Assembly (NCBI RefSeq): GCF_002866025.1
Contig: NZ_LNDE01000002.1
Location: forward strand, 496,001 to 560,000
DNA from: Thermotoga sp. KOL6
GTDB taxonomy: Bacteria > Thermotogota > Thermotogae > Thermotogales > Thermotogaceae
Direction of reading: 5' to 3'
Length of the DNA stretch: 64,000 nt
Below the pieces are notes generated by a model. The model did no database searches. It saw only the letters and a program-made list of their open reading frames with translations, and was not told where the DNA came from. Every line of letters starts with the position of its first letter. Position 1 is the first letter of the stretch. Of this stretch, positions 1 to 64,000 are shown in pieces. Made by a program: the position numbers and the translations under genes.

Positions 1-2393
1 TTGACACTTCCTCCCTCGATCGTATTCCGGAAAAGATAAAGAAGAAAATCAAGAATGCAAAGATAAAGGTTTTTGATCATCATACTGATGAAAGTCCGTA
101 CGAAGGAGTTGTAGCGAAGGTTGGTGCCACCATCACGATTCTTGTTGAAATCATTCGTGAGCAAAACATTCCTATTGATCCCACTGAAGCAACTCTCTTC
201 ATGATCGGTTTGTACGATGATACCGGAAACCTCCTCTTCTCATCTACTACCCCCCGTGATCTCGAAGTTGCAAAGTTCCTTTTGGAAAACGGGGCCAATT
301 TAGATGAAGTGGCTCTCTATACGAGAGAGGAACTCACACCTCAACAGATGGAGATACTAAATCGTTTAGTAGAAACTGCACAGGAATACGAAGTGAACGG
401 TGTTCCCATTACCATATCGGTTGTGGAGTGTGAAAATTTCGTTGGCGGACTTGGTCTGATAGTGAGTAAGGCTTGGGAGATGCTGGGGAAGGAAACGTTT
501 ATAGCTATCGTAAAAATGGGGAAAAAGGTGTACATTGTGGGAAGAACATCCTCGCCTGATGTGGATCTCGGATCTTTAATGAGAGAGATGGGAGGCGGAG
601 GTCATACCAGAGCAGCTTCGGCAACTATCGTAGGGAAGGAACCGGGGGAGGTACTCGAAGATCTTTTGAAAAAACTGCACGATCACGTTGTGCCACTTCT
701 CAGGGCGAGGGACATAATGTCTTCACCTGTGAAAGTAGTTCTTTCGACCATGACTATAAGAGAAGTAGACAAGTTGATGAAGCAGACAGGTCACAACGGG
801 TTTCCTGTTGTTGAGGGTAACAGGTTAGTGGGTATCGTAACAAAGAAAGCAGTTGAAAAGGCCATGAATCACAATTTGGGTGATAAACCAGTGAAATCTA
901 TAATGACACCAAATCTCGTGGTTGCAACCCCAGATACTCCTGTACCCAAGTTGCGAGAACTCATGGTAGAAAACGCCATAGGAAGAATCCCGATCTTAGA
1001 AAATGGTATTTTGGTGGGGATTGTAACCAGAAGTGATGTCTTGAGAGCTATCTTTGGAAAACCTTTTAAAAAATATGTGAAACCTGTTTTCAAAGAAAAT
1101 GGACAGGTGTTTAGGAATGTTTCAAAGATCCTTATGGAGCGGATCGAACCGAAGATTCTCAATCTTTTCAGACTTCTTGGAAAATTTGGTGATGAGGTAA
1201 ATATGCCGGTTTACGTCGTAGGAGGATTTGTTAGGGATCTTCTTCTAGGAATTGAGAATTTGGACATAGACATAGTAGTCGAAGGGAATGCGATAGAGTT
1301 CGCTGAATACGCCAAGAGATTTCTTCCCGCTAAGATGGTGAAGCATGAGAAATTCATGACGGCTTCCCTTTTTTTGAAAGATGGATTGAGAATAGATGTT
1401 GCTACTGCTAGGATGGAATATTACGAATCCCCCGCCAAGCTGCCCGATGTGGAAATGAGTACAATAAAGAAAGATCTCTATAGACGAGATTTCACGATAA
1501 ACGCAATGGCAATAAAATTGAACCCAGCTGATTTTGGTTTACTGGTAGATTTTTTTGGAGGTTACAGAGATTTGAAAAACGGTATCATCCGCGTTCTTCA
1601 CACTCTCAGTTTCGTAGACGATCCGACGAGAATTATTCGGGCTATAAGATTCGAACAAAGATTCGATTTTCGGATAGAGGAGACAACGGAAAAGCTTCTG
1701 AAACAGGCGGTAGAAGAGGGATATCTTGAAAAAACCACAGGAGCAAGAATAAGACAAGAAATAGAGAAAATTCTTGAGGAGAGAAATCCACTGAAATCTA
1801 TAAGAAGAATGGCGGAATTCAATATAGTAAGACACCTCTTTCCGAAAACTTATTACACACCTTCTATGGATGGAAAGATGGAAAACTTATTCAGAAATAT
1901 CCCGTGGGTGGAAAAAAACTATGGGAAGGTTAACAAATTTTATGCGGTTCTACATATATTCCTCGAATTCTACGACGATGAAGCTTGGAGTGAGACAAAA
2001 AAGCGATATTCTCTTCGTGGGAATCTGATAAATGAAATAAGGCACGTCGAAAAGAGTGCTCCCGCACTCGTTGAGATGTTGAAAGAAGAAGTCCCGACTT
2101 CTTTCATATATCCGATCGTGAAAGGTGTCAACAACGAAACTATTTGTCATTTTCTATCATACCTTGAGGGAAAAGAGGAAGAGAGTTTCAAAACACATCT
2201 GTTGAAAATCAAAAATACAAAACTCGAGAAGATCGATGGAAACTATCTTATAAAAAAGGGAATTAAATCCGGTAAAATAATTGGAGAGGTGCTCGAAAAA
2301 GTGCTGATGAAAAAGCTCGATGGTGACACAAGGGACGAAGAAGAGATTTTGGAGGAAGTTTTGTCATCATTGAGAAACGGAGGGATAGAATGA
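1..2393 (+). CDS. cca: DHH / double-CBS / tRNA nucleotidyltransferase (CCA-adding) fusion, 5' partial
   Basis: The gene is cut by the window start: the frame is open from base 3 with no start codon, so about 796 C-terminal residues are visible. In order they show a DHH phosphoesterase signature (D-H-H at 75-83), a DHHA1-type GGGGHTRAAS motif near 590, two CBS domains (about 705-870 and 885-1060), then a polymerase-beta-like nucleotidyltransferase with VVGGFVRDLLLG near 1215, the D-I-D metal-binding pair just after it, and class II head, neck and body regions to the end. The last part should add or repair the 3' CCA of tRNA, or add A residues. CBS pairs usually bind adenosine nucleotides, and DHH-DHHA1 domains degrade short RNAs or dinucleotides, so regulated RNA-end processing is a reasonable inference. 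The gene overlaps the next by four bases (ATGA). Confidence 0.9.
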   Translation, partial: DTSSLDRIPEKIKKKIKNAKIKVFDHHTDESPYEGVVAKVGATITILVEIIREQNIPIDPTEATLFMIGLYDDTGNLLFSSTTPRDLEVAKFLLENGANLDEVALYTREELTPQQMEILNRLVETAQEYEVNGVPITISVVECENFVGGLGLIVSKAWEMLGKETFIAIVKMGKKVYIVGRTSSPDVDLGSLMREMGGGGHTRAASATIVGKEPGEVLEDLLKKLHDHVVPLLRARDIMSSPVKVVLSTMTIREVDKLMKQTGHNGFPVVEGNRLVGIVTKKAVEKAMNHNLGDKPVKSIMTPNLVVATPDTPVPKLRELMVENAIGRIPILENGILVGIVTRSDVLRAIFGKPFKKYVKPVFKENGQVFRNVSKILMERIEPKILNLFRLLGKFGDEVNMPVYVVGGFVRDLLLGIENLDIDIVVEGNAIEFAEYAKRFLPAKMVKHEKFMTASLFLKDGLRIDVATARMEYYESPAKLPDVEMSTIKKDLYRRDFTINAMAIKLNPADFGLLVDFFGGYRDLKNGIIRVLHTLSFVDDPTRIIRAIRFEQRFDFRIEETTEKLLKQAVEEGYLEKTTGARIRQEIEKILEERNPLKSIRRMAEFNIVRHLFPKTYYTPSMDGKMENLFRNIPWVEKNYGKVNKFYAVLHIFLEFYDDEAWSETKKRYSLRGNLINEIRHVEKSAPALVEMLKEEVPTSFIYPIVKGVNNETICHFLSYLEGKEEESFKTHLLKIKNTKLEKIDGNYLIKKGIKSGKIIGEVLEKVLMKKLDGDTRDEEEILEEVLSSLRNGGIE

Positions 2394-3937
2394 GTATAAA
2401 GGATAAGTTGGAGGATTTGAAAAGAAGGGAAAAGGAAATAGAGCAAGGTGGCGGGCCAGAAAAGGTAGAAAAACAACATGGGGCTGGAAAACTCACCGCA
2501 TGGGAAAGATTGGAAATTCTCCTCGACTCTGGAAGTTTTGTGGAGATCGATAAGTTCGTCGAGCACAGAAACACCTATTTCGGTCTCGACAAAGTGAAAT
2601 TGCCGAGGGATGGAGTTATAACGGGTATAGGGGAAATAAACGGTAGGAAAGTCGCGGTCTTTTCGCAGGATTTCACCGTAATGGGTGGTTCTCTCGGAGA
2701 GATGCATGCAAAAAAGATCTCAAAACTTTTGGATATGGCTTTGAAAATGGGAATTCCCGTTGTTGGAATAAACGACTCAGGAGGAGCACGTATTCAAGAA
2801 GGAGTAGACGCGCTTGCAGGTTACGGCGAAATTTTCTTTAGAAACACCCTAGCATCGGGTGTGATTCCTCAGATAACAGTAATAGCAGGACCTTGTGCAG
2901 GGGGGGCAGTCTATTCGCCAGCGCTCACCGATTTTATCGTGATGGTCGACCAAACAGCAAGAATGTTCATAACCGGTCCGAACGTGATAAAGGCGGTAAC
3001 TGGTGAGGAAATTTCTCAAGAAGACCTCGGAGGAGCCATGGTTCATAATCAAAAGAGTGGAAACGCTCATTTCTTGGCAAACAACGATGAAAAAGCAATG
3101 GAACTTGTGAGGACGCTTCTTTCCTATCTACCATCCAACAATGCTGAAGATCCACCTGTGGAGAATCCTGATGTTGGCATTGAAACTCCGAGTGATATTT
3201 TGGATATCCTTCCAGATAATCCGAACAAAGGATATGATGTCAGAGAGATCATCAAAAGGATAGTGGATCACGGAGAATTTCTCGAAGTTCAACCGTACTT
3301 TGCAAGAAACATAGTCATTGGATTCGCGAGAGTTCAAGGGAGAACGGTAGGAATAGTAGCCAATCAACCCTCCGTTCTAGCTGGTGTTTTGGATATAGAT
3401 TCTTCTGACAAAGCAGCCAGATTCATCAGATTCTTAGATGCTTTTAATATACCAATATTGACATTTGTTGACACACCGGGTTATTTACCTGGTGTAGCAC
3501 AAGAGCATGGTGGAATCATAAGGCATGGAGCCAAACTTCTTTACGCTTACAGTGAAGCAACTTCTCCCAAAATCACTTTGATCTTGAGGAAGGCTTACGG
3601 TGGCGCGTACATTGCGATGGGGAGTAAACACCTGGGAGCCGATATGGTTTTCGCATGGCCTTCTGCTGAGATCGCTGTTATGGGTCCCGAGGGAGCAGCC
3701 AACATTATTTTCAAGAGGGAAATAGAGAAAGCTTCCAATCCTGAAGAGGTGAGAAAAAAACTCATTGAGGAGTACAAAGCACAATTTGCCAATCCCTACA
3801 TAGCCGCTAGTAGAGGTTACGTTGATATGGTCATAGATCCATTGGAAACGAGAAAATATATCGCCGAGGCTTTGAAAATATGTGAGACCAAAGTCGAATA
3901 CAGACCGAAGAAAAAGCATGGAAATATTCCTCTGTGA
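2390..3937 (+). CDS. mmdA: Biotin-dependent carboxyltransferase subunit (methylmalonyl-CoA decarboxylase alpha / propionyl-CoA carboxylase beta type)
   Basis: This 515-residue protein is full length for the acyl-CoA carboxyltransferase family. It has two crotonase-like halves, with the glycine-rich GGARIQEG and GPCAGGAVYSPAL segments around residues 130-170 and the C-terminal KAYGGAYIAMGSK segment around 400. The family moves CO2 between biotin and an acyl-CoA such as methylmalonyl- or propionyl-CoA. The next two genes encode an OadG-like membrane subunit and a biotin carrier, which favours a membrane-linked sodium-pumping decarboxylase. No beta (ion-translocating) subunit or biotin carboxylase is present in the window, so the direction of the reaction is open. 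The start overlaps the upstream stop as ATGA. Confidence 0.9.
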   Translation: MSIKDKLEDLKRREKEIEQGGGPEKVEKQHGAGKLTAWERLEILLDSGSFVEIDKFVEHRNTYFGLDKVKLPRDGVITGIGEINGRKVAVFSQDFTVMGGSLGEMHAKKISKLLDMALKMGIPVVGINDSGGARIQEGVDALAGYGEIFFRNTLASGVIPQITVIAGPCAGGAVYSPALTDFIVMVDQTARMFITGPNVIKAVTGEEISQEDLGGAMVHNQKSGNAHFLANNDEKAMELVRTLLSYLPSNNAEDPPVENPDVGIETPSDILDILPDNPNKGYDVREIIKRIVDHGEFLEVQPYFARNIVIGFARVQGRTVGIVANQPSVLAGVLDIDSSDKAARFIRFLDAFNIPILTFVDTPGYLPGVAQEHGGIIRHGAKLLYAYSEATSPKITLILRKAYGGAYIAMGSKHLGADMVFAWPSAEIAVMGPEGAANIIFKREIEKASNPEEVRKKLIEEYKAQFANPYIAASRGYVDMVIDPLETRKYIAEALKICETKVEYRPKKKHGNIPL

Positions 3938-3946
3938 GGTGACGAA

Positions 3947-4246
3947 ATGCTACAAATTTTCATTTTTGGTATTTTTATGGTTTTTCTAGTTTTTCTAGTA
4001 TTGTTCTTTTTTTCTATGATTTTGAGTACTTTTTCAAAGCAAAAGAAATCTGTGATTTCTGAGGGAAAGAAATCTTATGAAGGCGAAGAGGAAATCGTAG
4101 CGGTGATATCGGCCGTTCTTGCTCAAATGATGGAAGGAGAGTATAGAATAGTTTCTATAAAGCCAAAAAAGAAAAAACGGGGTTTTGAAGCATGGACAAA
4201 ACGTGGATGGAGGAGGAGAAAATGGTCAGAAAGTTCAGAGTGGTAG
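3947..4246 (+). CDS. OadG/MmdD-like small membrane subunit of decarboxylase complex
   Basis: A 99-residue protein with one strongly hydrophobic helix at residues 3-28, followed by a charged, lysine-rich tail. This layout, and its place between a carboxyltransferase and a biotin carrier, match the gamma/delta (OadG) subunits that anchor and assemble sodium-transporting decarboxylases. Sequence identity in this family is low, so the call rests mostly on topology and context. A GAGGTGA SD sits just before the ATG. The 3' end overlaps the biotin carrier gene by about 25 bases. Confidence 0.7.
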   Translation: MLQIFIFGIFMVFLVFLVLFFFSMILSTFSKQKKSVISEGKKSYEGEEEIVAVISAVLAQMMEGEYRIVSIKPKKKKRGFEAWTKRGWRRRKWSESSEW

Positions 4247-4650
4247 TGAACGGAAAAGAATACATTGTGGAAGTGGAAGAACTTGAGAGTTCGCAGAAAA
4301 CTTCCAACGGATCGAAAACGATACTCTCTCTTTCTAGAGAGGTTCCTTCTGTGTCTTCTGATTTGAAAGAAAAAAGCCAGGAAACTGTTGAGAAAGAGAT
4401 TGTGGAAAAGGAAAAATCATCGATATCATCGGCAGAAGAGAAACTCGTCAAAGCACCGATGGCAGGAATCGTTTTGAAGGTTCTAGTAAAAGAAGGGCAA
4501 GAAGTTAAAGTGGGAGATAAATTACTCATATTTGAAGCCATGAAGATGGAAAACGAACTTCAATCCGAATTTTCCGGGGTCGTCAAGGAGATATTTGTGA
4601 AGGAAGGGGACAACATAGAAACCGGACAAATTCTCTTAAAGATAGTTTGA
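4222..4650 (+). CDS. Biotin carboxyl carrier protein
   Basis: The 142-residue protein has a short N-terminal strand region, a Ser/Glu/Lys-rich flexible linker (about residues 25-70) and a C-terminal biotinyl domain of about 70 residues. That domain contains the canonical EAMKMENEL motif, whose lysine receives biotin. It should shuttle carboxyl groups for the carboxyltransferase encoded two genes upstream. I chose ATG 4222 because a GGAGGAGG SD (4209-4216) sits five bases before it. An in-frame ATG at 4192 has no comparable site and would add ten residues. The start lies inside the OadG-like gene, suggesting translational coupling. Confidence 0.88.
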   Translation: MVRKFRVVVNGKEYIVEVEELESSQKTSNGSKTILSLSREVPSVSSDLKEKSQETVEKEIVEKEKSSISSAEEKLVKAPMAGIVLKVLVKEGQEVKVGDKLLIFEAMKMENELQSEFSGVVKEIFVKEGDNIETGQILLKIV

Positions 4651-4663
4651 AGGGGGGAAGAGT

Positions 4664-5116
4664 ATGGAATTGAAAGTCGTAACGTTCAAGCTAGGGAACC
4701 AAGTGTTCGGAATCGATATCATGAAAATCGAAAGCATAGTCGAGGTGGAAAAGATCGTACCAGTACCAGAAACGGCTGAATTCATAGAAGGTGTAATGAA
4801 TCTCAGAGGGAAGATAATTCCAATCGTGAACTTGAGAAAAAAGTTCAAAATGCCGGATGTGGAAGATAAGAGTAAATCAAAAATAATAGTCAGTATGGTC
4901 AAAGACACACAAATAGGGTTCTTAGTTGACGATGTAAGCGAAGTATTAACCCTAACGGAGGAGGATATTGAACAGCCGCCTCAGAATCTCAGTGGTCGAG
5001 GCAGAAACTATATCCTTGGCTTGGCCAAAGTGAGGGACGATATCGTAATAATTCTGAATATAGAAGAAGTTTTGACCTCCGAGGAACTCGTGGAAATCAG
5101 TAACATCAACGTATAA
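4664..5116 (+). CDS. cheW: CheW-like chemotaxis adaptor protein
   Basis: A 150-residue single-domain CheW protein. It begins with the typical strand pattern (V-T-F-K-L-G-N-Q-V-F-G-I-D-I) and carries the N-L-R-G-K-I-I-P-I-V-N-L motif near residues 45-57, with a GFLVDDVSEVL segment later. CheW proteins couple chemoreceptors to the histidine kinase CheA at the inner membrane. No receptor, CheA or flagellar motor gene is adjacent; it lies between a biotin carrier gene and cysS. It may therefore be an accessory CheW beside one encoded in a main chemotaxis operon elsewhere (inference from T. maritima, which I recall having two). A strong AAGGGGGG SD precedes the ATG. Confidence 0.9.
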   Translation: MELKVVTFKLGNQVFGIDIMKIESIVEVEKIVPVPETAEFIEGVMNLRGKIIPIVNLRKKFKMPDVEDKSKSKIIVSMVKDTQIGFLVDDVSEVLTLTEEDIEQPPQNLSGRGRNYILGLAKVRDDIVIILNIEEVLTSEELVEISNINV

Positions 5117-5132
5117 AGACGGAGGTGTGTAA

Positions 5133-6515
5133 ATGAAAATAACGAACACCTTGACCGGGAGAAAAGAAGAGTTTGTCCCGCTGCAACCCGGCGTTGTAAG
5201 GATGTACGTATGTGGTCCCACTGTTTACGATCTGATTCACGTGGGAAACGCAAGACCTGCCGTCGTCTTTGATGTTTTCAGACGATATCTAGAGTATAGA
5301 GGATACAGAGTTATCATGGTTCAGAATTTTACGGATATAGACGACAAGATCATAAACAAAGCCAACCAATTAGGTGTTGATCCAAAAACGGTGGCTGACA
5401 CTTTCATAGCTGAATACTGGAGAGATGCTCATGCCCTTGGTATAAGGCCTGCCAACTTTCATCCGAGGACGACCGATTTTGTTGGTGATATTGTTGAGAT
5501 AATCGAAAGACTTGTTGAAAAGGGATTTGCGTACCAAACAGAAACAGGTGTCTATTTTGACGTAAGAAAATTTGAGAAATACGGTGAGTTGTCGAAGAAG
5601 AGGATCGACGATCTCATTGCTGGAGCCAGAGTGGAAGTAGATGAGACCAAAAAGTTTCCACTCGACTTCTCTCTTTGGAAAAAAGCGAAACCCGGAGAAC
5701 CTTGCTGGAAATCTCCTTGGAGTGAAGGAAGGCCAGGGTGGCACATAGAATGTACCGTCATGTCGGTGAAAATCCTGGGCGAAAGTTTCGATATTCATGC
5801 AGGAGGGGAAGACTTGATATTCCCACATCACGAGAATGAGAAAGCACAAGCAGAAGCCTTGACTGGAAAGACGTTTGCTAGGTATTGGATGCACAACGGT
5901 ATGGTGAGGTTTCTCGGTGACAAAATGAGTAAATCAACTGGTAACATTTTTACTGTTCGTGAAGCATTGAAAAAGTATGGAAGGGATGCTCTGAGGTACA
6001 TGATTCTTTCGAAACACTATCGTTCTCCTATGGATTTCTCAGAAGAACTTCTGAGCAATTACTCAAAAGCTGTGAAACGCGTATGGGAAGTTCTCAGAAG
6101 ATACGAGAACACTGGAGAAGTTGGCATTCCCAAAAGAAATTCTGTTTACGAAGAATACGTGAACAAATTCATAGAGGCTCTTGACGATGATTTCAACACT
6201 CCTGTGGCGGTTTCAATTTTGTTTGAACTCGTAAAAGGGTTGAGCAGAGCAATGGATAACAACGATCGTGAGGGTGCGCTTCTCTATTACCATCTTATTA
6301 GGAGGGAATTTGGCCCTGTTTTGGGGCTTTTTGACTTGAACGAAGAGAAGAAAGAAGTAGCCAATGAAGAATTGATAAAGATTCTTATAGATGTTAGAGA
6401 AATGTTGAGGAAAGAAAAGAAGTATGATCTTTCTGATGAAATCAGAGAACGGCTGAAAAAGATCGGTATCAACTTGAAGGATACACCACGGGGAACAGAA
6501 TACACCGTTGAGTGA
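5133..6515 (+). CDS. cysS: Cysteinyl-tRNA synthetase
   Basis: A 460-residue class I aminoacyl-tRNA synthetase that charges tRNA-Cys. The HIGH-box equivalent is H-V-G-N near residue 36, just after the family's Y-V-C-G-P-T-V zinc-site cysteine. The KMSKS loop appears intact as K-M-S-K-S-T-G-N near residue 264. Between them, GWHIECTVM and [15 protein letters not shown] supply further zinc-ligand Cys and His residues. Length is normal for bacterial CysRS. The gene starts 16 bases after cheW with a GGAGGTG SD. Confidence 0.97.
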
Positions 6516-6525
6516 GGTGATTTTT

Positions 6526-8435
<1,910 letters not shown>

Positions 8436-8454
8436 AAATAAAGAAGGTGAGTGA

Positions 8455-10581
8455 ATGAGTCTGAAAAAGGACGTGGAAAGATTCATACTTTCGGATGATT
8501 ACAAACCTATGGTGTTGAAAGAGTTGTACAAGAAATTCAAAGCAAAAACTAGAGAGAAGAGGAGAAAAGTACGAGAAGTTGTCAAAAGACTGGAAAAAGA
8601 AGGGAAGATTTTCAGAGACAGCAAGGGAAAATACAGAAAATTGGGAGATGATCTGAAAGTTGGTACGATAGAGTTCACGCGCAGTGGGTACGTTTCGTTC
8701 GTTATTACCGATGATTTCGAAGAAATAGTAGTTCCGATCGAGGATACAAAATATGCTCTTCACAAAGATAAAGTTGTGGTTGAAATAACGGGAACTTGGC
8801 GGGGCCTTCCAAAAGGACGTGTTGTGAAGGTCCTTGAAAGAGGCTTGAGAAGGATAGTAGGTGTTTTTGACCATAAGGGAACTTTTGGCTTTGTCATACC
8901 GGATGATCCAAAGATTGCCTACGATTTTTATGTGTCACCTGAAAATATAGACGGTGCCAAGCCGAATCAGAAGGTTATAGCGGAAATTCTCAAATATCCC
9001 TCTCCTGGTCGAAATCCCGAGGCCAAGATAATAAAAGTTCTTGGAGATCTTGACGATCCTTCTATTGATCTTCCGAGTGTGATTGTAAAGCACGATCTGC
9101 CCGAACCAGGTGAGTTCCCAGAAGAGGTGATAAGAGAGGCAAATGCCATACCTTCAAGAGTACGGAAAGGTGATCTCAAAGGAAGGAGGGATCTTAGAGA
9201 TAGAGTCATCGTTACCATAGATGGAGAAGATGCAAAAGACTTCGACGACGCCATTTCCGTAGAAAAGCTCCCTAACGGGAATTATCTTCTAGGTGTCCAC
9301 ATAGCCGATGTTTCTCACTATGTAAAAGAGGGATCTGCGTTAGATCAAGAAGCTTTTAAGAGGGGCACGAGTGTTTACTTGATAGACACGGTCATACCTA
9401 TGCTTCCTTTCAAACTCTCCAACGGAATTTGCAGTCTTGTAGAAGGAAAAGACAGACTGACGATGAGCGTGGAAATGGAAATTGATAAAGAAGGATATGT
9501 GGTGAGATACGATGTGTTTCCCAGTGTGATAAGAAGCAAAAAAAGAATGATATACGAAAGAGTGAACGAATTTTTGAGAGAGCCTTCCTCGGTGGTAGAG
9601 TACGAACCTTTTAAAGATCTCATTCACAACGCAGTAGAACTCGCAGGGATTCTTCGTGAAGCGAGGAGAAAACGGGGGGCGATCCTCGATATAGAGAGTG
9701 ACGAAGTGAAGGTTATTCAGGACGAAAATGGTCAAGTTGTTGATATTGTACCGAGAAAAAGAGGTGTTGCAGAGAGATTGATAGAGGAATTCATGATAAA
9801 GGCAAATGAAACGATAGCTGAGATCTTCGATCACGCCGGTCTTCCCTTTGTGTATCGAGTCCATGAGGAACCGGATCCCGAAACGATCTTTCAATTGAAA
9901 AACTATCTTGAAGCAATGGGAATAAAAGCAAAATTCTCGCACAACGTGCATCCTGGAATGCTTCAGAAACTTCTTGAGAAAGTGAAGGATCATCCGTTGA
10001 GGGGGAGTGTGGAGAGACTACTTGTTCGATCGATGAAAAGGGCAATGTACTCTGCTGTGAACATCGGTCATTTTGGCCTTGCATCTTATGCCTATACGCA
10101 CTTCACTTCTCCTATCAGGAGATATCCCGACTTGGTTGTTCATAGATTGCTTAAGCTCTATCTCGAGCAGGAAGGATACTTCACACCGGAACAGATAGAC
10201 AGATTTTCTAAGATCCTTCCGAAGATAGCAAGGCATTGTAGTCGTAGAGAGAGAGTGGCTGACGAGGCGGAATGGGATCTTATAGCCATGAAAAAAGTCG
10301 AGTACATCTCCCGTTATATTGGAGAAGTGTTCAAAGTTGTTGTGACCAACATTACCAAGTTTGGCCTTTTTGTGGAAATACCGGAGAAGAGTATTTCTGG
10401 TCTCGTACATATTTCCACGCTGGACGACTATTACTATTACGATGAAACGAGAAACATGCTGGTGGGAAGAAGGAAAGGAAAGACTTTCAGATTGGGAGAT
10501 ATACTCAAAGCCAAAGTCGTGAGGGCAGACAAAATACGTGGAGAAATAGATTTTGTAATAGTAGAGGAGGAAGAAAAATGA
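8455..10581 (+). CDS. rnr: Ribonuclease R (RNB-family 3'-5' exoribonuclease)
   Basis: A 708-residue enzyme that degrades structured RNA from the 3' end. An N-terminal winged-helix region (about 1-70) is followed by cold-shock-type OB folds. The RNB catalytic domain carries [10 protein letters not shown] near residue 260, whose aspartates bind metal, and [11 protein letters not shown] near residue 550. An S1 RNA-binding domain lies at about 620-705 ([16 protein letters not shown]). Domain order and length fit RNase R rather than RNase II. It starts 19 bases after upp with an AAGGTGAG SD. Confidence 0.95.
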
Positions 10582-10997
10582 AATCTTACAGAAAGGAACT
10601 GTGGTTTCACACAAAAAAGAGAAGAGAGTTCATAAATATAACTCCTTTACTAGAGGAGTGCGTGAAAGAAAGTGGAATAAAAGAAGGGCTTCTTCTGTGT
10701 AATGCTATGCATATCACTGCGAGCGTGTTCATAAACGATGATGAACCGGGTCTCCATCATGATTTTGAAGTGTGGTTGGAAAAGCTCGCTCCTGAGAAAC
10801 CTTATTCTCAGTACAGACACAACGATACAGGAGAAGATAACGCAGATGCTCACTTAAAGAGAACTATAATGGGAAGAGAAGTTGTAATAGCGATCACCGA
10901 TGGAAAATTAGATCTCGGCCCTTGGGAACAAGTTTTCTACGGTGAGTTCGATGGTATGAGACCGAAAAGAGTTCTCGTGAAGATAATAGGAGAGTGA
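10578..10997 (+). CDS. YjbQ/UPF0047 family protein
   Basis: A 139-residue member of the YjbQ family. It shows [20 protein letters not shown], the [16 protein letters not shown] segment and the family's C-terminal [13 protein letters not shown] motif. Some homologues have weak thiamin-phosphate synthase activity, but the physiological role is not settled. The conserved His/Asp/Glu residues suggest a metal site. It overlaps rnr by four bases and is followed six bases later by the exchanger gene. Confidence 0.85.
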
Positions 10998-11003
10998 TGG
11001 AAT

Positions 11004-11936
11004 TTGGAGTTCCTTCTCACATCAGTAGGAATCGCTATATTGATACTCGGAGCGAACTGGCTCGTTAGTGGAGCTTCTTTTCTTGCAATGAGATTGGGGG
11101 TTTCCAAACTCATAGTAGGCCTTTCAATAGTAGCTTTTGGGACCTCACTGCCAGAACTCGTTTCCTCTCTTGTCTCGGCTTTTAAAGGATACACGAGTAT
11201 CGCTATTTCCAACGTGGTAGGAAGTAATCTCGCAAACGTTGGTTTGTGTCTTGGATTAGCATCGTTTTTCAGGTCAATCCCTGTGAAAAAGAGTACGATA
11301 AAAGCAGAACTGCCATTTATGATACTCGCAACTATTTCTTTCATTGCCCTTTTCTTAAAAAACTATTCTCTTTCGTGGAACGATGGGGTAGTCTTCCTCT
11401 CTTTCATGGCGATCTTCATGTACTATCTGGTAACATCCGCCAGAGAAGTTGTTGAAGAAGAGTTGAAAGAAATAAAGGAACAAAAAAGCGTTTTATTCTC
11501 TGTATTTATGATCATTCTGGGGATCTTTGCTCTATGGTTCGGTGGTAATCTTGCGATAGAAAACGTTGTGAGGATAGCCAAAAGATTCAATTTGTCTCAA
11601 GCTTTTGTAGGACTCACGATCGTTGCCGTTGGTACCTCTTTACCAGAATTGATGGTTAGTATCGTCTCTACGGTAAAAAAAGAAAGTGATATTCTGATTG
11701 GGAACATCGTCGGAAGTAATATCTTCAACATCCTGCTCATATTGGGAACGAGTTCTCTCTTTAGTAAGCTTACAGTAGATGTCCCAAGCTATTCCATGGA
11801 CTTGGGATTTTTGCTTGCAACATCCATCTTGATTTTCGTGTTTGCACTCTCTAAGAAGAGAATTTCCAGGTTAGAAGGAATTGTTCTTTTCGCAATATAC
11901 GTTGTTTACGTTTATTTGATATCGGGGAGAGGTTAG
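11004..11936 (+). CDS. Na+/Ca2+ (K+-dependent) exchanger, CaxA/YrbG family
   Basis: A 310-residue, mostly hydrophobic membrane protein with the two inverted alpha-repeats of the CaCA exchangers: G-T-S-L-P-E-L-V-S-S near residue 50 and G-T-S-L-P-E-L-M-V-S near residue 212. The glutamates in these repeats bind the transported cations. About ten transmembrane helices are expected. The best start is TTG 11004. The stop overlaps that of the opposite-strand PEGA gene by four bases, marking the end of this plus-strand run. I saw no convincing terminator hairpin here. Confidence 0.88.
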   Translation: MEFLLTSVGIAILILGANWLVSGASFLAMRLGVSKLIVGLSIVAFGTSLPELVSSLVSAFKGYTSIAISNVVGSNLANVGLCLGLASFFRSIPVKKSTIKAELPFMILATISFIALFLKNYSLSWNDGVVFLSFMAIFMYYLVTSAREVVEEELKEIKEQKSVLFSVFMIILGIFALWFGGNLAIENVVRIAKRFNLSQAFVGLTIVAVGTSLPELMVSIVSTVKKESDILIGNIVGSNIFNILLILGTSSLFSKLTVDVPSYSMDLGFLLATSILIFVFALSKKRISRLEGIVLFAIYVVYVYLISGRG

Positions 11937-12796
11937 TGAATCAACAACAGTAAGAGTACCGCCATCAGAGTTGATCCTATGAAGATTTCTTTGAAATATG
12001 TGTACTCACTTCTGTCTATTTTTACTTCTTGCTCCACAGACTGAATTTCGGTGTCTGTTATCGCGGTCACTTTTACCCTATATCTTCCATCTGGAACATC
12101 TTTCCCATTCCATACAATTCGATTTGTGCCCTCTGAACCTTCGATTTCGCGTGTCCAGACGACAGTCCCTTGATAATCGAATACCTCTATCTTCAGATGG
12201 GCTGGCTTGGAAAGGTAGATATAGAAGTTTGTAGTATCGTTGTACCAATCACCGTTTGGAGAAAAAGTTTCTGGCTCTATCTTTAAGTTCAGCTCGAGCT
12301 CTTTTTCTTCCAGAAATATGTTCACCGTTCTTTCGCTTCGTGGTGTTATATGAAGAGTTACAGTTTTTTCTTTGTATCCTTCAGCTCTGAAAGTAAGCGT
12401 AACTGTTCCTGCAGGAGCGTACAAAACATCTTTTACACTGTATATCTTTCCTAAATACATTCCTTCTGAGAACACCTCGAGTGGGTAAACATTCGAAAAT
12501 ACTCGAATGGCGCCTGCTTCCCTCAGATGAGCGAATACAAAGTATTTACCTGGACTTGTGATAATTATCTCTCCTTCGAAAGGAAGATACCAGCTCTTTT
12601 CCACGGTTACAATGAACTTTCCGGATGAATCCAGAGAGATTTCTATTTTACCGGTGATGTCAACCATTCCTACGTATTCTCCATTTACGAACACTTGAGA
12701 AAACGGTTCCGAGTATACAATCAACACGTAGTTTGAAGCACTTGCCACAGTTGCTATAGCTAGGGCAGACAGAAACATAAGAAGATTTTTTTTCAT
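11933..12796 (-). CDS. Exported PEGA-domain / FlgD-Ig-like protein
   Basis: A 287-residue protein with an N-terminal signal peptide (K-K-N-L-L-M-F-L-S-A-L-A-I-A-T-V-A-S-A). Two PEGA-like modules follow (about 25-90 and 95-165; V-F-V-N-G-E-Y-V-G, then E-V-F-S-E-G-M-Y-L-G-K). A FlgD-like Ig segment begins FSPNGDWYNDT (about 178-260), and there is a C-terminal hydrophobic helix. It is probably a surface or envelope-anchored protein; its binding partner is unknown. An AGGAGGTGAGA SD precedes the ATG. It is a single minus-strand gene between two plus-strand runs. Confidence 0.75.
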   Translation of the reverse strand: MKKNLLMFLSALAIATVASASNYVLIVYSEPFSQVFVNGEYVGMVDITGKIEISLDSSGKFIVTVEKSWYLPFEGEIIITSPGKYFVFAHLREAGAIRVFSNVYPLEVFSEGMYLGKIYSVKDVLYAPAGTVTLTFRAEGYKEKTVTLHITPRSERTVNIFLEEKELELNLKIEPETFSPNGDWYNDTTNFYIYLSKPAHLKIEVFDYQGTVVWTREIEGSEGTNRIVWNGKDVPDGRYRVKVTAITDTEIQSVEQEVKIDRSEYTYFKEIFIGSTLMAVLLLLLIH

Positions 12797-12873
12797 ATTC
12801 TCACCTCCTATACACTATTCTAATCCAAAAAGATATCGAATCGATGAATTAGTTAGCAGAACGAACAAGGTAG

Positions 12874-12879
12874 TATAAT
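12874..12879 (+). promoter_or_regulatory. -10 element (TATAAT) upstream of tldD
   Basis: A consensus TATAAT lies 25 bases before the chosen GTG start of tldD, with no clear -35. It overlaps the ATG at 12878, which argues against that ATG as the tldD start. Confidence 0.55.
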
Positions 12880-12904
12880 GAAAGAGAGGAAAGGAGGGGT
12901 TGTT

Positions 12905-14293
12905 GTGCTCAGTGAAGGAATCATCAGAGATGTTTTAACAGCTGTTTTGAAAAACGGTGGAGATTTTGCCGAATTGTTCTTCGAAAGAAAGCATGAAAAT
13001 CGTTTCGAATTGAAGGATGGAAAAGTGGAACAAGCAACAAGCGGTGAAATTGTGGGAGTAGGAATAAGAGGATTTTTGGGAACCAAAGCAGTCTATGCCT
13101 ACACGAATGATCTTTCGAGAGAAAATCTGCTGAACGTTGCAAAAAAAGTAGGTGAAGCTCTAGGGGAGACAAAGGTGGAAGATCTCGTTTTCAATTTTAA
13201 CAAGACCAAGCGAAAAGAGAGACACGTTGTGATTATATCCCCAAACGAAGTGGAAAAAACAGAGAAAGTCTCCGTTATGAAGAAAGCATACCATGCTGCA
13301 AAGACGTACTCCGATCTTATAAAGCAAGTCGTTGTTTGGTATTGGGATTACGATCAGGAGATATTGGTTGCAAACACTGAAGGAACGTGGGCAGAAGATC
13401 GCCGTGTTAAGACGAGACTCATGATAAATGCTGTAGCAGAGAAAGATGGTGTTCTCGAAAGGGGATTCTACGGTCCCGGAGCGGGTATGGGGTTCGAGTT
13501 CTTCGAGAGAATAGATGTAGAAGAGGCAGCAAGAAAGGCTGCGAGAATAGCTACAAGAATGGTTGAAGCCGAGCCTGCGCCTGCCGGAAAGATGACCGTC
13601 GTAATAGCTAACGGCTTTGGTGGTGTGATTTTCCATGAGGCTGTCGGCCATGGGCTCGAAGCGACTTCAGTGGCGAAAGGAGCCTCTGTCTTTGCGGGAA
13701 AACTGGGTCAAAAAGTGGCAGCGGAGTGTGTTTCCGCTGTCGATGATGCGACGATCCCAAACGGTTGGGGGTCTGCGAACATAGATGATGAGGGGACCCC
13801 CACCCAAAGGACGCTGCTCATAGACAAAGGAGTACTCGTTGGATATCTTGTTGACAAGCTTGGAGGAAGAAGGATGGGAATGAAAAGCACAGGAAGTGGT
13901 AGAAGGCAAGATTACACATTTCCACCTACTTCCCGAATGAGCAATACTTTCATTCTTCCAGGTGATTACCATCCTGAAGAGATCATCTCCGCAACAGAAT
14001 ACGGACTCTACGCAAAAACAATGGGAGGCGGTTCTGTGAATCCTGCAACAGGGGAGTTCAATTTCGCCGTTTCTGAAGCGTATCTCATCGAGAAAGGAAG
14101 AATCACAAAGCCAGTGAGGGGAGCAACTTTGATAGGGAAAGGGCACGAGATCATTCAAAAAATAGACATGGTGGGAAACGATCTGGCTCGTGATCAAGGA
14201 ATGTGCGGTTCTTTCTCAGGTTCTGTGCCCGCAGACGTGGGGCAACCTACGATAAGAGTTAAAGAAATCGTAGTAGGGGGGCGAAATAAATGA
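12905..14293 (+). CDS. tldD: TldD metalloprotease subunit
   Basis: A 462-residue TldD homologue carrying the family's zinc motif F-H-E-A-V-G-H-G-L-E-A (HExxxH) near residue 242. TldD pairs with TldE to form a cytoplasmic protease that degrades unfolded peptides and, in some bacteria, trims leader peptides of modified peptides. I chose GTG 12905 because GGAGG (12893-12897) is seven bases upstream. An in-frame ATG at 12878 overlaps a TATAAT promoter element. It overlaps tldE by four bases. Confidence 0.93.
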   Translation: MLSEGIIRDVLTAVLKNGGDFAELFFERKHENRFELKDGKVEQATSGEIVGVGIRGFLGTKAVYAYTNDLSRENLLNVAKKVGEALGETKVEDLVFNFNKTKRKERHVVIISPNEVEKTEKVSVMKKAYHAAKTYSDLIKQVVVWYWDYDQEILVANTEGTWAEDRRVKTRLMINAVAEKDGVLERGFYGPGAGMGFEFFERIDVEEAARKAARIATRMVEAEPAPAGKMTVVIANGFGGVIFHEAVGHGLEATSVAKGASVFAGKLGQKVAAECVSAVDDATIPNGWGSANIDDEGTPTQRTLLIDKGVLVGYLVDKLGGRRMGMKSTGSGRRQDYTFPPTSRMSNTFILPGDYHPEEIISATEYGLYAKTMGGGSVNPATGEFNFAVSEAYLIEKGRITKPVRGATLIGKGHEIIQKIDMVGNDLARDQGMCGSFSGSVPADVGQPTIRVKEIVVGGRNK

Positions 14294-15594
14294 CTCTGGA
14301 GGAATTCAAAGATAAATTGTTTTCGGCTGCGAAAAGAAAAGGAGTTGAAGCTCAGATAAGGTTCAACGAAATGAAAGAATTCTCTCTTCGATTGGCAAAT
14401 GGGGAGTTAGATCAGTACACAGATGCTGGAAGATTCAATGTGGAAATAAACGTGTTAAAAGATGGTAAGGTGGGTTCTTTCAGAACGCAAATTTTGGAAG
14501 ATCCTGAGAAATGCCTTGAAGAAGCGTTGAGCAACCTCCAAGTGAAGGATAGTGAAGAGGAGGAGTTCTTCTTTGAAGGTGGAGAGTATAGTTCTATGAA
14601 AACTTATTTGGGAGAATTCGAAAAGCTTTCTGTGAAAGAGAAAATGGAAATTGCCAAACGAGCCCACGAAAGTGCATCAAAGGATGAACGTATTGCCATG
14701 GTTCCTCTTGTGATGTACAGGGATATTGTTATGAGAAAGCACTTGTCGAATACGTTGGGGCTCGACGTTGAAGCAAGGATGGATGGAGGATTTCTCTTTA
14801 CGATGACTGTAGCAAAGGATACGAATCCCCGCTCAGGATCTTGGTTCGAAGTTTCGAGATCTCCTCAGAATCTGATTCCCGAAGAGGTGGGTTCACGAGC
14901 TGCAAAAGAAGCCATTTCCCTCATTGGATCAAAGCCAATAAAATCCGGCAAATATCCCGTGTTAATGAGAAACACCGCTTTACTCGATCTAATGGAAATG
15001 TTCGTGCCCATGATTTCTGCGGAAAACGTTCAAAAGAACCTTTCTCCTCTAAAGGGAAGGCTCGGAAGTCAAGTGGGAAACTCCGTTATCAATATAAAAG
15101 ATGTTCCTTATCATCCGAATGGACTTTACAGTGTACCTTTTGATGATGAAGGAGTCCCGACGTCGGAAAAACACATTCTTGAGAGTGGTGTTTTGAAAAC
15201 GTTTCTCCACAACCTGAAAACCGCTCGGAAAGAAGGAGTGAAACCCACAGGAAACAGCTTTGAGGGCAGAATAACACCAGTTAATCTGATACTTGTACCT
15301 GGTGAAAATTCCTTCGAGGATCTCCTACGCATGATGGGGAAAGGAGTTGTTATCACGGAGGTCGAAGGAATGCATGCGGGAGCAAATTCGGTATCCGGAG
15401 AATTCTCTTTGTTTGCAAAAGGGTACTGGGTTGAGAATGGAGAGATAATGCACGGTGTTGAAGACATCACAATTTCCGGGAACTTTCTTGACTTTTTGAA
15501 GAAGGTCACTCACGTAGGAAACGATGTCAAGGTATCCACTCGCACAATATCTCCCAGCGTCTTGGTGGAGGCACTCGATGTGGCGGGGAAATAA
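14290..15594 (+). CDS. tldE: TldE/PmbA partner subunit
   Basis: A 434-residue paralogue of the preceding gene that lacks the HExxxH metal motif, as expected for the non-catalytic TldE/PmbA subunit. Family segments visible include R-N-T-A-L-L-D-L-M-E-M-F and a C-terminal [14 protein letters not shown]. The adjacent, translationally coupled pair should assemble as a heterodimer. I found no candidate peptide substrate in the flanking sequence. The 3' end overlaps the permease gene by 17 bases. Confidence 0.9.
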   Translation: MTLEEFKDKLFSAAKRKGVEAQIRFNEMKEFSLRLANGELDQYTDAGRFNVEINVLKDGKVGSFRTQILEDPEKCLEEALSNLQVKDSEEEEFFFEGGEYSSMKTYLGEFEKLSVKEKMEIAKRAHESASKDERIAMVPLVMYRDIVMRKHLSNTLGLDVEARMDGGFLFTMTVAKDTNPRSGSWFEVSRSPQNLIPEEVGSRAAKEAISLIGSKPIKSGKYPVLMRNTALLDLMEMFVPMISAENVQKNLSPLKGRLGSQVGNSVINIKDVPYHPNGLYSVPFDDEGVPTSEKHILESGVLKTFLHNLKTARKEGVKPTGNSFEGRITPVNLILVPGENSFEDLLRMMGKGVVITEVEGMHAGANSVSGEFSLFAKGYWVENGEIMHGVEDITISGNFLDFLKKVTHVGNDVKVSTRTISPSVLVEALDVAGK

Positions 15595-16411
15595 GGCACT
15601 CTTATTTCTCCTTTTAACTGCAGCAATTCAAGGTTCAACTTTTCCTCTTCAGAAGTTGGTTGTTTTGGAGATTTCGCCGTTTGCCTACAATACCATTAGA
15701 TTTGGAAGTGCAGCTGTTTTTTCATTATTGGTTTTCGGATTCGGAAAATTTTTCAAAGGGTTTGCATTAGGAATTGTTCTCTGTGGGTCTTACATTTTTC
15801 AAATATGGGGTTTGAAACTCACCAGTGCTACGAAGAGCGGATTCATCATATCGAGTTTTGTTTTTCTTGTACCGGTGTTTGCGTTTTTGTTAGAAAAGGA
15901 AAAGTTAGAGAGATATCATCTTCTATCCTTCTTGCTTGGCGTTTTGGGAATTTATATTCTCACGGGTGGAACGCGTGGTTTCTCTTTGGGCGATCTCTTT
16001 CAGGTTTTTTGTGCGATTTTGTTTGCACTTCATGTGGTTCTTATCACGAAATTTTCAAGATCAGAGAAGGAAGAAAACATGCTTTTTTGGCAATTTGCAA
16101 CGGTGGCAGGAGTCAATCTTGTTTTTAGTTTGAATCGACACTGGAAGATCTCGTCTGGTTCTTTACTCGTTGGTTTATACAGTGGAATCCTTGCCACGTT
16201 TTTAGGGATATTTTGGCAAATGCGATATCAAAAAGAAATTGGAAACAATGCCACGGCACTTGTTTACATGACACAACCGTTCATTTCAACTCTGTTGTCT
16301 TTCATCTTACTAGAGGAGAGGTTGTCTACTTTTCAGTTCTTTGGTGGGATTTTAACCCTCGTTGCTTTGTTCGTCGGAACATCGTTGAAAGGTGGGAAGT
16401 CTATTAACTAG
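15578..16411 (+). CDS. EamA/DMT-family permease
   Basis: A 277-residue integral membrane protein with about ten hydrophobic helices in two EamA halves. Family-typical segments are GSTFPLQKL near the N terminus and Y-M-T-Q-P-F-I-S-T-L-L-S-F-I-L-L-E-E-R late in the protein. Substrate is unknown; relatives export amino acids or metabolites. ATG 15578 is preferred because GGAGG (15567-15571) is six bases upstream. The frame is open to 15524 inside tldE, but those extra residues are not hydrophobic or family-like. The TAG stop touches the 5' end of the RNase P RNA gene. Confidence 0.8.
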   Translation: MWRGNKALLFLLLTAAIQGSTFPLQKLVVLEISPFAYNTIRFGSAAVFSLLVFGFGKFFKGFALGIVLCGSYIFQIWGLKLTSATKSGFIISSFVFLVPVFAFLLEKEKLERYHLLSFLLGVLGIYILTGGTRGFSLGDLFQVFCAILFALHVVLITKFSRSEKEENMLFWQFATVAGVNLVFSLNRHWKISSGSLLVGLYSGILATFLGIFWQMRYQKEIGNNATALVYMTQPFISTLLSFILLEERLSTFQFFGGILTLVALFVGTSLKGGKSIN

Positions 16412-16748
16412 GGAGAGGGACAGGTGGCCGCGGGGACGCACACTCGCGTCTCCTGAGGAAAGTCCGGACTCTGGAGCGGGGTGCCGGGTAACGCCCGGGA
16501 GGGGTAACCCTCGGACAGGGCCATAGAGAAGAAGACCGCCCGATGAGGGCAAGGGTGGAACGGTGGGGTAAGAGCCCACCAGCATCGGGGCAACCCGATG
16601 GCTTGGTAACCCCCACCTTGAGCAAGGCCAAGCAGGGGGTTGGGTCGCTCCCCCAATTCCCCCGGGTTGGCCGCTTGAGGTGTGCGGTAACGCACACCCT
16701 AGATTGATGGCCACCCTCAACAGAATCCGGCTTATGTCCCTCTCCCGT
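16412..16748 (+). ncRNA. rnpB: RNase P RNA (M1 RNA)
   Basis: This is the catalytic RNA that trims the 5' leader of pre-tRNAs. It is recognised by the conserved gaggaaagtccggactc block (about 16454-16470), agggtaac-type elements and the closing helix between ggagagggac at 16412 and gtccctctcc at 16736-16745. It is much more GC-rich than its surroundings, as expected of a hyperthermophile stable RNA, and its length of about 337 bases fits bacterial type A. The 5' end begins one base after the permease stop; both ends are estimated to within a few bases. Open frames across it on the minus strand are not genes. Confidence 0.95.
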
Positions 16749-16756
16749 GCTATAAT
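16748..16756 (+). promoter_or_regulatory. Extended -10 promoter element (TGCTATAAT) for rel
   Basis: A TG-N-TATAAT element lies between the end of RNase P RNA and rel, 36 bases before the rel ATG. No -35 is recognisable; extended -10 promoters often do without one. The T-run directly after it could instead help end the RNase P transcript. Confidence 0.5.
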
Positions 16757-16791
16757 TTTTTTCAAACGGAGAGTACTGGTGGTGGAATAGT

Positions 16792-18936
16792 ATGCTGAAG
16801 AGAGCAGATTTGGAGGCTGAGTCTAGATCTGTTGTCAAGGAACTAGAATCCCTTGGAAAAAAGAACTTCTCAAAGGAAGAAAAAAGGTTGCTTGCGAAAG
16901 CCTATGAATTTGCGTGGATCGTTCACGAGGGGCAAAAAAGGTTCTCTGGGGAACCTTTTATCACTCATCCTGTAGAAGTTGCAAAGATTTTGGCAGGATT
17001 GGGTGTAGATGTCATCACGTTGGTGGCTGCTCTTCTTCACGACACAGTCGAAGATGGTGAAAATGTTAGTGTCGATCAAATAAAAAAACTCTTTGGCCCG
17101 GAAATCGCGAGGATAGTTGACGGTGTGACCAAAGTGAGTAACATAAATGCTCCCATTGGACCCGATCATGATTCTCGAAAGAGGATAGAAACCATTCAAA
17201 AAATGTTCCTTGCCATGGCCGAAGACATGAGGGTAATTTTTGTTAAACTCGCGGACAGACTGCATAACATGCGAACAATACACTACGTTCAGGATCCAGA
17301 GAAGAAAAGGTACAAAGCTTACGAAACGTTAGAAATATACGCTCCATTGGCTCACAAGCTTGGGATATACTCTATAAAATCTGAACTCGAAGACCTCGCT
17401 TTCAAAGTTCTCCATCCTGAAGAATATTACAAGATAAAAGAACTGGTTGCGGAAAAAAGAAAGGAAAGAGAAAAAAGAACAAACGAATACATTGAGATTT
17501 TAAGAAGCGCTCTCGAAGAGCATAAAGTGAAGGCGCGTGTAGAAGGAAGATACAAGCACTACTACAGTATCTGGCGAAAGATGAAAGAGAAAGGGAAGAG
17601 ATTCGAGGAAATATATGACTTGATAGCACTTAGAGTGATTGTCAAGGATGTTACGAGTTGTTACACCGTCCTTGGAATAGTCCACAATCTTTGGAAACCT
17701 CTTCCAGGCAGGTTCAAAGATTACATAGCCGCACCGAAATCCAATGGTTACAGATCTCTGCATACAACGGTGATAACGGGTTACGGAGAACCTTTGGAGA
17801 TACAGATAAGAGATGAGGAAATGCACAAAGAGGCAGAGTATGGTTTGATTGCCCATTGGATATACAAAGAAAAGCCCGACATAAGAACGGCCAAAGAATG
17901 GATTGAAAGGTTGTTGGAATGGAGAAAGGAACTTGCACAAGGATTTACAGAGTTTGAGGATATAAAAAAAGAACTGCAGATGGATGAAGTCTTTGTCTTC
18001 ACACCGAAAGGAGACATTATTCACCTTCCAAAAGGATCAACGCCAATAGATTTTGCGTACGCGATACACACAGAAGTGGGGCATCATTACAGCGGAGCCA
18101 AGGTGAATGGTAAGATTGTTCCTATTGATTACAAACTGAAAAATGGAGACGTTGTGGAGATCATAGTGAACAAAAACTCTTCCGGTCCAAGTGTAGACTG
18201 GTTGAAGTACGCCAGAACTCACAGTGCACGCGCGAAAATAAGAAGGTTTTTAAAGGAAAAGTTGGCTCCAGAACTCGTTGAAAGAGGAAGGGAAATCCTA
18301 AGAAGAATCTCCCGTAAACTTGGAAAATCTCTCGAAGAAGTGTTGCAATCCGAAGGGATCAAACGATATTTGACTTCTTATTCTGAAAAAGATTTCTTCA
18401 TGAAAGTCGGGGAAGGTAGTATCACCACACAAGACTTAATAGAGGCTATCATTGGAAAAAAGATGATCGTTAGAAAAAAGACAAGAAAAAAGACATCGAA
18501 ATCTCAAAATCTCGTGAAAGTTGATGGCATAGAAAGCATAGAGTTTCATATTGCAAGGTGTTGCAATCCAATCAAAGGTGATCCCATAGTAGCCGTTGTC
18601 AGCAAAAGAGGTATGACAATCCACAGAAGAAATTGTAAAAATCTCAAGAGTGTCCCTCAAGAAAAGATCTTTCCAGCGGAGTGGAACCTTGAAACATCTG
18701 AAATGTTTGATGCCTATTTGAGAGTGGTTTTGGATTCTGAGAAGAATCTCCCCAGTTTGATAGACCGGGTTACAAATTTAGGGGCAGAATTCGTGGGAAT
18801 AAAAACTTTGAAAGCAAAGGATCCTATCCTCGTTCAGCTTCATATAAAGATCTCCAATACTGCTGAATTAGAAGAGTTCATCACCAGGCTCAAAACTTAC
18901 AGATATGTTTTGGATGTGGAAAGGGTGGTGCAATGA
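16792..18936 (+). CDS. rel: Bifunctional (p)ppGpp synthetase/hydrolase (Rel/SpoT)
   Basis: A 714-residue long RSH enzyme of the stringent response. The HD hydrolase domain (about 40-200) contains A-L-L-H-D-T-V-E-D near residue 82. The synthetase domain (about 235-370) contains [20 protein letters not shown] domain (about 400-460; [20 protein letters not shown]), a Cys/His-rich segment (A-R-C-C-N-P) and a C-terminal ACT domain follow. Both catalytic halves look intact, so it should make and degrade (p)ppGpp. It starts at ATG 16792 after a GGTGGTGG SD and overlaps dtd by four bases. Confidence 0.97.
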
Positions 18937-19382
18937 GGGCAGTTGTTCAAAGGGTGGAAGAAGCTCGTGTAACGGTAGATGAAGAAACGGTGGGAGCCAT
19001 TGGAAAGGGGATTCTTGTTTTTGTGGGTGTGGGAAGAGATGATACGGAAGAGGATTGTAAATGGCTTGCAGAAAAAATTTCTGGGCTCAGAATATTCGAA
19101 GATGAAGAGGGTAAGATGAATCTCTCGGTGATGGATATTGGCGGAGAGATTCTTGTGGTTTCTCAATTTACACTTTATGGAGATTGTAGAAGAGGGAAAA
19201 GGCCGTCTTTCACAGAAGCTGCTCCTCCGGAGAAAGGCTATGAACTTTACAAGAAATTCGTTGATTTTTTGAAGAAGAAAGGCATAAGTGTGAAAGAAGG
19301 TGTATTCAGAGCCCACATGCATGTTCATCTGGTCAATGATGGACCAGTGACGTTACTTCTGGATTCTTCAAAACTGTTCTGA
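18933..19382 (+). CDS. dtd: D-aminoacyl-tRNA deacylase
   Basis: A 149-residue proofreading enzyme that removes D-amino acids, and glycine mischarged on tRNA-Ala, from tRNA. The two diagnostic motifs are present: S-Q-F-T-L-Y-G-D near residue 78 and N-D-G-P-V-T near residue 135. It follows rel with an ATGA overlap, an arrangement common in bacteria. Confidence 0.96.
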
Positions 19383-19391
19383 GGTGGAAGT

Positions 19392-19964
19392 ATGCTGATA
19401 CACGTTTGTTGTGCTCCCGATCTTCTAACAACTCTTTTCCATATAAAAAATGTGGAGTTTTTCTTTTATAACCCGAACATTCAACCACCTTTAGAATATG
19501 AAAAGCGGAAAAGAGCTGTTGAAGATGTTGCACGTTATTTTTCCCTTGATGTCTCGTACGGAGAGTATTCTGTTGAAGAAGTTAAAAAATGGTATTCCGT
19601 TGTAAAAGCTTATAAAGATCTTGGTGAAGGTAGTGAGAGATGTGAGAAATGTATAAGCTTTCTTTTAGAAAGAACGGCTCAAGAAGCCCAAAAAAGAGGT
19701 TATGATTCGTTTTCTACCACTCTTCTTGCAAGTCCGAAAAAGAATCTTTCAATGATAGAAAAGATTGGAAAAACTCTCGAAAAGAAATACGGAGTGAAGT
19801 TTTATTTCAAAAACTTCAGAAAAGGTGGGGCTTATCAAGAGGGCGTGAGGCTTTCAAAGGAGTTGCAAATTTATAGGCAAAATTACTGTGGGTGTGTGTT
19901 CAGTTTTTTGGAGAGAAGGGTGAGGAAACATGTTGAGGCTTCCAAACAACGTTACGCTGAGTGA
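19392..19964 (+). CDS. queH: Epoxyqueuosine reductase QueH
   Basis: A 190-residue DUF208/QueH protein that carries out the last step of queuosine synthesis on tRNA, reducing epoxyqueuosine. It is a non-homologous replacement for cobalamin-dependent QueG. Visible features are the N-terminal H-V-C-C-A-P-D motif (Cys 6-7), C-E-K-C in the middle and Y-C-G-C near residue 164, cysteines that bind iron-sulfur and other metal. I recall a solved structure of the T. maritima homologue. GAGGTGG precedes the ATG. The last 35 bases overlap the next gene. Confidence 0.92.
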   Translation: MLIHVCCAPDLLTTLFHIKNVEFFFYNPNIQPPLEYEKRKRAVEDVARYFSLDVSYGEYSVEEVKKWYSVVKAYKDLGEGSERCEKCISFLLERTAQEAQKRGYDSFSTTLLASPKKNLSMIEKIGKTLEKKYGVKFYFKNFRKGGAYQEGVRLSKELQIYRQNYCGCVFSFLERRVRKHVEASKQRYAE

Positions 19965-20703
19965 TGGTGATAAGATCATCTGGAATGGCTTGAATCTTCC
20001 TGAGATATTTGTTTTGGAAACTTCAAGAATGGTGCTCGAGTCGAGTGTTCCTATAAAAGGTGAGGTGGTTTGCTTTCCTGTGAAGACTATTTTAGGACCA
20101 ATTGCTGTTTTCACGGAATCAAGGATCGAGCCGTACGATATACTTGCAGACCTTTTGAACTACGAACTTCAGAAGATTCGATGGTACAATGAAGAAGTAG
20201 AGAAATTGGTGGATGTTCTTTCAGAAAGTTGGCGAGTGGGGAAAAGAATCTTCATCATGCGATCGAGGAACCTTGAAAATCGACTCTCTTTAAGGATGAT
20301 GTTTTCCAATCTTGTAGATGCAGTTTACAATGCGGGAGATTTCGACGTGGGAATTGCACCTTCGGGTATTTCTTTACCGAGGATAGGTGAAGATGGAAAG
20401 GTTGTTTTTTCGGATCCAGAGGAAGATCTTCATGAGGCTGTGAGGAAAGCTCTGATGATGAATAAATATCTTGATCATGGGGTAGCAGTTTACGAAGATC
20501 TCAACAACTACGATTTCTCTTTACATATCGATATACCGGAGGTAGTGAAGATCTTTTTGAGAAGTAAAAGCTTGTTTGAAGTAGCGAAACATATGAAGCT
20601 AGAAGAAGAGGAGGCTTTCAAAAAAATTCTTGAATTTGAAAAAGAAACACTCATTTCACCACGGATTCCAATAGAAGCTTTTTTGCTGTTGAAGGAGGGC
20701 TGA
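19930..20703 (+). CDS. Unrecognised protein upstream of RsbW-like kinase
   Basis: A 257-residue soluble protein with no signal peptide or membrane segment. I do not recognise the family. A hydrophobic beta-rich N-terminal half (about 1-75) leads into a helical stretch rich in charged residues (about 75-125); the last 50 residues are again helical and acidic. Its start lies inside queH, with GGGTGAGG just before the ATG. It ends two bases before an RsbW/SpoIIAB-like kinase gene. That pairing suggests a signalling partner, but this is inference from position only. Confidence 0.6.
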   Translation: MLRLPNNVTLSDGDKIIWNGLNLPEIFVLETSRMVLESSVPIKGEVVCFPVKTILGPIAVFTESRIEPYDILADLLNYELQKIRWYNEEVEKLVDVLSESWRVGKRIFIMRSRNLENRLSLRMMFSNLVDAVYNAGDFDVGIAPSGISLPRIGEDGKVVFSDPEEDLHEAVRKALMMNKYLDHGVAVYEDLNNYDFSLHIDIPEVVKIFLRSKSLFEVAKHMKLEEEEAFKKILEFEKETLISPRIPIEAFLLLKEG

Positions 20704-20705
20704 AA

Positions 20706-21116
20706 TTGAACGATTTCATCGTTCTTACGATTCCTTCCAAAAAATCGTATATAAGAGTTGCACGTTCTGCCATGCGTAATTTTTTGATTTTGAACGGTTC
20801 TCCAGACAGCGTGATTGTAGACATGGAAATCGTTTTGGGAGAAATTCTAGCCAATGTGATCCAGCATACTTACAAATGTAATGAGACGAAAAAAATAATC
20901 ATAAGTTATGTAATTAGGGGTGACTCTTTTTCTATACTTGTGAGAGATTTCGGAAATCCTGTTGATCCTGCCAAACTAAAACCTCTTCCTCCCGATTTAG
21001 AAAATCCGAGAGAAGGGGGATATGGTCTTTATATAATCCACAAGGTAACAGATAAGTTCGAAGTGAAAACTTTCAACAATGGGAATCTCTTTATCGCTGA
21101 GAAAAACTTGGGGTGA
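20706..21116 (+). CDS. RsbW/SpoIIAB-like anti-sigma factor serine kinase (HATPase)
   Basis: A 136-residue GHKL ATPase domain standing alone. The N box is E-I-L-A-N-V-I-Q-H (about residues 50-58), the G1 box is V-R-D-F-G-N-P near residue 79, and a G2-like loop is G-G-Y-G-L-Y-I-I near residue 106. Such single-domain kinases bind sigma factors or phosphorylate STAS antagonists in partner-switching systems. No STAS protein, PP2C phosphatase or sigma factor lies nearby. The start is TTG 20706. It overlaps trmFO by four bases. Confidence 0.82.
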   Translation: MNDFIVLTIPSKKSYIRVARSAMRNFLILNGSPDSVIVDMEIVLGEILANVIQHTYKCNETKKIIISYVIRGDSFSILVRDFGNPVDPAKLKPLPPDLENPREGGYGLYIIHKVTDKFEVKTFNNGNLFIAEKNLG

Positions 21117-22429
21117 AAAAAGTGATAGTTAATGTCATCGGAGCAGGACTTGCAGGTTCTGAAGTTGCGTACAACCTCGGGAAAAGGAATGTAAGAGTGC
21201 GACTCTACGAAATGAGACCTTTGAAAATGACGGAAGTACATAAAACGGGATATTTTGCAGAACTTGTCTGTAGCAATTCTCTCAAATCGGAGGATCTAAC
21301 CAATGCTGAAGGTCTTTTGAAAGCTGAAATGAAAATGATGGGGTCAGTGACTCTTGAAGCAGCTGAAAAAGCTCGTGTTCCCTCTGGAAAAGCTTTGGCT
21401 GTTGACAGAAATGTATTTGCGAAAGAAGTAACGAAGGTCATCGAAAGTCTGGAAACTGTTGAAATCGTAAGAAAAGAAGTTGTCCAATTCAATCCGAGTG
21501 AGGAAATATGGGTGATAGCAACGGGGCCCGCCACCTCGGAAAGTTTTCTATCTTTCTTGAAAGAATTTTTGGGAGAAGATTTTCTATTTTTCTTCGATGC
21601 GGTTTCTCCCATTGTAACCTTCGAATCGATAGACATGAGCTGTGCTTTCTGGGGAGATAGATTCGGGAAAGGGAAAGACTACATAAATTGTCCTCTCACC
21701 AAAGAAGAATACGAAGAACTCTGGAGAGCCCTCGTTGAAGCCGAAGTTATAGAGATGGAGGATTTTGACAGGAGACTTCTCTTCGAAAGATGTCAACCGA
21801 TAGAAGAGATAGCACGGAGTGGGAAAGATGCTCTGAGATATGGGCCGTTGAGACCCACCGGGTTGGTGGATCCAAGAACGGGGGAAGAACCTTACGCTGT
21901 CGTCCAACTCAGAAGGGAAGACAAAGACGGGAAATTTTATAGCCTTGTTGGATTCCAAACGAGATTAAAATGGGGGGAACAGAAAAAAGTTTTGAAGAAG
22001 ATCCCTTGTCTTAGAAACGCTGAGATTGTTCGATATGGCGTTATGCACAGGAATATTTATATAAATTCTCCAAAAGTGCTCGACGTTTTCTTTCGATCGA
22101 AAAGGCATCCGAATGTGTTCTTTGCAGGTCAGATCACCGGTGTGGAAGGATATATGGAATCGGCTGCGTCCGGGATATATGTAGCTTACAATGTGAACAG
22201 AATTCTACATGGGCTTCCGCCGTTGAAACTCCCCGAAGAAACAATGATGGGAGCGCTTTTCAGTTATATAATAGAAAGGGTTGAAGGTAATTTGAAACCA
22301 ATGTACGCAAATTTTGGTCTTTTACCACCTCTTCATGATAGAACTCGTGGAAAATTCGAACGGAGAAAATTGCTTGCAAATAGGGCTCTAAAAGCTATGA
22401 AAGAATTTTTGGAAGCAAATCCGTGGTGA
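21113..22429 (+). CDS. trmFO: Methylenetetrahydrofolate-tRNA-(uracil-54-C5)-methyltransferase TrmFO
   Basis: A 438-residue FAD- and folate-dependent enzyme that makes ribothymidine at U54 of tRNA. The FAD-binding motif G-A-G-L-A-G-S-E is at residues 10-17, and the catalytic-region C-S-N-S-L-K-S follows near residue 53. Near the C terminus, FAGQITGVEGYMESAASG is characteristic of the family (formerly Gid). It begins with GTG overlapping the kinase stop as GTGA. T54 helps stabilise tRNA at high temperature, in keeping with trmI elsewhere in the window. Confidence 0.95.
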   Translation: MKKVIVNVIGAGLAGSEVAYNLGKRNVRVRLYEMRPLKMTEVHKTGYFAELVCSNSLKSEDLTNAEGLLKAEMKMMGSVTLEAAEKARVPSGKALAVDRNVFAKEVTKVIESLETVEIVRKEVVQFNPSEEIWVIATGPATSESFLSFLKEFLGEDFLFFFDAVSPIVTFESIDMSCAFWGDRFGKGKDYINCPLTKEEYEELWRALVEAEVIEMEDFDRRLLFERCQPIEEIARSGKDALRYGPLRPTGLVDPRTGEEPYAVVQLRREDKDGKFYSLVGFQTRLKWGEQKKVLKKIPCLRNAEIVRYGVMHRNIYINSPKVLDVFFRSKRHPNVFFAGQITGVEGYMESAASGIYVAYNVNRILHGLPPLKLPEETMMGALFSYIIERVEGNLKPMYANFGLLPPLHDRTRGKFERRKLLANRALKAMKEFLEANPW

Positions 22430-22442
22430 AATGAGGGGGACA

Positions 22443-23816
22443 ATGAAGGTGGAAATTTCAGTTTCGGAAGATAGAATGCAGGCCTATGTCATTTTGAGAA
22501 AAGAAAGACCCGATGAACCCTTTCTTTCAAAAGAGGAGTTGTTAAACGTTTTGTACTCTGCTGGTATAAGATACGGGATAAAAGAGGAAGTGATCGACGA
22601 ACTTTCGACCTCTCCAGTTTTCAACACGCCTGTTCTTATAGCAAAGGGTACTCCTCCTATAGATGGAGAGGATGGAAGAATAGAACTGCTGAAGAAACCG
22701 AATGAGGAGGAAACCTTTCAAGGTTCGAAGAAAGTTGATCTCAGAGAAATTCCGGCAAAGCAAAGACTCATTGTGAGAAGGGGAGAAACGATAGCCAGAA
22801 TTGTCCCTCCCACTCCGGGTAAGGAAGGAAAAGACGTGTTTGGAAATTCTGTGAAACCGAAACCAGGAAAACTTCCTGAATATCATCTTGGATATAATGT
22901 AACTGTAAAGGACAACGAAATAATAGCTACGAGAAGTGGTATCTTGGCGATAGAAAGCAACGGTACTATACATGTTTACGATACCCTGGAGGTAGATGTG
23001 GTCGATTATTCCACTGGAAACATAGATTTCCCCGGAAAAGTAGTCGTAAAAGGAGACGTGAAACCTGATTTTGTGGTGAAAGCCCAGGAAGATATAACGA
23101 TAAAAGGCGTGGTAGAAGCTGCAACGGTTATTTCTTTCAACGGGAGCATCACGGTAGCAGGGGTGAAGGGAAGAAATAAAGCCTTTCTAAAAGCTAAAAA
23201 GACCGTTAAGGCCGCTTTCATAGAGAGCGCAGAAGTGGAAGCAGAGGAGATAGTGGTAGAAAAGAGCATCGAAAATTCCCTTATAAAAGCGCACACTGTG
23301 ATGGTGACAGGTAGTAAAGGAAGTATAAGAGGGGGTACGACCATTGCCCGAGTAAAGATTGAAACGTATCAGCTAGGCTCTCCTATAGGTATCAAAACAC
23401 AAGTGGAGGTTGGAGTCGACCCGACGATAAACGAGAAGATGAAACTCATTTCTGCACAGATTTCACTTGACAAAGAGAACGTTAAGAAGTTGACAAAGCT
23501 CCTTATAGAACTCAGAAAACTGCATAGCACACTGAAAGATAAGTTTCCTCCCGACAAGGAAGAGATCTTGAAGAGGGTGAACAACACCCTAATAAACCTC
23601 AGAGAGTCCATTCAAAAAAACGAACAAGAACTCAAAGAGTTGAACAGAGTAGCAGAGGAAATGGCGAAGAGTGCTTCCGTTATCGTCAAGGACGTTGTGT
23701 ATCCGGGCGTCGAGATCATCATGCTCGACAAGATTTTCCGTGTAGAAAAGAGTATCACTAAAGTGATTTTTTATTACAGAGATGGAGAAATAAGAGTGGG
23801 AGGTTATTCAGAATGA
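22443..23816 (+). CDS. FapA/DUF342-family protein
   Basis: A 457-residue protein of the FapA (DUF342) family. The N-terminal half holds R-R-G-E-T-I-A-R-I-V-P-P-T-P-G-K-E-G-K-D-V and a beta-helix-like repeat region (about 165-310; V-V-K-G-D-V, D-I-T-I-K-G-V-V-E-A). A coiled coil lies at about 330-420 and a short beta C terminus ends it. The biochemical role of this family is poorly defined; links to cell envelope or flagellar number control have been proposed in other bacteria. ATG 22443 is chosen over 22431 because GAGGGGG sits just before it. It overlaps manA by four bases. Confidence 0.78.
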   Translation: MKVEISVSEDRMQAYVILRKERPDEPFLSKEELLNVLYSAGIRYGIKEEVIDELSTSPVFNTPVLIAKGTPPIDGEDGRIELLKKPNEEETFQGSKKVDLREIPAKQRLIVRRGETIARIVPPTPGKEGKDVFGNSVKPKPGKLPEYHLGYNVTVKDNEIIATRSGILAIESNGTIHVYDTLEVDVVDYSTGNIDFPGKVVVKGDVKPDFVVKAQEDITIKGVVEAATVISFNGSITVAGVKGRNKAFLKAKKTVKAAFIESAEVEAEEIVVEKSIENSLIKAHTVMVTGSKGSIRGGTTIARVKIETYQLGSPIGIKTQVEVGVDPTINEKMKLISAQISLDKENVKKLTKLLIELRKLHSTLKDKFPPDKEEILKRVNNTLINLRESIQKNEQELKELNRVAEEMAKSASVIVKDVVYPGVEIIMLDKIFRVEKSITKVIFYYRDGEIRVGGYSE

Positions 23817-24649
23817 CGATAAAAGTTCTTCCACAATTGAGGAAACAAATATGGGGTAGCAAACGCCTCGGAGAGATGTTCGGTTCTGAAGAGAGAATAG
23901 GTGAAGTGTGGTTGCTTTCGGGACATCCTCTCTTCATAACTGAAACTGAAGAAGGGATTGATCTCAATGAAGATATGGAAAGGATCCTAGGAAAAGTTTT
24001 CCCGCGCTTTCCGATTCTTGTGAAACTCATCTCGGCAGAAGAATGGCTTTCTGTACAAGTTCATCCAAACGATGAAGAAGCAAGGTTGTTGGAAGGAGAA
24101 CCTTGGGGGAAAACCGAAGCTTGGTACTTTGTAGAGGAAGGGCAGATAGCTATTGGCGAAGATCCTGAAAAGATAAAAAAGGCTCTCTCGACAAAGAATT
24201 GGAATAACGCCTTGAAAAAGTTAAAAATTCTTCCTGAAACCTTCGTTTTTTTACCTGCTGGTACTGTTCACGCGTTGGGCCCGAGTGGTTTTCTTATTGA
24301 GATCCAACAGTCATCGGATGTTACTTACAGAGTGTACGATTGGGATCGTGGCAGAGAGCTCCATATAGAAAAAGCCTTTAAAGTTATGAAAAGAAGAAGT
24401 TTCGATGATCTTCTGATTAAGAATTTCAAAGAGTTTGAATGCGAGTATTTCAAAGTCAGAAAGACCAAAAAAGAAACGCTAAAAGGATTCTGCACTATCG
24501 TTGTTCTTGAAGATGGTGAAGTAGATAGCCGAGAAGTTAGGCAATTTGAAACGTACATTGTGCCGAAAGATGAAGAAGCGTTTCTCAACACGACCAGTTT
24601 GGTGATTGAACTGGGAAACTTTTTCGAAAAATGGGGTGAGAGGCCATAA
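23813..24649 (+). CDS. manA: Mannose-6-phosphate isomerase, class I
   Basis: A 278-residue cupin enzyme interconverting mannose 6-phosphate and fructose 6-phosphate. Metal-ligand motifs are visible: S-V-Q-V-H-P-N-D near residue 80, G-K-T-E-A-W-Y near residue 100 and P-A-G-T-V-H-A-L-G near residue 147. It is of the short firmicute-like type. It overlaps the upstream gene by four bases. Together with the phosphohexomutase elsewhere in the window it could supply mannose units for glycosylation (inference). Confidence 0.92.
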   Translation: MTIKVLPQLRKQIWGSKRLGEMFGSEERIGEVWLLSGHPLFITETEEGIDLNEDMERILGKVFPRFPILVKLISAEEWLSVQVHPNDEEARLLEGEPWGKTEAWYFVEEGQIAIGEDPEKIKKALSTKNWNNALKKLKILPETFVFLPAGTVHALGPSGFLIEIQQSSDVTYRVYDWDRGRELHIEKAFKVMKRRSFDDLLIKNFKEFECEYFKVRKTKKETLKGFCTIVVLEDGEVDSREVRQFETYIVPKDEEAFLNTTSLVIELGNFFEKWGERP

Positions 24650-24654
24650 AAAGA

Positions 24655-25827
24655 GTGTTCTTGAGTGATCTGCATATAGGAGACGGATCAGCGAAGGATG
24701 ACTTTTTTTTCGATGAAGAATTGAATAAATTCTTAGAAGATGTATCCGAAGAACCGAAAGTCGAGCTTTTCATAGTAGGGGACGGGTTTGAGATACTCGA
24801 AAGTCGAGCAGTGAAGGAGTTGGGTTTAAAACCTTTCGAAGAAATAATAGAAACCCTAGATGGGACTCTTATGGATGAGATAGAGAGAAAGCACCAAAAA
24901 ATTTTTAAAACGCTAAGGCGATTTTCTAAAAAACATAAAATTTATTACATAGTAGGAAATCACGACTATCATATCTTCAAAAATGAAAAACTTCAAAAAG
25001 CTTTGTTGGAAAGATTTGAACATTTCGAAATATTACCATATTATTATGATCATCAGAATAGACTTTTGGTACTTCATGGGAACCAATTTGACGCTATAAA
25101 CCGTTTTTCTCTAGACAAGAAGAATAAAAAAATAGTTCCACCACTCGGTGATTTTATAGCGAGATATATGATGGTGAATTTTGACGAACACGTAATAAAT
25201 TTTGCTCCAAAGGACATTGTGCGGGATTATGATAATGTTAGACCTCTTCTAGACGTTTTTCACTGGTTCGAGTATGTCACTGAAGCTTACGATCTTGGAA
25301 TCGATTTGGTAGAGATTTGGTTAAGAAGTTTTCTGGACATGCTAAAAACGAAAGAAGCAAAAACGTGGATGAAAAATACTTTTCCAAACACCTATTGGTT
25401 ATCTAAAGTGTTTGTGAACAGATTTGGTGGTGTGGAACTTGGAAGGATCTTGGTGAGAACCATATACACTTTCAGAAAGCTCAGAAGGATCGACTATCTT
25501 CAGAAATGGGCGAAAGCTATTTTGAAAGAAAAGAAAAATTGGAAAAATTTTATGATAGGGTACGATGGGAATTTAGAGGAAATAGATAAAGTTGATATAC
25601 TTGTAATGGGGCACGTACATCATTTCACTTACAAAATAATTCCTACGCCTACCGGGAAAAAATTGTATTTAAATTGCGGAAGTTGGAGGCCCGTTCTTGA
25701 AAAAGTAGGACTAAGAAAAAAGCATGGTTTTCACAGGAAAGCAGAACTTCCCAAGGTTTTGATGGATTTTTCAGGAGACCAAGTAGAAGTGAAAGTATCT
25801 GTTACGAACATACTCGGGAGAATCTAA
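24655..25827 (+). CDS. Calcineurin-like metallophosphatase
   Basis: A 390-residue cytoplasmic phosphoesterase. It carries the full metal-binding series: S-D-L-H-I-G-D at the very N terminus, V-G-D-G-F-E near residue 40, V-G-N-H-D-Y-H near residue 103, L-H-G-N-Q-F-D near residue 141 and M-G-H-V-H-H near residue 320. It resembles the LpxH/YbbF superfamily but is longer, with a helical insert; substrate unknown. GTG 24655 is the first conventional start, yet it is eleven bases past the nearest SD-like sequence. An AUA at 24646 has ideal spacing and gives the usual I-K-R-V-F-L-S-D-L-H N terminus (see findings). Confidence 0.82.
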   Translation: MFLSDLHIGDGSAKDDFFFDEELNKFLEDVSEEPKVELFIVGDGFEILESRAVKELGLKPFEEIIETLDGTLMDEIERKHQKIFKTLRRFSKKHKIYYIVGNHDYHIFKNEKLQKALLERFEHFEILPYYYDHQNRLLVLHGNQFDAINRFSLDKKNKKIVPPLGDFIARYMMVNFDEHVINFAPKDIVRDYDNVRPLLDVFHWFEYVTEAYDLGIDLVEIWLRSFLDMLKTKEAKTWMKNTFPNTYWLSKVFVNRFGGVELGRILVRTIYTFRKLRRIDYLQKWAKAILKEKKNWKNFMIGYDGNLEEIDKVDILVMGHVHHFTYKIIPTPTGKKLYLNCGSWRPVLEKVGLRKKHGFHRKAELPKVLMDFSGDQVEVKVSVTNILGRI

Positions 25828-25838
25828 GGGGGGAGAGT

Positions 25839-26318
25839 GTGATCTCCAATCCCATTTTAGGATACAAACTTGATCCGGGTGAACCTGGTCTTCCTTATTC
25901 TGCTCCGGCTAGTCAGAGTGTACTTCGAGTTCTTTCGCAGGAAATATCGAATCTCATCGCTTTCAAGAGAGAAGCTTTCAGAGAAGGTGGATATGTTGTA
26001 TACAGCAATATACATTTAGATATGAAAAAAAGAGGCTCTTTTCTTGCTGCAGTTGCAGGACGTACACAGGTGTTCATCTACAAACCTGCTTCATCGGAAG
26101 GGAGTAGCAATTTAAACTCTGATCTTCAAACGCAACAACAGGAGATAGAAAGAAAGATTCTGGAACTCCAATCTAAACTCGAAAAAGAGACAGATCCGTT
26201 GAAGAAAGAAAAATTAAAAGAGGACATAAAGAGACTCGAACTTGCTTTGAACATGTTGAGAACAAGTTTCAGTGTTCCAGAACTCTTGGTAGGAATATTA
26301 CTCGACAGTCTCGTTTGA
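25839..26318 (+). CDS. Unrecognised 159-residue protein with C-terminal coiled coil
   Basis: No family recognised. The N-terminal 80 residues are mixed, with a proline-rich start (S-N-P-I-L-G-Y-K-L-D-P-G-E-P-G-L-P) and R-G-S-F-L-A-A-V-A-G-R. Residues about 88-145 form a strongly predicted coiled coil rich in Glu, Lys, Leu and Gln. There is no signal peptide or membrane helix. It starts with GTG behind AGGGGGGAG, 11 bases after the metallophosphatase, and so probably closes that operon. Its last 21 bases overlap the end of the convergent HD-GYP gene. Confidence 0.65.
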   Translation: MISNPILGYKLDPGEPGLPYSAPASQSVLRVLSQEISNLIAFKREAFREGGYVVYSNIHLDMKKRGSFLAAVAGRTQVFIYKPASSEGSSNLNSDLQTQQQEIERKILELQSKLEKETDPLKKEKLKEDIKRLELALNMLRTSFSVPELLVGILLDSLV

Positions 26319-27145
26319 AAAGATCTTTAAGAAGGCTTCTACGACCTTTGGATCGAATCTTTTTCCAGATTCTTTCTTGATCAACTCTATAGCTTCCTCG
26401 TGTGTTTTTGTCCTTCCTTCCCATTCTGAAGAAACAAAATTTGTGAGGACGTCATAATAATCGCAGACGGAAATGATACGGGCTTCGAGAGGTATCTCCT
26501 CACCTTTGAGGCCATCTGGATATCCTGATCCATCCCAATTTTCGTGATGATGTCTCACGATGGGTACGGCGTCCCATAACACCTCGAGGGATGCTAGAAA
26601 GATAGAACCCATTATCGTATGGTCCTGTGGGTAATTTTCAAAAATTCTCAACCTTGTGGGAGTGTAAAGCATAAGTTGCTCTATTCCAATTTTTCCTACA
26701 TCGTGCAGCATGGCGTATTCTTTCAAACGAGATATTCTTTCTTCAGAAAGGCTCAATTCTTTTCCTACACGTTCTGCAAGCTTAGCAACTCTTTGAGAAT
26801 GGCTCCATCCATTTTCGTCTTCTATTTCCATCAAAACCACCATCGCTTGAAGAAGACCGCTTACCATTCTTCTCACCCAGCTTCCAGATAACATTTTCTC
26901 GTTTGATAGAACGTAAGCGATTGCGGTGGCTTCTTCTTTGTTAACACGGTCTACCACGATTGGCTCATCAGATCTGTAAATCGAACATACGTTATCTTTG
27001 CATACAACCGATATTCCAGGGAAAGAACGCCTTTTTGTCAAGAAAGCTATTTGTGCTTTTTCCAAAGAATCCACCTTTTCATAGAGTCTATCTATCTTTT
27101 CAACAATCTTTTCGAATTCATTGTCTTCGAAAAAACACTTCACGT

Positions 27146-27149
<4 letters not shown>
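26298..27149 (-). CDS. HD-GYP domain phosphodiesterase
   Basis: A 283-residue protein with a short helical N terminus and a middle region of unknown type. An HD-GYP domain (about 105-275) shows H-S-Q-R-V-A, the H-D pair in [22 protein letters not shown] and [13 protein letters not shown] proteins hydrolyse cyclic di-GMP or related dinucleotides; all metal residues seem present. No membrane or receiver domain is seen. It ends the long minus-strand operon and overlaps thrS by four bases. Confidence 0.9.
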
Positions 27150-30183
<3,034 letters not shown>

Positions 30184-30184
<1 letters not shown>

Positions 30185-30828
30185 CAAAAGAACCTCCCGT
30201 ACATCAGTCGATTCCAGATTGCAGACAATACCACACCGAGAACGGGACTCATCCACCACCTAACATCCGGTTTTTTAAATTTCCAAAGTCGGTAAAGAAA
30301 ACCGAGAACAAGGGAGAGAAAAGCGAACAGTTTTCTATCAGCAAGTAAGAAAACAAAAAACGCCAATCTCTCAGAGATCCCCTCTATGTCCGAGATTTTC
30401 GGATCACCAGGAATAAGGTTTCTGAATATGTAGGTAACTGCTACGGAAACCACGTTCATTCCAAGAAGGTAGAAGATGAACTCCGAAGTTAGATAAGAAT
30501 TTGCGAATATATTCCTTATTGAAAAATTTAGGAAGAAAAAAACAATCAGAAGAGATGTCTCCAAAAAGTCTATTGCTCGCTTTTTTCCTTTCTTATGGAG
30601 CTTTACTCTGAAAAGATCTCCTGCAATGTGTACAATGACCGATATGAAAAATACAATTGTTCCTTGGGTCGATTTGAAGATAACATCGAAAGTGAAAGCC
30701 AGAATGGCAAACACAGACCAAATCATATGTCCAATCAATTTCCAACCTTTGTACTCTCTTATCTTGGCATTGTTCGTGAATCCGTGGTCTGCTACCACGT
30801 GGCCTAGAAGAAGATGGAACGGAAACAA
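30184..30828 (-). CDS. DUF3307-like integral membrane protein
   Basis: A 214-residue membrane protein with about five to six hydrophobic helices. It starts F-P-F-H-L-L-L-G-H-V-V-A-D-H-G-F, a pattern like the DUF3307 family; function unknown. I chose TTG 30828 because GGAGGTGA (30841-30834) lies five bases upstream. A TTG at 30843 would place the SD inside the coding region. The SD overlaps the stop of the upstream glycosyltransferase, suggesting reinitiation. Confidence 0.65.
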
Positions 30829-30833
30829 ACGAA

Positions 30834-32054
30834 TCACCTCCAAATTCTGTCTTCCAATTTAGAGAAGAACTCCTTCAATTTCTCAAATTTTACAAACTCC
30901 TTTATCATAAGAGAGGTATTTATCTCAAGAGGTCCTTCTTCTAGTGCTTCCAAGTAAATTTCTTCCAACTTGCTCACAAAAAATTCCACAGACCAGTTCT
31001 TTCTAACGAAATCTTTCCCCTTTTCGGAAAGTTCTTCTCTCAGTCTGTGATTTTCAAGAACGTTTCTCAAAATTCTTGCAAAATCTTCAGTGTTCTCTTT
31101 TTCGATAAGAATGGCTCCTTCACAACCTTTCAAAACGTCCTTCACGCCTTTCCACTTCAAAGCCACGACGGGTAAACCAGAGGCCAGCGCTTCCAAAAGT
31201 ACCAATCCTTGGGTTTCAGTTTTCGAGGCAAACAAGAACACATCACCGATTTTGTAGTACTTCGGTATCTTCTCATGGGGTATGTAACCTGTTACTACAA
31301 CGTTCAGTTGTCTTTTTCTGGCAAACTCTTCAACTTCTTTTCTCTCGGGACCGTCCCCAACCATAACAAAAACAGTATCTGGTGAATTTACTTTTTCGAA
31401 TACATGCAAGAGGAACTCTATATTTTTCTCTTTCGCTATTCTTCCAACGTACAAAATGACCTTTTTGTTGACGAGTCCATATTTTTTTCTGAGATCGTCT
31501 GCTTTCGCATTTTCGAACTTTTCGATTTCTATGCCTGTTGGAAGTACTTTAATGGGTCTCTTCACACCGTAACTTTCCAATTCGGATTTTATATCTTCTG
31601 TTGGAGCGATTACTACATTCACTAGGTTGCAAAACCATGCGCTGAAATGTTCTACCATCTTTCGGGGGGGAGTGAATGGTTTTGGAATATAATGTCTGTA
31701 TTCAGGAAGAAGAGTGTGATAGGTGTGGACATGAGGAAGCATCATTTCTTCTTGTATCTTTAACGCTTTGAATCCCATAAAGAAGGGGGAATGACTGTGT
31801 AGTATTTGAACTTTATTCTCTCTTACAAAATCGAGAATCCGTTTGGTGGGGGCAATAGAGATCCTGTGTTGCCTCTCCGAAGGAAATGGAATACTTTTAA
31901 CCACAAGAACATCTTTTTCATCTCTCGGAGCGGACGGTGCCACCACTACTACTTTGTGGCCGCGCTCGGTTAACTTCTCTTTGTAAATCTTTATAGATGT
32001 GGCAACACCGTTTATTTGTGGTGCATAAGTATCACTGAACATTCCGATGTTCAT
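30834..32054 (-). CDS. GT4-family glycosyltransferase (glycolipid type)
   Basis: A 406-residue GT-B enzyme. Its N terminus (M-N-I-G-M-F-S-D-T-Y-A-P-Q-I-N-G-V-A-T) and H-S-H-S-P-F-F-M-G resemble diacylglycerol glucosyltransferases. The nucleotide-sugar site includes Y-V-G-R-I-A-K-E-K-N and the E-x7-E motif E-T-Q-G-L-V-L-L-E-A-L-A-S-G-L-P-V-V. Synthesis of membrane glycolipid is likely, but the acceptor is inferred. It follows a small membrane protein gene by seven bases. Confidence 0.85.
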   Translation of the reverse strand: MNIGMFSDTYAPQINGVATSIKIYKEKLTERGHKVVVVAPSAPRDEKDVLVVKSIPFPSERQHRISIAPTKRILDFVRENKVQILHSHSPFFMGFKALKIQEEMMLPHVHTYHTLLPEYRHYIPKPFTPPRKMVEHFSAWFCNLVNVVIAPTEDIKSELESYGVKRPIKVLPTGIEIEKFENAKADDLRKKYGLVNKKVILYVGRIAKEKNIEFLLHVFEKVNSPDTVFVMVGDGPERKEVEEFARKRQLNVVVTGYIPHEKIPKYYKIGDVFLFASKTETQGLVLLEALASGLPVVALKWKGVKDVLKGCEGAILIEKENTEDFARILRNVLENHRLREELSEKGKDFVRKNWSVEFFVSKLEEIYLEALEEGPLEINTSLMIKEFVKFEKLKEFFSKLEDRIWR

Positions 32055-32061
32055 AACTCAT

Positions 32062-32490
32062 TCACCTCATCCACAAAGAGACTTTCCAGACGAGGAAAAG
32101 AACAACTGGTAATCTCAAGAGGATCAAAAAAAACAACTTTTTGAATTGCACTTTCTGTAGAAAAAAAACTGAGACACCAAAGAGTATCAGAATCGATATT
32201 CTTGGATCCAACAACAGAGACAGAAGTGGTAAAAGAACGTAAGGAGAAAATGCAACCATCATTTCACTGGGTGATCTTCTACTCACAATTTTGTAAACAC
32301 CTGCTATTAAAAGGGTGTAGAGGAAGAACCAAAAAAAAGCTTCTCCTATTTTCAAGTAGATTCTCAGTGAGTTGTACACAAGCGTCACTTCATCCCAAAA
32401 ACCCAGTAGATTAACAAAGAACACTACAACGGGAACCAAGAAAGAATACTTTTTCATAGAATCGTCCAGTCGCGTTGAATTCAGCATCAT
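32062..32490 (-). CDS. Small integral membrane protein, unknown
   Basis: A 142-residue protein with four hydrophobic helices (about 13-30, 43-65, 79-93 and 97-138) and short basic loops. No family recognised. It overlaps the preceding gene by four bases (ATGA). Its position beside a glycolipid glycosyltransferase and an exported protease gene suggests an envelope role, which is only inference. Confidence 0.6.
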   Translation of the reverse strand: MMLNSTRLDDSMKKYSFLVPVVVFFVNLLGFWDEVTLVYNSLRIYLKIGEAFFWFFLYTLLIAGVYKIVSRRSPSEMMVAFSPYVLLPLLSLLLDPRISILILFGVSVFFLQKVQFKKLFFLILLRLPVVLFLVWKVSLWMR

Positions 32491-32873
32491 TTCACCTTCA
32501 ATATGAAATACATTCCCCTTACGAACAGATACCTTATGTCGTTCTCAAAAGATTTAAGTGCTGGTGTTTCTCCAGTTTCCCTTGCGACAATCCTTATTGC
32601 TTTTTCAAAATCTTCCTCGTTTCTGAAAACAAACGATTTCCACTCGGGATAGTAATCAACATCTGAGATTTCTTTCATTATTTCATTCACGAGAATGGAA
32701 CGATTCAGTTCTTCTTTGAGATCTTCGACGACAGATTCCCAAGGCGTGTCGACATCAAAAACAAAGGAAGGGAGCCTCACGATCTCCTTCCTTTCGCTTT
32801 TGATAGTAACATCCACTACTGTTAACACCAATGAAGCTATCAAAAGGATTAAAAGAAAGCCGTTTCTCGTCAT
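32487..32873 (-). CDS. Membrane-anchored small protein, unknown
   Basis: A 128-residue protein with one N-terminal hydrophobic helix (about residues 5-22, probably an uncleaved anchor) and an acidic soluble domain. No family recognised. It is overlapped by four bases on both sides and lies directly after the S41 protease gene, so a link to that protease is possible but unproven. Confidence 0.6.
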   Translation of the reverse strand: MTRNGFLLILLIASLVLTVVDVTIKSERKEIVRLPSFVFDVDTPWESVVEDLKEELNRSILVNEIMKEISDVDYYPEWKSFVFRNEEDFEKAIRIVARETGETPALKSFENDIRYLFVRGMYFILKVK

Positions 32874-34081
32874 TTTATCTTTTCAAGAAGAACCTCTAGA
32901 CCTTTCTTTATGAACGGATCTTTTTCTGGATCGATTTCTATCTGTTCTCTTGTCTCTGCGTGAAGATCTTCTTCTACTTCCTCTTCTACCAGAACATCCG
33001 GTTCTATACCGATTTTATGTATATCTTTCCCGGACGGTGTGAGATAATGAGCTGTTGTGAGGAAAAGGACTCCACCGTTACTCAAAGGAAACCCTGTTTG
33101 TACTGAACCTTTTCCAAACGTTTTCCTTCCAACGACCGTTGCTATTCCTAGATCTTTCAAAGCTCCGGTCAGAATTTCAGACGCGGATGCGGATCCTTCG
33201 TTCGTTAAGACTACTATGGGTACGTTTGGATAATCGTTACCATAAGACTCGTACACATCTTCCTCACCAAATCCGTTTCTAACCTTCAAAATCACACCTT
33301 TATCGACAAACATACTGACAATTTTCAAAGCAACATCGAGATAACCACCAGGATTGTCCCTCACATCTATGATCAATCCTTTCACGCCTTTTTCGAAAAT
33401 TTTGTCTAAAGCGTTTTTCATATCTGAATCTGCCTTTTCTCCAAAACGGGTTATTCTCACGTAACCTATCCTTCCTTTTTCCGTTTCTATGAAAGAATAA
33501 AGAACCATTTTTATCTCAATCTTTTCCCTCACTATGGTGAAAGTAAGTTTTTTGCTGTCTCTCAAAACTTCTATTGTGACAGATGTTCCGGGTTCTCCCC
33601 TCAGATTATTTACCGCTTCCATGTAAGTCATCTTTGAGACGGGTGTTCCGTCGATTGTTATGATGAGATCCCCGGCTCTCAAACCCGCTCGCCATGCTGG
33701 TGTTCCATACATTGGAGCTACCACTTTTATTGCACTGTGCTCAGTATCATATGTTACTTCTATTCCAAGGCCTCCATACTCTCCTTTCATCTCTATCTGA
33801 CTTTCTCTGTAAGTTTCTGGATCTTGATAGTAGGAGAAATCGTCACCTGTTCCTTTCACGAGGCCATCTATAGCATGGTCTATCAATTTGTTGATGTCCA
33901 ACTTGTCCGCCTCATAGTAGTAGTTCAAGATGTAAGAAAGTGAGTCGAAGAACGGTCCGAGAGCCTTGTTTATCTCTTCTACGGTGAGATCTGTCTTAGT
34001 GGAACCCCCTAGCAAGAGCGTGAGAACTAATACTGAAACGCTTATAATAACGAATTTGGTGAGTTGATTCAATTTCATCAT
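32870..34081 (-). CDS. Carboxy-terminal processing protease (S41, CtpA-like)
   Basis: A 403-residue exported serine protease. An N-terminal hydrophobic signal/anchor (about 8-27) is followed by a PDZ domain (about 90-170; A-G-L-R-A-G-D-L-I-I-T-I-D-G) and the S41 domain. The catalytic serine is in E-G-S-A-S-A-S-E-I-L near residue 298, with the lysine in F-G-K-G-S-V-Q-T near residue 321. It should cut periplasmic proteins at their C termini. A GGGAGG SD serves either of two adjacent ATGs; the ATGA overlap with trmI favours the first. Confidence 0.93.
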   Translation of the reverse strand: MMKLNQLTKFVIISVSVLVLTLLLGGSTKTDLTVEEINKALGPFFDSLSYILNYYYEADKLDINKLIDHAIDGLVKGTGDDFSYYQDPETYRESQIEMKGEYGGLGIEVTYDTEHSAIKVVAPMYGTPAWRAGLRAGDLIITIDGTPVSKMTYMEAVNNLRGEPGTSVTIEVLRDSKKLTFTIVREKIEIKMVLYSFIETEKGRIGYVRITRFGEKADSDMKNALDKIFEKGVKGLIIDVRDNPGGYLDVALKIVSMFVDKGVILKVRNGFGEEDVYESYGNDYPNVPIVVLTNEGSASASEILTGALKDLGIATVVGRKTFGKGSVQTGFPLSNGGVLFLTTAHYLTPSGKDIHKIGIEPDVLVEEEVEEDLHAETREQIEIDPEKDPFIKKGLEVLLEKIK

Positions 34082-34863
34082 ATTTCCTCCCTTCTACAAA
34101 CTTTGGTGGCAAATATCATGTAAGCGGTGTGCGCAACCATTCTATCCATGGGCCTCAATCTTTCTGGTACAGGTTTGTATTGTCTAAAAAGACTTTCCCA
34201 TACTTCTATCTTCACAAAGGGGAATTCGTGAAGTTTCTTCAACGTCTCTTGCACTTGGTTAGTCGTGGGACATACGGTTGCAAATCTACCTCCGCCTCTC
34301 AAAGCTTCCCAACATCGATCTATGTAATTCCAAGGATCTGGGACATCTAGAAAGAGAGAATCGACATTTTTTTCATCGAAACCTTCGGATATGTCCCTTA
34401 CCTTTATTGTAACCCTGTTGATAAGTCCCCATGATTTCAGGTTACTCTCGGCAAGCTTTGCGAATTCTTCTCTTCTTTCATAAGCAAACACTCTACCTGT
34501 ACTGCCAACGTTTCTAGCGAGAACCGCACACATTGCTCCACTTCCGACTCCCGTGTCGATGACTTTGTCACCTTCCTTCACGTCCAACATCATAACAATA
34601 AAAGAGGAATCTTTTGGATAAACAATTTGAGTTCTCCTCTTCATGTTCATTATTTCATCGATCAGCCTGGGCTTCAAGATGTATCCCTTTTTCCCGACAG
34701 ATGTTCTTATGATTTCTCCCGGTTCTTTTTCTAGGACTTCGTTGAGATCTATCACCCCCAAGTGTGTATGAAGCCTTTTGCCAATTTCCAGATTAACTAA
34801 AAATTCGCTTTCATCTTCGAAAGAAAGAAGGACCCTTTCTCCAGGTTTCAATGCACCGGCCAT
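34078..34863 (-). CDS. trmI: tRNA (adenine-58-N1)-methyltransferase
   Basis: A 261-residue class I methyltransferase of the TrmI family. A small N-terminal beta domain precedes a SAM-binding core with I-D-T-G-V-G-S-G-A-M near residue 93 and the active-site-region F-L-D-V-P-D-P-W near residue 170. It makes m1A58 in the T-loop, a modification important for growth at high temperature in thermophiles. ATG 34863 is chosen because GAGGT is about nine bases upstream; GTG 34872 is directly on that SD. The start lies inside the upstream gene by 16 bases. Confidence 0.92.
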   Translation of the reverse strand: MAGALKPGERVLLSFEDESEFLVNLEIGKRLHTHLGVIDLNEVLEKEPGEIIRTSVGKKGYILKPRLIDEIMNMKRRTQIVYPKDSSFIVMMLDVKEGDKVIDTGVGSGAMCAVLARNVGSTGRVFAYERREEFAKLAESNLKSWGLINRVTIKVRDISEGFDEKNVDSLFLDVPDPWNYIDRCWEALRGGGRFATVCPTTNQVQETLKKLHEFPFVKIEVWESLFRQYKPVPERLRPMDRMVAHTAYMIFATKVCRREEI

Positions 34864-35291
34864 TTTGACCACACCTCTCTTGGAAAGCTGAATCTTATAT
34901 CTACATGTTTTACCAAAACATTCCGTTTTTTTCCATCTACAAGGATATACACGTTGTTTATTCCTTTTACATTCAAAAAAATCGTATAGAGAAGCTGATG
35001 AAGGAAATACCTTTCAGCTGTAAAATCCAATCCTTTCAACTTCTCGCCGTAAAGATCGAGAATTAAATAGTTATCTACGAAAAAATACGCCCTCAAAACA
35101 TCTTTGGGCACGAAAGTCCTCAATCCATATGGTGGAGAAGAAAGTGCTTCAAACATCTCTAAAACGAGATTCTCTTTACCCTCTACGACTTTCACAATAG
35201 GTAAAAGTGAGTCATTTAAGTAACAGATTTTCAATTCAACCGCAATAGTTATGACAACAACCATCGTTAAGAGAAATGTTATCCATCTCAT
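34848..35291 (-). CDS. GerMN-like exported protein
   Basis: A 147-residue protein with an N-terminal hydrophobic anchor (R-W-I-T-F-L-L-T-M-V-V-V-I-T-I-A-V). Its domain resembles GerMN (about 45-145; L-K-G-L-D-F-T-A-E-R-Y-F-L-H-Q-L-L-Y-T, then V-Y-I-L-V-D-G-K). Function unknown. ATG 35291 is chosen because of its ATGA overlap with the upstream stop and a short SD. A longer reading to 35399 would run through the upstream gene without family-like sequence. Confidence 0.62.
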   Translation of the reverse strand: MRWITFLLTMVVVITIAVELKICYLNDSLLPIVKVVEGKENLVLEMFEALSSPPYGLRTFVPKDVLRAYFFVDNYLILDLYGEKLKGLDFTAERYFLHQLLYTIFLNVKGINNVYILVDGKKRNVLVKHVDIRFSFPREVWSKWPVH

Positions 35292-36163
35292 TTTTCCATC
35301 AACCTTTTTATAGTATCCAAGAGTATGGGCATATCTTCTTCGTCTTTCAAAAGAACAATCATTCCAGTAACACCAACGGGTATGTCGTAAACAGGACATT
35401 CTTCGATCTTGTAACCCATTAAGGATGCGATTTGTCTGGCTATCTTTAAAGATTCAGAGTAAGATGGCAAATCGAGACCACTCAAGTCCTTAGAAAAACT
35501 CCTCACAATGATTCTTCCATCACCGTAACCCACAAGAAATACCACATTTTTTTCGAAAGGATCAATCCTTTCTCCCAAGGGTTTTATAACGTAATTCCCA
35601 GAGGATTCAGAACTCAATAAAATTCTATACTGACCATCGCTTTCCGCTGTTTTCTCAACTTTAACGCCTTCTCTTTCGAACAACACTTCTCCTGGTTTTT
35701 TAATTGTTTCGTTCATTACCAACCAGTCTTTAACAAGGATTTCTACCTTACCTCTCGATTGATTCACCTCGAAAGCCCTTTCTCCTCTGTAGTCGATCAC
35801 AATCGTTCTTCCAATCTCTTTTATCGAATTCACTTGGCACGTTATTATCTTGATTTGATTATCGATCTTTACATAATAAATACCAAAAAGTTCCAATTTT
35901 TCCACAGGGAGGCCCGGTGTAGAGAGTTTATTGTTATCCAGAATATAAAGATCTTCCACGTTTGCCAAGACGTGGCCATTGTATTCAAGATACCTCAAAC
36001 TGCCAATTATTCCCGTAGATGGCGGTGTAATCTCGAAAAGTTTCGAGTGTTGTTCGAAAATTTGGTATAAATCATCAAATTTCAAAAGAGTAGCTTCAAA
36101 AGTGATCGCATCCGCTACAACTATTGTGGAAAAAAGAACAAAAACCAAAAGTATTCCTCTCAT
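35288..36163 (-). CDS. Exported protein of unknown function
   Basis: A 291-residue protein with a clear signal peptide (R-G-I-L-L-V-F-V-L-F-S-T-I-V-V-A-D-A) and a largely beta-strand body (about 20-290). I do not recognise a domain with confidence. It starts one base into the upstream stop (TGATG) and is coupled by ATGA to the GerMN-like gene, so the two exported proteins may work together, possibly at the cell wall. Confidence 0.6.
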   Translation of the reverse strand: MRGILLVFVLFSTIVVADAITFEATLLKFDDLYQIFEQHSKLFEITPPSTGIIGSLRYLEYNGHVLANVEDLYILDNNKLSTPGLPVEKLELFGIYYVKIDNQIKIITCQVNSIKEIGRTIVIDYRGERAFEVNQSRGKVEILVKDWLVMNETIKKPGEVLFEREGVKVEKTAESDGQYRILLSSESSGNYVIKPLGERIDPFEKNVVFLVGYGDGRIIVRSFSKDLSGLDLPSYSESLKIARQIASLMGYKIEECPVYDIPVGVTGMIVLLKDEEDMPILLDTIKRLMEK

Positions 36164-37830
36164 CAGTACTTGAAAATGCTCCTTCCTATAAATTCCCTCA
36201 AGATCGATTTGTCGGGAATGTCTTCAATGTTGGTTATCGGGAGAAAGAAATCTAGCAATTTTAATAATCTAAGTGCTTCTGAATACTCCGGTGTCTCCTC
36301 TGGAACTTGTACAAGTAGAGGTTCTGCAAATATTCTCAAAACAGGTATTTCATAAACCAACGCAGAATTGAACATCGCGTCTGCTTCTTCTTGATATGGG
36401 AATATATTCCTTTCTTCCCCTCTTCTAACGTTTGGCCACATTTTCAAGGTGTCATGCGCCGAATGACCCCTGAACTTGTAATCTCTTACTATTCTTCTAA
36501 GAAGTCGTGTATCTGTTGTTGTGACTCTATTGTGATCATCGATGTTCAGTTGAGTAAGAGCACTCACATATATTTTAAACTTCTGTTCTTTAGGTATGGA
36601 AGCTGTTAGTCTTTCGTTCAATCCGTGTATCCCTTCCACTATTATGATGTTGTCTTTTTCTAGCTTGAGCGTTGGCCCTCTCATTCTCTTCCCGGTCTTG
36701 AAATTGAATTTGGGAAGAACGACCTCTTTTCCTGCAAGGAGATCTTGAAGGTGCCTGTTGAACAATTCTATGTCGAGAGCTTCAATTGAATCAAAATCAT
36801 AGTTTCCATTCTCATCTCGAGGGGTTTTCTCTCTGTCTACAAAATAATCGTCGAGGGAAATAGCTACAGGTTTCAATCCATTAACTCTCAATTGGATGGA
36901 TAATCTTTTCGCGAAAGTGGTCTTTCCAGAAGATGAAGGTCCTGCTATGAGAACGAGTCGTCTTCGTTTATCTTTCGAGATTTCATCTGCTATATCTGCT
37001 ATTTTTTTCTCGTGAAGCGCTTCAGAAAGAAGCATCAGCTCAGCTACTTTTCTTTCACTGTGAGCTATTATATTGTTTAGATCAGACACGTATTCAACTT
37101 CTAGAACGTTCAACCATCGTGCATACTCGAGGAAAACACGCGAGAGTTTCGGCATGTGAATCGTGGGAAGTTCATCGGTTTTTGGATCAGGGTGTACAAG
37201 AACGATTCCTTGATTGTAAGATTGAACATCGAAGGTATCGATTCTACCTGTACTCGGTGGAAGATATCCATAAAAGTACGCCCAAAATCCGTCACAGTGA
37301 TAAAGTTTCACTGTCCTTTTCTTCCTGTACTTGAAAAGCTCAACAGTTTTGAAAAGTCCTTCTTTAGAAAGAATTTCTTTTGCTTCGTTTTTATAAAAGG
37401 TTCTCTTCTCTATGGGAAGATCCCTTTCCACAAGTTCTCTCATTTTACGCTTTATAGTGGTTACATTTTCTGAGTTTGGAAGCATTAGCCTTTCATTTTC
37501 ATAAATTTCACAATAGATCCCTTTCCCAAGAGAATGGAGGACCTTTAATTTCCAGTTGGAATTCAGCTTCTTTATCGCAAGACTCGCCAAGAAGACAAGG
37601 CCGCGTTGATATATTCTGAGGCCGTCTTTGTCGGTGAGATCTAAAAATTCAAGTTCACCACCTCTATCAGGTGCTCTGAAAAGTTCCACTATTCGATTGT
37701 TCACCCTTGCGGCCAGTATTTTGTATTTGAAATATTTTTGATACTCATCGGCTATTTTGAAAAGATTCTCTCCCTCTTTGAGAGTAATTTTCCTGTTATC
37801 GATCTTTGAAACGAGAACAATTTCTCTCAC
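36163..37830 (-). CDS. Uridine kinase-like protein with N-terminal threonyl-tRNA synthetase-like module
   Basis: A 555-residue protein with two parts. Residues about 1-230 resemble the TGS and editing-domain region of threonyl-tRNA synthetase. Residues about 285-500 form a P-loop nucleoside kinase with G-P-S-S-S-G-K-T-T near residue 296, the uridine-kinase-like S-L-D-D-Y-F-V-D-R and I-I-V-E-G-I-H-G-L-N. Nucleoside phosphorylation is plausible, but its true substrate is unsettled. It starts with GTG behind GGGAGGGTGGGG and is the first gene of a 13-gene minus-strand run. Confidence 0.8.
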   Translation of the reverse strand: MREIVLVSKIDNRKITLKEGENLFKIADEYQKYFKYKILAARVNNRIVELFRAPDRGGELEFLDLTDKDGLRIYQRGLVFLASLAIKKLNSNWKLKVLHSLGKGIYCEIYENERLMLPNSENVTTIKRKMRELVERDLPIEKRTFYKNEAKEILSKEGLFKTVELFKYRKKRTVKLYHCDGFWAYFYGYLPPSTGRIDTFDVQSYNQGIVLVHPDPKTDELPTIHMPKLSRVFLEYARWLNVLEVEYVSDLNNIIAHSERKVAELMLLSEALHEKKIADIADEISKDKRRRLVLIAGPSSSGKTTFAKRLSIQLRVNGLKPVAISLDDYFVDREKTPRDENGNYDFDSIEALDIELFNRHLQDLLAGKEVVLPKFNFKTGKRMRGPTLKLEKDNIIIVEGIHGLNERLTASIPKEQKFKIYVSALTQLNIDDHNRVTTTDTRLLRRIVRDYKFRGHSAHDTLKMWPNVRRGEERNIFPYQEEADAMFNSALVYEIPVLRIFAEPLLVQVPEETPEYSEALRLLKLLDFFLPITNIEDIPDKSILREFIGRSIFKY

Positions 37831-37843
37831 ACCCCACCCTCCC

Positions 37844-37872
37844 TTGAAAAGATTCTCCTGCAGTGGTAAAAT
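37844..37872 (+). promoter_or_regulatory. Promoter of tRNA-Gln
   Basis: TTGAAA at 37844-37849 and TAAAAT at 37867-37872 are separated by exactly 17 bases. The predicted start is about ten bases before the tRNA. Confidence 0.72.
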
Positions 37873-37879
37873 TATAGCA
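37871..37879 (-). promoter_or_regulatory. Extended -10 (TGCTATAAT) for the long minus-strand operon
   Basis: Read on the minus strand this is TG-C-TATAAT, 41 bases before the GTG of the uridine-kinase-like gene. It overlaps the -10 of the tRNA-Gln promoter, and any -35 contact would fall inside the tRNA gene. No -35 is recognisable. Confidence 0.6.
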
Positions 37880-37889
37880 CGGAATGGGT

Positions 37890-37963
37890 TGGGGCGTAGC
37901 CAAGCGGTAAGGCGGCGGACTTTGGATCCGCGATCGGTGGTTCGAATCCACCCGCCCCAGCCA
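37890..37963 (+). tRNA. tRNA-Gln (anticodon TTG)
   Basis: A 74-base cloverleaf with CCA encoded (37961-37963). The anticodon stem GCGGA/TCCGC closes a CTTTGGA loop with anticodon TTG. The T arm is GGTGG-TTCGAAT-CCACC, and the acceptor starts TGGGGCG as in other bacterial tRNA-Gln. It is transcribed away from the minus-strand operon and followed by its own terminator. Confidence 0.96.
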
Positions 37964-37968
37964 AATCG

Positions 37969-37990
37969 AAAGCCCCCTGAAGGGGGCTTT
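37969..37990 (+). terminator. Intrinsic terminator after tRNA-Gln
   Basis: A perfect 9-bp stem (AAAGCCCCC, paired with GGGGGCTTT) with a four-base loop, followed by a T-rich stretch. It may also stop the convergent NADH reductase/FprA transcript, though its minus-strand T-run is weaker. Confidence 0.85.
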
Positions 37991-38085
37991 GATTTTATTA
38001 CTCTTTCTTTTTTCTAAATCACACCTAAACCAGAGAAAAAATCCTGTTCTGAAGATATTATTCTTCTGCGATTCCGATGAGAGGT

Positions 38086-39162
38086 TCATAATGAATCTCT
38101 AAGTTTTTCCTCCCATTCTCTCGCTTTCTTCATATCTTCCAATACCACAACTCCCACGATTCTTCCATCTTTGTAAAAAGCCTTTGTTTCATTATCCAAC
38201 CATTTTCCATCTTTCGTAAAAGTTCCCACCATCGCAATTGGAAAATCTCCAAACTTGAAGTAGGACGATCTGAAGTAAAAATCATACTCGTCCGGTAGGC
38301 CTTTTAAATTGTTTGCGAGTACTTTTGCATGCATCATAGCAGCTTTGGCTGTTCCACACACGATTCCCCTGAATTCTGCACAGTCTCCTATGGCGTAAAT
38401 ATCGGACACTGAGGTTTTGAACGTTTTGTCCACCAAAATCCCTTTGTTTGTGGAGAGTCCGCTTTCTTTTGCAAGTGTTACTTCGGGAACAATTCCAATG
38501 GAACAAAGTACCACTTTCGATGGGATTTTCTCCTTGTCAGTGACAACCGCGTCATTTTCTATTTTTTCAATATTTCTACTGAGAAAGAATTCTACACCGT
38601 ACTCTTCAAGCTTTTCTTTTATTTTAGCTGTCAAGTCTTTGTCCATACCCATGAGGAATGGGGTTTTCTCTACTACTTTTACTTTGTAACCTCTTTTTGA
38701 AAGATTACCAGCGAGTTCTAGACCGATGAATCCTCCTCCGATTATGAGGAGCTCCCCCTCTTTCTCTACCTTCTCTTTAAGTTTCTTGGCGTCGTCCAGG
38801 GTTCTCAAAGTTAGCATGTTTTCCTCACCTGGGATGTGGACTTTACGAGGCTTTGCCCCTGTGGCAAGTACTAAGGCATCGTATGCGAAAGTTCCTTTAT
38901 TTGTGTCTACCGTTTTTCTTTCTATATTTATTCTTCTTGCTTCTGTTCCAAGGAGAAGGTTTATGCCCTTTTCCTTGTACCACTCCAGAGAGTAAGGGAA
39001 GAGATTTTCCTCTTTTGTCAATCCCGCTATATAGTGGCTGAGCATCGGTTTCGTATAATAGGGAACATTCTCTTTTTCAACGATTGTCACCTCATGATCC
39101 TTGAAAAGTTGTTTTGCAAGTTCAATTCCTCCAGGACCATTTCCGATGATGACCACTCTCAT
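38086..39162 (-). CDS. NADH:rubredoxin-type oxidoreductase (FAD/NAD protein)
   Basis: A 358-residue flavoprotein with an N-terminal FAD motif (I-G-N-G-P-G-G-I-E-L), an NAD motif in the middle (L-I-I-G-G-G-F-I-G-L-E-L, about residues 139-150) and Y-A-I-G-D-C-A-E-F near residue 255. It follows the flavodiiron gene by six bases. From T. maritima work I recall, the homologous NADH reductase, rubredoxin and FprA form an oxygen-reducing chain; rubredoxin is not in this window. Confidence 0.88.
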   Translation of the reverse strand: MRVVIIGNGPGGIELAKQLFKDHEVTIVEKENVPYYTKPMLSHYIAGLTKEENLFPYSLEWYKEKGINLLLGTEARRINIERKTVDTNKGTFAYDALVLATGAKPRKVHIPGEENMLTLRTLDDAKKLKEKVEKEGELLIIGGGFIGLELAGNLSKRGYKVKVVEKTPFLMGMDKDLTAKIKEKLEEYGVEFFLSRNIEKIENDAVVTDKEKIPSKVVLCSIGIVPEVTLAKESGLSTNKGILVDKTFKTSVSDIYAIGDCAEFRGIVCGTAKAAMMHAKVLANNLKGLPDEYDFYFRSSYFKFGDFPIAMVGTFTKDGKWLDNETKAFYKDGRIVGVVVLEDMKKAREWEEKLRDSL

Positions 39163-39168
39163 TTCACA

Positions 39169-40365
39169 TCACTCCAATTCTTTTAAAAGCTTTTTTAGTG
39201 CCTCGTTTACTTCATTTTCGTTTATGTTAGCGCCTTTCATTTCTACAAAAGATAGAACTTTGTATTTCGTACCCTTCAGAAGCTCTCTTGTTTTTCTCTC
39301 AACGGAGGGTGCCCAACCGTGTACGCCGAAAACAAGAACTGGTTTTTCATAATTGGCTTTGTCGGAGATTTCGTAAATTGTGTATCTCATAAGTGGATGA
39401 AGATCCGCTTCGTAAGTGGAGATTCCAAAGATCAAGGCAGAGCTGTCTGGGATGTCTTTCAATACATTGCTTATTGCGGGACTTTCATCGTCAGAGAATT
39501 TGTAGACAACCGGCGTGATTCCTTCTGCTTTGAGTGATTCGATCACCTTTACCATAACGTTTTCAACGAATCCGTACATGGAGTCATAAATGATAGTCAC
39601 TTTCTTTCTGTTGGAGATACCCTTTGCAACATTCAAATAATGTTTTATGAGTTTTTGAGGATCTCTTTTCCAAATGAGGCCATGACCTGGAAGAAGAGCT
39701 TTTATTTCAAATTGAGAAAGTTTTTTTACACCCTCTAAGATGTAATCTTTGTAATGTCCTATCACAGTGACAATGTATTTGGTAACGTATGAAAGATATT
39801 CCTCAACCACGGTCTCATCTGAATCGTCCAACATACCAGGAAGAGAATATCCTCCACCCACATCACAGCCAAAGAGAATTCCATCTAGGTAGGTTACCAT
39901 CGTATCGGGCCAGTGAAGCCAAGGAGTCATGATGAATTTGAAAGTTTTTCCTCCAATTTCTCTTTCTTCACCATCTGCTACGACATCAACTTCTTTTACT
40001 CCGTAGAAACCTTCCAGAAGTCGTTTCCCAAAGTTAGAAGTAATTATTTTTGCTTTGTTTTCATTGGCTTCAAGTATAGAGGGAAGTGTTCCGCTATGAT
40101 CTGGTTCCGTGTGATTCACTATGATATGTGTGATATCTTTCAGGTCTATGAGCTTTGAAAGTGTGGTAAGAAACTCTCCTGTGTAATTTCTCTTCCAACC
40201 GTCTATCAGTATGTTAGCGTCTTTTGTTTTCACAAGGTACGAATTGTAACTGATTCCCTCGGGGATCTCCCAAACCGCTTCAAAAAATCTTATTCGATCA
40301 TCATCTACTCTCAGAATGTAGATCTCAGGGTCGTTAAAAATTTGTCTCATACGAACTTTCGGCAC
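39169..40365 (-). CDS. fprA: Flavodiiron protein (oxygen reductase)
   Basis: A 398-residue A-type flavodiiron protein. A metallo-beta-lactamase-like domain carries the diiron ligands in H-T-E-P-D-H-S-G (about residue 83) and later T-P-W-L-H-W-P-D-T and L-P-G-H-G-L. A flavodoxin domain (about 250-398) begins T-I-I-Y-D-S-M-Y-G. It reduces O2 to water and protects anaerobes. GTG 40365 is chosen because GGAGGTG is six bases upstream; a TTG at 40380 lies before that SD. Confidence 0.94.
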   Translation of the reverse strand: MPKVRMRQIFNDPEIYILRVDDDRIRFFEAVWEIPEGISYNSYLVKTKDANILIDGWKRNYTGEFLTTLSKLIDLKDITHIIVNHTEPDHSGTLPSILEANENKAKIITSNFGKRLLEGFYGVKEVDVVADGEEREIGGKTFKFIMTPWLHWPDTMVTYLDGILFGCDVGGGYSLPGMLDDSDETVVEEYLSYVTKYIVTVIGHYKDYILEGVKKLSQFEIKALLPGHGLIWKRDPQKLIKHYLNVAKGISNRKKVTIIYDSMYGFVENVMVKVIESLKAEGITPVVYKFSDDESPAISNVLKDIPDSSALIFGISTYEADLHPLMRYTIYEISDKANYEKPVLVFGVHGWAPSVERKTRELLKGTKYKVLSFVEMKGANINENEVNEALKKLLKELE

Positions 40366-40403
40366 AGTTAGCACCTCCAAGTGTTAATTAGGTAATCCAA
40401 ACT

Positions 40404-40412
40404 ATTATATCA
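40404..40412 (-). promoter_or_regulatory. Extended -10 (TGATATAAT) for fprA
   Basis: TG-A-TATAAT on the minus strand, 39 bases before the fprA start, with no clear -35. Confidence 0.55.
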
Positions 40413-40426
40413 AAACACTGCAATTT

Positions 40427-41779
40427 TTATATGAGAATACTGTAAATAGTTTTTATCTGCTTTTCAAGCGAGTAGTTCAACTCAATGTGTTTCCTGTATT
40501 CATCCGACGAATACTCTTGATTCAAAATTCTCGGTATTTCGTGTATGTAATTGTACACAAGCTCTTTTGGCCACTGTTTTTTCGAGCCGGCGTAGTTGTG
40601 AATTATCGGTTTTATACCTCTTGCCATTGCTTCTGCTATATTGTATCCAAAACTTTCATGAATACTCGTTGAGAGGAGATAATTCTTGTCCTCCAAGAAT
40701 TCATTTACATTCTTTACAAAACCGTACAATCTGACGTTTTTTCTCAACCCGGCATCATCGATGAGGTACTTGAAATAGTGTAGATAACGTAAGTCTTGAA
40801 AACCACCCGCAACATGAAGAGTATACCTTTCATCGATCTTTTTCAACATTCCTATAACCTGAAGCCACATCTCAGGAGCTTTTTTGTAATTTATGTTTGC
40901 CACGACTGCGATGTTAAAACCGGGAGAATGAATTGTGTACTTAAATCGATTCAAATTGACACCATTTGGTATTATTTTGATCTTCTCTCTTATCTTCTTG
41001 TACACATTTTCATGATAAGCCTTTAAAATAGATTCTATGTGGTCGGCAACCAACACCACAGTATCTACGTTGGTCCAATTTATTTTCTCGGGGTAATTAC
41101 CGAGTGCTTCGTAACTGTGGAGCCTACAGATGACTTTCTTATCGTTTTTCGGAAAATTGTTTGTTATATAAATAGCCATTTCGTTTGCCCATTCTATCCA
41201 AACGATATCCGCTCGATTGTAAGCATCTGCTATTTGTCTTCCGTCTGTTGTCACAACAACCTCTACTTCGTAAATTTCTGAAAGCACACTTACTATGTCC
41301 TTTATGAAATTGTCCAATCTGGGTAGGCAGAAAATAGCAAGTCTCAAGGCTTTCTTGAGTTGATTTTTGAGTGTCTCATACTTGTTTTTCATTTCGGATA
41401 GATTAGAAAGTTCCACAGCTTTATGATAGTAATGAAGCGCCATGGCTAGGTTGTTCTGTCTCAGCTGTGTGTCGCCAAGCATGTCGAAAATTTCCCATGT
41501 TTTTCGATTAATCCTCGTCAGATAACGCCATGATTCGAAGTGAAGTCCCTTTTCAAACAGGACTTTTGAGTAATTGAAAAGAGCATCGTCGTGAACCGGA
41601 TTCAGTTCTAGAGCTTTCCTGAAATAGTTGGAAGCTTCGTCGATGTTTCCTTCGTAGTAACAGATGATTCCCAAAGTGTTATACTTTTCCGCATCATCTT
41701 CCATTCTTTCCAGTATTTTTTTCGCTTTAGAAAATTCCTTTTTTTCGATCATCCTTTTTATTTCATCAAAAACCGTCAT
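40427..41779 (-). CDS. TPR-GT4 glycosyltransferase
   Basis: A 450-residue protein. Residues about 1-135 hold three TPR-like repeats (Y-N-T-L-G-I-I-C-Y-Y-E-G-N-I-D-E-A, then A-L-E-L-N-P-V-H-D-D-A-L-F-N-Y). Residues about 155-450 form a GT-B glycosyltransferase (I-I-P-N-G-V-N-L-N-R-F; S-I-H-E-S-F-G-Y-N-I-A-E-A-M-A-R-G). TPR-glycosyltransferase fusions often act on proteins. It is downstream of the second TPR-glycosyltransferase and flagellin, so flagellin glycosylation is likely but inferred. Confidence 0.82.
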   Translation of the reverse strand: MTVFDEIKRMIEKKEFSKAKKILERMEDDAEKYNTLGIICYYEGNIDEASNYFRKALELNPVHDDALFNYSKVLFEKGLHFESWRYLTRINRKTWEIFDMLGDTQLRQNNLAMALHYYHKAVELSNLSEMKNKYETLKNQLKKALRLAIFCLPRLDNFIKDIVSVLSEIYEVEVVVTTDGRQIADAYNRADIVWIEWANEMAIYITNNFPKNDKKVICRLHSYEALGNYPEKINWTNVDTVVLVADHIESILKAYHENVYKKIREKIKIIPNGVNLNRFKYTIHSPGFNIAVVANINYKKAPEMWLQVIGMLKKIDERYTLHVAGGFQDLRYLHYFKYLIDDAGLRKNVRLYGFVKNVNEFLEDKNYLLSTSIHESFGYNIAEAMARGIKPIIHNYAGSKKQWPKELVYNYIHEIPRILNQEYSSDEYRKHIELNYSLEKQIKTIYSILI

Positions 41780-44364
41780 TGATTTTTCCTCCTGAGTACT
41801 TCTGCAAATCTTAGGTTCTTTCCGAAAGTTTTCAACTGTTTAATGGAGAATCCAATTTTCTCTAACGTTTTCCTCATTTGAGCGGTCGTTCTCAGCACCC
41901 TGAAAGCGGGGTAGAACCACACAGGATCTTCTCTGTTATCTAGATTGGGGACGAAGAAAAAAAGAAGCGCTCTTTTCGAATTTACCAATAATTCTTCGAG
42001 ACTCAGAGACCTTTCTATCCCGGAAATCAGAAGGTAGTTTTCAGAGTTTTCTTTTATCTCTATTCCCAAATCTCTCACAATAGAAATTAATTCTGGAGAT
42101 TTCTCGTTCACGAATAGATCCTCTATATCACTCTCTGCAAGTACTTCGAGAACATACTCTTCTTTTATTTTAAAAGGAGGTTCTTTGTAAGTTTTTTGTT
42201 CTCTTTCCTTGTAGAGCTTCAACGCCTCATCAGTTGGGAACGGAATCGAATAGTAGAAATCTTCTTTTCTCTTCCAAATTCTGATGGGGTGTATCACTCC
42301 AAGACTCGAAAATTTCTCCGTGATGTTTCCAACCCAAACGATTTCATCTTCTTGTTTCATGAAAGGAAGAATTTGATTTGGATAAAGTTCGGTGTATGGG
42401 TATCTCCCCAGAACGATGTCTCCTAATTTTTCGTTCTCCTTTAATGCCTTTATATGTAGTTCAAAGGCTTTCTTTGGAGAGTCTTTTTCATAGATCTTCG
42501 CAAGTCTATAGTAGTAAAAAGGCAATTTGGTAATATCTTCCAAACTTTCAAGTAATTCTCTTGCTTTCTTTTTATCCTTGTTGAATAGGGCAACAGCAGA
42601 AGCATAGACGGCTATAGGATGGTCAGAGATGAGATACAGTTTTTCTGCATCCTCTTTTGCGTAATCAAGGAGGTCGAAAGGAAATTCTTTATAACCGGAG
42701 AAGTATCTATAAAGTTCTTCATAGACTCCTTCTGTATTCGGGTCGAGTTTTGTTTTCAAATCTTCCACAACGGGTTTTACGAAACTTGCTATTTCTGGCA
42801 TCAATTCTACAGCTTTTCTGTATCTAGAAACGGCTTCGGAGAAGTTTCCAAGTTTGAGATAGAGATCTCCTGTAAGCGCTTGGATTACCCCTGATAGTTT
42901 TTCGTCGCCTTCTATCTTTGAGAGGAGTCTGATAATCTTCCCTTCGCTCTCTTGGCCTTTCAAAAGTTCGAAAGCAAGAAGAAGTCCCGGAATTCCGGTT
43001 TTTTTCACAAAAGAGTTCAGATCACCTTCGGTGAGATATTCCAGTAGCAGATCTTTTCTTCTTATCAACCTTTCTACGATCAATTTCGAGATTCTTTTTG
43101 AGAGAGGAACCTTCCTCAACAATCTTTCGGGAACTCTTACATCGAGTTCGGCGATCTTCGTTATTATATCGTCGAAGAACAGGTTTTCACCATGTTCTGC
43201 TATTTTTTCGACAAGTTTGAGACTTTTTTGAAATTCTTCTCGTTCGTCTATTTCTGAAATGATACGGAGTGTAATGGAAAGTTTAGAAGGATCCACGTCT
43301 TCTTCTATCGCTTTCAAGAGATGGTCGTAGGCTTCTTCCCATTTCTTCATCTTCAAACAGGCGTGACACAGAAGCAGATGGGCTATTCCGATTTCCTTCA
43401 TACTTAGAATGGTGAACTCATATTTTTCCATTCTATTCAAAGCAAAATCAAGTACTTCCAGAAACTTCTTTCCGTATTCATACATCTTCTCCCAATTTGA
43501 TCTTCTCTCAAAAATTATCATCTTCGCGAAGTAAGGGTCTGGGTTGTCTGGGAAAGCTTTCAATGCAAGGTCTATGAGTTCCTCCCCCTTTTCAAGAAAT
43601 CCATTGGTGACGAGTGTCAAACCAAACAGATAAAAAAATTCGAGGCCAATAGGCGGTATCATTCCAACTTTTTTGATCTCTTCCAAAGTTTTCCAAGCTA
43701 TTTTGTTTGCTTCCGATTTTTTTCCAATGCTCAGTTCTGTTTTGTAGAGCTGGACGAGATAGTATATCCTCTCAGCAGGATTCTTTGCCGTTTCGAGATG
43801 CTTTTTTATGAGAGTAGCGGTTCTTTCGTATTTCTTCTTTTTGAGTTTTCTGGTCCAGATGTAGCCATAGTGGTATATCACAAATGGTGCATGAACCACC
43901 TTTGGCTTGTAGACTGGTTGATTGTGTACGATGTTTTTGTAACGAACCGTTCCATTTCTAAAAATACGTGGTGTGGAAGCAATTTCCGTTCTTTTGAAAT
44001 CCCAGTCAAGATAGCTCAACGTTGGAAGGTACACGGTGTTCACATCTCTAGGCAAACTTTCAAGGAAGCTTCTAATGTTCTTTTTGAAATCTTCAGAAAC
44101 TTCCTCATCAGCATCTAGAATGAGAACCCACTCACAGGTAGGAAACCTCAGTGAAAAATTTCTCGCTTCAGAGAAATCGTCTTTCCATTCATGAAAGAAG
44201 AGTTTATCGGTGTACTCACTTGCGATCTCAGGAGTTCTATCTTTAGAGCCGGTATCCACCACCACAATCTCATCTACGACGCTCTTGGCACTTTCCAGTG
44301 CCCTTCTTATGTTTTGTTCTTCATCTTTCACGATCATCGCAACAGAAAGCAAGCATTTCCCCAT
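41776..44364 (-). CDS. GT2 glycosyltransferase with long TPR-like region
   Basis: An 862-residue protein. The N-terminal GT-A domain (about 1-220) has V-V-D-T-G-S-K-D-R-T and the metal-binding L-D-A-D-E-E. A long helical TPR-like region follows (about 220-620, including G-D-L-Y-L-K-L-G-N-F-S-E-A-V-S-R-Y-R-K-A), then a C-terminal part (about 650-862) I cannot assign. It has GAGGTGA before the ATG and is coupled to the GT4 protein by ATGA. Its place just after the flagellin terminator suggests a flagellin-modifying enzyme. Confidence 0.82.
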   Translation of the reverse strand: MGKCLLSVAMIVKDEEQNIRRALESAKSVVDEIVVVDTGSKDRTPEIASEYTDKLFFHEWKDDFSEARNFSLRFPTCEWVLILDADEEVSEDFKKNIRSFLESLPRDVNTVYLPTLSYLDWDFKRTEIASTPRIFRNGTVRYKNIVHNQPVYKPKVVHAPFVIYHYGYIWTRKLKKKKYERTATLIKKHLETAKNPAERIYYLVQLYKTELSIGKKSEANKIAWKTLEEIKKVGMIPPIGLEFFYLFGLTLVTNGFLEKGEELIDLALKAFPDNPDPYFAKMIIFERRSNWEKMYEYGKKFLEVLDFALNRMEKYEFTILSMKEIGIAHLLLCHACLKMKKWEEAYDHLLKAIEEDVDPSKLSITLRIISEIDEREEFQKSLKLVEKIAEHGENLFFDDIITKIAELDVRVPERLLRKVPLSKRISKLIVERLIRRKDLLLEYLTEGDLNSFVKKTGIPGLLLAFELLKGQESEGKIIRLLSKIEGDEKLSGVIQALTGDLYLKLGNFSEAVSRYRKAVELMPEIASFVKPVVEDLKTKLDPNTEGVYEELYRYFSGYKEFPFDLLDYAKEDAEKLYLISDHPIAVYASAVALFNKDKKKARELLESLEDITKLPFYYYRLAKIYEKDSPKKAFELHIKALKENEKLGDIVLGRYPYTELYPNQILPFMKQEDEIVWVGNITEKFSSLGVIHPIRIWKRKEDFYYSIPFPTDEALKLYKEREQKTYKEPPFKIKEEYVLEVLAESDIEDLFVNEKSPELISIVRDLGIEIKENSENYLLISGIERSLSLEELLVNSKRALLFFFVPNLDNREDPVWFYPAFRVLRTTAQMRKTLEKIGFSIKQLKTFGKNLRFAEVLRRKNQ

Positions 44365-44422
44365 GAAACATCACCTCAATGAAATTTTTCTGTGCTAGAG
44401 AGTAGAATTCCTTCAAAAAAAC

Positions 44423-44446
44423 AAAAGGGGGCGTGTGCCCCCTTTT
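44423..44446 (-). terminator. Intrinsic terminator of flagellin gene
   Basis: A perfect 10-bp stem (AAAAGGGGGC, paired with GCCCCCTTTT) and a four-base loop, followed on the minus strand by GTTTTTTTG. It lies 20 bases after the flagellin stop and separates it from the glycosyltransferase genes. Confidence 0.9.
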
Positions 44447-44465
44447 TGCTTGTTATCAATTGCCA

Positions 44466-45626
44466 TTATCTCATGAGCTGTAGGACATTTTGTGGCAGCG
44501 TATTGGCCTGCGCGAGCATTGCCATACTGGACTGGAGCAAGATCTGTTGTTTCGTGAATTCCATCATCTCTTTTGCCATGTCTGCGTCTCTGATTCTGGA
44601 TTCTGCGGCGGTCAGGTTTTCTGCTGCAACACCGAGGTTGGAAATCGTGTGTTCGAGTCTGTTCTGTACAGCACCCAATGCGGCCCTTGCTGTGCTTACC
44701 CTATGAATCGCTGCATCTATGACCATTATAGATCTTTCAGCGGAATCTTGTGTAGTCACATCGAGTGATGCCGTTGTCAGTCCCAAAGCTCCAGAACTCA
44801 TATCGTCAATACCAGCTACCATGTTGTGTCCTTCGTTAGCTCCAATTTGGAAGACGAGTTGAGAATTCGATGTGTTGAGAGCTTCAACTCTGACGACAGC
44901 GCTGTCAACCACTTCACCTGAAGGCAATGCTCCACCAAAGTCGTTTATATCAAAAGCAACTGTCCAGGTGAAGTTAATGTTACCGAGCGTTGCAGAACCG
45001 GCTGTTATAGATGTTATCGTGGATGTACTTCCACTTGCTGTGAACAGAGTGATTTTGACATCGAGCTGGCTGGTCTCACTTCCGTTCAGCTGTCCGACTT
45101 CTATCACGTAAGTTCCTTCAATCGCGGCACTGGAAACCGTTCCAAGTTGCACATTTATATTTCCACCGGTCACAACTTTGGCATCAACTTCGTTTCTGAA
45201 ACTTTCAAGCTTTCCATCGAGTAGTTTTTTGGTGTTGAACTCGGTTGTTCTTGCGATTCTGTCGATCTCTTCTCTGAGTTGGTCAATTTCCTTTTGAATC
45301 TGCTCTCTGTCGACATCTGTGTTTGTATCACTTGCAGCTTGAACCGCGAGTTCCCTCATTCTCTGAAGGATCGAGTGGACTTCTGTAAGCGCTCCCTCTG
45401 CTGTTTGGATCAAAGAAATTGCGTCTTGAGCATTTTTAATAGCCATGTTCAATCCTTTGATCTGGCCTCTCATCTTTTCACTGATTGCAAGACCAGCAGC
45501 GTCATCTCCAGCCCTGTTGATTCTGAGACCAGAGGAAAGTCTTTCAAGAGTTTTACTCATACTGTACTGTGTTTGATTGATATTCCTCCAAGCGTTCAAT
45601 GCACTTATGTTGTGGTTAATTCTCAT
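44466..45626 (-). CDS. fliC: Flagellin
   Basis: A 386-residue flagellar filament protein. The conserved N terminus (M-R-I-N-H-N-I-S-A-L-N-A-W-R, then G-L-R-I-N-R-A-G-D-D-A-A-G-L-A-I-S) and C terminus (A-E-S-R-I-R-D-A-D-M-A-K-E-M, ending L-P-Q-N-V-L-Q-L-M-R) form D0/D1. The middle (about 150-290) is a variable, Ser/Thr-rich outer domain that could carry glycans. ATG 45626 is chosen because GGAGGTGA sits seven bases upstream. It has its own sigma-28 promoter and terminator, as expected for a late flagellar gene. Confidence 0.96.
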   Translation of the reverse strand: MRINHNISALNAWRNINQTQYSMSKTLERLSSGLRINRAGDDAAGLAISEKMRGQIKGLNMAIKNAQDAISLIQTAEGALTEVHSILQRMRELAVQAASDTNTDVDREQIQKEIDQLREEIDRIARTTEFNTKKLLDGKLESFRNEVDAKVVTGGNINVQLGTVSSAAIEGTYVIEVGQLNGSETSQLDVKITLFTASGSTSTITSITAGSATLGNINFTWTVAFDINDFGGALPSGEVVDSAVVRVEALNTSNSQLVFQIGANEGHNMVAGIDDMSSGALGLTTASLDVTTQDSAERSIMVIDAAIHRVSTARAALGAVQNRLEHTISNLGVAAENLTAAESRIRDADMAKEMMEFTKQQILLQSSMAMLAQANTLPQNVLQLMR

Positions 45627-45630
45627 AGAC

Positions 45631-45650
45631 ACTTCACCTCCATGTGAAGT
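45631..45650 (-). promoter_or_regulatory. Hairpin covering the flagellin ribosome binding site
   Basis: In the flagellin leader ACTTCAC (45650-45644) pairs with GTGAAGT (45637-45631), leaving ATGGAG in the loop. The SD GGAGGTGA is therefore half in the loop and half in the stem. An alternative GAAGT/ACTTC hairpin (45660-45646) competes for the same bases. Confidence 0.5.
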
Positions 45651-45691
45651 TTTTTACTTCCCTGTGCCCGGCGCCGGGTTTTCCATCTTTT

Positions 45692-45718
45692 TAATCGGAA
45701 AAAAATCATGGGGTTTTA
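45692..45718 (-). promoter_or_regulatory. Sigma-28 (FliA) promoter of flagellin
   Basis: On the minus strand TAAA (45718-45715) is followed after exactly 15 bases by TCCGATTA (45699-45692), close to the flagellar consensus TAAA-N15-GCCGATAA. The predicted start is about 60 bases before the flagellin ATG. Confidence 0.85.
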
Positions 45719-45744
45719 ATGTTAAATGTTTGTAACAACGAAAG

Positions 45745-45753
45745 TGATAAAAT
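45745..45753 (+). promoter_or_regulatory. Extended -10 (TGATAAAAT) before the acyltransferase gene
   Basis: TG-A-TAAAAT lies 22 bases before the GTG start, with no good -35. It is back to back with the flagellin promoter, about 30 bases away. Confidence 0.5.
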
Positions 45754-45774
45754 TCCTTCGAGGAGGTGAATTGA

Positions 45775-46539
45775 GTGTCTTATATATCCAAATTAGCAGT
45801 CTTTGAGGGAAGTGTGGAGATAGGTTACAACGTCGTTATAGAAGACAACGTGATCGTTGGTAAGAATGTGAAGATTGGAAACAACGTCGTCATAAAAGAA
45901 GGAACTAAAATTGGTGACAACTGTGTGATTTTCGATGGGGCGGTATTGGGAAAAGAACCTTGGAAATCTAGTACATCTGCTACTACGAAAGAGGCAACTG
46001 GATTATCGCCTTTGAAAATAGGCAACAACGTCGTGATAGGAGCGAATTCTGTTGTGTACAAAGGGGCTCTATTGGAAGACTTTGTTTTTGTCGGTGATCT
46101 TGCAGTGATAAGAGAGAGAGTAACCGTAGGAATCGCTTCCGTCGTCGGAAAAGGTGTAACGATCGAAAACGAAACAACCATAGGGAAATACGTGAAAATA
46201 GAAACGAATGCGTACATAACGGCTTTTTCCGTCGTGGAGGATTATTGTTTCGTTGCTCCTGAAGTTACTTTCACGAACGACAATTTTCTCGGTCGAACTG
46301 AAGAGAGAAAAAAATTCTTCAAGGGACCGATATTGAAGAAAGGTTCAAGAATCGGTGCAAATGCGACCCTTTTACCGGGCATCGTTGTAGGGGAAGATGC
46401 TTTGGTTGCAGCGGGAGCGGTTGTAACGCGAGATGTCCCAGCGAGAAAAATCGTGATGGGGGTACCGGCTAAAGTCGTTGGAGATGTACCGGAGAATCAA
46501 CTTCTGGAGAATCAAAGTTACTACCGGGAGGAAGAATAA
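45775..46539 (+). CDS. Hexapeptide-repeat (left-handed beta-helix) acyltransferase
   Basis: A 254-residue protein made largely of hexapeptide repeats (V-E-I-G-Y-N-V-V-I-E-D-N-V-I-V-G-K-N-V), with a typical insertion and a late S-R-I-G-A-N-A-T-L-L-P-G-I-V-V-G segment. Such enzymes acetylate or acylate amino- or deoxy-sugars as trimers. It is coupled to a glycosyltransferase gene by TAATG and is divergent from flagellin. Modification of a surface or flagellar sugar is likely by context. Confidence 0.85.
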   Translation: MSYISKLAVFEGSVEIGYNVVIEDNVIVGKNVKIGNNVVIKEGTKIGDNCVIFDGAVLGKEPWKSSTSATTKEATGLSPLKIGNNVVIGANSVVYKGALLEDFVFVGDLAVIRERVTVGIASVVGKGVTIENETTIGKYVKIETNAYITAFSVVEDYCFVAPEVTFTNDNFLGRTEERKKFFKGPILKKGSRIGANATLLPGIVVGEDALVAAGAVVTRDVPARKIVMGVPAKVVGDVPENQLLENQSYYREEE

Positions 46540-47738
46540 TGAACATAGCGATACTAAACCACTATGCGAGTATTCCAGAAATGGGAAGTGCCGAGACGAG
46601 GCATTTTGAACTGGCAAAACGTTTTGTGAGCGAGGGTTACAACGTTGATATTTACGTTGGAGACTTTTCTCATCTTTTGAAAAAGAGATGGAGTGAGGTA
46701 TACGGCTGGAGATTTTCCAAAGAGGGGATAAACTTCCTTGTTGTAAAGACGAGAACTTATCGTAAAAACTCTTTCGACAGATTCTTGTCCTCATACGATT
46801 ATTACAGGAACGGGAAGCATCTCATTCTTAAAGGAGATTATGATGTGATCATTGCATCTTCACCACATCCATTCTCGTGGAGTTTGGGATGGTATTACGT
46901 AAAGAAGAAAGGAAAGGGAAAATTTTTCATCGAGATCAGAGACGTTTGGCCGGACGATCTTTTGAAATTTGGATCTTTATCATCTTTTCATCCTGTCGCA
47001 AAATTATTTGACCTTATGTGCAGAAAATATTATCCCAAAGCAGATGGTCTCATCCTTTTGCTCCCGGATCTTTCAAAACACTTTAAAAGACTGAAAATCC
47101 AACCTCGAAAACATATCTTCATTCCAAACGGAATCGATGTGAAACAATTCGAGAATCCAAAGCGATGTGTTACAGTAGATGATATCTTCTCCAAGATTCC
47201 TCAAGGAAGAGTAAAAGTTGTCTACGCAGGATCGATAGCCCCTCATAAGGGAATAAAGGAATTCCTTCAAACCTTGAAGAAAGTGCCCAAAGATCTGAGA
47301 AACAAATTTTCTTTTCTGTTCATAGGGCCATCCCAGCCGAACTATCTAGAGGAATTGAAGGTCATTTCGAAAGATTTGTCCAACGTTTTCTTCTTCGATC
47401 CTGTTCCAAAGATTTGTGTTCCTTATCTCCTTCAAAAAGCGGACTTCCTTCTTTTCACACTTTCTTCAGCTGAGATGAATGATCCTGCGGTGAGTTCTTA
47501 CAAGGTTCTCGACTACATGGCTTCGGGGAAACCCGTTCTCTGTGTTGACATAGAAGGGCTCCCCTTCAAAAAAACGGGTGGTGCGATCTTCTTTAACAAG
47601 AAAAACCTCACCGAAACATTGAGAACCCTTCTTGAAAGAGACTTCTCTCATCTTGGTTTGAAGAATCGTGAGTTTGTAGAACAAGAAAGAAGTTGGGATC
47701 CCCTTTACAAAAAATTAAAGGATTTTCTCTTCTCTTGA
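46539..47738 (+). CDS. GT4-family glycosyltransferase
   Basis: A 399-residue GT-B enzyme with N-A-I-L-N-H-Y-A-S-type N terminus (M-N-I-A-I-L-N-H-Y-A-S), I-R-D-V-W-P-D-D-L near residue 135, a donor-binding Y-A-G-S-I-A-P-H-K-G and a late D-Y-M-A-S-G-K-P-V-L. It resembles WbuB-like polysaccharide glycosyltransferases. It follows the acyltransferase with a one-base overlap, so the two probably act on the same glycan. Confidence 0.85.
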   Translation: MNIAILNHYASIPEMGSAETRHFELAKRFVSEGYNVDIYVGDFSHLLKKRWSEVYGWRFSKEGINFLVVKTRTYRKNSFDRFLSSYDYYRNGKHLILKGDYDVIIASSPHPFSWSLGWYYVKKKGKGKFFIEIRDVWPDDLLKFGSLSSFHPVAKLFDLMCRKYYPKADGLILLLPDLSKHFKRLKIQPRKHIFIPNGIDVKQFENPKRCVTVDDIFSKIPQGRVKVVYAGSIAPHKGIKEFLQTLKKVPKDLRNKFSFLFIGPSQPNYLEELKVISKDLSNVFFFDPVPKICVPYLLQKADFLLFTLSSAEMNDPAVSSYKVLDYMASGKPVLCVDIEGLPFKKTGGAIFFNKKNLTETLRTLLERDFSHLGLKNREFVEQERSWDPLYKKLKDFLFS

Positions 47739-47799
47739 GATAAAAAATTAGGATAGAATAATGTATGCCGCATATTCCAAGACAGAAGGAGAGCTGGAT

Positions 47800-49047
47800 A
47801 TGAAGCAACTCACAGAAAAAGACTATCGATGGAACTTCATAGTCAACTCTCTCGATATGGCTTTTTTCAGTCTCGGTATGACTCTGGGTTCCATCTTCAC
47901 ACTCTTTCCCGTCTTTGCAAAAAATCTTGGGGCATCGAATGTTGAAATCGGTCTCATTCCAGCCATCGCTAATTTGGGCTGGGGTATTCCTGCTATATGG
48001 GGAGCCAAATACGCCGAAAGGTCTCCTAGGAAATTAGATCTCGTTTTGAAAGTTACCATGGGAGAAAGACTCCCTTATCTCTTTATGGCACTAATAAGTT
48101 TTTACCTTGCAATTCCTTCACCGAAATTGGCCCTCTACCTTTCCATATTGATGATGGGAGTGGCAACTTTCACTATGGGGTTTCTTGGTCCTCCTTGGAT
48201 GAGTATGATAGAGAAGGTCATCGATCCGAAAAGAAGAGGTTCTTTCTTTGCAATGGGAAGCGGCTTAGGTGCAATCCTAGGAATCGGTGGGTCCGTTCTT
48301 GCAAAACACCTACTTTCCAGTTACCCATTTCCTAAAAACTTTGGATACGTGTTTATGACATCGTTTGTATTTTTCATGGTGTCTTTCTTCTTTTTAATTC
48401 TCACGAGAGAAGTGCCCGATTGTGCTGTTTATGAAAATGAATCCATGTGGAGTTACATAAGAAACATGAAAAATGTTTTTATTGACAAAAATTTTAGAAA
48501 TTACTTGATGGATAGAATTCTCACCAGCTTTATGTTCGCTTCCAGTGGTTTCGTAACAGTTTATATTTTGAAAAAGCTTTCTCTTTCAGACGATGTGGCA
48601 GCAGTTTTTACCGCTATCATACTTGCATCACAAGGAATATCATCTTTTCTGTTCGGTCCCCTCGGTGATAAAAAGGGACACAAACTCAATCTTATCCTGA
48701 GTAAGGTAGCCTATACCTCTGCTGTTCTTCTTGTGGTTACATGTAACAGTATCTTGGAGGCTTACGTTGCTTTTGCACTGTTGGGGCTCGTCAACACCAC
48801 AAACAATGTGGGAAGTATGGCAATCACGTTGGATTTCGTTTCCGGTAAACGGAAGGAATTGTACATGGGATCCTTGTATTTTTCTATCGCCCCATTTTCT
48901 TTCGTTGCACCACTCGTGGGTGGGAAGATAGCGGATATTTTTGGATACGATGTGCTTATGATTCTCACTGCAATAATCGGTGCATTCGGTTGCTTTTACG
49001 TCTTAAAATTCATCTCGGATCCGAGAAAACAGAGCAAACTCGATTGA
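47800..49047 (+). CDS. Major facilitator superfamily transporter
   Basis: A 415-residue membrane protein with about 12 hydrophobic helices and an MFS-like loop in each half (K-Y-A-E-R-S-P-R-K-L; G-P-L-G-D-K-K-G-H-K). Substrate unknown. I prefer ATG 47800 because AAGGAGAG is six bases upstream and the protein then starts M-K-Q-L-T-E-K-D-Y-R-W-N. An ATG at 47761 lacks an SD. It may or may not belong with the preceding glycan genes. Confidence 0.82.
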   Translation: MKQLTEKDYRWNFIVNSLDMAFFSLGMTLGSIFTLFPVFAKNLGASNVEIGLIPAIANLGWGIPAIWGAKYAERSPRKLDLVLKVTMGERLPYLFMALISFYLAIPSPKLALYLSILMMGVATFTMGFLGPPWMSMIEKVIDPKRRGSFFAMGSGLGAILGIGGSVLAKHLLSSYPFPKNFGYVFMTSFVFFMVSFFFLILTREVPDCAVYENESMWSYIRNMKNVFIDKNFRNYLMDRILTSFMFASSGFVTVYILKKLSLSDDVAAVFTAIILASQGISSFLFGPLGDKKGHKLNLILSKVAYTSAVLLVVTCNSILEAYVAFALLGLVNTTNNVGSMAITLDFVSGKRKELYMGSLYFSIAPFSFVAPLVGGKIADIFGYDVLMILTAIIGAFGCFYVLKFISDPRKQSKLD

Positions 49048-49072
49048 ATTTTTCACATTTTAGTGATAAAAT
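49044..49072 (+). promoter_or_regulatory. Promoter of rpsB
   Basis: TTGAAT (49044-49049) and TAAAAT (49067-49072) are 17 bases apart, with TG one base before the -10. It overlaps the last codon of the MFS gene. It implies a leader of about 108 bases. Confidence 0.78.
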
Positions 49073-49078
49073 CTCCGA

Positions 49079-49186
49079 GGTATTCATAACACACGCCCCT
49101 GGATCCCACCCTCGGTGCCTGTAAAAAGGCCGGCGTGGGTTTGAAGGGGGCGGAGGATTAAAACCAAAAGGATGGAGGTGTTGTTC
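49079..49186 (+). promoter_or_regulatory. Structured 5' leader of rpsB mRNA
   Basis: The GC-rich leader can form an outer helix CGCCCC (49094-49099) with GGGGCG (49147-49152). This encloses CCCAC (49105-49109) with GTGGG (49135-49139), and an inner GCCT (49117-49120) with AGGC (49127-49130) closing a GTAAAA loop. The SD follows at 49175. It may be an S2 autoregulatory site, by analogy with S2 control of rpsB in E. coli. Confidence 0.5.
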
Positions 49187-49969
49187 GTGCCAGTTGTTAC
49201 GATGAAACAGCTTCTCGAAGCAGGGGTTCATTTTGGCCACAGGACGAGAAGATGGAATCCTAAGATGGCCCCGTACATTTATACGGAGAGGAAAGGCATT
49301 TACATCATCGATCTCCAGAAAACACAGCAACTCTTGGAAGAAGCCTACTATTTTGTAAGAGAAAAGGCCAGCGAAGGTGCCACGATTCTTTTTGTGGGAA
49401 CGAAGAAACAAGCTCAGGGAGTTATAAAAGCTGAAGCGGAAAGGTGTGGTGCCTTTTATGTCAACAACAGGTGGCTTGGAGGTCTTCTGACCAACTTCAA
49501 AACTATAAGATCCAGGATTGATAAACTCATAGAGCTTGAAGAGATGGAGCAGAGTGGGAAACTCGAAGAACTTCCGAAAAAAGAACAAAGCAGAATAAGA
49601 AGAATTTTAGAAAAGCTCAGAAAGAACCTCGGTGGTCTCAAGGAAATGAGGAGATTACCGGATATCCTCTATGTTGTAGATCCGCGGAAAGAAAAAATCG
49701 CGGTTGCCGAGGCCAACAAACTCGGTATTCCTATAGTTGCCATCGTTGATACCAATTGTGATCCCGATCCAATTGATTACGTGATTCCTGGAAACGATGA
49801 TGCAATAAGATCCATAAAACTCATCACTTCTGTTATAGCAAATGCATATCTTGAAGGAAGAGAAGGAGCTCCTCTCGCAACTGAAGAAGAAGCAGAGACG
49901 AGTGAAGAAGTTGCAGAGGAAATGGGTGAAGAGCTAGATTTTGGAGAATTTGAAGAGGAAGAAGTTTGA
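49187..49969 (+). CDS. rpsB: 30S ribosomal protein S2
   Basis: A 260-residue S2 protein starting [18 protein letters not shown], with G-T-K-K-Q-A and [12 protein letters not shown] in the middle and an acidic C-terminal tail typical of Thermotoga. GTG 49187 is chosen because GGAGGTG (49175-49181) is five bases upstream; an ATG at 49172 overlaps that SD. Unlike most bacteria, tsf does not follow; the gene has its own promoter, leader and terminator. Confidence 0.96.
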
Positions 49970-49973
49970 TGAA

Positions 49974-49996
49974 AAAGGGGGTGAGTAACCCCCTTT
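49974..49996 (+). terminator. Bidirectional terminator after rpsB
   Basis: AAAGGGGG and CCCCCTTT pair perfectly around a seven-base loop, with a T-rich tail on the plus strand and an A-rich flank that gives T's on the minus strand. It begins five bases after the rpsB stop and overlaps the stop codon of the convergent YbjQ-like gene. Confidence 0.85.
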
Positions 49997-50318
49997 ATTC
50001 TTTCTTTCGAAGTTTCACCGCCGTACCGTATGCGAGAATTTCAGCGGCACCGCTCATTATGGTTGAAGAGGAAAATCTGAATCCTATTACCGCATCCGCT
50101 CCCAGTTTTTCCGCTTCTTTTACCATTCTCTCCAAGGCGATATTTCTCGCTTCTGTGAGCATCTCTGTGTAACCTTTAATTTCCCCACCAGCTAATGTTT
50201 TAAGGGCTGCTGCGATATCCCTTCCCAGGTGTTTTGACATCACTACGTTCCCGGAAACGATTCCAACTACTTCTTTCACTTCGTATCCTGGTATTTTCTC
50301 CGTTGTTGTCACTATCAT
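49995..50318 (-). CDS. YbjQ/UPF0145 family protein
   Basis: A 107-residue protein of the YbjQ family, with G-I-V-S-G-N-V-V-M-S-K near residue 20 and the hallmark A-E-K-L-G-A-D-A-V-I-G-F-R-F near residue 72. Family members form pentamers; a heavy-metal-binding role has been suggested but not proven. It is a single gene between convergent rpsB and the ABC transporter operon, with a GGGGGTGA SD. Confidence 0.85.
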   Translation of the reverse strand: MIVTTTEKIPGYEVKEVVGIVSGNVVMSKHLGRDIAAALKTLAGGEIKGYTEMLTEARNIALERMVKEAEKLGADAVIGFRFSSSTIMSGAAEILAYGTAVKLRKKE

Positions 50319-50332
50319 GATTTCTCACCCCC

Positions 50333-51079
50333 TTAGAAATCTCTTTTCATGAATGTTTTGTAGGAAAGAAAGATGAAAGTGACGCTTGCCAAGATATAAC
50401 CGGCTGTCAGTCGGATATTAAGAGATCCTTCTAGGATGTAAGAATAAGTGTTCAGAAAATAAAGAGATTTGATGAAACCACCAATCACGGTAGTACCAGA
50501 GAGAATCGCTATGGATACGATGAGGGGTTTGATTTGATCTGAAAATATCATCGAAAAGAAGATGGTCACGGAAAACCATAGCGTTAAACCGACCATTTCC
50601 ACTAGGAAATATTGGAAAACGGAGCAGGAATCCAAATGTTCTCCAATAATCCAACTGACTGGTATAGGAAGGAGTGCAAGAACGGCTAATTCCAAGATTG
50701 ACGCCAAGAAAGGAATTAAAAACTTGATTCCAAAGAGTGTCCTCCTTTGAATTCTTGTGAGAAGAAGTTCTATGGTTTCGTTTTCTATTTCTCGAGCGAA
50801 AACGGGGAAGGCCATAATAATAGCAAGAATGGGAATGAACTGTCCAAGGTTTTTTCCATACCATTGACTCAAAATGTAGAAGTTCCATTCTGAAAGTCTC
50901 TGGATGAATTCATTTGTCACGCCGAGTTTTTTTAAAAAATCGTTTGGGATGGTTTTTATGAGATCAGAAAGGTTTTGAGTGTAATCTTTCATGATTAAAA
51001 GGAGCATAAAAGTTCCAAGAAGAACAAAAAACAACGCGAGGAAACGAACCCTCATATCTCTGAATTCTTTAGCAAACAT
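50333..51079 (-). CDS. ABC-2 type transporter permease
   Basis: A 248-residue membrane protein with six hydrophobic helices (about 17-35, 75-95, 115-135, 150-170, 180-200 and 218-240), typical of ABC-2 exporters. ATG 51079 is chosen because GAGGGGTGA (51093-51085) is five bases upstream; GTG 51088 would overlap that SD. It overlaps the ATPase gene by about 11 bases. Substrate unknown; it is the membrane half of the GntR-controlled transporter. Confidence 0.82.
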   Translation of the reverse strand: MFAKEFRDMRVRFLALFFVLLGTFMLLLIMKDYTQNLSDLIKTIPNDFLKKLGVTNEFIQRLSEWNFYILSQWYGKNLGQFIPILAIIMAFPVFAREIENETIELLLTRIQRRTLFGIKFLIPFLASILELAVLALLPIPVSWIIGEHLDSCSVFQYFLVEMVGLTLWFSVTIFFSMIFSDQIKPLIVSIAILSGTTVIGGFIKSLYFLNTYSYILEGSLNIRLTAGYILASVTFIFLSYKTFMKRDF

Positions 51080-51860
51080 CACTTTCACCCCTCACGAAAG
51101 CTTCGAATATGTCTTCAAAGGAAGCATCTTCCACTTCTATGTTCTTCGGGACTTTGTCTGTTTTCACCAGGTATACTTTTTCACCGGTTTTGAGAGTTTT
51201 CAACAGGGGACCATTGAGTTTATCTCTAGATACAACGAGCTTGTAGGAAGATTTTATATCGTCAAGATTCCCTTGAAGAACGATCTTTCCACTTTTCATG
51301 ATCGCAATCCTGTCCGCTATCTTCTCTACCTCTGCAAGCACATGACTGGTGTAAAGAACAGATTTTCCGTTGTAGGTGAGAGATCTTATGTGTTCAAGCA
51401 TGTCATTTCTCACGATGGGATCGAGTCCCCAAGTGGGTTCGTCGAGTATATAAAGATCCACATCCTCCGCGAAAATCAACGAAAGATAGAGAATCGTTCT
51501 CATACCATGAGAAAGATTGGTTACCTTTTCACTCAACTGTATCCCATACTTTTCGATCATTTTGAGTGCCTTTTTTTCATTGAAATTTTTCCCGATTCTC
51601 TTGAAGAGATCAACGATTTCTATTACTTTCAGGTACGGATACAATCTTTTTTCCTCTGGAAGGTAGGAGAAAGTCCCTTTCAGTTCTACATCGCCGGCTG
51701 ATTTTTTTCGAAGGCCAATGATACATTTCAATGTGGTAGTCTTTCCCGCCCCGTTGGGACCAAGGATGGCAAAGATCTCCCCTTTGTTCACTTCAAAATC
51801 GACACCATCTACAGCAACTTTGTCACCATAGAGTTTTTTCAAACCTCTTACTCTAAGCAT
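51069..51860 (-). CDS. ABC transporter ATP-binding protein
   Basis: A 263-residue ATPase with Walker A G-P-N-G-A-G-K-T-T near residue 36, a signature-like L-S-H-G-M-R-T near residue 137 (normally LSGGQ), and Walker B L-Y-I-L-D-E-P-T-W-G-L-D near residue 158. The His in the signature loop is a departure from the consensus seen in some ABC-2 exporters. It overlaps the GntR gene by 13 bases. Confidence 0.92.
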   Translation of the reverse strand: MLRVRGLKKLYGDKVAVDGVDFEVNKGEIFAILGPNGAGKTTTLKCIIGLRKKSAGDVELKGTFSYLPEEKRLYPYLKVIEIVDLFKRIGKNFNEKKALKMIEKYGIQLSEKVTNLSHGMRTILYLSLIFAEDVDLYILDEPTWGLDPIVRNDMLEHIRSLTYNGKSVLYTSHVLAEVEKIADRIAIMKSGKIVLQGNLDDIKSSYKLVVSRDKLNGPLLKTLKTGEKVYLVKTDKVPKNIEVEDASFEDIFEAFVRGESDVC

Positions 51861-52225
51861 GTTTTCTCACCCCTGTAGACTATTTCTATCAATTTCTGAA
51901 CCCTCTCGAAAGGGATACCTGCTCTTTTGCAATCTCTCAAGACTTTTATGAGTTCTTCTTCCAATTGCATTTGTATTTTCTTTTTGTCCACTCTGGTGAC
52001 AACGTATCCTTCTCCTCTTTTTACCTCTAAAATTCCTTCCTGAACGAGTTCCCTGTAAGCGCGTGAAACGGTGTTCAAGTTCACACCCAGATCTTCTGCG
52101 AGGGATCTTATGGAAGGGACAAATTCGCCTTCTTTTAATTTTCCGGAGAGAATAAGAAGTTTTATTCTATCTTTTATCTGCTCGTATATTGGCTTTGAGG
52201 AGTGGAAATTTATTTTGAACCACAA
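51848..52225 (-). CDS. GntR-family regulator (YtrA-like)
   Basis: A 125-residue regulator: a winged helix (about 5-75; K-P-I-Y-E-Q-I-K-D-R-I, then V-N-L-N-T-V-S-R-A-Y-R-E-L) plus a short C-terminal helical dimer region, as in the YtrA subgroup that controls adjacent ABC genes. TTG 52225 is chosen because GAGGTGA (52237-52231) is five bases upstream; GTG 52234 lies within that SD. A palindrome over its -10 suggests autoregulation. Confidence 0.85.
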   Translation of the reverse strand: MWFKINFHSSKPIYEQIKDRIKLLILSGKLKEGEFVPSIRSLAEDLGVNLNTVSRAYRELVQEGILEVKRGEGYVVTRVDKKKIQMQLEEELIKVLRDCKRAGIPFERVQKLIEIVYRGEKTCLE

Positions 52226-52239
52226 CTCTATCACCTCAT

Positions 52240-52259
52240 TGTAATATTATACTATTACA
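52240..52259 (-). promoter_or_regulatory. Palindromic GntR operator overlapping the -10 (TATAAT)
   Basis: TGTAATA (52240-52246) and TATTACA (52253-52259) are perfect inverted arms around six bases. On the minus strand TATAAT (52251-52246) lies inside it, so bound protein would block RNA polymerase. YtrA-type GntR regulators commonly repress their own operons from such sites. Confidence 0.7.
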
Positions 52260-52282
52260 CCATATCAGAATTAAATTTTGTC

Positions 52283-52311
52283 TTGCAGACTTTGTTTCGT
52301 TTTGTTAAAAT
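52283..52311 (+). promoter_or_regulatory. Promoter of mmtA
   Basis: TTGCAG (52283-52288) and TAAAAT (52306-52311) are 17 bases apart, with TG one base before the -10. It lies 36 bases before the GTG start. Confidence 0.72.
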
Positions 52312-52346
52312 AGATGATGAAATAATTTAAATCAGGAGGGATGATG

Positions 52347-54266
52347 GTGATTCTAAAAGAAATAAATAGCTTCTGTAAAGGGAGAGTTACAGGAAGACGT
52401 CTTTACGCTGTCCCAAAATTGTGGGTTCCGAAATTCTTTAAAAAATTTGATGAAAAATCAGGTAAGTACTTTGTGGATCCTTACGAATTTGGTGCGGAAA
52501 TTACAGATTGGATACTATCCCAATCTGAAGGATTAGATTATTCTCAACCTCTTTCGTTTCTGAAAGGAGAGAGAGCTCCCAATTGGGTGAGAGAATCAAT
52601 CGTCTATGGCTCTCTCCCGAGAACAACAGTCGCCTACAATCATAAAGGCTCTGGGTACTACGAAGAAGATGATGCGCTCGGTTTTCGCGAAGCGGGAACG
52701 TTTTTCAAGATGATACTTCTTCTTCCATTCATCAAGAGCCTTGGTGTGAACACCATATATCTTCTCCCGGTGAGTAAAATGAGTGATTTGTTTAAGAAAG
52801 GAAGTGCCCCGTCACCTTACGCTGTGAGAAATCCGATGGAACTGGATGAAAGATACCACGATCCTCTTCTTGAAGGTTTCGGTGTGGATGAAGAGTTTAA
52901 AGCTTTTGTGGAAGCATGTCACATCTTAGGAATCAGAGTCATTCTTGATTTCATCCCTCGAACTGCTGCGAGAGATTCCGATCTTATAAAGGAACATCCG
53001 GATTGGTTCTATTGGATAAGAGTTGAGGAGTTGGCGGATTATGCTCCTCCGCGCGCGGAAGAACTTCCTTTCAAAGTCCCAGATGAGGATGAACTGGAGA
53101 TAGTGTATGGTAAGGAAAGTGTAAAAAAGCATCTTCGGAAGTTTTCTCTTCCACCAAATCTGGTGAACCCTGAAAAATGGGAAAAGATAAAAGAAGCCAA
53201 AGAAAACATATTGGAAGCCATCATTAGAGAATTTGGTCTCATCACACCTCCAGGATTTTCTGATTTGATAAACGATCCGCAACCGACTTGGGACGATGTT
53301 ACTTTCTTGAGATTGTATCTGGATCACCCAAAAGCGTCGAAGAAGTTTGTCAGTCCCAATCAACCTCCTTATGTTCTGTACGATGTGATAAAAGCGAGTA
53401 AATTTCCGGGAGAGGAGCCCAACAGAGAACTTTGGGAATATCTGGCAGGAGTGATACCGCATTACCAGAAAAGATTTGGAATAGATGGTGCAAGACTGGA
53501 TATGGGACATGCTCTTCCAAAGGAACTGCTCGATCTCATAATAAAGAACGTGAAAGATTACGATCCCGCCTTCGTGATGATAGCCGAAGAACTCGATATG
53601 GAAAAGGATAAAGCAGCCAAAGAATCAGGATACGATGTAATCTTGGGAAGCAGTTGGTACTTTGTTAGCAGATTGAACGAGATGAAGAAAATTCTTGAAG
53701 TTTCGGAAAAACTTGTCTTACCTTTTTTAGCGTCTGTTGAGACACCAGATACGCCCCGCATAACGACGAGAAAGTATGGTTCGCGATTGAAGAGATTGTC
53801 TCCTTTTATAACATACTTCTTACCAAATTCAATACCTTATGTGAATACGGGACAGGAGATAGGGGAGAAACAACCGATGAATCTCGGACTCGATACTGAT
53901 CCTAATTTGAGAAAGGTTTTGTCACCAACTGATGAGTTCTTTGGAAGACTAGCCTTCTTCGATCAATACGCTCTTCATTGGGACAACCCAGATAAAGGAG
54001 TTTTAGAATTCATTAGAAGATTGATAGATGTGAGAAATCAATTTACAGATATGATGATTGAAGGGGAATATCAGAATCTCTCAGACGATGAACTTTTGAT
54101 GTTCTCTTATCAAAAAGAGAAGAGGAAATTGATCGTTGCTGCAAACATAGGGAACTCACAAAAAACTCTAAGGATCAGCGGATTAGTTTGGAGAGGAAGA
54201 ATGTGGGAAAAGAAAAGAAAGGTAACACTCAAACCACTAGAATTCGCCCTCATTTTCCAATCTTGA
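52347..54266 (+). CDS. mmtA: Maltosyltransferase (GH13 family)
   Basis: A 639-residue alpha-amylase-family enzyme that moves maltosyl units between maltodextrins, matching the T. maritima maltosyltransferase from memory. GH13 regions are visible: D-F-I-P-R-T-A-A-R near residue 205, the nucleophile in G-A-R-L-D-M-G-H-A near residue 390 and A-E-E-L-D-M near residue 417. GTG 52347 is chosen because it aligns with the known N terminus and has AGGAGGG six bases upstream; ATGs at 52341 and 52344 are too close to the SD. The last 30 bases overlap rbgA on the other strand. Confidence 0.95.
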   Translation: MILKEINSFCKGRVTGRRLYAVPKLWVPKFFKKFDEKSGKYFVDPYEFGAEITDWILSQSEGLDYSQPLSFLKGERAPNWVRESIVYGSLPRTTVAYNHKGSGYYEEDDALGFREAGTFFKMILLLPFIKSLGVNTIYLLPVSKMSDLFKKGSAPSPYAVRNPMELDERYHDPLLEGFGVDEEFKAFVEACHILGIRVILDFIPRTAARDSDLIKEHPDWFYWIRVEELADYAPPRAEELPFKVPDEDELEIVYGKESVKKHLRKFSLPPNLVNPEKWEKIKEAKENILEAIIREFGLITPPGFSDLINDPQPTWDDVTFLRLYLDHPKASKKFVSPNQPPYVLYDVIKASKFPGEEPNRELWEYLAGVIPHYQKRFGIDGARLDMGHALPKELLDLIIKNVKDYDPAFVMIAEELDMEKDKAAKESGYDVILGSSWYFVSRLNEMKKILEVSEKLVLPFLASVETPDTPRITTRKYGSRLKRLSPFITYFLPNSIPYVNTGQEIGEKQPMNLGLDTDPNLRKVLSPTDEFFGRLAFFDQYALHWDNPDKGVLEFIRRLIDVRNQFTDMMIEGEYQNLSDDELLMFSYQKEKRKLIVAANIGNSQKTLRISGLVWRGRMWEKKRKVTLKPLEFALIFQS

Positions 54267-55019
54267 AATTTCGTCAGGTCGTTCGAAAGAAAGACGTCCA
54301 ATTTTTCCTTGAGATACTTCTGTGAAAAAAACGTTGATAGCTCTCTCTAAATCGGGGATTCCTCCTTTCTTGAGGAATCCCCTTCTTTTTGCAAAATTTT
54401 CAAAGAAAGTATTGAAATCCTCCTCGAGGTACTGAACTCTTCTGAATATGTCATAAGCCCTTTCCAAAATCGTGAAATCTTCCACACGTTCAATGGGTAA
54501 ACTTCCAACGAGTAGAAGCTTTGCGGCAAGATCTTTGTTGAAAATGTTTTTGTAAAGTACACCAGGGGTGTCCAATATCTTTGCACCATTTTCGAGAGAG
54601 AACCACTGAATGCCGCGAGTCACACCGGGTTGAGCACCAACTGTACTCGATTTTTTCCCTTTCAGTTTGTTTATGATCGTCGACTTCCCTGTATTTGGAA
54701 CACCTACAACCAAGATTTTTGCGGTTCTTTCGATAGAGAGCTTCTTCAAGAGTACCTTTCTGGGCTCATCTTTATAGGTAGTGACAACTCTTTTCCCTTG
54801 GGCCGTGAGGAACGATGCCCATTTCTTCGTCACCGTTTCATCGGCGATATCTACTTTGTTCAAAATGATTATGGAATCTTTTTTCGAAAAATCTATCCCG
54901 TAAGCGGATGTAGCAAAAGGGGCCCGGGCATCTCGGACCTCCAAAACGGTATCCACCATTCTCAACAGTTCTCTAATTCGCCGTTTTGCCTTTTCGATGT
55001 GACCAGGGTACCAATTCAC
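54237..55019 (-). CDS. rbgA: Ribosome biogenesis GTPase RbgA/YlqF
   Basis: A 260-residue circularly permuted GTPase needed for late assembly of the 50S subunit. It starts M-N-W-Y-P-G-H-I-E-K-A, with G4 N-K-V-D (about residues 54-57) before G1 G-V-P-N-T-G-K-S-T (about 108) and G3 D-T-P-G (about 151). It overlaps the phosphohexomutase gene by four bases and mmtA (convergent) by 30. It also carries a perfect hairpin that looks like the mmtA terminator. Confidence 0.94.
   Translation of the reverse strand: MNWYPGHIEKAKRRIRELLRMVDTVLEVRDARAPFATSAYGIDFSKKDSIIILNKVDIADETVTKKWASFLTAQGKRVVTTYKDEPRKVLLKKLSIERTAKILVVGVPNTGKSTIINKLKGKKSSTVGAQPGVTRGIQWFSLENGAKILDTPGVLYKNIFNKDLAAKLLLVGSLPIERVEDFTILERAYDIFRRVQYLEEDFNTFFENFAKRRGFLKKGGIPDLERAINVFFTEVSQGKIGRLSFERPDEISRLENEGEF
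54354..54391 (+). terminator. Intrinsic terminator of mmtA inside the rbgA coding region
   Basis: GGGGATTCCTC (54354-54364) pairs perfectly with GAGGAATCCCC (54372-54382) around a seven-base loop, followed by TTCTTTTTG on the plus strand. It is 88 bases past the mmtA stop and inside the convergent rbgA gene. The minus strand lacks the T-run. Confidence 0.82.
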
Positions 55020-56431
55020 AGTCCCAATATCTCCTTAATTTTTTTCTCGTTCTCTGCTATAAGAGATTCCGCTTCTTCTTTTGTATCTCCTTTCACGTGT
55101 ATGTAAACCTTAAGTTTCGGTTCTGTTCCCGAGGGTCTCACAAAAATTCTACTTTTCTCAAAGACGAATGCGACAGTTTCGTTCGGTATGACATTGTTGT
55201 ACCCCTTGGAATAGTCAATTATATCACTGCGATTTTTCAAAGAACGGTATATCTCGATCGCTCTATCGACGTTGTCAAATTTGAAATTTATGAGTTTTTC
55301 CATGTAGTATCCGTACCTTTTGTATAATTCTTCGAGTTTTTCATAGGGATCATAATTGCTGAATGCCACCGCAGAGAGAGCACTTCCCACTACGCCATCT
55401 TTGTCTCTCGCATGATCGCCCATCAAGTATCCACAACTTTCTTCAAAACCAAAAACGAAGTTTCTATCACCTTTCTTTTGGTGCTCTTCTATCAAGTATC
55501 CAATGAACTTGAACCCTGTCGGAGTTTCTTCAAGAAAGGCTCTTTTTTCTTCACAAATGGGCCTAACCATATCCGTGGTTACTATCGTCTTTATGATCAG
55601 AGGATTATCCACTTTTATGTGTTCAAGGAGAAAGTCTGTGAGAAGTACTCCCACTTGATTTCCTGTGAGTCTTTTCCCCCTGTAAACCACTCCCACTCTA
55701 TCGCAATCTGGATCCGTAGCGAGTCCTAAAGTTGCTTGTTTTTTGTTCAGCAATATGAGGGCATCATCCTCTTCCGGGTTTGGTGTTGGGACGGTGGAAA
55801 AATTGGGATCCGGTTTCATTTGTTCCTCGACGAGTCTCACGGTGAATCCGAGTCTCTTGAGGACTTCGGGAACATAATTTGCACCCGTTCCATGAAGTGG
55901 AGAATAGGCAATATCGAGATTCGATTTTCTAGGAAGTTTAGAGAGCATCTCTACAATTTTTTCTATGTAACTCTCCTTAATCTCAGGAGGAACTGTTTTG
56001 AAGTTTCTTTCTTTCACTGCAGAGGTATCTACCTTTTTATAAATCTCTGTGATTTCATCAGTATACTTTGGAATAGCCTGTACACCATCCCATGTGTACA
56101 CTTTGTATCCGTTGTACTCAGGAGGATTGTGACTCGCTGTGATAACAACACCAGCCCCCGCTTTCATGCTTCTAACAGCATAGGAAAGAACGGGAGTTGG
56201 TGTTGGTTCAGAAAACACATAAGCCTCTATTCCTTCACCTGCGAAAACCTTCCCTGCAAGCTCCGCGAATTTTCTGGAGTTTCTCCTCGTATCGTAAGCT
56301 ATCACCACACTTTTCAAGTTTCGTTCTTTCATCCAGAGGGCGGTACTCAGTGAGGCTCTTTTCACAGTTTCTTCATCGAACTCGCCTTCCCTCATGATCC
56401 CGCGAATACCACCCGTTCCAAATAGGATCAT
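55016..56431 (-). CDS. Phosphomannomutase/phosphoglucomutase
   Basis: A 471-residue alpha-D-phosphohexomutase. It begins M-I-L-F-G-T-G-G-I-R-G, the phosphoserine loop is T-A-S-H-N-P-P-E-Y-N-G near residue 100, the metal loop is D-P-D-C-D-R-V-G near residue 235 and the phosphate-binding R-P-S-G-T-E-P-K is near the end. It converts hexose 6- and 1-phosphates for sugar nucleotide synthesis. ATG 56431 is chosen because GGAGGTGA is five bases upstream; GTG 56440 is inside that SD. It lies 59 bases inside the upstream radical SAM gene. Confidence 0.93.
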   Translation of the reverse strand: MILFGTGGIRGIMREGEFDEETVKRASLSTALWMKERNLKSVVIAYDTRRNSRKFAELAGKVFAGEGIEAYVFSEPTPTPVLSYAVRSMKAGAGVVITASHNPPEYNGYKVYTWDGVQAIPKYTDEITEIYKKVDTSAVKERNFKTVPPEIKESYIEKIVEMLSKLPRKSNLDIAYSPLHGTGANYVPEVLKRLGFTVRLVEEQMKPDPNFSTVPTPNPEEDDALILLNKKQATLGLATDPDCDRVGVVYRGKRLTGNQVGVLLTDFLLEHIKVDNPLIIKTIVTTDMVRPICEEKRAFLEETPTGFKFIGYLIEEHQKKGDRNFVFGFEESCGYLMGDHARDKDGVVGSALSAVAFSNYDPYEKLEELYKRYGYYMEKLINFKFDNVDRAIEIYRSLKNRSDIIDYSKGYNNVIPNETVAFVFEKSRIFVRPSGTEPKLKVYIHVKGDTKEEAESLIAENEKKIKEILGL

Positions 56432-58226
56432 CTTTATCACCTCCGGAGAGAATGTTTTTCACATTGAGCCTGTAGCAGACTCCACATAGGTAACATTTAT
56501 TCCATCTACAGTCCTCTGTTGTTTCTCCAGCCAAAGCCTTTTTGAATTCTTCTCTAAGAAACTCTTTTGTGACACCCATGTCTATGTGATCCCATGGTAG
56601 CCCTTCTTCCAATTTTCTCTCTCTGAGATAGTGCATAGGATCTACTCCGGTGATATCAAACGCTTTAAGCCAAACATCAAAATTGAACTGTTCACTCCAT
56701 TCGTCGAACAAAGCACCGAGTTCATTTGCTCGTACTATGAGATTCAATAAGTTGCGATCTCCTCTTGAAAATATTCCTTCGAGAAAACTCATTCTTGGAT
56801 CGTGATACGATATCTTTGCAACCCTCTTTGCCTTTTTTATCACTCTGAACCTTTCTTCTGCTTCTTCGGGTGTAATTTGTCTAACAAATTGGAATGGTGT
56901 ATGGGGTTTTGGAACGAAAACAGATACGGATGCTGTTACCTCTTTGAAACCCATTCTCTTCACCTTTTGGAGAAGGTACACCATTTCCTCAAGGTCTTTT
57001 TCACTCTCACCTGGTAATCCTATCATGAAGTAGAGTTTCACTCTTCGCCATCCAGCTTTTTTCGCTGCTTCTAACGTTGAAACGATATCGTGTTCTTCTA
57101 TGTTCTTGTTTATGATGTTTCTTAGCCGTTGAGTGGCTGCTTCTGGAGCGAATGTAAGGCCTGTTTTTCTCACAGAAGCTATCTTGGAAGCGACTTCCAC
57201 ACCGAATCTGTCCATTCTTGTTGAAGGGATTGAGATAGCGATTTTCTTTTCTGAATATCTGTTCAAAAGTTCAGAGACGATCTCCCCTATTTGTGAATGA
57301 TCCATCGTCGAGAGTGAAAGGAGTGATACTTCTTCGTATCCTGTGTGTTTTAACATCGCTTCAACATTTCTCAAAATATTATCGAGGGATCTTTCACGCA
57401 CCGGTCTGTAAAAAATACTAGCATGACAGAATCTGCATCCTCGAGTGCATCCACGGGCGATTTCTATCACGGCCCTATCGTGTACAGATTCCGTATTTGG
57501 AAGAATTTTCTTAATAGGTACAGGTTGATCGTCTAGATTCCTCACTATCCTTCTTCTGATCTTCTCTGGGAAGTCGGGTGAGATGGGTACGATCTTTTGT
57601 TCTTTTTGTTTGTAAAAGGCAGGAACGTAGACACCTTCTATCTTTGATAATTCTTTCAAAATAGTATCTCTTTTTTCACCTTTTGTTTCTTTCAAAACTT
57701 GTACAATTTCGAGAATGGCTTCCTCTCCATCACCGATGAGAATTGCATCAAAAAGACCGTAAACTGGTTCAGGATTTGAAGAACAAGGGCCTCCACCGAG
57801 AACAATAGGATCTTCTTTTTTTCTTTCCCAAAAGAATAGGGGGATTTTAGAGAGCTTCAAAACTTCCACAACGTTGGTATAAGAGAGTTCGTACTCCAGA
57901 GAAATTCCTACGGCATCCATTTGATAAAGAGGTGTATAGGATTCCATAGTGTAAAGGGGAACACCTTTTTCTTTCATCTTTTCTATCATATCGACCCACG
58001 GGAGATAGCTCCTTTCTGCCCAGACGTCAGGTTGATTGTTCAAGATATGGTACAGAACTTCCAATCCATAATTCGAAGTGCCTATTTCATACGTATCTGG
58101 AAAAACGAGCGCCATTCTAAGAGAAACTTCACCTGGATCCTTTATCACACAGTTAATCTCTTTTCCTATGTATCTACTCGGTTTCCTCACCCAAGGAAGA
58201 GTCTCATTTAGGAATCTCAGAATCAT
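56373..58226 (-). CDS. Radical SAM protein (TIGR03960-like, B12-binding type)
   Basis: A 617-residue protein. Residues about 1-200 resemble a B12-binding-like region. The radical SAM core has C-T-R-G-C-R-F-C-H near residue 260 (CxxxCxxC for a [4Fe-4S] cluster). A C-terminal C-R-W-N-K-C-Y-L-C-G-V-C-Y near residue 580 may bind a second cluster. Related proteins are widespread but not assigned a reaction. The last 59 bases overlap the start of the phosphohexomutase gene, an unusually long same-strand overlap here. Confidence 0.85.
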   Translation of the reverse strand: MILRFLNETLPWVRKPSRYIGKEINCVIKDPGEVSLRMALVFPDTYEIGTSNYGLEVLYHILNNQPDVWAERSYLPWVDMIEKMKEKGVPLYTMESYTPLYQMDAVGISLEYELSYTNVVEVLKLSKIPLFFWERKKEDPIVLGGGPCSSNPEPVYGLFDAILIGDGEEAILEIVQVLKETKGEKRDTILKELSKIEGVYVPAFYKQKEQKIVPISPDFPEKIRRRIVRNLDDQPVPIKKILPNTESVHDRAVIEIARGCTRGCRFCHASIFYRPVRERSLDNILRNVEAMLKHTGYEEVSLLSLSTMDHSQIGEIVSELLNRYSEKKIAISIPSTRMDRFGVEVASKIASVRKTGLTFAPEAATQRLRNIINKNIEEHDIVSTLEAAKKAGWRRVKLYFMIGLPGESEKDLEEMVYLLQKVKRMGFKEVTASVSVFVPKPHTPFQFVRQITPEEAEERFRVIKKAKRVAKISYHDPRMSFLEGIFSRGDRNLLNLIVRANELGALFDEWSEQFNFDVWLKAFDITGVDPMHYLRERKLEEGLPWDHIDMGVTKEFLREEFKKALAGETTEDCRWNKCYLCGVCYRLNVKNILSGGDKDDPIWNGWYSRDHEGRRVR

Positions 58227-58243
58227 ATTTTCACCTCGTATCG

Positions 58244-58252
58244 ATTTTATCA
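58244..58252 (-). promoter_or_regulatory. Extended -10 (TGATAAAAT) for the radical SAM / phosphohexomutase / rbgA run
   Basis: TG-A-TAAAAT on the minus strand, 17 bases before the ATG at 58226; no clear -35. Its neighbour on the plus strand is a TATAAT at 58255. Confidence 0.5.
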
Positions 58253-58254
58253 GA

Positions 58255-58260
58255 TATAAT
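58255..58260 (+). promoter_or_regulatory. -10 element (TATAAT) before holB
   Basis: A perfect TATAAT lies 19 bases before the holB ATG, with no clear -35. It is two bases from the divergent -10. Confidence 0.45.
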
Positions 58261-58279
58261 TGAAAAGCGAGGTGAGAAA

Positions 58280-59218
58280 ATGAAAGATTTGATAGTAAAC
58301 TATGCGAAAGGTCAATTGGAACTTTTGAAAAGAATCATTGAACGTTCTAAAGGTGTATCTCTGCTCGTGGATGGAGAGGATCTCTCTTATCAAAAGGAGA
58401 TCTCTCGAGCGTTGCCAGAATATGTGGAAAAATTTCCAGGCAAAGCATCGGATATCATGGAAATAGATCCGAAAGGAGAAAACATTGGAATTGACGAGAT
58501 TCGTTCGATAAAGGATTTCTTGAACTACAGTCCGGAGCTTTACCTTAGAAAGTATGTAATAGTACACGATTGCGACAAGATGACACAACAAGCCGCTAAC
58601 GCTTTTTTAAAAACTTTAGAAGAGCCACCAGAGTATGCTGTGATAATTTTGAACACAAAGCGTTGGCATTATCTTCTTCCTACGATCAGAAGCAGAGTTT
58701 TCAGGGTTAGTGTAAGAGTACCTAGGAACTTTTTGGATTCTTTAAAGGAAAAACTTGGAGAAATTTGGGAAGAAGTTTCCTTCTTGGAAAGAGATTTTCA
58801 GATTGCTTTGGAGGCTTATAAACTTGAGAAAAGTGGTGTCTTGAAGCTCTTAGAGAATACAAGGCACTTGGAGACAGACAAATTACTGAAGAAAATCTTG
58901 TTAGAGGGACTAGAAGGTTACGTAGCATGTTTGGAACTCCTCAGGAGATTCGTGGAGGTTGAAACGAAGACTTTCTTTGAAATTTTCGATAAACTTACCA
59001 ATGCTGTCACAGGGAAGGACATGTTTCTTTTGATACAGAAATTGGTACGTATCGTGCTCTACAGAAACGATTGGGAAGACTCATCCGCTCAGAGAGACAT
59101 ATCGTTTTTAGATTCCATCTTGAGAACAAGAGTAGCGAACTTGAACTCTAGAATAACTCTCATGAACATTCTGATAATTCATAGAGAACGAAAGAGAGGT
59201 GTTAACTCTTGGAGTTGA
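58280..59218 (+). CDS. holB: DNA polymerase III delta'-like subunit
   Basis: A 312-residue clamp-loader-like protein with D-C-D-K-M-T-Q-Q-A-A-N-A-F-L-K-T-L-E-E-P near residue 100 and I-R-S-R-V-F near residue 135. These are the sensor and conserved segments of delta'/gamma AAA proteins. No Walker A is seen, as is usual for delta'. It lies beside ricT, an order shared with Firmicutes (holB-yaaT). It overlaps ricT by ten bases. Confidence 0.88.
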   Translation: MKDLIVNYAKGQLELLKRIIERSKGVSLLVDGEDLSYQKEISRALPEYVEKFPGKASDIMEIDPKGENIGIDEIRSIKDFLNYSPELYLRKYVIVHDCDKMTQQAANAFLKTLEEPPEYAVIILNTKRWHYLLPTIRSRVFRVSVRVPRNFLDSLKEKLGEIWEEVSFLERDFQIALEAYKLEKSGVLKLLENTRHLETDKLLKKILLEGLEGYVACLELLRRFVEVETKTFFEIFDKLTNAVTGKDMFLLIQKLVRIVLYRNDWEDSSAQRDISFLDSILRTRVANLNSRITLMNILIIHRERKRGVNSWS

Positions 59219-60024
59219 AAGCTAAAGCAGTGGGAATAGAAATAATGCCCAAAGGCAAGATAATATACTATTCTGTTCCAAACGGAGAGGAATATAAAAA
59301 GGGAGATCTTGTCCTAGTGATGGGCGATTTCGGCTTGGAAGTGGGAAGGGTACTCATTCCTGTACGTGAAGTTAGCATAGATGAGGTTGGGTACGAACTG
59401 AAAGCTGTCATCAAGAAATTGACAGAGGACGACGTTGAGCAATATAAAAAGAATGTTGAAGATGCTTGGAAAGCTTTTCAGATATGTAAGAAGAAGATAA
59501 AAGAACACGGTCTTCCCATGAAACTTCTCTACGCGAAGTACACGTTTGACAGAACTCGCCTTGTCTTCTTTTTCAGTGCTGAGGGAAGAGTTGACTTCAG
59601 AGAACTTGTAAGGGATTTAGCCAAGACTTTCAAGACGCGTATCGAACTCAGACAAGTTGGTGTGAGGGATGAGATGAAATTTTTTGGTGGACTCGGATTG
59701 TGCGGACTTCCTACCTGTTGTTCAACCTTTCTCAGGGAATTTTCGAGTGTTACACTGAAACACGCAAAAAAGCAGCAAATGATGATAAATCCAGCAAAGA
59801 TATCGGGACCTTGTCGAAGACTTCTATGTTGCTTAACATACGAGTACGATTTTTATGAGAAGGAATTAGCAGGTATTCCTGATGAAGGAAGTACCATAAC
59901 TTATGAAGGGAAACGATACAGGGTTGTGAACGTGAATGTATTTCTGAAAACAGTGACTCTTTTCTCCGAGCAGGAAGGAGAGATGGTGAAAGTTCCGTTC
60001 GAATATTTCAAGAAGGAGGCGTGA
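59209..60024 (+). CDS. ricT: PSP1-domain protein RicT (YaaT)
   Basis: A 271-residue protein of the PSP1/RicT family. It has a beta-rich N terminus, R-V-D-F-R-E-L-V near residue 125 and cysteine clusters G-L-C-G-L-P-T-C-C near residue 163 and P-C-R-R-L-L-C-C-L-T near residue 203. In Bacillus, RicT is part of an iron-sulfur complex that helps RNase Y mature mRNAs. Its usual partners RicA and RicF are not in this window. It starts at TTG 59209, seven bases after GAGGTG. Confidence 0.88.
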   Translation: MELKAKAVGIEIMPKGKIIYYSVPNGEEYKKGDLVLVMGDFGLEVGRVLIPVREVSIDEVGYELKAVIKKLTEDDVEQYKKNVEDAWKAFQICKKKIKEHGLPMKLLYAKYTFDRTRLVFFFSAEGRVDFRELVRDLAKTFKTRIELRQVGVRDEMKFFGGLGLCGLPTCCSTFLREFSSVTLKHAKKQQMMINPAKISGPCRRLLCCLTYEYDFYEKELAGIPDEGSTITYEGKRYRVVNVNVFLKTVTLFSEQEGEMVKVPFEYFKKEA

Positions 60025-60026
60025 CC

Positions 60027-60248
60027 GTGTTCCAGGGAATCGGGAGATTCCTGATTCTCATGGGTTTGATTTTGGTAGTTTTTGGCGTTTTGCTACTCCT
60101 CTTCGAGAAAATACCGTTCCTCGGAAAATTGCCGGGAGATATTGTAATAAGGAAAAAGAATTTTGTTTTCTACTTTCCACTGATGACAAGCTTGATTATA
60201 AGTGTGGTTATTTCTTTGATCCTCTATTTGATCTCCCGAATGAGGTGA
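60027..60248 (+). CDS. DUF2905 small membrane protein
   Basis: A 73-residue protein with two hydrophobic helices (about 8-27 and 48-68) around a loop P-F-L-G-K-L-P-G-D-I-V-I, the DUF2905 signature. Function unknown. GTG 60027 is preferred because GGAGG is eight bases upstream; GTG 60021 is only two bases past it. Confidence 0.78.
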   Translation: MFQGIGRFLILMGLILVVFGVLLLLFEKIPFLGKLPGDIVIRKKNFVFYFPLMTSLIISVVISLILYLISRMR

Positions 60249-60255
60249 TGATAAT

Positions 60256-60570
60256 ATGAACGATCGAATCAAAAAGAAAGTTTACAGTTATCTCGGTTTC
60301 GCTGTGAAGGCAAGGAAGGTAGTTTTTGGAAAAGAAAGGATTAGAGCCTATATAAGGTCTCCTCGGGAGAAAAAACTCATCGTGATAGCAGAAGATGCAA
60401 GTGATAGGACAAAGAAAGACACGATCATGCGTTGTGAAAACAAAGGAGTTCCTTACGTCATTATGTTTACCAAAGAAGACTTGGGACGACTTTTGGATAA
60501 ACCTGGTGTTTCCGTTGTGGGTCTAGAGGAGGACAATCTAATAGAGGCTATAGAAAAGGTGGTAAAATAG
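60256..60570 (+). CDS. L7Ae/L30e-like RNA-binding protein (YlxQ-type)
   Basis: A 104-residue protein of the L7Ae/L30e fold with [14 protein letters not shown] near residue 12 and [10 protein letters not shown] near residue 43. YlxQ-like proteins are often encoded next to infB and bind RNA kink-turns; the role in the cell is unclear. It is seven bases after DUF2905 and 19 before infB. Confidence 0.86.
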
Positions 60571-60589
60571 ACAGAGTGAGGTGATAGAA

Positions 60590-62668
60590 ATGGCCAGATT
60601 AAGAGTTTACGAGCTTGCTCGAAAATTGAATATGCCCCCAAAGGAGCTTCTTCAAGAGCTCGAAGAGCTTGGTGTCAGTGTGAAGAATCATATGAGTTTT
60701 GTGGACGAAGAGATAGCCAACATCATAATAGATCTTTTGGAGGAAGGGAAAGAGAAGAAATCCAAGCAACCTTCCAAGCCCAGAAAAGACGATGAAGAGG
60801 AGATAGAGAAAGAGATTACGGAGAAGAAAAAGAAGAGAAAAATATCTTTGAAACCCGATGAATTGAAACTTGACATAGTTGCAGAAAAATTGGGAATTCC
60901 TCAGAACAAGATAATACAAGATATGTTCGTAAAGAGAGGGCTTGCACTAAGACCAGGTCAAATCCTAAAACTCGAAGAGGTTGAGCAGATTTTGAAGGAA
61001 TACAAAGCAGAAATAGAACTGGAAGAGGAAAAAGCTGGAGAAGAAGAAGTGGATGATTTCGAACTTCTGGAAAGAAGATTTCAGGAACTCTATGAAAGAG
61101 AAGAAGATAAATTGGTTCCAAGACCTCCTGTGGTCACAGTTATGGGACACGTTGATCATGGGAAAACAACTCTTCTCGACAGAATCAGATCTACCAGGGT
61201 TGCTGAGAGGGAAGAAGGTGGTATCACTCAATCTATAGGTGCCTATCAAGTAGAAGTGAACGGAAGGAAGATAACCTTTATAGACACACCAGGGCACGAG
61301 CTGTTCACAGAAATGAGGGCAAGAGGTGCTCAAGCGACGGATATAGTTGTACTTGTGGTGGCGGCAGATGATGGTGTCATGCCGCAAACGATAGAGGCTT
61401 ACAATCATGCGAAATCCGCCAACGTTCCCATAATAGTTGCCATAAACAAGATAGACAAACCGAATGCTAACGTGGAAAAAACAAAGCAGGAGTTGGTAGA
61501 AAAACTCGGTCTGATACCAGAAGAATGGGGTGGAGACACAGTAGTTGTTCCTATATCAGCAAAGACAGGCCAAGGTGTTGACGAACTTCTCGAGATGATA
61601 CTCCTTGTCGCCGATATGAACGAAATAAAGTGTTATCCCGAAGGACCCGCAAGAGCCGTAATTATAGAATCAAAGCTTGACAAAAAAATGGGACCTGTGG
61701 CGAGTGTTATTGTGAAAGATGGGGTTTTGAAAGTTGGAGACGCTGTTGTTGCCTCCAATACTTATGGAAAAGTAAGAAACCTTTTTGACGATAGGATGAG
61801 ATCGATAAGGGAAGCACATCCTTCACAACCTGTCATGATTCTCGGCTTTGAGGATGTGCCCGACGTTCATTCCAATGTGTATGTGGTCGAGAGTGTGGAA
61901 AAAGCCAAAGAGATCGTTGAGAAGAGGCGAGAAAAACTTGAATCTCAAAAGTTTGGAAAAAAACACGTGAATCTGGAAGAGCTCATGAAAATGATGAAAG
62001 AAAAAGACAAGAAGATATTGAACATCATCGTGAAAGCAGACACTTATGGATCGGTAGCGGCATTGAGAAACGCTATAAACAAGTTGCAATCGAGGGAAAT
62101 CGAGTTGAACATTGTACATGCTGGTGTGGGTGAGATCAGCACCAGTGATATTATGCTTGCAGCGGCAGTTGATGCTGTAGTCCTTGGGTTCAGGGTGAAA
62201 GTAAACAGCAAAGCAAGAAAACTAGCTGAGCAAGAGGGAGTCGATGTGAGGACTTACTCTATAATCTACAAGCTCGTTGACGATTTGAAACTTGCCCTTG
62301 AGGGAATGCTGGAACCTGAAGAAGTAGAAGAGATCATTGGGCATGGAGAGATAAAGAGGGTTTTCAAAATTTCGAAAGTTGGGAAAGTTGCAGGTGTTCA
62401 AATGCTTGATGGGAAAGCAGACAAAAGCGGATTCGTCAGACTCTACAGAAACGGTCAACTCGTTTTTGAAGGTAAAATAGAAAGCTTGAAGCATTACAAA
62501 GAGGATGTGAATGTCGTCGAAGCACCTCAAGAATGTGGTATAAAACTCTCAGGATTCGATGACATACAAGAGGGAGACGAATTGGAGTTCTATGTGATAA
62601 GGAAAGTAAAGAGGAAGCCCACCTTTGTGGAGGAAAGTCAAAAGAACCTGTCCGAACAGCAACAATGA
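60590..62668 (+). CDS. infB: Translation initiation factor IF-2
   Basis: A 692-residue GTPase that brings initiator tRNA to the ribosome. A short N-terminal IF2N domain ([13 protein letters not shown]) and a charged linker precede the G domain: G1 G-H-V-D-H-G-K-T-T near residue 186, G3 D-T-P-G-H and G4 N-K-I-D. Beta-barrel and C-terminal fMet-tRNA-binding domains follow. ATG 60590 is chosen because GAGGTGA is five bases upstream. nusA, a common neighbour, is not adjacent. Confidence 0.97.
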
Positions 62669-62687
62669 AGGGGGATGTCCCCCTTCA
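62666..62687 (+). terminator. Bidirectional terminator at the end of infB
   Basis: TGAAGGGGG and CCCCCTTCA pair perfectly around a four-base loop. The arms contain the stop codons of infB (62666-62668) and of the convergent lipoprotein gene (62685-62687). The downstream T-run is weak, so efficiency is uncertain. Confidence 0.65.
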
Positions 62688-63389
62688 TTCGATTACTTCT
62701 ATTCTCACGTTGTCGTAGAAAATAGTGTTCCAACTTTTCATGGCTAAACCAACCCCTCCGCTGAAAATGTCGGGATCATTTACATCAATCAATTTTCTGC
62801 CGTTTATGTAGACTTTCACATTTTGCCTATTCGCGACAATTTTCAGATAGTTCCATCCATTGGATATGTTGTTCACGCTTGTGTTCTCTGCTAACGATAT
62901 GTCGAGACTGCCGGCGAATTTGTGGAGTGAAACTCGTCCAGGATTCTCCATAATGAAATAAAATCCTTTTTGACCGTCCTCTGTGAGTCTGAAGAAAATT
63001 GCTCCACCGTCAACACCGTTGAAATTGCACTCTATAATGAGATCTTCCCAACTGGCGGGTACGAATATTCCTTGATCATCTCCCGCTTTCAAAACTTTCC
63101 CTATAGTCTTATCCGCTTGAATGCCCTCCTCAACGTGAGGAGCGTTGAAACCTGGTAAAATCTTCCAAGGACCAAAGGGAGCAGTTTGACCTTGACCGTA
63201 AGCTTCGAAATCCTCGAATATTTCCTCCGTTCCAGTTGGCTTTACCACTTTGAAACCCAGATTAATCTCAGGAGTTTCTACACTCACTTCTGGAAGAGGG
63301 ACCGGTATTTGAACTCTCTGTTCACAACTTGTTCCAAGAAGGAACAAACCCAATGTCCCCAACAGAAGCAAATAAAGAACTTTCTTCAT
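62685..63389 (-). CDS. Putative lipoprotein with concanavalin-like (LamG/DUF1080) domain
   Basis: A 234-residue exported protein. An N-terminal K-K-V-L-Y-L-L-L-L-G-T-L-G-L-F-L-L-G-T-S-C signal is probably processed at Cys 22, although -3 is Gly rather than the usual Leu. A proline/valine-rich linker leads to a beta-sandwich domain (about 60-234; Y-L-K-I-V-A-N-R-Q-N-V-K-V-Y-I-N-G-R-K-L) that resembles carbohydrate-binding LamG/DUF1080 folds. Function unknown. ATG 63389 has GGGAGGG upstream. Confidence 0.7.
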   Translation of the reverse strand: MKKVLYLLLLGTLGLFLLGTSCEQRVQIPVPLPEVSVETPEINLGFKVVKPTGTEEIFEDFEAYGQGQTAPFGPWKILPGFNAPHVEEGIQADKTIGKVLKAGDDQGIFVPASWEDLIIECNFNGVDGGAIFFRLTEDGQKGFYFIMENPGRVSLHKFAGSLDISLAENTSVNNISNGWNYLKIVANRQNVKVYINGRKLIDVNDPDIFSGGVGLAMKSWNTIFYDNVRIEVIE

Positions 63390-63423
63390 TCTGATCCCTC
63401 CCAAAAATAATTTTGACTTGATA

Positions 63424-64000
63424 TCATTTTATCACATTTTTCAAAAAGTCAGTCATATGTTCGTAATGCGTACCTTTCCAATATATCCTCCCACAATTTG
63501 GGCATCGAACAAATTCATTGAAGAGTTCGAAAACTTTCGAAGGTACCCTTCCTTTCACGCTTTCTTTGGGAATTTCTTCAAACTCAACGTTGCATTCAAT
63601 ACACCTAGTAAAAGGTTTCATCCAGTCTTTCAAATCGTACCTTTCTATCACTTCTTTCAATTGTTCTCTCGGATCGGTGCTTCTTACGTAATATCCGAAG
63701 ACGAGCTCTTTTCTTTTCAGAAGGCCTATATCTCGGGAAAGAAGAATGGCATTTTCCTGCACAGCTTTCCTACACAGTATTTCATCCTTTTCTTCTCCAA
63801 AGAAAGCATAGAAGCCTAGCATCCTTAAAAGTTTTGCGAGTTTTCCAAGATGTATGTCGAGAATGAAACGCGGTTCTCCTTTGTATTTAGGTGTAACGAG
63901 CCATTCCTCCGGAAGGTTTATGTTTTTAAACTCCGGATAAACGAAGAAAAAATCCCCGTCTTCCACCATGTAATAGAAGCTTACAGGTTTCCCATTTTTA
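63424..64000 (-). CDS. Ub-Mut7-C family protein, 5' partial
   Basis: The frame is open to the window end at 64000, so the N terminus is missing. The visible 192 residues start with the tail of a ubiquitin-like domain (D-G-D-F-F-F-V-Y-P-E-F). Then comes Mut7-C (L-D-I-H-L-G-K-L-A-K-L-L-R-M-L-G-F, then L-L-S-R-D) and a zinc ribbon with C-I-E-C and C-P-N-C. Mut7-C domains are PIN-like RNases; the role of bacterial members is unclear. An ATG at 63969 falls inside the ubiquitin-like domain and is not the true start. Confidence 0.83.
   Translation of the reverse strand, partial: KNGKPVSFYYMVEDGDFFFVYPEFKNINLPEEWLVTPKYKGEPRFILDIHLGKLAKLLRMLGFYAFFGEEKDEILCRKAVQENAILLSRDIGLLKRKELVFGYYVRSTDPREQLKEVIERYDLKDWMKPFTRCIECNVEFEEIPKESVKGRVPSKVFELFNEFVRCPNCGRIYWKGTHYEHMTDFLKNVIK

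Follow-up and report, generated by a model that had tools for sequence, protein, structure and literature searches.

A stretch of 64,000 nucleotides of the Thermotoga sp. KOL6 genome (contig NZ_LNDE01000002.1, positions 496,001 to 560,000 of the forward strand; hereafter the window, to which all coordinates refer unless a contig or locus is named) contains a G+C-rich hairpin followed by a T-rich tail. Judging from its sequence, this element is very probably an ordinary one-directional intrinsic (Rho-independent) terminator of the maltosyltransferase gene mmtA, which has been displaced into the coding sequence of the convergent gene rbgA by the overlap of the two genes. The same bases thus appear to serve both mmtA and rbgA in Thermotoga.

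Arrangement of the mmtA and rbgA genes

The 3' ends of the two coding sequences overlap, which leaves zero intergenic room for a terminator and would explain why the hairpin lies inside rbgA. The features of the region are as follows.

52341-54266, plus strand: mmtA, encoding maltosyltransferase, with a transcript that would end at the hairpin (open reading frame list, phmmer)
54237-55019, minus strand: rbgA/ylqF, ribosome biogenesis GTPase, with the putative terminator antisense at codons 213-223 (TIGR03596)
54237-54266, both strands: 30 bp shared tail to tail by the coding sequences of mmtA and rbgA (open reading frame coordinates)
54267-54353, plus strand: predicted 3' UTR of mmtA from stop to stem, entirely antisense to rbgA (coordinates)
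54354-54364, plus strand: 5' stem arm GGGGATTCCTC (sequence, terminator scan, folding)
54365-54371, plus strand: loop CTTTCTT (terminator scan, folding)
54372-54382, plus strand: 3' stem arm GAGGAATCCCC (terminator scan, folding)
54383-54390, plus strand: T-rich tail TTCTTTTT, antisense to the rbgA codons AAA AGA A(GG) (K-R-R)

The best phmmer match of the mmtA product is PDB 1gju, a maltodextrin glycosyltransferase (1203.7 bits), which we take to be the T. maritima enzyme. The product also carries a DUF1923 C-terminal domain, and mmtA is 78% identical to its orthologue in the genus member G006. The rbgA product scores 219 bits against TIGR03596 (YlqF), for which the curated cut-off is 208.2. 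Both gene names used in the original prediction are therefore confirmed, as is its placement of the hairpin within the convergent rbgA, past the end of mmtA, the distance from the mmtA stop to the stem being 87 nt; the 30-bp overlap of the genes was absent from it. The bases of the hairpin block are antisense to RbgA residues 213-223 (R-G-F-L-K-K-G-G-I-P-D), in agreement with the earlier assignment of a K-K-G-G-I-P segment near residue 220 to the same bases. No further terminator-like hairpin was found by the scan between the mmtA stop and the hairpin (54267-54353).

Structure and strand polarity of the hairpin

The stem is a perfect 11 bp with seven G-C pairs and is closed by a loop of 7 nt (54354-54382). 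The tail TTCTTTTT lies directly 3' of the stem and consists of T at seven of its eight positions, while the next base (54391) is a G. In a scan of positions 48000-60000 this hairpin was the rank 1 terminator-like site. Its fold has a predicted energy of -20.7 kcal/mol (z = -3.36 against shuffled sequences), and in a prediction at 80 C the stem persists as the predicted fold with energies of -3.4 to -5.4 kcal/mol. Searching positions 53900-54800 with the Rfam 15 models gave no match at E values up to 1, which rules out a known structured RNA family.

The minus strand past the stem reads GATTTAGAG and is without a T-run, so that the T-tract is confined to the mmtA strand and a bidirectional terminator is ruled out. 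Hairpin and U-tract form together in the mmtA transcript only, while the rbgA transcript has the stem without the U-tract. The perfect 11-bp stem, the seven-base loop, the T-rich tail and the restriction of the T-run to the plus strand had all been predicted, and all are found in the sequence at 54354-54390.

Conservation of the hairpin in Thermotoga

Seven genomes of the genus, including that of the window, were compared; they fall into about three clades and hence represent few independent lineages and events. In each of the seven, mmtA and rbgA converge. Comparison of the stem across relatives, as proposed in the original prediction, revealed a hairpin with an adjoining T-rich tail at the homologous rbgA codons in 7/7 of these genomes, so that the prediction is not refuted by a lack of conservation. 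The full 11-bp stem is found in the window and in G001, G004 and G006; it has 9 bp in G003 and 8 bp in G002 and G005, and the hairpin of the last two has an 11-nt loop and a predicted energy of -14.7 kcal/mol. One inner stem pair is disrupted by a GGC codon in three genomes. Outside the genus, 28 rbgA loci were collected, of which 27 are distinct, since L008 and L031 represent one contig. The hairpin is absent in all 27 distinct orthologues, and an mmtA match near rbgA was found at none of these loci (0/27).

A perfect inverted repeat can fold on either strand and the rbgA-sense sequence contains an AGGAGG motif, features which would be compatible with a hairpin that works in the rbgA mRNA instead of terminating mmtA, perhaps by causing a pause in translation or by affecting stability. 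We consider such a role extremely unlikely, since the T-tract is present on the mmtA strand alone and the hairpin is missing in rbgA orthologues without a convergent mmtA. An element of rbgA should not track the neighbouring gene, though it has to be kept in mind that the genus is one clade.

Within the genus, the hairpin-containing blocks rank 1-3 of 245 rbgA windows in third-position conservation, and 6 of the 11 third positions in the hairpin block are invariant, as compared to 18% across rbgA. One stem pair is altered on both sides, from UA to CG, by way of TTC/ATC (Phe/Ile) versus CTC/GTC (Leu/Val) codons, and one pair is changed from GC to GU in three genomes. The former is the only two-sided change in the 11 pairs, and covariation as high was obtained in 78 of 500 shuffles; as a single double event within the shuffle control, it was dropped as a main argument. 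The expectation that pairing would be kept by synonymous or compensatory changes thus held for the synonymous sites, which are unusually conserved; for compensation, one change within the shuffle control is seen. Support for the putative terminator comes from the synonymous constraint together with the association with gene order, covariation being weak by itself.

Synonymous constraint on the hairpin block

The stretch rich in K and R naturally yields an antisense T-run, and the G-G motif supplies part of the complementarity of the stem. It could therefore be argued that the R-G-x-L-K-K-G-G-x-P-D motif of RbgA, combined with normal codon usage, yields the self-complementarity and that the K/R codons preceding it give the antisense T-run by chance. 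As a null model, the 11-codon block was recoded synonymously with local codon usage, and recodings with a stability equal to or greater than that of the observed hairpin were counted. Such recodings amount to 0-0.4% in each of the seven genus members (P ~0-0.004), with P ~2e-4 for the exact 11-codon block of the window; in four outgroup rbgA orthologues, 3-17% of the recodings match the observed stability. When the last 100 rbgA codons were recoded with usage weighting, 19 of 20,000 recodings contained any perfect stem of at least 9 bp together with an antisense T-tract.

The stem is thus seldom equalled by synonymous recodings. Moreover, orthologues with similar protein motifs but without mmtA have no hairpin, third-position conservation in rbgA is highest in the stem, and the genome-wide excess described below is specific to convergent 3' ends. 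A coincidence of coding is highly unlikely on these grounds and is largely refuted by the synonymous recoding. The protein sequence of rbgA leaves the hairpin unexplained.

Proposed termination of the mmtA transcript

The element unites the features expected of an intrinsic terminator, namely a G+C-rich hairpin, an adjoining U-tract, an upstream gene on the same strand and conservation beyond coding. Its assignment to mmtA rather than to rbgA, as originally predicted, is supported by its polarity, its 7/7 conservation, its absence in orthologues without mmtA and the synonymous constraint. In the proposed mechanism, RNA polymerase would run beyond the mmtA stop and transcribe the strand antisense to the final codons of rbgA, the nascent RNA would form the 11-bp G+C-rich hairpin 87 nt after the stop, and the transcript would be released over UUCUUUUU. 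At this distance the hairpin would be beyond the reach of a ribosome sitting at the mmtA stop, and its folding would be unblocked. It has been reported that in E. coli most of the efficiency of a terminator was lost when 5 bp separated it from the stop, and was regained with distance (PMC4824070). By analogy, the same effect may apply in Thermotoga. That the transcript is terminated here in the cell, how efficiently, and the bearing of the distance to the ribosome are inferences from this arrangement.

On the side of rbgA, no intrinsic terminator was detected inside mmtA in the window (53737-54266, minus strand), in G002 or in G003, while the other genus genomes have weak rbgA-side hairpins ~330 nt into mmtA. 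Since rbgA is without a comparable terminator inside mmtA, its transcript may need Rho to end or may have diffuse ends. A further possibility is that, in addition to the mmtA terminator and not as an alternative to it, the overlapping 3' ends, with RNAs complementary over at least 150 nt, regulate mmtA and rbgA in an excludon-like manner, with read-through adding rbgA antisense. From the coordinates, the predicted mmtA RNA overlaps the rbgA mRNA by at least 154 nt, rbgA terminator hairpins inside mmtA are missing or weak as described, and precedents exist in the excludons and in arfA-mscL (PMC7154746, PMC10070815). However, a compact genome in which half of the convergent pairs overlap accounts for the geometry without regulation, and coordinated regulation of mmtA and rbgA seems rather improbable.

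Comparison with known systems

The proposed mmtA terminator resembles a canonical intrinsic terminator in its perfect G+C-rich stem and short loop, in having a T-rich tail on the strand that is transcribed and in its position downstream of a gene. It is unlike one in lying wholly inside another coding sequence and 87 nt from the stop, the median distance of the intergenic terminators of the survey genome being 16 nt. Overlapping convergent 3' ends, antisense 3' UTRs, terminators in neighbouring genes and compensatory evolution of terminator stems have all been documented. In Caulobacter, a terminator lies within the adjacent gene, and removal of that gene from a rewritten genome resulted in read-through (PMC8144410). 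There, as here, the terminator of one gene is located inside its neighbour, but the Caulobacter terminators were found experimentally as lost elements, whereas that of mmtA was recognized in convergent pairs, from its conservation and from the constraint on synonymous sites. The bidirectional terminators of B. cereus (PMC5381666) and Z. mobilis (PMC7566282) likewise belong to convergent pairs, and compensatory stem evolution has been described for terminators of this kind (PMC5381666). However, they are intergenic and have T-tracts on both strands, in contrast to the intragenic and one-directional element of mmtA.

Excludons (PMC7154746) and the E. coli arfA-mscL pair, in which a 3' UTR is complementary to the coding sequence of the partner (PMC10070815), share with mmtA/rbgA the convergent genes and the transcripts overlapping at their 3' ends; regulation by the overlap has been demonstrated there, whereas the mmtA/rbgA overlap is deduced from coordinates. 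For T. maritima, which belongs to the same group, RNA-seq has been reported to detect antisense transcripts at 19% of the genes, 3' UTRs accounting for 52% of the antisense (PMC3636130). Antisense 3' UTRs, predicted in the case of mmtA, are common to both cases, in keeping with the proposed terminator, but the main-text passages of that study that we consulted contain no analysis of terminators inside convergent coding sequences or of their sequence constraint. In the literature searched, we found no account of a measured excess of convergent-nested terminators in Thermotoga, controlled by a synonymous null and accompanied by orthologous conservation.

Nested terminators across the genome

The survey covered 1.376 Mb, or 80% of the genome (G000, contigs C1 and C2), with genes called by a simple home-made hexamer caller that placed mmtA, rbgA and the two genes after them at the coordinates of the open reading frame list. 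A strict definition of a terminator was used (stem of 8 bp or longer, T at 6 or more of 8 positions, dG of -13 or lower), along with one relaxed version, all within a single genus. Coding sequences overlap in 73 of 143 convergent pairs of the survey genome and in 41 of 82 pairs in the part of G006 examined. As about half of the convergent pairs overlap, at least some of their terminators sit in coding sequence, where they would be missed by terminator predictors and annotators, which often search only intergenic DNA.

Within the last 300 nt of convergent genes, 6 antisense terminators were found against 0.05 expected from 40 synonymous shuffles, none of which ever contained more than one nested terminator; the remaining antisense coding DNA contained 3, where 0.65 would be expected. 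In G006, 812 kb of 1,860,725 bp yielded 3 nested terminators against 0.07 expected. Sense-strand internal hairpins in the survey mostly lie across the gene's own stop or the start region of the next gene, and the antisense nested class is hence not undermined by them. The mmtA case is not isolated, as at least a few other gene pairs share its arrangement.

It is possible, although we would advance it only tentatively, that gene packing has given rise to a systematic class of nested terminators that constrain the opposing codons across the genus and occasionally steer amino acids, as the change of RbgA Phe/Ile to Leu/Val that keeps a stem pair may illustrate; the 3' overlaps might also couple expression. 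The class as quantified across the genus is of more interest than the mmtA case alone. Nested terminators impose a synonymous constraint which can be mistaken for other selection, and codon optimisation or synonymous recoding of the host gene would silently destroy the terminator of the neighbour; a precedent is the rewritten Caulobacter genome, in which terminators residing in neighbouring genes were lost (PMC8144410). The nested class also offers a clean natural test of how far a nucleic-acid signal constrains the protein encoded on the opposite strand.

Among the individual cases, the terminator of the IMP dehydrogenase gene (L110:18822-18850; G000:C1:318822-318850) lies inside a convergent gene of 357 aa, for which no NCBIfam match was obtained. 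Its stem arms are identical in 7/7 genomes, while the fast-evolving host protein is 58-63% identical. The terminator of a nucleotide-sugar dehydrogenase gene (L082:3778-3801; G000:C2:383778-383801), located inside a rhomboid-like gene, is found at the same site in 4/7 genomes, and a different hairpin ~14 nt away is present in the other 3/7, which may reflect terminator turnover. Two nested cases, C1:36209 and C1:632182, are not conserved in the genus, in which the genes they are paired with are missing or poorly conserved. The terminator of the dihydrolipoyl dehydrogenase gene (L071:14774-14800; G000:C2:174774-174800) lies ~270 nt inside a convergent DNA-glycosylase-like gene, and its 9-bp arms are invariant in 7/7 genomes. 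On the sense strand, too, this hairpin is followed by a T-run, although a weaker one.
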